In this document: positions 1 to 28,097 of the stretch, one piece after another | How positions within the stretch are numbered: position 1 is the stretch's first letter | Layout: each line of letters starts with the position of its first letter | Translations under genes and position numbers: made by a program | Notes under the pieces: generated by a model | The model's database searches: none | The model's input: the letters and a program-made list of their open reading frames with translations, nothing else | What the model was told of the DNA's origin: nothing | Source of the DNA: a virus | Length of the DNA: 28,097 nt | Reading direction: 5' to 3' (one strand) | Virus record (IMG/VR): IMGVR_UViG_3300024518_000023 | Span: 1-28,097 of that record

Positions 1-127
1 TGGGCTATTGCAGCCTTGATTTGGTCCTTAGCGGGACCGCCGTACAAAGAGTCCAGGATTGAATCCCAAGCGGTGGTCGGGCTATCCCCAACCCCACTCA
101 GGGTTGTTTCGAGCAGCCTCTCGATAG
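1..127. repeat. Terminal direct repeat (contig circularity), left copy
   Basis: Bases 1-127 are identical to bases 27971-28097. A minus-strand reading frame runs through the join without interruption. The simplest reading is a circular molecule of 27,970 bp assembled with a 127-base overlap, a length typical of a de Bruijn k-mer overlap rather than of a biological terminal repeat. A real direct terminal repeat is not excluded, but it would lie inside a coding sequence. Confidence 0.93.
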
Positions 128-2792
128 CCTTGTCATACGAGCCAAGTTCCCTGGCTAGGGGGAGAAGCCTATCACCGTAGGTCCTGATGACGGTGGCGGC
201 GGCCTGCTCCAATTCCTTAGCCATTCTGGCGGTGGTTACAGTCTCTCTGTAAAGCTCGGGGTCCATCCACGCCTTGGCGCGGAGCCTCTGCAACCCTCTC
301 GGGTCCAGGAGGAAGTCATACAGGTCACGCGCTATAAGACCACGGGTGGACAGAGAGGCGGGTTCACCTGCCAGTGATTCCACACCACGGAGGGCGCGGT
401 TGGTCAGGGTGTTTGCCCGTGACTTGAAGAAGTCACTGTTCCTAACCATGGACTTTACGCCGCGTTCAGCCGAAGAGAAGAAGGTCTTGGCACGCGTCAA
501 GTCACGATTAAGTCTGGCGAGCTTCCCGTAGTCATCCACTGTTGCTATATCATAAATGGAGACAATCTGCCTACGAACGTCAGCAGGAATGTCGTCCCAG
601 GTCACGAGGTCACCGAACCTGTTCAGCATCTCCTCACCAAGGGAGCCACCTATGGCCTTGAATACCCCAGACGGAGGACGCTCGTTTATGGCCCGTACCA
701 CATCTATATCCCTCCCTGCTGCTTTTGCCTCCTTGGTGAGTTGCCTAGCCAGAGAGTCAAGCGCACGAGAAGTGGATTTGTCTACAGTGCCAGCCTCCAT
801 GGCCTTCTGCGCAAGCTCTATAGCCTTGGTACGTGCCTGTGACTCAGGCATGGTCAAGGCCACCTCACGGAGGTTTTTGGCCTTATCATAGTCGTCGTAC
901 CTGAATATCTTGGCCCGATTAGCGGCGAGCTTCTTCTTGGCCTCAGGGAGGATTGAACGGGGGACTGCGATCTCGTCGGTCAAAGCAACGAGATCTTCAG
1001 GGAGGTTCTGAGCCACAAGCCTCATGGTTGCATCGACACGATCCTCTGGCAGCCCAGCCTTACGGAGAGCACCAGCAAGGCTCTCAACAGTGGTGGGCTT
1101 CTCGGACCGGAGGATAGTCTTCAAGGCGCGCTGCTGGTCATCAGTGGCCCCCACCTTCCTGGCTGCCTTACGCGCAAGGGAAGCCCCAAGAGCGGGGTCG
1201 TAGTTGCCCATGACGGCTGCGCGGAGTTCAGACGCTGTGGCACGAGCAGCATCGAGTGCGTCCTGTGCAACCCTGGCTTCCTCAGTGGCTCGCATAAGGG
1301 AAGCACCGGGTTTAGCCCCAGCTTTGGCGGCGGCCTTCTCAACAGTCAGGAGTTTGGCGCCGGCAACCTTGTTAGCCACGTGTGCTTCGTGAAGAAGCTT
1401 CTCTGCCTTGGTGAGAGCCTTGTACTGCCTGAGTTTGGGTCCCAATCTGGCAAGGTCCGCAGCGAGTCCCCCTCCGTATCCCACGGCACTAGCCGCCAAC
1501 TCAGGGCCTGCGGGCATTACAAGCTCCACAAGTAGACCTGATAGATAGGCGTGGTCAGGGTTGCCCGTGTTGGCGAGGTACCACTGAGCCATATCTGGCA
1601 TATCAAGGAATTCGTCGCCCCAAGTGCGGCCCTTGGCTACCCCCTGGAAGATTCGCTTCTTCCAGTCTTCCGTGTTGGCGTCTACCACACGGCGCTGTTC
1701 AGGGTCGAAGGTTGACGTCTTCTTCTGGGTTCTGGTTGATGGGACACCGAATGTCGGGACCGCGAAACCAAACCTGTCAGGGAGTCCGACTTCCTCTCCG
1801 AATGCTGATTCGCGTACGACTTCGGGCACGTCGAAGGCAACACCCACGACTCCTGGGATGCCCATTGACTCGCGCCATTGAGCCAAGGCGTAACCCCAGT
1901 CATCCGGATCCTTCGGGAACCCTCTCTCGTCGACTTCGTATCCAAGGGTGCGGAAGTAACCCTCCGCTGCGGCTGCTGAACCCCAAGAGAGCAAGGAGCG
2001 CAGGCCGCCAGCAAGCTCTGTCTCGATGACTCCCCGGCCCTCAATATCGGGCTGTTCAAATGCCTGCTGTACTATTGAGCCCGGATAGTCATAGAAGGGC
2101 GTCTCTCCATAATATCCCTTCTCACGAGCAAGCTGCTCCCGGTATAGGGCCTGCTCCTGTTCACGCGCAGAAGCCTCCGTGAGAACCGGCTGCAGGGCAA
2201 ACGCCTCTACGAATTCCTCCCATCCGGTGGGGGTTCTGTACTTACCAGTCTCAGGGTCCTGTGTCATGCGCTCCACACGGGTTTCGAGGTCAGCTACGTC
2301 AAAACCCTCAGGGAACTGCTCATACGGGGCGTATTCAGCATCGAGGTCCAGCGCAGCAGGGACCTTATAGGTCAACCTCTCGCGGACTTCGGTGGGGCGG
2401 AATGGACCGAAGAAGCCAGGGGTACGAGGCTCTGTCACACCGGGCTGGACCATCTTGGACCTCTGGCGCTCCTGCTCCTTCGCGAGCCGTGCCTTGACCC
2501 TCTCCTCTTCTTCGAGCACAGACCCGATGATCCCGGTGGGAGTGGCGGCGGCCACCTCTTCCCCGGCAGCCTTGGTGATAGCTTCCTCAGCAAGCGCCTG
2601 GGTGGCACTACCAGGAAGAATATCCACCACGGCGCGGGGAGGTGCCTCCTTGATTAGGGGGGTTGCTGTCTCTTGAGGGGCAGCAGCAGGAGGCGGGATA
2701 ATATTCTGCTCGCGCAGAATCCCAATCACCTTCTCGTCTGAGAAGTCATCAGGGAATTCATAGATGACGCCATCGATCTCGAATTCAGCCAC
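1..2792 (-). CDS. Giant internal virion-type protein, N-terminal part (residues 1-930)
   Basis: This is the first part of a protein of about 1,663 residues. It starts here, runs off base 1 and continues on the circle at 27970 down to 25771. I translated the whole stretch and found no stop. The best start is GTG at 2792, with GAGGTG four bases upstream; it overlaps the stop of the preceding gene by 8 bases. The N-terminal 130 residues are rich in Ala, Pro and Glu and include a charged helix (around 92-115). A Gly/Ala-rich hydrophobic stretch lies near residues 415-450, and long Ala/Lys/Glu helices follow. No enzymatic motif was recognised. Its size, its place after two coiled-coil virion-like genes and the podovirus layout suggest an internal (ejection) protein, analogous in role to T7 gp15/gp16. 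That role is inferred from context. Confidence 0.8.
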   Translation of the reverse strand, partial: MAEFEIDGVIYEFPDDFSDEKVIGILREQNIIPPPAAAPQETATPLIKEAPPRAVVDILPGSATQALAEEAITKAAGEEVAAATPTGIIGSVLEEEERVKARLAKEQERQRSKMVQPGVTEPRTPGFFGPFRPTEVRERLTYKVPAALDLDAEYAPYEQFPEGFDVADLETRVERMTQDPETGKYRTPTGWEEFVEAFALQPVLTEASAREQEQALYREQLAREKGYYGETPFYDYPGSIVQQAFEQPDIEGRGVIETELAGGLRSLLSWGSAAAAEGYFRTLGYEVDERGFPKDPDDWGYALAQWRESMGIPGVVGVAFDVPEVVRESAFGEEVGLPDRFGFAVPTFGVPSTRTQKKTSTFDPEQRRVVDANTEDWKKRIFQGVAKGRTWGDEFLDMPDMAQWYLANTGNPDHAYLSGLLVELVMPAGPELAASAVGYGGGLAADLARLGPKLRQYKALTKAEKLLHEAHVANKVAGAKLLTVEKAAAKAGAKPGASLMRATEEARVAQDALDAARATASELRAAVMGNYDPALGASLARKAARKVGATDDQQRALKTILRSEKPTTVESLAGALRKAGLPEDRVDATMRLVAQNLPEDLVALTDEIAVPRSILPEAKKKLAANRAKIFRYDDYDKAKNLREVALTMPESQARTKAIELAQKAMEAGTVDKSTSRALDSLARQLTKEAKAAGRDIDVVRAINERPPSGVFKAIGGSLGEEMLNRFGDLVTWDDIPADVRRQIVSIYDIATVDDYGKLARLNRDLTRAKTFFSSAERGVKSMVRNSDFFKSRANTLTNRALRGVESLAGEPASLSTRGLIARDLYDFLLDPRGLQRLRAKAWMDPELYRETVTTARMAKELEQAAATVIRTYGDRLLPLARELGSYDKAIERLLETTLSGVGDSPTTAWDSILDSLYGGPAKDQIKAAIA

Positions 2793-4854
2793 CGGTCACC
2801 TCTTCCATGCGGCCCGTAACCGGGTTCCACTTCTTGCGGGTTGGTGGTTTGGGAGCGGGAGGGGGCAAGGAAGGCCCTTCCGGTGCCTCGGGTTGCGTCT
2901 TGGGCGGCTGGTAGGGAGGCAGTGGGGCTCCACCTCCAGCGACGCTCTCGATGGACTCGAAGGCCCTTCTCATACGTGGGCTGGGGTCATCCCTGCGGAC
3001 TGCCGTGAAGGGGATCCCATCCCGCATCACCATGTAAGAGTCACCACTTGGTGTCTTCCTATATGACAGCTTGGGGTCATTGGGGTCAACGATCACGCCG
3101 TTGGCAACAGAGCCCGAAGGGGTTGCAGCGGGAGCAACAGTGTCAACCCCTTCGGGCTCATCAGTCTTGAATTGAATTTGCCGGATTTCAGCAGCTTCAC
3201 GCTTGGGGCGCTCGATGTCTATGCGCCTCTGGCGTTCAAGAACAGATTCGGGGCTCATGACTATCTTGGCTGCTGATGGGGCAGTTTCAACCTTCTCGGC
3301 GACTCGCATTGCCGCCTCGCGGGCTTCCTCAGGCGTCTTGCCCATGGCCCGGAGGCGGGCGTACTCCTTGGCGGGGAAGGCCATCGTAGCCTGTTCGCGA
3401 CGGAGGTCCTCTACGGCTGCTACCTGCTCTCGTTCCATCTGAGTGGTGACGTCGCGAGCGATGTCAGCTTCCCGCTTCATGGCCTCTGCACGCTGCCTGC
3501 GGAGGTTCTCTTCCCTCTTGCGGGCCTCTTCATCCTTGCGCGCCATCTCACGCATTGACGGATCCTGCTCGGGACCACCAGCCTCCCAATAGGCCATCAC
3601 GAAGGATATGGCATCCTCCTGTTCCTTGCCCTTGATCCCGGCCTTAGCCAACTGACCACGAATCTTGTCGACAGACATAGACTCGCCACGTCTGTCCAAC
3701 ATCATCGTGTAAGAGGTGACTATGTTCTCAGCGCGGGTAGAAGGCTCTATGGCTCGGTCTTCTTCAATGGCCTTCTTGTATCGTTCTGCCGCCCCGAGGT
3801 AAACCCCATAATCGGGAGACTGCTGGTATTGGACGTATTGATTCTTCCACGCGTCCGGGGAATCCCGATCGTAGAAGGTGTAGCCACGTGCGGTCAACTC
3901 TCGACGGAGGAATTCCTGCTGAGGGTCATCATATGCATCGGCAATCTTGGAGCGTTCTCTATCCAGGGTGGCGAGCCGCTTACGCGAGTCAAGGACCTCC
4001 TGCTCAAAGTCCGCACGCTGGTCATTGCGATACGCCTTCAACTGGCGTGCACGCTCGTAAATGTCTCTCTCGATCCCGGCAGGAGGTAGGTCACCAGTAA
4101 GGCGCACCGTCTCCAAGGCAGCGTCGAGAGCCTCATCCTCAGTCGCGTACTGCGAGTCCTCAAGGAGCTTGGCACGCTCTGTAAGACCGGCCTCCTTCAA
4201 CATTGAAGAAGTCATCTTCCTGTTGTCGGCCTCGGCCATCCCCTCGAATCCACCACGGATACCGGAGGGACCAGCGAAGAATGCCGCCTCCTGGGCCTCC
4301 TGTGCTGCTCTCTCGGCCTCAGTGATTGCCTCTTGCTCCATGGCGGTGAGGCCACCGACGGTTACAGTCTTGACAGTATCAAGCCTGGAACGAAGTTGGG
4401 ATACGTCACCGGGAGAGACACCACGCTTCGTTGCCTCTTCGAGGATGGCTCTCTTCCTCTGGGGAGTCATACCAGCAGAACCGGCGATCTCCTGCACAGC
4501 GGCTAGTGCGTAGTTGCCACCAGTCAAATTGGGGTTACGAAGGCCAGCAGGGAGTTTGGCTGCCTCAGAAGCACGGGCGGTGGCCCCTGCCCTTGTCTCT
4601 TCTATAAGAACCTTGGTTCCTTCCATCTGAGAGATAAGCTTGGCAGCGGTGGAATAGTCCACGTCTTCTGCGCGGAAGATATCCTGCAGCCCAGCAAGAG
4701 TCTGGCGTTCCTGTCCAATGAGAGAGTCCAAATACTGGACCCTATCCTGTTCAGCTTCTATTGTGGTGCGGATCTGGTCTACACGGTATGCAGCCGCCGC
4801 CGCATGAGCGTAACGCTCTATGTAGTTCATCCTGCGTCCAGTGGGTGTAGCCAT
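2785..4854 (-). CDS. Internal virion-like coiled-coil protein (689 aa)
   Basis: This 689-residue protein is dominated by long charged helices. Residues about 25-80 and 400-560 are rich in Glu, Arg, Lys and Ala in coiled-coil-like patterns; the stretch near 430-480 contains many EEARKR/REEN-type segments. The C-terminal 120 residues are Pro-rich and probably flexible. There is no signal peptide or clear membrane helix. The ATG at 4854 shares one base with the stop of the upstream gene (TGATG) and has GGAGG six bases before it. Its position between a hydrophobic Ala/Gln-rich protein and the giant protein matches the internal-protein cluster of short-tailed phages (gp14-gp15-gp16 order in T7). 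Function is inferred from position; no family was recognised in the sequence itself. Confidence 0.75.
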   Translation of the reverse strand: MATPTGRRMNYIERYAHAAAAAYRVDQIRTTIEAEQDRVQYLDSLIGQERQTLAGLQDIFRAEDVDYSTAAKLISQMEGTKVLIEETRAGATARASEAAKLPAGLRNPNLTGGNYALAAVQEIAGSAGMTPQRKRAILEEATKRGVSPGDVSQLRSRLDTVKTVTVGGLTAMEQEAITEAERAAQEAQEAAFFAGPSGIRGGFEGMAEADNRKMTSSMLKEAGLTERAKLLEDSQYATEDEALDAALETVRLTGDLPPAGIERDIYERARQLKAYRNDQRADFEQEVLDSRKRLATLDRERSKIADAYDDPQQEFLRRELTARGYTFYDRDSPDAWKNQYVQYQQSPDYGVYLGAAERYKKAIEEDRAIEPSTRAENIVTSYTMMLDRRGESMSVDKIRGQLAKAGIKGKEQEDAISFVMAYWEAGGPEQDPSMREMARKDEEARKREENLRRQRAEAMKREADIARDVTTQMEREQVAAVEDLRREQATMAFPAKEYARLRAMGKTPEEAREAAMRVAEKVETAPSAAKIVMSPESVLERQRRIDIERPKREAAEIRQIQFKTDEPEGVDTVAPAATPSGSVANGVIVDPNDPKLSYRKTPSGDSYMVMRDGIPFTAVRRDDPSPRMRRAFESIESVAGGGAPLPPYQPPKTQPEAPEGPSLPPPAPKPPTRKKWNPVTGRMEEVTGG

Positions 4855-5519
4855 CAGAAGCCTCCAGTGGAGAAACGACCAAAGGTGGGACCACCACCGC
4901 TGTACTGGTACATACGAATCAAGTCCTTCGTCTGCTGAGCCTGGGCTTCAAGCTGAGCGGCCTGCATTTCAGCCGCCTGCGCCTGCCCAGCGACCTGCAT
5001 TCCACCCTGGGCACCAGCCCCAAGTGCACCACCAACGGCCCCCCAGATGGCAGCCGTACGTGCGGCTTCTGCTTCCTTCTGCTGGGTGCGCATGGCCTGC
5101 ATGCGGGCCTCCTCCGCCGCTGCCTCGGCGGCCTCTGCCTGCTGGACTAGGACATTCTGCTGCTGGCGCATACCGCGTTCGGCCTGCGCCTGCGCCTGCT
5201 CCTGGAGGAATATGTCACGACCCGATACGGCACCACCAAGACCACGGGCGGCGGCCTGCTGTAGGGCCGTAGCCTCCAGTTCACGTTGGGCACCTGCCTG
5301 TTCGGCAAGGAACTGCTGCTCCATGCGGCCACGTTCCTGCTCAGTTAGTCCCAACTGTCCGGTACGCCTACGCTTCTCCAGATCCGCAAGCTCTCGCTTC
5401 TCGGCATCGGTGAGCATCATCTTCTTGGCAGCACGGGCTTGGCCGATACCTGAGATTCCGGCACCGAGAGCACTAGCCCCCGCCATAATTCCCATTGCAG
5501 CAAGCGCAGAGATAGGCAT
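4854..5519 (-). CDS. Internal virion-like protein, Ala/Gln-rich, gp14-like (221 aa)
   Basis: This 221-residue protein has an N-terminal hydrophobic Gly/Ala segment (residues 4-27), a long Gln/Glu/Ala-rich helix (about 35-155) and a second hydrophobic Gly/Ala segment (about 156-178). Two weakly hydrophobic segments flanking a Gln/Ala-rich coil are typical of gp14-type internal proteins, which are ejected and line the channel through the cell envelope. The ATG at 5519 has AAGGAG seven bases upstream. The gene is followed with a one-base overlap by the coiled-coil gene. A role in the ejection apparatus is an inference from composition and position. Confidence 0.7.
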   Translation of the reverse strand: MPISALAAMGIMAGASALGAGISGIGQARAAKKMMLTDAEKRELADLEKRRRTGQLGLTEQERGRMEQQFLAEQAGAQRELEATALQQAAARGLGGAVSGRDIFLQEQAQAQAERGMRQQQNVLVQQAEAAEAAAEEARMQAMRTQQKEAEAARTAAIWGAVGGALGAGAQGGMQVAGQAQAAEMQAAQLEAQAQQTKDLIRMYQYSGGGPTFGRFSTGGF

Positions 5520-5531
5520 GTGGTTATCTCC

Positions 5532-6254
5532 TTAAAAGTAGAAGGCTTCGAGGGCGATGCCCCAATTTACAATCCCGCACCTGTCGGATAGAGAATGTAT
5601 GGCTAGACCGAACGACAAGGTGGCAGGGGAGGATATTGTATTCCCGAAGGTTCCCTGTTTGGCACCGTATCCGGCCCCAGCGGGGAATGGACGTTCTATG
5701 CCAATAGGGTATCCAGACGCTATTCCGTATCCGCTATTCCGAGTCTCTTGACACCGGTATCGGGAACTATAGGCATTCCCCGAAGAGAATCCGGAACCCC
5801 TGTATGGGACCACATAGACCCGACGCTCAGCCTCAGGAACCTGATAGGTTGCCGTGCTCTGGTCCTTACCATTCTCCAGTTCCCACCAGTAGTGGAACAG
5901 TATCTTCGCGTCTTGTCTCACCGCGATGGTTATGGCCGTCTGCGGGAAGGGATGGAACGCTACGGAGTCCTGGCGGCCATTCCCTGACAGGTACTTGGTG
6001 GCGAATTGCATCTTGACATTCGTGCCGCCTGCCCACTGTCCGCCCTGGTATCCGGTAACACCGTGCTGCAGACCTGAGAAGGGTTCGTACATCGGGGGCT
6101 GGACGTGCCGGGTCTGAATCCACTTACTGGATTCGAAGTCCCCTGCAACAATTCCTCGATGCAGGTATACACGGAGAGCATCTTCGTTGCCCTCGATATC
6201 GGCAGACGTAACGATAGTGCCATCTGCGAAGGTATTGGGGGGAGTATAAGCCAT
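5532..6254 (-). CDS. Tail fibre/appendage-like structural protein (240 aa)
   Basis: The first 50 residues (FADGTIVTSADIEGN followed by an ALRVYLH helix) resemble a short N-terminal segment found in many phage appendage proteins, where 'dG...lta.dlN' precedes a helix. The rest is rich in Gly, Ser, Tyr and Phe with a beta-like pattern, and there are two Cys residues near the end. There is no membrane segment. The ATG at 6254 shares its A with the stop of the upstream gene. It is the last of three similarly organised genes after the nozzle gene. A role as a small tail fibre or spike component is likely from position, but no receptor-binding or depolymerase domain was recognised. Confidence 0.6.
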   Translation of the reverse strand: MAYTPPNTFADGTIVTSADIEGNEDALRVYLHRGIVAGDFESSKWIQTRHVQPPMYEPFSGLQHGVTGYQGGQWAGGTNVKMQFATKYLSGNGRQDSVAFHPFPQTAITIAVRQDAKILFHYWWELENGKDQSTATYQVPEAERRVYVVPYRGSGFSSGNAYSSRYRCQETRNSGYGIASGYPIGIERPFPAGAGYGAKQGTFGNTISSPATLSFGLAIHSLSDRCGIVNWGIALEAFYF

Positions 6255-7150
6255 CAGGCAGTCCTCATTACAAGTGCCTGGATACTGCCTGCCTGCTGGT
6301 CAATACGGGCTGATCCTGCTACCGAGTCATTTCTCAGCAGGTAATTCACACCACCCTGGTTACGGGCACCGAATGGACCAGAGAACACCACGCGGACTCC
6401 ATACACGGTTATCGAGGTACCTGACCTCTTGTAGTGCCAAGCCCCATCGACGGACGACCAACCCACCGGGAAGTTGATTGGCGTCCCTATCTTGCCCTCG
6501 TCACAGAGAGCACCGGTCTCAACGACTGACTGGATCACTGAGGTGGCAGAACAATTAGTGAGGGTGTTCCCTCCACGAACCCCGGTAACAACTGTGTTGA
6601 AGTCACCCTGACCGGGCACATTCACCCAATTCGTCAGGGTGTTGTCGGTCACGTCCCACTGGAGCCAGAAGGCCCAACATCCGTACCCTGAGAACACGTT
6701 GTCGGTTCCACCACCAATCTTCGGGAAGGTGAAGTACAGAGCCCCTCCCTCCCAAGGCTGTGACCCCTCCCAACGTGGGCGCACACTCAGGTCCCAGTAC
6801 ACCCGGAGTATGTCGTCGATCTCAAGGGTGAATCCAAGGGGGCCGAAGGACAGGTGGTCCGGGTTGGAAGTAGAATTCAGCACAACATGAGGTGAAGACC
6901 CGGTGGTCTGCCCTGTGAACGTGTGGTAACTCGCGTGCTTCCACTCGTTCCAACCGATAGAGTCCACGGCCATATCGGGCGCAAGCCAATCAGCATTCCC
7001 CATCTTGAAGTGGGGGAGATCAAATGCTCCATCGCGCACGTTGAAGGCGTTCAGGGCACCCGTCTGGGAGAACTGCGTGAAACGGTCATTCAGAGACGCT
7101 GCTGTGATGTCGTCCCCATCCTGAATGGTGGGCTCAGTAAGGCGGCTCAT
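6254..7150 (-). CDS. Tail fibre/appendage-like structural protein (298 aa)
   Basis: I place the start at ATG 7150 rather than at an in-frame upstream codon (7186). The ATG overlaps the stop of the previous gene as ATGA and has GAGG just upstream. The N-terminus (PTIQDGDDITAASLN, then a short helix) has the same layout as the neighbouring 240-residue protein. The remaining 250 residues are beta-rich, with many Trp, Gly, Thr and Asn, as in fibre or lectin-like virion domains. There are four Cys residues and no membrane segment. It is probably an adhesion-related virion protein by context. No specific domain family was recognised. Confidence 0.6.
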   Translation of the reverse strand: MSRLTEPTIQDGDDITAASLNDRFTQFSQTGALNAFNVRDGAFDLPHFKMGNADWLAPDMAVDSIGWNEWKHASYHTFTGQTTGSSPHVVLNSTSNPDHLSFGPLGFTLEIDDILRVYWDLSVRPRWEGSQPWEGGALYFTFPKIGGGTDNVFSGYGCWAFWLQWDVTDNTLTNWVNVPGQGDFNTVVTGVRGGNTLTNCSATSVIQSVVETGALCDEGKIGTPINFPVGWSSVDGAWHYKRSGTSITVYGVRVVFSGPFGARNQGGVNYLLRNDSVAGSARIDQQAGSIQALVMRTA

Positions 7151-7797
7151 CTGTACCTCGCTATCGCAATCCAGCGGTTGTTCCACAAGTGTGCGTATGG
7201 CACTCTATCACCACCAGAAGTGTTGGTAGCCGCGTCCTGGCTCTGGGACGTGTCCTTCCACTGGAATGACACAGACAGATCACCAGATGGGAACAATTGG
7301 CTACCGAATATGCGGGACTGTTGGTGATACGCCGCGCCTCTGCGTTCAGCCATATTGACCCCATTCACCAGTATTCTCATACTTATATAATTCGGAGTGC
7401 CGGGCTTCCCGTCGTTTATACCATAGCAGAAGATGTTGTTGGCATATACGTTGGCGCTCCACTCAATGAATAGTGATCCGCCCTTGAATCCAGAGAGTGT
7501 GGTCTCCAGGATCGTACGCCACCCACCGGCAGCAGTCTGAATTGTGGAGGAGATCCACGCTGAGGACCCAACCCCAGTGTCTTGTTCATTCTCCTGTTCA
7601 AATCCACCACCGCTCGGTGACTGCCACACTTGATGCAAGGCGTTGGGGGCCATATATGATTCGTCTACCCAAGCAGACGGGATTTGGCTCCTGTCAACCG
7701 TGGTGATAGATGACTGCTGAACCCGGATCTCGTCGTTGATAAGGTCCGGGCTTATACTCCTCCCGACGCGGGATTCGCTGTTAGTCCACTTCTTCAT
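7147..7797 (-). CDS. Tail fibre/appendage-like structural protein (216 aa)
   Basis: The ATG at 7797 overlaps the nozzle gene stop (ATGA), so the two are probably translationally coupled. The protein starts with a helix-forming segment (SISPDLINDEIRVQ) like the leaders of the next two genes. It then continues as a beta-rich domain with WRTILETTLSGFKGGSLFIEW-type strands and alternating hydrophobic residues near residues 95-120, resembling small jelly-roll or lectin-like phage proteins. There is no signal peptide. It is likely a small fibre or baseplate-type protein attached to the nozzle. Assignment is by context only. Confidence 0.58.
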   Translation of the reverse strand: MKKWTNSESRVGRSISPDLINDEIRVQQSSITTVDRSQIPSAWVDESYMAPNALHQVWQSPSGGGFEQENEQDTGVGSSAWISSTIQTAAGGWRTILETTLSGFKGGSLFIEWSANVYANNIFCYGINDGKPGTPNYISMRILVNGVNMAERRGAAYHQQSRIFGSQLFPSGDLSVSFQWKDTSQSQDAATNTSGGDRVPYAHLWNNRWIAIARYR

Positions 7798-9977
7798 GCC
7801 CGCACCCCCGCAACAACCCGAGTGCCCTTAGTGGTCCACTCGTATTCGTAGCCGACCAGCACAAGGTCCTCTGTCGTCTCGATCTCGAAGCAGAACCAAG
7901 CTGCGCTCATGTGGGCCACACTGAATCTTAGTGGAACAAGCCTATCGTTACGGTACTGTCCGGTGCCCAGTATTGTAGTATCAAGGGTGGGCTGCGGCGT
8001 GGAGTCTGGAGACTGAGCCGTGTAGGTCTGCTCAGTCACTGGGATGAGAGAGAAGTCCTTGTAGTGACGCATCGTGACCTTGGGGAGGCCAGTGGTCATA
8101 ACCCAGACAGTGACGTAGGACACCTGCTTCTGCATTTGTGGGTCGTCTGCAGACCACCATGCTGACCTGTACACTGATGTGGGGGGGTCGGCATAAGAGA
8201 ACACAGGGGGCTGCTCTCCAGTGACAACCATTCCCATTGACCTCTTCGCGCTGATTACGAACAAGCCTCTCTCTGAATTGGGGGTGGTGTCCTCTGAGCC
8301 CGTATGGTGCCCAAACACCATCGTTCCGTCGTACAGGGTGGTTATGGACCCGACCGGGAATCCAACACGCGTTGTCCACGGCGATATGCTATCAGCATTG
8401 GGAAGACGGTCTACGTGCAACACAAGGCCCAAGGAGGGCCGGTCTTCACCGTCTACAGGGACATACACTTGGTATTCCCTATTCTGTGCTGAGTAGGCGG
8501 ATACGGCCTTCGCGTGGCAATCAGGAGTTATACGGCCAATCAGTCCATCCTGGCGCTGAGTCAGGTTTATGACTTCGTTAACCGCACCACCCGTCAATCC
8601 GCCAGTAATAGCGTATACCCCGTCCTCAGCGAGGAACACCACACCAAGCCCAGGCACTGACTGGATCGAATGTGGGGCCTTGCAGGTGACGTTAGATACC
8701 AGCGTGGTGGCTGTGAACCCGTTTGCGTAGTCACCCTGAACCACGTCTATTCCCTTCTCGCGGAAGACAAGAAGGGTGTTATAATTGCTGAAGAGTGCGG
8801 TGACACCACCATTCTCTGCGCTCAATTCAACGAATGCGTCGGCGGCGAACTGTTCTATCAGTCCCACCGTGGAGAAGTACAACGTGCGGGAGTCATCAAT
8901 CCCACCATCAAGGAACAGGCACCCGTTGAACAGGGCACTGAACCGTGCCCTGGGGGCAGGGAGAGGTCCAGTGGCTATCTCCGGTGCGGGCTGTCCAAGA
9001 TTGGCGGTCCGTACAGCGTCGAAGAACAACTCCTCAACGTTGTTCCTGACCACATCTATGAAGTACAGGGTCGTGTCCCCTGGGGACACATAGTCATCAG
9101 AGTAATTGGTGGTCCTATAAACCTTCCGGGCCACAGTCCCTCTGGGTCCGGTTGGGATCCCAACAGCACAGGCATGACGGAAGCCCTCTGCGTTGGCTTC
9201 TAGCGCCCACGCAGTTGTTCCAATCGTGGAGGTGGGTCCTTCGGATCCCGTGTCGGTGATGTAGCTCACAGCCCATCCGAAGATGGCCTGCTGGTCACCG
9301 TCTGACCCCGACTTGTTGTTCGCGAATCCAAGACCCCAACGCCCACCATCAGGGATGGAATTACCATCTGCGGGACACCACAGGGTCACAGCACCATTGC
9401 CGCTCGCCTTCGGGGGGTTCGGGAATGGAGGCGGGGGGGTGGGCTTGACGTTGGAGGGCTCCGGGGGGATTGGGAGCCCTTCAAATCCGAGGGGGCGAAT
9501 AGTCTGAGCAGCCGCCGCCGCGAGGTTTGAGAACGATGGGAGAGGCCATGGGCGCACAATGACAGGGCGGTCCACCCCATTGGTTATTATGGTTCCATAA
9601 GCTGTGTCCGTGAACCACGCCCCGGACTCAGTGGTTGTGGGGATATGGCGATTTGAAGCCAGGGTGACAACGGTGTCCGCCGACCCGTCTGCTTCAAACA
9701 GCAGTTTGAGGTTGCCTCCCTCCTCGTACAGGATCGACTGGCGTGCCCCACCTGCCAATCCCTGCCGCACGTGAAGCGAATAGATTGGCCCATCTGCGCC
9801 GAATGGGGTCCAAGTCGTGGTGTTTACCACGAACGGCTCGTAACCAACCCTGGTGCTCCAGCCTCCAGTGTCCCTGTCTATTGTCAGGTTCTCTGCGCGC
9901 CCTGCATTTTGCGGTACCTGGGGCAACTTCGTCTCGAAGCCACCTGCAAGCGGGGTCTGGTAGACGTTCTGTTTAAT
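7794..9977 (-). CDS. Tail nozzle / tubular protein B-like (gp10/gp12-type, ~727 aa)
   Basis: This large beta-rich protein has the features of the short-tail nozzle family (P22 gp10/T7 gp12 type). It contains repeated strands and the block 'RARFSALFNGCLFLDGG..DSRTLYFSTVG', followed by segments like LLVFREKGIDVVQGD and VVFLAEDGVYAITG. These recur in phage tail stabilisation/tubular B proteins that form the end of the tail tube. The gene lies directly after the adaptor gene, as expected. There is no ATG or GTG near the 5' end. A perfect AGGAGGTG ends a few bases before an ATT codon at 9977, which I take as the start. A TTG at 9926 is possible but lacks a ribosome site and would remove 17 residues. 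Confidence 0.82.
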   Translation of the reverse strand: MKQNVYQTPLAGGFETKLPQVPQNAGRAENLTIDRDTGGWSTRVGYEPFVVNTTTWTPFGADGPIYSLHVRQGLAGGARQSILYEEGGNLKLLFEADGSADTVVTLASNRHIPTTTESGAWFTDTAYGTIITNGVDRPVIVRPWPLPSFSNLAAAAAQTIRPLGFEGLPIPPEPSNVKPTPPPPFPNPPKASGNGAVTLWCPADGNSIPDGGRWGLGFANNKSGSDGDQQAIFGWAVSYITDTGSEGPTSTIGTTAWALEANAEGFRHACAVGIPTGPRGTVARKVYRTTNYSDDYVSPGDTTLYFIDVVRNNVEELFFDAVRTANLGQPAPEIATGPLPAPRARFSALFNGCLFLDGGIDDSRTLYFSTVGLIEQFAADAFVELSAENGGVTALFSNYNTLLVFREKGIDVVQGDYANGFTATTLVSNVTCKAPHSIQSVPGLGVVFLAEDGVYAITGGLTGGAVNEVINLTQRQDGLIGRITPDCHAKAVSAYSAQNREYQVYVPVDGEDRPSLGLVLHVDRLPNADSISPWTTRVGFPVGSITTLYDGTMVFGHHTGSEDTTPNSERGLFVISAKRSMGMVVTGEQPPVFSYADPPTSVYRSAWWSADDPQMQKQVSYVTVWVMTTGLPKVTMRHYKDFSLIPVTEQTYTAQSPDSTPQPTLDTTILGTGQYRNDRLVPLRFSVAHMSAAWFCFEIETTEDLVLVGYEYEWTTKGTRVVAGVRA

Positions 9978-10010
9978 GCTACACCTCCTGTATGATAGAC
10001 ATACAGAGCC

Positions 10011-11396
10011 TCACGAGAAGGTGAGAGGGCCGAAGGGATTGCGTATGAATTTGTAACCAGCAGTAGGTGTTCCCTTCACTATCCTGCGCGGAACGGCCTT
10101 CAAATAGGTCTGTTCCATGGCCCTGTACAAGACGTCCTTCTTGCGCTGGTAGACCGCACTTAGGGCTGGGTTATCCACCTTCAAAGTCAAATTCTCCAGG
10201 GCAGCGAACGCTATCAACTGTGCGTATGCGTGTGGAATCAGGGGGGCGTCCTGGTCTTCCTGGAGCTTGGGAGGGTTGATGACCATACGGACATCAAGTT
10301 CCTGGTCCGCAGATGGGTGCGGATAAAGCTGGATGGCCTGATAGGCAGCCGATTGGTTCCACCGATACCGTATGCTCGACGCCTGGAATTTCTGCGAAGA
10401 CAGGTAGCTAAGTTCGAGACGGGGCAGCAGCGTGATACCAGTGAAGAGGGGGTTATCAGGAGGGACGGTGTCAACCCCGGTAGGTACCCCGGTGGGCTCC
10501 AGGGGCTCTGTGTGTCTGATACGAGTTGGGGCTTCTATCCCGGCTTCGGGGCAGGTGAAGTAGTACCTGCGCCACAGACCAGTCTGAGGATCAAGGGGTT
10601 CCGGCTTGAAGGACAGGGTCTCAGTGCTACCAAGTGAGAAGGTGGCTACCTTGGAGAAGGCTGATTCAAACCCGTCGCTAACGTCCTTGGGGTACACCTC
10701 GAAGTTGGTTGCATTTGGACCAATCACGTTCACCATGTAAACATTAATGGTCCTAATGCCCTGCCCAGCCCCGGCTACAACGGATATTCCGCGTGCAGAG
10801 TTTGGGGCTGGTACCACAACACCAGATGACGGCAGATAAGCTTCTATTGTCCCCAACAGTTCAGGGTCAAGGTTGGCATCTTCTCGTTCCCACTTGCTGA
10901 GGAACAAGGATTTGGCCGGAATTCCAACTGATGGGTCGCCAACATTCTGTACGGTCGTGCAATCAGACGGCAGGCGAACTTCACGCCGCTTCAAAGTCGC
11001 GGTATACGCCCCAGTTATTCCCTCAAATGGACGGTCAAGGTAAGCCTCTGTGGCGGATTTGACCCAGGTAATCATGTGGATTGAGGTTTTACCACCAGAA
11101 TCCGTGACTTCAAGCACAGAAGTCGTAAAGTTAGACCCAGGCTTAACCGGGTCTGTGCTCACCGGAATGCCGATTCCAGTTATGAGGTCGGACCCACCAG
11201 TGAAGTTGAAATTGAAGGTGGTATCAGTCCAGACTATGAGCTTCCGCTCCTTCATGGCGAACGGCCAAGGGCGGTCTGTCAGAATTCGTGTCTGGGCGTC
11301 ATTGAGAATAGAAACAAGCTGGGATCGGTACGTCGAGTTCGTAGGGTCGTAGTCTAGGAGATTTCCAACGAAGTCTATCAAGTGACCAAGATTCAC
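10011..11396 (-). CDS. Tail adaptor / tubular protein A-like (~461 aa)
   Basis: This is the head-tail adaptor expected between capsid and nozzle genes in short-tailed phages. The N-terminus (LIDFVGNLLDYDP followed by QLVSILNDAQTRILTDRPWPF) is the helical opening of tubular A-type proteins. A C-terminal helix region (HAYAQLIAFAALENLTLKVD, then Y..KKDVLYRAMEQ) follows, as in that family. A large beta insertion lies in between. I prefer the GTG at 11396, which has AAGGAG six bases upstream, over a GTG ten codons earlier, which has no ribosome site and would add a segment overlapping an upstream hairpin. The protein ends 33 bases before the proposed nozzle start. Confidence 0.78.
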   Translation of the reverse strand: MNLGHLIDFVGNLLDYDPTNSTYRSQLVSILNDAQTRILTDRPWPFAMKERKLIVWTDTTFNFNFTGGSDLITGIGIPVSTDPVKPGSNFTTSVLEVTDSGGKTSIHMITWVKSATEAYLDRPFEGITGAYTATLKRREVRLPSDCTTVQNVGDPSVGIPAKSLFLSKWEREDANLDPELLGTIEAYLPSSGVVVPAPNSARGISVVAGAGQGIRTINVYMVNVIGPNATNFEVYPKDVSDGFESAFSKVATFSLGSTETLSFKPEPLDPQTGLWRRYYFTCPEAGIEAPTRIRHTEPLEPTGVPTGVDTVPPDNPLFTGITLLPRLELSYLSSQKFQASSIRYRWNQSAAYQAIQLYPHPSADQELDVRMVINPPKLQEDQDAPLIPHAYAQLIAFAALENLTLKVDNPALSAVYQRKKDVLYRAMEQTYLKAVPRRIVKGTPTAGYKFIRNPFGPLTFS

Positions 11397-11501
11397 GACG
11401 TACTCCTTATGGTGGGAGGCCCCCACCCGCCGTCTGCCTCACCTGGACAGTACCGGTCGGATGGGGGCCTGTGTGCTCCCTGGGAAGGGAGCAGCGGAGA
11501 G
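11397..11501 (-). promoter_or_regulatory. Intergenic leader with two hairpins between decoration-like and adaptor genes
   Basis: This 105-base gap is unusually long for this packed operon. Read on the minus strand it holds two perfect short hairpins: one at 11492-11475 (6-bp GCTCCC/GGGAGC stem, 6-base loop) and one at 11427-11411 (6-bp GGTGGG/CCCACC stem, 5-base loop). The second ends two bases before the ribosome site of the adaptor gene. There is no T-run after either hairpin. They may process or attenuate the transcript so that capsid and decoration messages exceed tail messages. That role is inferred. Confidence 0.45.
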
Positions 11502-11966
11502 TCAGAAGGACTTGCGGACCACCACGCGAGCCGTCACCGTGCCAGCGGCAGGGGCGATGGTCTCAGCGAGGACGCCACACACCGGCTGGGCGGAGCCAGC
11601 AGCGGCGAGGTCGGCCACACCAACAGCGTTGGTGATCTGGAGCAGGGTGCCGATGGCGTTGCCTGCACCACCATTGTCGGACACCTTGGCGTTGCAAACA
11701 CCGCTGATGCAGACCTTGACCTCCTGACCGGCAGCCGTGGTTGCGCTCAGGGCGACACCATGCGGGGTGCGGACGGGGCTGGAGTTACCATCAGCCTTGA
11801 AGACACCGAGGGTGACGTCGCCGTCAGCGGTGGCCGCGAAGTCGAAGGCAACCCAGTCACCGATGGCGATGGGCTCCTGGGCGATGAAGATCTCAGTCTG
11901 CCGACGGTTCCCGGTAGCCGTGGACTCGCCAGAAGAGAGGAACTGAATGAGAGTGGAGTCAGCCAT
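11502..11966 (-). CDS. Head decoration/stabilisation-like protein (154 aa)
   Basis: This small beta-rich protein directly follows the capsid gene, with a 4-base gap. GD.V.F and GVALS-type segments (residues about 35-45 and 65-75), short Gly/Ala/Val/Thr-rich strands and a final 'TVTARVVVRKSF' strand resemble small virion proteins of the decoration or DUF2190-like kind. Three Cys residues occur (two as CISGVC, one in QPVCGV). Codon choice is strongly biased to C-ending codons, as in the capsid gene, which suggests an abundant product. GGAGG lies about nine bases before ATG 11966. A capsid-binding role is an inference from position, size and codon use. Confidence 0.65.
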   Translation of the reverse strand: MADSTLIQFLSSGESTATGNRRQTEIFIAQEPIAIGDWVAFDFAATADGDVTLGVFKADGNSSPVRTPHGVALSATTAAGQEVKVCISGVCNAKVSDNGGAGNAIGTLLQITNAVGVADLAAAGSAQPVCGVLAETIAPAAGTVTARVVVRKSF

Positions 11967-11970
11967 TGGA

Positions 11971-13005
11971 TCAAGCCTCCGCGTCGATGATGATGGAATG
12001 GGAAGCGAGGTGACCGGTCACAAGCTGCATCCGACAGAACACCATGGCGGCCTCGGTGGCGGTGCCAGGGACAGGCATCATATCCGAGACGTTGAAGAAG
12101 CCGTCGGTGTCCACGTACAGCTGGAACTGGTCGGAGGACAGCAGGTAGGCGGAGACAGCCTTCGCACCCATGCCCGACGCCCCGTTCGCCGTGAAGCCCA
12201 TGTTCGGGTCCACGTAGATGCGGGCACCACGGTAGGTGGCAACCATGGTCTGGTTCAGACCGTCGCGGTCACCGACGCTGATGTACTGGATGCGCTGGTC
12301 CATGAGGTTCAGGAACGCAGCATAGAAGCTCGGGGACACCAGCATGATGTCGGGGGTCGTACCAGACGGGTTGTAGATCTGCGTCTGGATGAACGCCTCA
12401 TCGATGTGGCTGAGAGCCAGCGTGCCACCAGCATCCACGAACTGGTTGAACCAGTTCTGCGAACGGTAGGTGGTCTTCGCGAGGCCACCGACAGTGTTCA
12501 ACTGGGAAGCCTGGGCAACGCCCTCCAGCCAACCGGTGGTGTTCGCAGCGACGAGGCTGGTGCCGTTGCCGTTCAGGGTCTGCAGCGTGGTGATCTTGCC
12601 CGAGTCACCGATGAGGATCTGCTTGCTGACCTCCTTCTTGAGGGACAGCATCACGTTCTTCATCTTGGACTCAAGGATGTTCACGACAGCGAGGTCACCC
12701 TTGTTGGCGGCCTTCTCGACGGCGCTCAGCACGATCGGCTGGGTGAAGTTCGAGTACTCGAACTTGGCCGTCTGGAAGGGGTCGGTGACGGCCATCGAGA
12801 CGGGCTCGAAGCCATTCGACAGCTCGGTTATGGAGCTGTGGTCACCGAAGATGACGGGCTGCTCCACGCGGGAACCACCGGACACCTTGATCAGGTTGCC
12901 GTGCTCCTCAATGGCGCGAACGAGCGGGTGGGCAAGGAAGGAGTTGTCCACGAGCTTGTCGCGGAGCAACTGCAGCGTGGTCGAAAGGACCGACTGGGGA
13001 GCCAT
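11971..13005 (-). CDS. Major capsid protein (344 aa)
   Basis: The 344-residue length, the position after the scaffold gene and the dedicated promoter all indicate the major capsid protein, expected to have the HK97 fold. Visible features are an N-terminal helix (VLSTTLQLLRDKLVDN), a segment like an extended loop (EYSNFTQPIVLSAVEKAANKGD), a long spine-type helix (VVNILESKMKNVMLSLKKEVSKQIL) and an A-domain-like C-terminal part with GARIYVDPNMGF and YLLSSDQFQLYVDTDG. Start ATG 13005 has AGGAGG five bases upstream, the strongest ribosome site in the window. Isoleucine is almost always ATC, unlike the replication genes, consistent with very high expression. Confidence 0.88.
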   Translation of the reverse strand: MAPQSVLSTTLQLLRDKLVDNSFLAHPLVRAIEEHGNLIKVSGGSRVEQPVIFGDHSSITELSNGFEPVSMAVTDPFQTAKFEYSNFTQPIVLSAVEKAANKGDLAVVNILESKMKNVMLSLKKEVSKQILIGDSGKITTLQTLNGNGTSLVAANTTGWLEGVAQASQLNTVGGLAKTTYRSQNWFNQFVDAGGTLALSHIDEAFIQTQIYNPSGTTPDIMLVSPSFYAAFLNLMDQRIQYISVGDRDGLNQTMVATYRGARIYVDPNMGFTANGASGMGAKAVSAYLLSSDQFQLYVDTDGFFNVSDMMPVPGTATEAAMVFCRMQLVTGHLASHSIIIDAEA

Positions 13006-13113
13006 TTTGGCCTCCTATGGGGAATTTGTGTCTACGGTTTGGGGGCGTATCCGACAACCGGGTGCCACAAAGCCGTAGGCTCCACATAAGGGGTGGCCCA
13101 CGTACTACATGGT

Positions 13114-13142
13114 ATTATACCACCCGAGTATCAGGGTTGCAA
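13114..13142 (-). promoter_or_regulatory. Capsid gene promoter with extended -10, and 108-base leader
   Basis: On the minus strand there is a perfect TATAAT (13119-13114) preceded by TGG (extended -10) and, 17 bases upstream, TTGCAA (13142-13137), which matches four of six -35 consensus bases. It lies between the scaffold stop and the capsid start. The leader (about 13106-13006) can fold by pairing CTACGG near 13033 with CCGTAG near 13075 and ends in the capsid AGGAGG. This would boost capsid and downstream transcription relative to packaging genes. Confidence 0.72.
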
Positions 13143-13144
13143 TG

Positions 13145-13984
13145 TCAACGGTTGCGGTTCATGGACTGGGCGAGGGCCAACAGGTCCGAGTTGCTCATTC
13201 TGCGGATGGCACCACGGTCCGGGACACCACCAGGGGTGACCTTGCGGGAGTTGCCCGTCCCCTTCAACGCCGCTTCCTTCCGGGCAGCACGGCTGGCCTT
13301 CTGACGCTGCTGGTCCTCCGCACGCTGGAACTTGGCCTGCTTGCCCTTCGCGGCCCAGTATGCAGTCTCCAGATCGAGGCTGGTGTTGTTCTCCAGAAGG
13401 TGCTGGACCTCCGACCGGAGTGCCGTCTCGGTCTCGAATTCGGGGTGCTCAGCAAGGAAGGATTTGTAGGAATCCTCAGCCTGCATGACCTCGTATTCCT
13501 GCTGCATAGGCTCCAACACTTCACGGAGTCGGCGGGTGACCTCTGCCTCGATGCGGGCCTTGACGGTGTCCTCATTGAAGGGGTCGTACTCGGGAACCTC
13601 CCGGTCCTCAAGAGTCTTGGCTCCCTTCATAAGGGCCTCACGTTCACGCAGGAACTCCTTGCGCTGCTCGGCAATCTCCTGGGTCTTGCGGGTGTAGTCG
13701 CCCTGCATGTTCTTCATCAGTTTGGCGATGTCGGGTGGAACCTGCTTGATGGCGTCGTTCCAGGACAGGGAACGCTTGCGAGGGGCGTCTCCCTGGGCCT
13801 CGGGGGCCTCTCCGTTGGCTTCTGAGGTTCCGCCCTCATTGAGCCCAATGTTGTGGTCCTCGGTGGAAGGAGAGGCCACAGAAGAGGCTTCCTGGCTGGT
13901 TGCCTCAGCCAACACAGTCTCAGCCAGTGACATAATGTTGGGGGAATTCGAGGTTGCGGTCAGTGCAGAATCGGGAGTGGTCAC
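13145..13984 (-). CDS. Scaffolding protein (279 aa)
   Basis: This acidic, highly helical protein sits just before the capsid gene, as capsid scaffolds usually do. The N-terminal 80 residues are low-complexity Ser/Thr/Glu/Ala. Residues about 85-200 are charged coiled coil (KLMKNMQGDYTRKTQEIAEQ, then R/E/L heptads), and the C-terminus is basic (SRAARKEAALKGTG...RMSNSDLLALAQSMNRNR), typical of scaffolds that bind the capsid through a positively charged tail. I prefer GTG 13984, which has AAGGAAG just upstream and lies 11 bases after the previous stop, over an upstream TTG inside the previous gene. Confidence 0.8.
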   Translation of the reverse strand: MTTPDSALTATSNSPNIMSLAETVLAEATSQEASSVASPSTEDHNIGLNEGGTSEANGEAPEAQGDAPRKRSLSWNDAIKQVPPDIAKLMKNMQGDYTRKTQEIAEQRKEFLREREALMKGAKTLEDREVPEYDPFNEDTVKARIEAEVTRRLREVLEPMQQEYEVMQAEDSYKSFLAEHPEFETETALRSEVQHLLENNTSLDLETAYWAAKGKQAKFQRAEDQQRQKASRAARKEAALKGTGNSRKVTPGGVPDRGAIRRMSNSDLLALAQSMNRNR

Positions 13985-13995
13985 TGTGGACTTCC

Positions 13996-14472
13996 TTATT
14001 TGATTGTTGCGATCGGGGTTCCGACGCGGGAATACCAACCCCTGTTGAACCCAGGGGCGGTGACGAATTGGACAGGGCGTCCAAACAGTCTCGTGCCAAG
14101 ATCAAGCACGGAGACATTCTGGATGCGTCCAATAATGAATGTTCTCCACCCAGGGAGAGACCCCGTGGCGGAAGCTGATTGAGGATCCACGTACAAGTGC
14201 AAGTAGGTGGTTCCGTTTTTGTCACGCCAAATGGCATGCGGGTTACCGACGCGCTGGCCGTACTTCCCGGTTGTTCCTTCCTCCTGCCACTTGTCATTGT
14301 AGAAGAAGGAGACAGGCTGTTTGTTCTCGATGGCGGCCTTCAATTCCTTCATAGGGTCCCCACCGAAGCGGGACACGTATTTGGATGCCCGCGTCTTGGG
14401 GATAACTGAAGGTCTGGCGACCCCAAACCCGAATGCCTTCTTCAACCTGCCAAGTATGCTGGTGTATGCCAT
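13996..14472 (-). CDS. Stand-alone WYL-like domain protein in the head gene cluster (158 aa)
   Basis: The central part (residues about 43-123) has the order seen in WYL domains: a helix (MKELKAAIENKQ), then PVSFFYND, then a 'VGNPHAIWRDKNG' turn, a TYLHLYVD strand and a final 'WRTFIIGRIQNVSVLD' segment. WYL domains bind nucleic acids or nucleotides and are mostly found in bacterial regulators and in some phage genes. There is no helix-turn-helix domain attached. The N-terminal 40 residues are basic. The gene lies between the acidic small protein and the scaffold. The ATG at 14472 has no good ribosome site and is immediately preceded by the palindrome element at 14473-14533. Assignment is by visual pattern only. 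Confidence 0.6.
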   Translation of the reverse strand: MAYTSILGRLKKAFGFGVARPSVIPKTRASKYVSRFGGDPMKELKAAIENKQPVSFFYNDKWQEEGTTGKYGQRVGNPHAIWRDKNGTTYLHLYVDPQSASATGSLPGWRTFIIGRIQNVSVLDLGTRLFGRPVQFVTAPGFNRGWYSRVGTPIATIK

Positions 14473-14533
14473 TGTGTCAACTCACACAGTACACCTCGGG
14501 TCTCTTCTTCTTATGTAAGAGACCCGAGGTGTA
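14473..14533. repeat. Palindromic element copy 1 (box plus 17-bp inverted repeat)
   Basis: On the plus strand it starts with the 14-base box TGTGTCAACTCACA (14473-14486). A perfect inverted repeat follows: left arm TACACCTCGGGTCTCTT (14490-14506), 10-base loop, right arm 14517-14533. It fills the intergenic gap between two head genes. The same box and the outer 15 bp of both arms recur inside the initiator gene at 20554-20610. There is no T-run on either side, so it does not look like an ordinary intrinsic terminator. Confidence 0.9.
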
Positions 14534-14538
14534 GTTGA

Positions 14539-15045
14539 TTATCGAGACATCCTGGAGGCGAAATCGAACTCTTCACCGCCACCGGGCATGGGTGCTTCAA
14601 CACTGATCTCAACCTCTTCCTCCTCGGGAGCAGGCATATCGAGGAACTCCTTGAAATCCTTGTCTCTGGCAAGCTCAGTCAGGAAGGCGGTGAGAGAGGT
14701 GAGGCCAGCCTCGTCCCGTATCTCAGAGAGAGGTATGGGAAGTGAGACACCATAGTCGGTGGCTGCGGCCTCAATCATAGCGAGGAAGCGCACGAGGTCC
14801 GGATCCAACTCGGTGGTGGGCTCGGTGTACTTCTCGGGCACCACATCCATGCCCATCACCTTGGCGACAGAAGCCGTTGCCTTGGCAAGGGCATCCAGAA
14901 CCTTGATGTTGATGGGCTTCTCAAACGGGGGCATGAGAGAGGCCAACTCGTCCCCGATCATGGCGTCAGCCTCGTTGGCTGCCATGAGCAGGTCCTCAGG
15001 TATGTCGTTGGTCATGGGGGTTGAGGGTCCGTATTCGATAGGCAT
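14539..15045 (-). CDS. Acidic small protein downstream of portal (168 aa)
   Basis: The protein has a helical N-terminal half (LLMAANEADAMIGDELASLM, LDALAKATASVAKVMGM) and a markedly acidic C-terminus with a run of Glu (residues about 142-152). Start ATG 15045 lies two bases after the portal stop, with GGAG eight bases upstream. Short-tailed phages often carry a small acidic gene at this position with an assembly or scaffold-related role. The composition supports a chaperone- or scaffold-like job, but no family was recognised. Confidence 0.6.
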   Translation of the reverse strand: MPIEYGPSTPMTNDIPEDLLMAANEADAMIGDELASLMPPFEKPINIKVLDALAKATASVAKVMGMDVVPEKYTEPTTELDPDLVRFLAMIEAAATDYGVSLPIPLSEIRDEAGLTSLTAFLTELARDKDFKEFLDMPAPEEEEVEISVEAPMPGGGEEFDFASRMSR

Positions 15046-15047
15046 GG

Positions 15048-16754
15048 TTACACTCCGGGGAATGGGAGGACGGGCATCTGCTGTTCTGGGACTGTGGATT
15101 CAGCCCCAGGTTCAGGCATGGGTTCAGGCGGAGGGGCGGGGACAGCGAGGTTCTCGGGAAGCTGGAAGACTCGCACTATCTCTTCGAGGATGATCCTGGG
15201 GTCGGCCCCAAGTTGCACCAGTATGGGGGCGAGGCGTTCGAGAGACTGCTGTTTGGCGAAGTCGCTCATGGGGGTGGTGCCCTGGTCCACGGCCCAATAA
15301 CCGAAGTCACCAGTCAAGTCGTCTGCGGACAGGATGGTGGGTCCAACGGGGTTGGGGAGAGCCAGAGGCTCCGCATCATCACCCAGCACCACAGACAACA
15401 TCACGTTGTAGGTGTGGGCCACAGCAGTTATGGCTGCATCACGGGTCCGCGCCATCCTCGACACTTCGCTACTGGTGTATGCAGCAAGGAGGTTCTGCTC
15501 AGTTGCGGTGGACTTGGTGACCTCGCCCCGTGTGAATGGAGCCAGAAGGCCCGCATCGGCTATGTCCCCCTGGATCGTGAGGGCGTACGCGGCTATGTCG
15601 CCTGGGATGGGTGCCTGTGGGGCAGGCATGATGTTCCCTTCAAGGGGAGTCCCAGGAGGGAGGTCCACCTCGATTATCTCACCATCGATGCCCTGGGTGA
15701 GCTTGGCGGCTGCGTCCTCAGACAGGAACCCAGCCCTCATGAGCCACTGGCGGGCCATGCGCCGCACGCCCTGTGCCTGATAGGTCCGCATGACGTTCAT
15801 TTCCCTGAACTGGTCTGCAGACCTATGAATGAGGCTGTATCCACGGAGAGGGGTATCAGGGTCACGAGAGAAGTATATCGGTATGACAGGTATGACCGGG
15901 CGGCCACTTGCGGACTTGTAGGGGATCCCAGTTGTCTCATGCTGGATCTCTCCCTCAGGGGTCTCAGACTCGGCATCAGCGTCAGGGTCAAGCGCCCCGA
16001 CCTGCACCTTGACTCCCTCGAACAGGAACTCCTCCCCATCGGCGTAGTCTGGACTCCACACTAGGAGGTTGTCATCCACTATGTCGTAGACCTCCACGAT
16101 CCTGATCCACCTGTCAGTGTCAGAAGTGGTGTCTCCCATCATTATGGTGGAGGATCGGCTCGTGGTCCCTGTTACCCCAGCTGCTTCTATCCACTTCGTG
16201 TAATTGCGCGTCCGGTAGGCGTCCTCGGGCTTCCCGTACCTCTCCCTTGCCTCAGGCAGTGGCATCAGGTATGTGTGCCCCACGTATCGCTGCTGGTCCC
16301 AGGAAGCCGCCGTGGAGTCCACGATGACCTCCCAAGGCGGGAGTGCAGCGCATGAGACACGCTTCAAGGGATCCACGTTCTCTTCTGGGGCGAGCTTCAA
16401 GAAGCTGCACGGATATATGAGTGCCAACCGGGTTGCGTCCTCCAGCTGCTCCCGGATGGTGAGCAGATAGCGATTCGCGGTGGCCTGTGCTACTTCCGGG
16501 TTGCCCCTATCCCGGATATCGGGCTCGACCCTGACAGAAGGGTTCTTGGCGAACAGGGAACCGAGATAGGACTCCACCACGGCGTATGCCTTGGGGACCT
16601 CTGTTCTAAGAATCCCGTCCAGAGAAGGATAGGTCTCGGATTCCCAGAATTCAGTCAGATAAAGCCTACGGTATTCGCGCATCCGATCTCGGCGACTATC
16701 CCAGTAGACGTCATGCGTGTTAACTATGTCCCTGATGTGATTGGGTTCAAGCAT
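15048..16754 (-). CDS. Portal (head-tail connector) protein (568 aa)
   Basis: This protein would form the dodecameric ring through which DNA enters and leaves the capsid. It lies between the large terminase and scaffold genes, and its 568-residue length is usual for podovirus portals. The N-terminus has the helical 'RRDRMREYRRLYLTEFWE' segment, then PKAYAVVESYLGSLFAKNPSVRVEP and LEDATRLALIYPCSFLKL, typical of the portal wing. RGYSLIHRSADQFREMNVMRTYQAQG matches the conserved stem-region helix. The C-terminus is Pro/Glu-rich. ATG 16754 has AAGGA about nine bases upstream, and the gene follows the terminase with a 17-base gap. Confidence 0.88.
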   Translation of the reverse strand: MLEPNHIRDIVNTHDVYWDSRRDRMREYRRLYLTEFWESETYPSLDGILRTEVPKAYAVVESYLGSLFAKNPSVRVEPDIRDRGNPEVAQATANRYLLTIREQLEDATRLALIYPCSFLKLAPEENVDPLKRVSCAALPPWEVIVDSTAASWDQQRYVGHTYLMPLPEARERYGKPEDAYRTRNYTKWIEAAGVTGTTSRSSTIMMGDTTSDTDRWIRIVEVYDIVDDNLLVWSPDYADGEEFLFEGVKVQVGALDPDADAESETPEGEIQHETTGIPYKSASGRPVIPVIPIYFSRDPDTPLRGYSLIHRSADQFREMNVMRTYQAQGVRRMARQWLMRAGFLSEDAAAKLTQGIDGEIIEVDLPPGTPLEGNIMPAPQAPIPGDIAAYALTIQGDIADAGLLAPFTRGEVTKSTATEQNLLAAYTSSEVSRMARTRDAAITAVAHTYNVMLSVVLGDDAEPLALPNPVGPTILSADDLTGDFGYWAVDQGTTPMSDFAKQQSLERLAPILVQLGADPRIILEEIVRVFQLPENLAVPAPPPEPMPEPGAESTVPEQQMPVLPFPGV

Positions 16755-16771
16755 CTGGAGGTTCCTTCTAT

Positions 16772-18340
16772 TTAGAACGGGAGGGCGGAAGACCTGATTC
16801 TTCTTGCGCGGGAGGCGGATATCAGGTCATCGATACGGGTTCTCTGGGAGACTGCTGCTTGTGTTCTCCAAGACGGGGGTATGTCTCGAAGACACCTATA
16901 GGCCAGTGCACAGGCCATTGCCGCGTCATCATGACCTCCCTTAGGGGCCTCTGGTGCTACCTTACCTTGTGGGATGGTAAGCGACCGAAGCTCCAGCCAC
17001 GTGGGGCGATCCAGGATCTGGATGATCTGGAGGGACTCGCGCAGAGTGTCGAAGGCGTCAAGCTTGGATTGAAGCGTTGTCACCCAGGGCTTCCCGGTCT
17101 TGGGATTAGCCCACAAGTTGCGGTATCCGCAGGTCGTGGCTTCCAACAAGAACGCATGGCCGTGGTTGTTGGACTCGCCAAGCACGAGGGCTTGGTTGTA
17201 CCTGGATGCCACCTGAATCACCCTGTGCGCCCATGCGGCAGGAGTGATTCGGTTATTGCGTTCCGTGTAGACCACCTGCCGTGTCGACACGGACACTACG
17301 CACAAGGCGGAATAGTCTCCACCAACGCCACCACCGATGTCCACGCCCATGACGTATCTATCGTGTGGGTGTGGAGGCTCTATCTCCCGACCGTGCTGGT
17401 TGCCGTGGAGGTTGTGCTCCACGACGTGTATGTCTCCAAGGAGTTCATCCTCGAAGTAGCCTCCCTCTCGGTCAAGGAAGCAATCATCCAAGCAGGCTGG
17501 GTATTCGCGGCGGAATTTGTATGAAGACCCGATGCGCTTCTCTGTCCTACGTCTCCAGTGAAGTTGCCCGAGTGACAGGACGTACTCGTCTCGGATACCC
17601 TTCTCGTAATCCGTGAGAGAAGCCTCAAAGTCTGCCGGAATCACATCGGGTGAATCACAGTACGCCGGGTGTTCCCACCACCACATGGTTATAAGATGCC
17701 AACCGTTCTCAGGCGCACCCCTGATGAGTTGTGAGAAGAAGTCAGCCGGGTTGTCTGCCGTGGATTCGATTATCAACAGCCCGTCACCGACTGCGGCATC
17801 TGCCTGTGCTATGACCTCTTCAAGATCGGGTGCAAACGCAGCCTCACTTATGACTGCCGCCACTGGCGTGAATGAGCGCAGCCCGGTGGCAGAACGCGAG
17901 GTGAATGACCTTATCGAAGCCCCGGTATCTTCGTATACTATGTTGTTGCGGGCCTTGGTCTTGATTGGACGCTGCAATAGGGCTGGTGGGTCTTCAAGCC
18001 ATCTGCGGTTGTCGTCCAAGAGCATAGATGCTGAATCCGCACGCATGGACACCACGGCGTGCATGGCGGCATGTGGGGTCGTGTACGCCATGTGGTGCAG
18101 GACCATCTTGCACCCGGTTGTGCAGTACACCTGCCGTGCCTTTATGCATGCGATTCTCTTGTGTCCAGCTTCTACAGCCTTAAATATCTTCTCCTGCATA
18201 GGTGCCGTGTCCCACGGGATCGGGCGCTTACTGTCCTTGTCCTGAACTTTATGTATTCTCGCGAATAGGTCCAGGTCACCCACAAGCCTGGACACCTTAT
18301 GCGTCAGTTGCGGCGGCACTGATGGCGGGACGTACGTCAC
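16772..18340 (-). CDS. terL: Terminase large subunit (522 aa)
   Basis: This is the DNA-packaging ATPase and nuclease. ATPase domain: a Walker A-like segment KARQVYCTT (67-75), a Walker B-like strand AAVISE (161-166) and a coupling motif IIESTAD (190-196). Nuclease domain: GVDIGGGVGGDYS (332-344, acidic D334), ALVLGESNNHG (384-394, E389) and GGHDDAA (468-474, D471/D472), the RNase H-like triad of TerL nucleases. The Walker B Asp-Glu pair reads Ser-Glu, and Walker A lacks its usual Gly and ends CTTGCK, so the ATPase motifs are atypical. The gene overlaps the upstream zinc-ribbon gene by four bases (ATGA). Confidence 0.92.
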   Translation of the reverse strand: MTYVPPSVPPQLTHKVSRLVGDLDLFARIHKVQDKDSKRPIPWDTAPMQEKIFKAVEAGHKRIACIKARQVYCTTGCKMVLHHMAYTTPHAAMHAVVSMRADSASMLLDDNRRWLEDPPALLQRPIKTKARNNIVYEDTGASIRSFTSRSATGLRSFTPVAAVISEAAFAPDLEEVIAQADAAVGDGLLIIESTADNPADFFSQLIRGAPENGWHLITMWWWEHPAYCDSPDVIPADFEASLTDYEKGIRDEYVLSLGQLHWRRRTEKRIGSSYKFRREYPACLDDCFLDREGGYFEDELLGDIHVVEHNLHGNQHGREIEPPHPHDRYVMGVDIGGGVGGDYSALCVVSVSTRQVVYTERNNRITPAAWAHRVIQVASRYNQALVLGESNNHGHAFLLEATTCGYRNLWANPKTGKPWVTTLQSKLDAFDTLRESLQIIQILDRPTWLELRSLTIPQGKVAPEAPKGGHDDAAMACALAYRCLRDIPPSWRTQAAVSQRTRIDDLISASRARRIRSSALPF

Positions 18341-18570
18341 TGGGCAGGCACCATGTTGAGCGCTATATCGAAGTCCTCCAGCGGAACCTCTATAGTTTGG
18401 GTCACATGCCCACAGGCCCTACACCTTCTCCTCCTGTACACCATATCCGGGAAGTTTATGGAGAGGTCCCTTATCTTGGGTCTACAGGTGGCCGCCCTTG
18501 ACGTGGAATGTGAGGGTTGCCTCGTTTCCAGGACCAGCGCCGTATCTTCAAGGCATGCAGGGCATATCAT
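18337..18570 (-). CDS. Small zinc-ribbon protein next to terminase (77 aa)
   Basis: A CPAC pair (C3, C6) and a CRAC pair (C50, C53) frame a segment with a run of arginines (46-49) and are followed by 'GHVTQTIEV'. This is the layout of NrdR- and Ogr/Delta-like zinc ribbons, which bind nucleic acid. It overlaps both neighbours by four bases (ATGA at each end), so it is translated as part of the packaging set. The upstream gene starts with the same type of ribbon. It could help the terminase recognise DNA or regulate late genes; the sequence does not decide between these. Confidence 0.68.
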   Translation of the reverse strand: MICPACLEDTALVLETRQPSHSTSRAATCRPKIRDLSINFPDMVYRRRRCRACGHVTQTIEVPLEDFDIALNMVPAQ

Positions 18571-19055
18571 TCTCCATCTGTCCCGGTCATGGGGTCCGGG
18601 ACCAATGCCAACACGCGGGCAAGTTCCCTGATTGAGGGATCATCAGACTCTTGGGCTCCATGCTGTTCTGCCAGCGTCCTCCTGTATTCCCTTCTATCTG
18701 CGACCAACCAACGTGCGGTCTCCGCCTTGTACCGGGAGACAGCCTTGTCGGAGGTCAGCACTTCATTGATGGCATCCAGTGACGGACGGAGAAGGGTCTC
18801 CAATTCAGATTCGATGTCCAGCAGGTCTATATTGTTATCACGTGTCGGCAGTGGTGCACCCACACCATCGGTGAGTGTCCGGTTGCCTGCCCTCTGGTCG
18901 AGTTCACGCAGTTCAATGGCTGGAAGTTCCAGGGTCACAAGCCCCTTGCCACAAGCTTTGCACTTCCGGTTCCTATAATGGCGCTTATCTGTGCGCTTAT
19001 TGGCCGGGACCGTTAGAACGACCTTAGTAGGCCCATCACAATGGGGGCAAAGCAT
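18567..19055 (-). CDS. Zinc-ribbon protein, candidate small terminase or late regulator (162 aa)
   Basis: This is the first gene of the minus-strand operon. The N-terminal zinc ribbon has CPHC (C3, C6) and CKAC (C32, C35) followed by 'GKGLVTLEL', closely parallel to the next gene's ribbon and to NrdR/Ogr-type ribbons. Residues about 75-155 are helical and acidic/basic mixed (DLLDIESELETLLRPSLDAI; RWLVADRREYRRTLAEQ). The small terminase subunit is normally encoded just before TerL, and 162 residues is a suitable size. No other candidate is visible, so this or the 77-residue protein may fill that role. ATG 19055 has GGAG eight bases upstream. Confidence 0.65.
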   Translation of the reverse strand: MLCPHCDGPTKVVLTVPANKRTDKRHYRNRKCKACGKGLVTLELPAIELRELDQRAGNRTLTDGVGAPLPTRDNNIDLLDIESELETLLRPSLDAINEVLTSDKAVSRYKAETARWLVADRREYRRTLAEQHGAQESDDPSIRELARVLALVPDPMTGTDGE

Positions 19056-19095
19056 CCGATGGACTCCATAAGGGGGTGGTCCTATTTGTCAATAC

Positions 19096-19104
19096 ATTAT
19101 ACCA
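19096..19104 (-). promoter_or_regulatory. Minus-strand promoter, extended -10 (main late promoter)
   Basis: On the minus strand TGGTATAAT (19104-19096) is a perfect extended -10 about 41 bases upstream of the first late gene. It shares GTGGTATAAT and a preceding CGGG with the capsid promoter at 13114-13122. No good -35 is present at 17 bases, which extended -10 promoters tolerate. It probably drives the packaging and structural genes. Confidence 0.68.
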
Positions 19105-19162
19105 CGCCCGGTGTGTGATGCGCCACATAAGCTGCTGTGTTGTGGTGTCAATCCTTGGGATA

Positions 19163-19180
19163 TGTGTCAGCTCACACAGT
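19163..19180. promoter_or_regulatory. Partial copy of the palindrome-associated box, operator-like
   Basis: TGTGTCAGCTCACACAGT differs by one base from the 18 bases starting at 14473 and matches the box inside the initiator gene (20554) at 12 of 14 positions. It has dyad symmetry (TGTGT...ACACA). It ends on the first base of the -35 element of the plus-strand promoter, so a protein bound here would contact or block that promoter. The large palindrome is absent at this site. Confidence 0.7.
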
Positions 19181-19209
19181 TGACGTTAGGTGTCCTATCG
19201 TGTTATAAA
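19180..19209 (+). promoter_or_regulatory. Plus-strand promoter for the initiator operon
   Basis: TTGACG (19180-19185) and TATAAA (19204-19209) are separated by 18 bases, a strong sigma70-type promoter. The predicted transcript starts near 19216, about 60 bases before the initiator start codon. It is the only good plus-strand promoter I see ahead of the five plus-strand genes. Confidence 0.78.
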
Positions 19210-19217
19210 TATGAGTG

Positions 19218-19245
19218 AACCCCGCGTGCTACCAACACCGGGGTT
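19218..19245 (+). promoter_or_regulatory. Leader hairpin presenting a repeated 14-base sequence
   Basis: AACCCCG (19218-19224) and CGGGGTT (19239-19245) form a 7-bp stem whose 14-base loop carries most of GTGCTACCAACACC (19226-19239). The same 14 bases recur at 22951-22964 beyond the end of the operon. It lies at the very 5' end of the predicted transcript, so it could affect stability or bind a factor. Confidence 0.55.
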
Positions 19246-19278
19246 TATGATCGAACCACCACCTAACTGGAGTCCGAT

Positions 19279-21285
19279 ATGGACAGTGTATCACGCCCTG
19301 TTGTTGACGTCAATGATTCAGAGATAAACAGATTCGGGCTCAGTAGATACAGCCTCATAGGACGCCTCGGTGGGCGCGCTATGGGCGAACTGAACCCCAC
19401 CTCCGTTGAAGACATAGTTGCTGATCCTGACACCTATTGTGTCAAGAACCCCGATGGTTGGAACAACCTAAAGGCCGGTTGTCCATTCAGCAACAACGGT
19501 TATGCCCCCAAGGGCAAGGGGGTGTTCTATAAGGTCAGTGGGGACCTGTTCCACTTCGGATGTTATGGCGATTCCCACCATCACCCTGGGGCTAAGGAGA
19601 AGGTCAATAAGAGCGGCAAGACTTATTGGAGCTATGTAGTCAGGGTCGAAGACTCAAACATAGTGTCCCACGAGAAGTTTTTGGCGATAGAGTTCGACGC
19701 TAAAACTCGTTCTGATTTGCAAGAAGTCAACGACTGGATGCGCTCTCAGAAGATGAGCCCATCGGTCATAGCCTATAACAGCAAGAGCGCTAAAAACTAC
19801 GTTGTATTCCGCAAGCCTGTCGGGTCCAGCGATAAGCGCCCCGGTGAACTTGTATTCAAATCCGATAGCATACGCATAGACGCTGGGTTCAAGTTCAGCA
19901 CCAGTGAGCATTGGAGGTACAAGGAGTTCGGATTCGATATAGACAATGAGTCGCTCCCCAACGCGATAGAAGGCATCACGCACATAAGTGTTGCCACGTG
20001 GAAGAGCCTGTTTATCAGCAAGGAACTCGTTGAGGTGCTGGAAGACATTGATTCCAATGCCGTGGCTCGGAAGCCTAAGGGTGACGTGTCCAATGACGAG
20101 GATGAACATTGGGATAAATACAAGAGGCGTATAGAAGGACACGCAGAGAAGGAAGTCAGGGCAAACTTCAAGATCGATAAGTTTGCCCACCTCCTTGGTG
20201 GGCTGGGGCTCGATATTGACCCCGACAGTGATAAGGATGTGGAGCAGCAGTTGGCTGATGCCGTACATGCTGCCCGTGGGAGAGCGTTCAATGTCAGGTG
20301 TAACAGGGCACCCCATCTGGTAACTACTTGGTCCCACGGTGGTGCTGGTCATTCCAATCACACCCACCTGACCTGCTGGATGGCTTCATGTGATGACTGT
20401 AGGCCCTTCGTTCTTGGTTCCATGGCTTCTGCCATAGAGGTTCAGGTATCCAAGTGGATGGACGCTGGATACTCAGTGGCTTCCTTCCGTGCCTCACATT
20501 CTGTGCTGTCTGATAAAACTGTGGCGAATTCCCTGAAGAATTGGTCGAGGAAGTGTGTCAACTCGCATTACACCTCGGGTCTCTTTAAAGAAGAGGAGAC
20601 CCGAGGTGTAATGAACAATAGGTGGATAGCCATAAGGGGCCAAGAAGGCATAATATATATATTCGCCCACCACTCGGATCACGGGGGCAGGCACACCCCC
20701 ACCTGCGTATCCAAAAATCCCGCGTTCTCCCCCACTGATTATTCAGACCTCGGGGCCATGTTCCATTCACCTGAGAGCATCCCGTCATCCGTAGACAAGG
20801 TCTTCACCGACGTGTACGCCATGGATAACGCACAACTCCGTGGAGATATACTGTACGGCGACCGGAAGTCCGTGAAGTACGTGAACTCACTCCGCAGGTC
20901 CATAACTGGGCGTGGATCCTCATCCAAAATGTCCAAAGAGGCCAAAGAGACCCAGCGTAAGAAGGACGGGGTTACAGACTTCAAGGCGACTGTGGGATAC
21001 AACATGAGTGGCTTCTATGAGGAGGTGTCTGACATTGTTCAGCAGCCCATAACGGAACATGACACCACAGCGGGAGGCGTGTTCGATAAGTGTCGTCCAG
21101 GCAGGCTGCACCTGGAAGGGGTGAACACCACCAAGGCTATGGACGAAGCCGTGACAAGTGGGCGTGTGAATCCTGCCTCCGTAGGACACCGCAAAGGAAC
21201 CAAGGCCCCCACCGTTCAGTCTGGGGACAACGACGGCATAAGCATCAAAACACTCGAAGAATTGCTCGATGAGCAGGGAGTCTAA
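19279..21285 (+). CDS. Putative replication initiator with cysteine clusters (668 aa)
   Basis: This is the only large protein of the plus-strand block. The N-terminal part has a primase-zinc-finger-like run (C54, C68 in AGCPF, then FHFGC95YG). Next come a strand FLAIEFD (134-140), NSKSAKNYVVFRKP (167-180) and SIRIDAG (197-203), an order loosely like archaeo-eukaryotic primase motifs, but the usual His is Tyr. Residues 366-374 form CxxxxCxxC followed by a helix and W393, as in the zinc region of rolling-circle Rep proteins. RWIAIRGQEG (448-457) and VKYVNSLRRS (532-541) sit where Rep HUH and tyrosine motifs would lie, but no clear HUH is present. Codons 431-444 consist of the palindrome element. 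GGAG lies six bases before ATG. Initiator function is inferred. Confidence 0.55.
   Translation: MDSVSRPVVDVNDSEINRFGLSRYSLIGRLGGRAMGELNPTSVEDIVADPDTYCVKNPDGWNNLKAGCPFSNNGYAPKGKGVFYKVSGDLFHFGCYGDSHHHPGAKEKVNKSGKTYWSYVVRVEDSNIVSHEKFLAIEFDAKTRSDLQEVNDWMRSQKMSPSVIAYNSKSAKNYVVFRKPVGSSDKRPGELVFKSDSIRIDAGFKFSTSEHWRYKEFGFDIDNESLPNAIEGITHISVATWKSLFISKELVEVLEDIDSNAVARKPKGDVSNDEDEHWDKYKRRIEGHAEKEVRANFKIDKFAHLLGGLGLDIDPDSDKDVEQQLADAVHAARGRAFNVRCNRAPHLVTTWSHGGAGHSNHTHLTCWMASCDDCRPFVLGSMASAIEVQVSKWMDAGYSVASFRASHSVLSDKTVANSLKNWSRKCVNSHYTSGLFKEEETRGVMNNRWIAIRGQEGIIYIFAHHSDHGGRHTPTCVSKNPAFSPTDYSDLGAMFHSPESIPSSVDKVFTDVYAMDNAQLRGDILYGDRKSVKYVNSLRRSITGRGSSSKMSKEAKETQRKKDGVTDFKATVGYNMSGFYEEVSDIVQQPITEHDTTAGGVFDKCRPGRLHLEGVNTTKAMDEAVTSGRVNPASVGHRKGTKAPTVQSGDNDGISIKTLEELLDEQGV
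20554..20610. repeat. Palindromic element copy 2, in frame inside the initiator gene
   Basis: The box TGTGTCAACTCGCA (20554-20567) precedes a perfect inverted repeat: TACACCTCGGGTCTC (20569-20583), a 12-base loop, then the complementary arm (20596-20610). The palindrome is 42 bases, exactly codons 431-444 of the initiator, encoding YTSGLFKEEETRGV. The arms are identical to those at 14490-14533 while the loops differ. Such conservation of arms across an intergenic and a coding site points to selection on the DNA or RNA, or to recent insertion. Confidence 0.9.
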
Positions 21286-21286
21286 T

Positions 21287-21751
21287 ATGAACAGGAAGCT
21301 GAGCGAGGATAAAGTGGGATACTTCTGGGATAAATTGACCGAGATAGATATAGATTACAATGAAGAAGGCTGGAGGTCAGGGCTTGGTGACTTCCAAAGA
21401 GTAGAACTGGACGATAACGGCCATACTTGGGTTAAAACCCATAATCTCCTTGCGATGCTGATAGAACAAGGCGGGCGTTACTGGCATAAAGGAAGTACCT
21501 ATAGAGTGTACTTCAAGGATGAAGTCCTCAGACGAATTGCCAGGACCATTAATCCACCTGTACCGGGTCCGTTCTCATTCGACTCGGCAATGTCTGGCAA
21601 GGGTCACTTCTTCTGCTTGACGGCAAGGCGATGGTCTATAGGCATTGATAGACTCCCCGATAACCCACAGATGATCCTGGCAACCGCCAAACTAATAATT
21701 GCACTCGAAGAGTGGACTGGTCACTGGTGGGATAACTACGAGCAACCCTAA
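21287..21751 (+). CDS. Unknown small protein (154 aa)
   Basis: I place the start at ATG 21287, one base after the initiator stop, with GGGAG about seven bases upstream. An ATG six codons earlier lies inside the previous gene. The protein is soluble-looking and rich in Trp and charged residues (RVELDDNGHTWVKTHNLLAMLIEQGGRYWHK; a C-terminal ALEEWTGHWWDNYEQP). There is no zinc motif, membrane helix or recognised family. Tight linkage to the initiator suggests a helper in replication or host takeover, which is unproven. Confidence 0.65.
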   Translation: MNRKLSEDKVGYFWDKLTEIDIDYNEEGWRSGLGDFQRVELDDNGHTWVKTHNLLAMLIEQGGRYWHKGSTYRVYFKDEVLRRIARTINPPVPGPFSFDSAMSGKGHFFCLTARRWSIGIDRLPDNPQMILATAKLIIALEEWTGHWWDNYEQP

Positions 21752-21789
21752 TCAGAAATTCGTATTCGGTTGGGAGCCTATAGGCCCAC

Positions 21790-21841
21790 GTTTAGTGTAG
21801 GAGGCAGTGAATCAACGCTCCTCCTACATTAAACGAAGGAG
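21790..21841 (+). promoter_or_regulatory. Alternative RNA hairpins ahead of the 21848 gene
   Basis: GTTTAGTGTAGGAGG (21790-21804) pairs with CCTCCTACATTAAAC (21820-21834), 15 bp with one G-T pair and a 15-base loop. A competing pairing uses GCTCCT (21817-21822) with AGGAGC (21837-21842), the ribosome site of the next gene. The two pairings share 21820-21822 and cannot form fully together, so the first would free the ribosome site and the second would hide it. No T-run follows, so it is not a standard terminator. Confidence 0.5.
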
Positions 21842-21847
21842 CCTAAA

Positions 21848-22324
21848 ATGGACAAGTCAACCGCCCCCTCAACTGTTCTCGATGTGGTCTACGCCACGAT
21901 AGAGGGAAGCTTCAAGGGCCGTAAGGTCAAGAACACCAACGTGGTTGTCGGTCCGGTGTTCAGTGAACTTTATCCCGCTGGAACCACGGCTTGGCGTGTC
22001 AATGCCCACACTGACGACCGTGGTGGACGCGGAATACACGCGGGCCAGATAACAATATCCTGTGACCGCGCCTCGGGCAGAATATCGGTGTTCGGTGAGC
22101 CCAGGCGCAATTATAAGACTGGAGGCAGGTTCACTGTATCGCCTGCCCATAGGGATATCCTAGCAAGACTCGCCATCAAAATTGAGTCAGTCCTTGAGGC
22201 CACCGAGGGCTATCAGAACCCAGACCCCACGTACCACGTCCACCAAGCCAAAACCGCAACCACTGAGGACTCGGCGTCGCAGTACTCAGACCACGAATTC
22301 ATCTTCGAAATGTTCGCCAAGTAA
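21848..22324 (+). CDS. Unknown small protein (158 aa)
   Basis: ATG 21848 follows GAAGGAG at good spacing. The protein starts with a helix (STVLDVVYATIEGSF) and continues with beta-like segments (TNVVVGPVFSELYP, WRVNAHT, GQITISCDRASGRISVFGEP) and a helix (RDILARLAIKIESVLEATEG). A single Cys and several scattered His residues do not form a metal site that I can recognise. There is no membrane helix and no family recognised. The preceding 96-base gap holds the alternative hairpins described at 21790-21841, suggesting separate control from the initiator. Confidence 0.65.
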   Translation: MDKSTAPSTVLDVVYATIEGSFKGRKVKNTNVVVGPVFSELYPAGTTAWRVNAHTDDRGGRGIHAGQITISCDRASGRISVFGEPRRNYKTGGRFTVSPAHRDILARLAIKIESVLEATEGYQNPDPTYHVHQAKTATTEDSASQYSDHEFIFEMFAK

Positions 22325-22336
22325 GGGACCACACCA

Positions 22337-22573
22337 ATGAAGACAAACCTCTCTGGCCTTCTGCTTCTCGCCAAGGCCCTCTCCCTCCCCGATGACCAGC
22401 CCCTTCCCAGTGACCCCATGGACCTGCTTCGCGACAACAGGAGTTCACATGCTTCCCCCGACCGTTCAACTCGCTACAACAGGAGTTCACATGCTTCCCC
22501 CGACCGTCCAACTCGTGATAACAGCCGTGGTCATTCTCGTGGGGGTGCCACTCGTGATGACCACGATGCTTAG
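22337..22573 (+). CDS. Possible small protein overlapping the membrane-protein gene (78 aa)
   Basis: ATG 22337 has AAGGGA about eight bases upstream. The first 33 residues (MKTNLSGLLLLAKALSLPDD, then a Pro/Asp stretch) use C-ending codons and look like real coding sequence. The last 45 residues are Arg/Ser/Asp repeats produced by the 42-base tandem repeat read in this frame. The second half overlaps the membrane-protein frame. Either both frames are used, or this is a small protein whose tail is a by-product. I cannot decide. Confidence 0.4.
   Translation: MKTNLSGLLLLAKALSLPDDQPLPSDPMDLLRDNRSSHASPDRSTRYNRSSHASPDRPTRDNSRGHSRGGATRDDHDA
22434..22517 (+). repeat. 42-base tandem duplication containing a ribosome site and start codon
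   Basis: Units 22434-22475 and 22476-22517 differ at three bases. Each contains AACAGGAGTTCACATG, that is, a Shine-Dalgarno sequence five bases before an ATG. The unit is 14 codons long, so both overlapping frames stay open and each ATG leads into the same downstream reading frame. Confidence 0.92.
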
Positions 22574-22607
22574 GGAACTCGCCAGGATGGGAGCCGATAA
22601 TGACTGA
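22449..22607 (+). CDS. Small single-pass membrane protein with duplicated start (52 or 38 aa)
   Basis: Two in-frame ATGs (22449 and 22491), each with its own AGGAG five bases upstream, are created by a tandem duplication. The shorter product is MLPPTVQL followed by one strong hydrophobic helix (about VITAVVILVGVPLVMTTML) and a short charged tail (RELARMGADND). The longer form adds a near copy of the first residues (MLPPTVQLATTGVH). A small inner-membrane protein in an early block could act in host takeover, exclusion or lysis timing. No family was recognised. The stop overlaps the next start region. Confidence 0.6.
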   Translation: MLPPTVQLATTGVHMLPPTVQLVITAVVILVGVPLVMTTMLRELARMGADND

Positions 22608-22863
22608 CCTGTTCACCCGTGAGGAGGCCCAAGAAGTCTTGGACTCAGATCCCCAAGACCCGAAGATGGCCGATCTCGTTCACTATATGGCGCGGACCAT
22701 CATAATCCTGCGGGACATTGTGGAGAACAACAAGAGCACTGCCAAGCAGTTGTTCTTGGTGGAGTATAAGCCCACTGTCCCGGATTCCACAGCCGGGGTA
22801 TGTGTGTACGCCTCGGATGCAATCCCAGAAGGCGAGGTTGTGGTAATCACTTCGCTCAAATAA
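22600..22863 (+). CDS. Unknown small acidic protein (87 aa)
   Basis: This is the last gene of the plus-strand block. ATG 22600 lies within the end of the membrane-protein frame (8-base overlap), with GGGAG about seven bases upstream. The sequence has an acidic N-terminal helix (TREEAQEVLDSDPQ), a central helix (LVHYMARTIIILRDIVENN) and a C-terminal beta-like segment (GEVVVITSLK). There is no recognised family. It ends about 17 bases before a strong terminator. Confidence 0.6.
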   Translation: MTDLFTREEAQEVLDSDPQDPKMADLVHYMARTIIILRDIVENNKSTAKQLFLVEYKPTVPDSTAGVCVYASDAIPEGEVVVITSLK

Positions 22864-22879
22864 ATATCCTTCTACGAAG

Positions 22880-22925
22880 GACCCCCAAGTGAGCCAGAGA
22901 GAGCTTCCTTGGGGGTCTTCTTGTA
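22880..22925 (+). terminator. Intrinsic terminator of the plus-strand operon
   Basis: GACCCCCAAG (22880-22889) and CTTGGGGGTC (22908-22917) form a perfect 10-bp GC-rich stem with an 18-base loop, followed by the T-rich TTCTTGTATCTT. It lies 17 bases after the last plus-strand stop codon. Confidence 0.85.
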
Positions 22926-22950
22926 TCTTGGATTCGTGGGCCTATGTCAG

Positions 22951-22964
22951 GTGCTACCAACACC
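22951..22964. repeat. 14-base repeat, second copy of the leader-loop sequence
   Basis: GTGCTACCAACACC here is identical to 19226-19239 in the initiator leader. It lies between the two convergent terminators. With the preceding G it can form a 4-bp GGTG/CACC hairpin. The two copies therefore flank the plus-strand operon in the same orientation. Confidence 0.75.
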
Positions 22965-22971
22965 CTAAGAG

Positions 22972-23003
22972 CCAAGGGAAGCCAAAGGAAGGGCCTCCCT
23001 TGG
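22972..23003 (-). terminator. Hairpin terminator of the minus-strand operon
   Basis: CCAAGGGA (22972-22979) and TCCCTTGG (22996-23003) form an 8-bp stem just beyond the M15 peptidase stop at 23014. On the minus strand it is followed by CTCTT, a weak T-tract. Together with the plus-strand terminator it separates the convergent operons. Confidence 0.6.
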
Positions 23004-23013
23004 GCACTTGGAT

Positions 23014-23490
23014 TCAGTGCCCGACGGTGAACGGCTCGTAGCCACCAGACTTGGGTGCCCACAGAACCTGCCTGCGTGCCCTGCCAGAAGCTCCAGCCTT
23101 GATACCAATGTGGACGTGACCACCACGCTCGGGCGCGTAGGCAATCAACTGGTCGAATGGGAGGTCCAGGCCAAATATGAGTGCCACAAGCTCAGAAGCT
23201 GTGTGGTCCTTGGCCTTGATATCCGCAGCCTCACCGGTCATGTGCGCAGAAGTCTTGGACCCACCCACTGCCTTATTGACTGCGGGGCTCCTATAACCTG
23301 AGGTCACACGCACCCAGCCTCCCACCGCTCCACGGATAGGGTCCAGGAAGTGTTGGGTCAGAATCAGCAGATTGGTTTTGGCCGCTGATGTGGGCTCATT
23401 GGGGAGCCCGGTGCTCGTGCGGGTTAATTCACTGAGCTTGAAGAATATGGACAGTCTGCCGTCGAAGCGCCTCTGGATGGTGTATGTCAT
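23014..23490 (-). CDS. Endolysin, M15-family peptidase (158 aa)
   Basis: This is a zinc peptidase that cuts peptidoglycan peptide cross-links for lysis. The M15 (M15_3-type) pattern is clear: FFKLSEL near the N-terminus, LDPIRGAVGGWVRVTSGYRSPAVNKAVGG (residues 49-77), then SAHMTGEAADI with zinc ligands H83 and D90, and GGHVHIG with the third ligand at H127. The protein has the usual length of a single-domain phage enzyme, with no signal peptide and no separate cell-wall-binding domain, so a holin would be needed. The ATG at 23490 shares its A with the stop of the preceding gene. It is the last gene of the minus-strand operon. Confidence 0.9.
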   Translation of the reverse strand: MTYTIQRRFDGRLSIFFKLSELTRTSTGLPNEPTSAAKTNLLILTQHFLDPIRGAVGGWVRVTSGYRSPAVNKAVGGSKTSAHMTGEAADIKAKDHTASELVALIFGLDLPFDQLIAYAPERGGHVHIGIKAGASGRARRQVLWAPKSGGYEPFTVGH

Positions 23491-23693
23491 CAGCCACTCT
23501 CAGCTATACGGGCAGCAAGCTCCAGAAGGTCACCCACGAGGTCACGACGCTCCTCGGGCGTGAACCCACCCTTGGAATACCTTATTATTTTGCCCACGAG
23601 CCTGAGTATATCCCCAACTGGGATTTTTATCGGCTGGCTAGAAGGGCGGGATGATTTGCGCTCCATGCGCTCACGGTGGTCTGGGTCTATCAC
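23490..23693 (-). CDS. Unknown small protein in the lysis cassette (67 aa)
   Basis: GTG 23693 overlaps the previous stop by four bases and has GAGG seven bases upstream. The first 25 residues are basic and polar, followed by an amphipathic helix ([16 protein letters not shown]) and an acidic helix ([20 protein letters not shown]). There is no signal peptide or true membrane span. Its place between a basic protein and the endolysin suggests a lysis or packaging accessory; nothing in the sequence defines a function. Confidence 0.6.
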
Positions 23694-23827
23694 TTCTTAC
23701 CTCGCTTGCTTTTGCCCGCCTTCTTGAGGGCGATCGCGACAGCCTGACGCTGCGGCTTGCCCTCCTGCACGAGCTTCTTGACATTGTACTTGATGGTCTG
23801 CTTCGAGTGGCCTTCCTTCAACGGCAT
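23690..23827 (-). CDS. Small basic protein of a family common in aquatic phages (45 aa)
   Basis: ATG 23827 with AGGAGG six bases upstream gives a 45-residue protein that starts [19 protein letters not shown], continues [19 protein letters not shown] and ends in KSKRGKK. I recognise the pattern 'MPL..G.SK.TI..Ni..L...[13 protein letters not shown]' as a small, very basic, uncharacterised protein frequent in marine and freshwater phages. An upstream in-frame codon would add 25 residues but lies inside the previous gene and lacks a ribosome site. Function is unknown; nucleic-acid binding is plausible from charge. Confidence 0.75.
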
Positions 23828-23837
23828 GACAACCTCC

Positions 23838-24116
23838 TTATTTGGCAGCCTCAATGAATCCACACTTGGGAGACTCGCACACGCCGGATTCAATTCTCGC
23901 ATTCAAGGCGTCAAGACCACCCATTATGCGCTCATGCTCGCGTGTGTGATGCTTCATCATATCATCGACCTGATCCAGGTGGCGAGTGACTGCGTTGTGC
24001 ATCATGGGGACTACGAGGTCCCTGAGGAGCTTGTAAACTCCCAACCCGATAAGAAGGCAAACACCGAGAGCAGCGGCTGGGCCGGTCAGTATGGGAAGCA
24101 GATTCTCGAAGGTCAT
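23838..24116 (-). CDS. Putative holin-like membrane protein (92 aa)
   Basis: One strong transmembrane helix (about residues 6-30, [26 protein letters not shown]) is followed by a charged amphipathic helix (about 40-76), with two cysteines at 80 and 85. Its small size, single N-terminal helix and position shortly before the endolysin fit a holin or other lysis-timing protein, but single-span holins are hard to prove from sequence. It could also be a spanin-like or virion membrane protein. ATG 24116 has AGGAG upstream and overlaps the stop of a 35-residue frame as ATGA. Confidence 0.6.
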
Positions 24117-24220
24117 CCCCTTCTCCTGTTGTAAGGGCGCGGTGGCACGCCCCCATTGTAGTTGTCAGGATAAGACCTTCTCCACTTGTCATAGACCTGT
24201 TTGGCCATTGGTTGGGGCAT
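24113..24220 (-). CDS. Possible very small basic protein (35 aa or slightly longer)
   Basis: The frame ATG 24220 to TGA 24113 encodes MPQPMAKQVYDKWRRSYPDN, followed by a Gly/Pro/Arg-rich tail. Its stop overlaps the holin-like start as ATGA, the same coupling seen in most gene pairs here. No ribosome site is obvious before ATG, and the frame stays open upstream into the preceding gene, so the start is uncertain. Without this gene the stretch 24117-24285 would be an unusual gap in the operon. Confidence 0.45.
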   Translation of the reverse strand: MPQPMAKQVYDKWRRSYPDNYNGGVPPRPYNRRRG

Positions 24221-24285
24221 CAAGTCAGGTCTGGCCCAATATGGAGTAGGTCGCGTGGATTTGTCCAGTTTAGGCTCGGCAGCCG

Positions 24286-24510
24286 TTAAGGGACGTCTGG
24301 CGTCTCTGTAACAGCCTTCAGTGCATCAAGAACCGCACGGGCGATGATGCGGCTGTTGGCAGCAGAAGGGCTGGTAGAAGACGCGGGATCGTAAGCAGCC
24401 TCCCACTCTGGAATCTGGTCCACCGGGATGATGACCGGGATAATGAATCCCGTGGTGTCGTTGACGACCTCGAATTTCACCTGCTGGGTGTCAATGTCTA
24501 CGCTGGGCAT
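24286..24510 (-). CDS. Small acidic protein after the virion module (74 aa)
   Basis: ATG 24510 shares its A with the stop of the preceding gene. The protein has a beta-like start (DTQQVKFEVVNDTTGFIIPVIIPV) and a C-terminal helix (SRIIARAVLDALKAV). The same frame is open further upstream, but that extension is antisense-like, Arg/His-rich sequence over the neighbouring gene and is not credible. There is no membrane span or family. It is linked to two codon-biased proteins and may be a minor virion component. Confidence 0.62.
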   Translation of the reverse strand: MPSVDIDTQQVKFEVVNDTTGFIIPVIIPVDQIPEWEAAYDPASSTSPSAANSRIIARAVLDALKAVTETPDVP

Positions 24511-25289
24511 CAGAGGACTCCTGCGAGGTCGGTCTTCATGGCCTTCCGGTAGACCTTGAACCGCTGGCTCTCGTCGTTGAGAGCGATGGTGATGGTGTTC
24601 CCGCGAGTACCAAGCCCGACCATCCAGAAGAGATCGGTGGCAGCCGGGAGGATCGCTGCGGAGTTCCGGGAGCCGTTCTGGATGCGGCCTCCCGAGTTGT
24701 CGATGACCGTGAAGCAGCCAGAGCCGCCGTGACCGCCTCCGTACTGGAAGGTCGTCATGCAGCGGTCGGACGAGCCCACCCCCGCAGTGGCAGAGCCATT
24801 GACCGTGAAGACCCCGAGGGCCGTCTGCGTGCCGCCAGACAGGGCGTTGGCGTAGAGCCCGCAGGCGGCGATGGTGGTCGCGACTGTCGAGGCAGGGTCT
24901 ACACAGATGCCATGGACGATGCCGTTGTCGAAGTCGCCCCGGTTCGTGTTGTCCGTCTGGATGTAGAAGATGGCCTGCGTGATGTCGTCGGAGGTGACCT
25001 GATTGCCGTCGATCTCCGCCGCCTTGTACCACCGAGGCGACCGGTGGTTCGTGCCTGCCGACCAGTTGTAGTCGGCAGAGCCCACCGCGAGAGCGTTCCA
25101 CACGACCGTGTGCCAGCCCCCAGCGTAGCTGATGGACTGGATGAGGTTGTCAGGGTCGTAGAGTGTCCAGGTCCCGTCGGTGAGGTCGATGGGACCGTCG
25201 AAGGGCACATCATAAAGGGAAGCCGAAACAGCAGGAGGCGCACCCCCACTGGCCCCGGTAACGGGATCGAAGCAAGGAGTGACAGACAT
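24510..25289 (-). CDS. Probable virion protein, codon-biased (259 aa)
   Basis: The protein is Gly/Thr/Asn/Asp-rich and beta-like (GGWHTVVWNALAVGSADYN, NTITIALNDES), with five Cys residues. There is no signal peptide or membrane helix. Codons are strongly biased to C- or G-ending forms (Ile mainly ATC), as in the capsid gene and unlike the replication genes, suggesting high expression. The upstream partner (25293-25733) ends three bases before this start. Likely roles are head fibre, decoration or adhesion protein. No fold family was recognised. The local base composition also differs from the flanking genes, so recent acquisition is an alternative explanation. Confidence 0.62.
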   Translation of the reverse strand: MSVTPCFDPVTGASGGAPPAVSASLYDVPFDGPIDLTDGTWTLYDPDNLIQSISYAGGWHTVVWNALAVGSADYNWSAGTNHRSPRWYKAAEIDGNQVTSDDITQAIFYIQTDNTNRGDFDNGIVHGICVDPASTVATTIAACGLYANALSGGTQTALGVFTVNGSATAGVGSSDRCMTTFQYGGGHGGSGCFTVIDNSGGRIQNGSRNSAAILPAATDLFWMVGLGTRGNTITIALNDESQRFKVYRKAMKTDLAGVL

Positions 25290-25292
25290 CTG

Positions 25293-25733
25293 TTACTCCT
25301 GCCAAGTGATGCAGGACTGTGCAAAATTCGGCGTTCCAGCGTCCACCTTGGCGAACAGGTAGAGATTGCCATTGCCCGGACCCGCGAGGATCTGGAACAG
25401 GGGCATGTCCACCTTGAAGGCAGCACACGCTGAGGTGGTAGTGGTGATGCCCGGAACGATTGTCGCCTCGGTGTCTGGCACGAGAACCAGATCACCTGCG
25501 GCATCAGCACAGACTCTGATAGTAACCTTCGTAGCGGCCCCGACATTCGTTAGACGAACGTGGATGCCATTGACGATGCCCCGGAAGTTACGCTTCGAGG
25601 CCATTAGCGGGGCAAGCTGCGCGTTCAGGTCATGGACGTGAACATCGGCAGTGGCGAATGCGGTCCCGAGGACCGGGGGGGCGGCGGGGACCTGCACAGA
25701 ATCGTGCAGGAAGTGAGTTATACGAGTGGGCAC
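25293..25733 (-). CDS. Probable virion protein, codon-biased (146 aa)
   Basis: GTG 25733 has GAGGAGG upstream. The protein is beta-rich, with alternating hydrophobic residues (GIHVRLTNVGAATKVTIRVC; LVLVPDTEATIVPGITT; NLYLFAKVDAG) and three Cys. This is the composition of small jelly-roll or Ig-like virion proteins. Together with the next gene it forms a pair with capsid-like codon choice. A structural role is inferred from context between the giant virion protein and the lysis cassette. Confidence 0.6.
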   Translation of the reverse strand: MPTRITHFLHDSVQVPAAPPVLGTAFATADVHVHDLNAQLAPLMASKRNFRGIVNGIHVRLTNVGAATKVTIRVCADAAGDLVLVPDTEATIVPGITTTTSACAAFKVDMPLFQILAGPGNGNLYLFAKVDAGTPNFAQSCITWQE

Positions 25734-25770
25734 GTTGGTTCCTCCTCATGCTCGGACGGCTGGTTGTACT

Positions 25771-28097
25771 TTACTCTGCCTTGACCTCGACGTCTTCTCT
25801 GACGCCCCTGATCAACTCTCTCTGCAAGACTTCTTCTCTTCTACCTGCACCGCCCTTCACACGTGGAACAGTAAGTTCCCCGAGTGCCTCAGCGGTGGAC
25901 TCAGGAAGACGGCCCTCGGTGTACAAGACAGAACCCCCAGGCTGGGGCTCCCAGAAGGTCGAATAGAGAGGAAGCGCCCTGTCTATCCCAAGTGGGTCAA
26001 GACCACGAAGGATGGCTATACGAGACAGGGCCTCGTTGGTCGGGCGCATAGCATAATATCTCGGTGCCTTGCCGGGACCGGGTTCCCACATAATGTGCGG
26101 AATACCTTCTGGGGGCTGGGCTATCCAGGTCATCCCGGTGGGATCAGTGGGGTCTGCGTACTTGGGTGGTGGCTTGACCTGAGTATGCGGGAAGGAATTG
26201 GTGAATGTGTTCCACGCCCCACCCTGCTCATGGTACGGGTCCTGAGCATTGGCTATAAGCGCAGCGGCCCAGTACGCCTTCTCGTCGGTTATGGGTCTGG
26301 AATCAGGGATGCCCTGTGTGGCGTAACCCTCTCCTTCTTGGAACCGCTTATAGGCGTCGAAAACACCTGGAACAAGGATCTCAGAACCAACTTCTGCTGC
26401 TGCTCCAAGTCCACCATATATGAGTGCCTCTCCTCCGTCGAGAACACCGCTAACGTTATCTTCGGTCAGGCTGGCAGCATATGCTACATCCCCAACCCAT
26501 TTATCCGCACCACGGGCGAGGGCTATGGTCCAATCGATAGGCTTGAAGGCAGGGGACTCAGGGAGGTAATAATCATCACCTTCGATGTTCATCATCCCAA
26601 TAGTCTTGATGGCCTTATCACCACGCAGGTTGTAGGGATCCTGGTACTTGGCACGCTCCCGATGGGCCTTGAGGTAGGAACTCACCAACGCGGGGTTGTC
26701 CAACACCTTGCCACTCAGTTCTGCGGCGGCCTGATACGCGAAACCAGCATTGCCGTATGCCTGGGCAGCCTGTTCGGCAAGCAGACCAGGAACTGAGGCA
26801 TAATCGAAGTTTGACCTCCGAGCAAGTTCAGCGGCGTCTGCGGGTGCCATTCCTGCCGCGAGCCCAGACTCAAACACGTTGCGCCGGAAGTTGCGCTCGA
26901 TGTTGTCAGCGAGAGTGTTCCAGTAGGAGCGACCGAAGGGATTGGCCTCCTCGTACAAGAAGTCGTATGCGGCCTTCTTCGCACCCTTGTCCAGCCCTTG
27001 CGCCTTGGCCTGCGCCTTGGCCTGCCTTCGGAGGTCTTGTGCGAGAGAACCCACCCTGGATGACTCCAGACGGGTCATACCCAGTCCGTACTCATTGGCG
27101 AGGTTGTCTATCATCCTTGGGGAGTAGTAGGTCCCATCCGGGGCTTCAAGACCCCCGGAGTACACCCTCCGCTTCATAACCTTGTTTATGGCCTCAGTGA
27201 CGACCTCTGGGGTCATCTGTCTCCCTATGGCACGCAAGGTGGGACCCACACCAATGGTGGACATAGGTATCAGATATGTCGATGCGACCCGCTCTGCAAG
27301 AGGGATGATGTTGGGAGCTATGTATCCAGTGTTTATGCGCTGGAACACATCACGGCGCACGCGACCAATTATATCCGAGAAGGTATTCGATGACAGGTAA
27401 CCACGTTGCTTGACAGGAACCGAGTCCAGCATCCGGAACAGTTCTTCCCCACCCTTGTTAAGCGCAGCGGCAACCGCCGTATCCTCAGGGAGAGAAACGT
27501 ACCTGGGACCCACTGCCCCCCTGAGGTACTCGGGGAGTTCCAAGAAGGTCCCGGCCACAGGGTTGGCAAACGAGTCTCTGGCTATCTTCTCTGCCTGGGC
27601 GGTGGATATTGAGGAACCAACACCGAACGTACTGACACCCCCTTGGTCTGTGGACCTGAGCCTGAGGGCGAGGTCCACGTCAGGAGTGGACTCGGACACC
27701 ATTCGAGTCAGAGCCTTGTTTTTGAGTATCTCCTTCTTCAACCCGGACTCTATTGTGGCCTTGACGAAGGCCATTTCAACGTCGCCCTCTGTGAGCTTCC
27801 CAAGCAGACCACCCGTAACTCCCGGAAGAACGCCCTCTCCTACGAAGAACGAGTCAAGAGCTTTGACCTGATCAATACTAGGATAGTTATTGAACTCAAC
27901 GGAGATCGGCTTATCGCCCTCAGCGGGACGGACATTAACCCCGAGTTCACTCCAGCGGGTGTCAGCCTCTTGGGCTATTGCAGCCTTGATTTGGTCCTTA
28001 GCGGGACCGCCGTACAAAGAGTCCAGGATTGAATCCCAAGCGGTGGTCGGGCTATCCCCAACCCCACTCAGGGTTGTTTCGAGCAGCCTCTCGATAG
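25771..28097 (-). CDS. Giant internal virion-type protein, C-terminal part (residues 890-1663)
   Basis: This continues the frame that starts at GTG 2792; bases 27971-28097 duplicate 1-127, and the frame is open across the join (residues ...ETTLSGVGDSPTTAWDSI...). A TTG near 28017 would give a 748-residue protein but is internal and reads Leu. The segment has long Ala/Arg/Glu helices (AKAQAKAQGLDKGAKKAAYD; SGLAAGMAPADAAELARRS), a Gly/Ala-rich hydrophobic stretch near residues 1437-1470 and a Pro/Tyr-rich region near 1530-1600. The charged C-terminus ends VKAE. No lytic transglycosylase or polymerase motif was recognised. The large size fits ejection proteins that cross the envelope. Confidence 0.8.
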   Translation of the reverse strand, partial: IERLLETTLSGVGDSPTTAWDSILDSLYGGPAKDQIKAAIAQEADTRWSELGVNVRPAEGDKPISVEFNNYPSIDQVKALDSFFVGEGVLPGVTGGLLGKLTEGDVEMAFVKATIESGLKKEILKNKALTRMVSESTPDVDLALRLRSTDQGGVSTFGVGSSISTAQAEKIARDSFANPVAGTFLELPEYLRGAVGPRYVSLPEDTAVAAALNKGGEELFRMLDSVPVKQRGYLSSNTFSDIIGRVRRDVFQRINTGYIAPNIIPLAERVASTYLIPMSTIGVGPTLRAIGRQMTPEVVTEAINKVMKRRVYSGGLEAPDGTYYSPRMIDNLANEYGLGMTRLESSRVGSLAQDLRRQAKAQAKAQGLDKGAKKAAYDFLYEEANPFGRSYWNTLADNIERNFRRNVFESGLAAGMAPADAAELARRSNFDYASVPGLLAEQAAQAYGNAGFAYQAAAELSGKVLDNPALVSSYLKAHRERAKYQDPYNLRGDKAIKTIGMMNIEGDDYYLPESPAFKPIDWTIALARGADKWVGDVAYAASLTEDNVSGVLDGGEALIYGGLGAAAEVGSEILVPGVFDAYKRFQEGEGYATQGIPDSRPITDEKAYWAAALIANAQDPYHEQGGAWNTFTNSFPHTQVKPPPKYADPTDPTGMTWIAQPPEGIPHIMWEPGPGKAPRYYAMRPTNEALSRIAILRGLDPLGIDRALPLYSTFWEPQPGGSVLYTEGRLPESTAEALGELTVPRVKGGAGRREEVLQRELIRGVREDVEVKAE
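27971..28097. repeat. Terminal direct repeat (contig circularity), right copy
   Basis: This is the second copy of the 127-base end sequence, identical to bases 1-127. It lies inside the giant virion protein gene, so genes touching either end should be read on the circle: coordinate 27971 equals coordinate 1. Confidence 0.93.

Follow-up and report, generated by a model that had tools for sequence, protein, structure and literature searches.

The complete record of a viral genome (the window; 28,097 bases, with a 127-base repeat at its ends) carries two elements, each composed of a 16-bp box and a long perfect palindrome, one in a spacer between late genes (14473-14533) and the other within g668 (20554-20613), which encodes a putative replication protein of 668 residues. 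Elements of this kind are conserved in distant viruses, the two arms of the palindrome covary, the left arm is kept in different reading frames, and the type of element is linked to the type of replication gene. The reading favored here takes the element as a cis-acting site recognized by the g668 module, with g668 most likely a replication initiator and the copy within the gene an origin or initiation site, and a probability of about 0.45 is assigned to it.

Box-plus-palindrome elements and their genomic setting

In the window, the terminase, portal, scaffold-like, major head and tail-like genes form a block on the minus strand, and g668 is the first gene of a short plus-strand block (Table 1). 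The late palindrome occupies the spacer between the minus-strand genes 14539-15045 and 13996-14472. The 42-nt core of the gene copy (20569-20610) coincides exactly with codons 431-444 of g668, and the arms of this copy extend to 20 bp if one T.G pair is allowed. The 15-mer TACACCTCGGGTCTC is present at both sites, and all boxes lie on one genome strand, to the left of their palindrome where one is present. A preliminary description of this DNA had given both palindromes and both boxes correctly in position and sequence; its account of two sites was confirmed as far as it went, a third box, at 19163, having been missed. Its wording that the element is inserted in frame stands for the in-frame core; insertion itself is not established, as no g668 homologue lacking the element was found in the searched collections.

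The occurrence of the element is beyond chance. The longest perfect arm in the window is 18 bp, compared with at most 14 bp in 100 Markov-shuffled genomes. The box has three exact matches in the window, all on the plus strand; when up to two mismatches were allowed, four matches were observed against 0.89 expected, and none of the shuffles reached four. Exact matches to the arm number four, compared with 0.44 expected at up to two mismatches. No direct-repeat iteron array was found in the window, each palindrome being accompanied by a single box.

Close to the gene copy lies the sequence CATAATATATATATT (20649-20663), a possible unwinding element; only 0.9% of equally long stretches match the A+T richness found there (fraction 0.009). 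Such a spot is absent at the late copy, and A+T richness is moderate beside the elements of L033 and L035, two distant viruses described below. The promoter-like sequence assigned to g668 was recognized by reading the sequence and was not among the matches of a computational scan. The WYL-domain match of the product of gene 13996-14472 is weak (E 0.004). This late gene, which follows the late copy, is kept in most terminase relatives, palindrome-free ones included. Two successive NrdR-like zinc ribbon genes (18337-19055) are located ahead of the terminase gene, and a 42-base unit is present in two tandem copies, 95% identical, at 22429-22512.

Table 1. Positions of the elements, associated sequences and genes in the window, and of paired palindromes in related viruses.
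Feature	Position	Strand	Remark
Box, copy 1, TGTGTCAACTCACACA	14473-14488	+	16-bp near-dyad TGTGT-N6-ACACA; abuts ATG of minus-strand gene 13996-14472
Palindrome, copy 1	14490-14533		Perfect 17-bp arms 14490-14506 / 14517-14533; 10-nt loop
Box, copy 2, TGTGTCAACTCGCATT	20554-20569	+	Codons C426 V N S H430 of g668
Palindrome, copy 2	20566-20613		Perfect 18-bp arms 20566-20583 / 20596-20613; 12-nt loop
Third box, TGTGTCAGCTCACACA	19163-19178	+	No palindrome; divergent intergenic region upstream of g668
Promoter-like TTGACG-N18-TATAAA of g668 (putative)	19180-19209	+	1 base after third box
CATAATATATATATT	20649-20663		Genome's most A+T-rich 15-mer; 36 bp right of palindrome copy 2
g668, putative replication protein	19279-21285	+	Contains copy 2; homologues only in L033 and L035
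Gene adjoining copy 1, 158 aa	13996-14472	-	Weak WYL-like match
Gene on other side of copy 1, 168 aa	14539-15045	-	Downstream of portal gene
g668-module gene, 158 aa	21848-22324	+	Pairwise match to gene after g668 in L033 (BLASTP E 1e-7)
Paired palindromes, L013	1575-1623 and 6299-6347		CyRepA1-type or related virus
Paired palindromes, L015	303-350 and 5046-5098		CyRepA1-type or related virus
Paired palindromes, L007	4785-4833 and 9485-9534		CyRepA1-type or related virus

Conservation of the element in other viruses

Searches of IMG/VR and GTDB genomes for the exact palindromes gave no match. A looser search of IMG/VR for the box together with GGGTCTC recovered three loci (L034, L033 and L035), the first of which belongs to the same record as L005, so that the search for box and arms in related phages, proposed in the preliminary description, yielded three viruses. 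L005 is a close relative of the window, with terminase and portal proteins 96-98% identical, and at the same late spacer it carries two boxes and a palindrome in which three adjacent arm positions are altered on both arms. Its contig does not include the region matching g668; the g668 of this virus, beyond the contig, is predicted to carry arms TACGGATCGGGTCTC.

L033 and L035 encode a g668 homologue with 36% identity over the alignment, and the box and a CGGGTCTC palindrome are found at the same alignment position as in the window, the box encoding the residues C-V-[NS]-S-H that the three proteins have in common. Two further tandem copies of box and palindrome lie in L033 and L035 between the scaffold-like and major capsid genes, upstream of the latter, and the loop of one late hairpin is the same as that of the gene hairpin when both are read in mRNA sense. 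The proposal that the site is tied to a putative replication gene and recurs at a second place thus extends to distant viruses. A box at the g668 promoter region is absent in L033 and L035, and no copy of the element was found outside these viruses.

The outer letters of the arms differ between viruses, are common to the copies within one virus and change jointly on both arms, while the inner CGGGTCTC core is retained. Of the pair cells in seven copies, 95.5% are paired, and both sides have changed at five pairs; when the partner was slid by one column, pairing fell to 43% or less. Few covariation events were counted, because copies within one virus are not independent. In g668, the left arm CTCGGGTCTCTT is read as TCG GGT CTC in the window and as ACT CGG GTC TCT in L033; because the frames differ between the two lineages, it is the DNA or RNA that is conserved and not the peptide. 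Furthermore, the g668 genes of L033 and L035 differ at 49 positions, none of which falls within the 59-nt element. Template-switch repair can keep perfect palindromes symmetrical without selection, and such correction could be an alternative source of the double arm changes. The feature is real, and selection acts on it as nucleic acid, in line with the earlier suggestion that selection acts on box and arms; conservation of the peptide with loss of the palindrome, the pattern named as evidence against that suggestion, is the opposite of what was seen, the palindrome being kept and the peptide changed.

Other potential structures are shared by the g668 regions of these viruses. Ahead of its g668 start codon, the window contains a potential hairpin, AACCCCG...CGGGGTT (19210-19250), and the L033 counterpart (L051 about 18225-18262) reads GAGTCCCG...CGGGACTC, with changes relative to the window that are apparently compensatory; the two hairpins are apparently a leader structure. 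A further palindrome, with AGGAGG/CCTCCT in its arms, lies at 21789-21835, just upstream of gene 21848-22324. A similar hairpin directly after g668 in L033 and L035 (L051 20363; L052 2363-2396) contains a Shine-Dalgarno-like AAGGAGGTG ahead of the homologue of that gene.

Element type and type of replication gene

The terminase large subunit of the window shares 76-79% identity with its counterparts in G004, L007 and L013 and 34% with that of L033. Despite this closer terminase relationship, the element at the late site of the window is of the L033 type, and g668 was found to be shared with L033 and L035 only. In G004 and L007 the replication gene is instead CyRepA1-like (E 4e-22 and 1e-27 in NCBIfam, short of the curated cut-off), and a palindrome with different arms is present in the same late spacer. 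L007, L013 and L015 have a second palindrome copy, which precedes the replication gene region at a distance of about 0.9 kb from the terminase start, and the paired palindromes of L013 and L015 are flanked by GAACGCCGTG..CATCGGC-like boxes; these three viruses apparently represent a parallel system. When CGATGAACACGGCGTTC, a box of CyRepA1-type relatives, was scanned in IMG/VR, matches were obtained, several of which may be due to chance. G007 contains a palindrome with 20-bp arms inside its own primase-like gene, and in G005 and G006, which carry a VapE-like gene (E 1e-66), the late spacer lacks a long palindrome. Two palindromes with arms CGGCGTTTCTAACCTAA were observed in the virus G010 (L063 4804-4850 and 13175-13225), one upstream of the major capsid gene and one between two later structural genes, on a contig that does not include the replication gene.

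Among the sequences compared, the type of element follows g668, or the replication gene, and not the neighboring genes. This is the strongest reason for considering g668 or its partner gene (21848-22324) as the trans-acting factor. A broader model is put forward tentatively, at well short of even odds: replication specificity may be modular in this group of small podovirus-like phages, each type of replication gene having its own hairpin-plus-box site, placed in or beside the replication gene and again inside the structural block, with the distant copy changing when the replication gene is exchanged and with g668 representing a new initiator family that recognizes a folded site in its own coding sequence.

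Profile searches of g668 revealed no recognizable domain and no known replication family, and when g668 was the query, neither single-protein patterns nor searches of named phages and bacterial genomes gave a relative. Comparison of HMMs with a CyRepA1-like alignment gave no relationship, and assignment to the rolling-circle HUH proteins was rejected, as the sole HxH-like motif of the window protein, HTH, becomes HTK in L033. AlphaFold models had a pLDDT of 30 for g668 and 37 for its middle domain, too poor for a fold search. Because there is no match to a known family and structure prediction failed, the label initiator rests on gene position and linkage.

Possible functions of the element

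If g668 is an initiator, it may bind the 16-bp dyad box beside the hairpin-forming palindrome, whose shape is kept while its outer arm letters drift. Either a hairpin formed in the DNA or the A+T-rich spot at 20649 might supply single-stranded DNA for initiation. The copy within g668, close to the genome's peak of A+T richness, would serve as the origin or as an initiation site and the copy between head genes as a second initiation site; the lone box at the g668 promoter could be an operator through which g668 regulates its own promoter. A replication origin with a secondary origin, as proposed in the preliminary description, is a plausible idea that is compatible with the data but unproven. 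Cumulative GC skew has no turning point at 14.5 or 20.6 kb, so that the shift looked for there is not seen; its extremes are at 7908 and 26209, and AT skew turns near 19 kb, where the coding strand switches. A second copy in the middle of a late operon is unusual for an origin and counts against this interpretation.

Several known replication systems resemble parts of this arrangement. Phage P4 has two separated initiator sites, ori and crr, and the lambda origin lies inside gene O; the window resembles the former in its two separated sites and, if g668 is an initiator, the latter in the site inside that gene. Those origins use iterons, whereas the present element is a long perfect palindrome. 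The stem-loop origin of pRN1-type crenarchaeal plasmids, proposed also for phage BIP-1, keeps its structure while its sequence drifts, and still functions after relocation elsewhere in the plasmid (PMC4234260). It is thus similar in being a stem-loop tied to a replication gene, with conservation of the stem in structure and not in sequence; it differs in lying downstream of the replication gene as a single copy of about 100 nt with a large loop and no flanking 16-bp box (PMC4234260). Furthermore, the pRN1 replication protein has prim-pol, SF3 helicase and winged-helix domains, none of which was detected in g668 by profile searches. The ssiA and ssiB sites of RSF1010 are hairpin single-strand initiation sites recognized by the primase of the replicon itself, and they resemble the present element in combining a hairpin with conserved flanking bases and in occurring twice per replicon (PMC4434180). 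RSF1010 has one ssi copy per strand, in contrast to the boxes of the window, all of which are on the same strand.

The main rival to the origin reading is a role in RNA, in which a small stem formed by the box and the large hairpin would act in early and late mRNAs, for antitermination or pausing of the HK022 put kind, as an RNase III site or as the target of a phage RNA-binding regulator. The mRNA of either site folds into the large hairpin, and the late mRNA also into the small box stem. The non-Watson-Crick arm pairs of the g668 copy, the late copies of L033 and L035 and one G010 copy are G.U in mRNA sense, with no A.C, in a tally that leaves out the late row of L007. These pairs, from this type of element and one relative, favor the mRNA sense of each copy and not one genome strand, which fits an RNA role better than an origin. 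The loop shared in mRNA sense by the gene hairpin and one late hairpin of L033 and L035 points in the same direction. However, independent wobble events are few, and box and hairpin follow each other in opposite orders in the two transcripts but in a constant order on the genome strand, which favors DNA. In addition, the box at 19163 would act at the DNA level from its position upstream of the promoter-like sequence. No Rfam match was obtained, a tRNA search gave no match, and a terminator scan found no T-tract terminator at 14.5 or 20.6 kb. The put RNA elements of HK022 consist of two stem-loops of about 70 nt and occur in two similar copies per phage genome (PMC9378689). The window is alike in having two similar copies of two stem-loops, while put sites follow early promoters and the window has one copy inside a gene and the opposite stem order in the two transcripts. 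On balance, an RNA role is less probable than the origin reading.

It is less probable still that the boxes are transcription operators, bound by a dimeric regulator of early and late genes, with the palindrome as an accessory hairpin. The 16-bp dyad shares its geometry with CRP-type sites, and the three near-dyad boxes include one immediately upstream of the promoter-like sequence at the divergent early/late boundary and one directly before a late gene start; the late site of L005 has two boxes. Such operators would not account for a mid-gene site that distant viruses retain, or for the long covarying palindrome, and the missing promoter box of L033 and L035 also argues against it. Palindromes read in frame within protein genes are known from Rickettsia palindromic elements, and a single in-frame jump of such an element, or of a MITE, into g668 would agree with its in-frame position, the near-identical copies within one genome, the tandem copies of L033 and L035 and the patchy distribution among relatives at the late spacer; this origin, raised in the preliminary description, is very improbable and was weakened by the conservation of one position, with different arms, in g668 proteins 36% identical, by the common strand of all copies, by linkage to one type of replication gene in place of the scattered distribution of the Rickettsia elements, and by the lack in the searched collections of an element-free homologue or a copy elsewhere.

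If the element is indeed the recognition site of the g668 module, a cis site and a trans factor open to direct testing would be available for replication in a group of uncultured phages whose replication protein falls outside all known families. Within a coding region, the initiator target would be preserved through its folded structure and would co-evolve with a second copy, kilobases away in the structural operon, that has to follow any exchange of the replication gene. This would explain why related viruses carry palindromes at matching genome positions but with differing letters.
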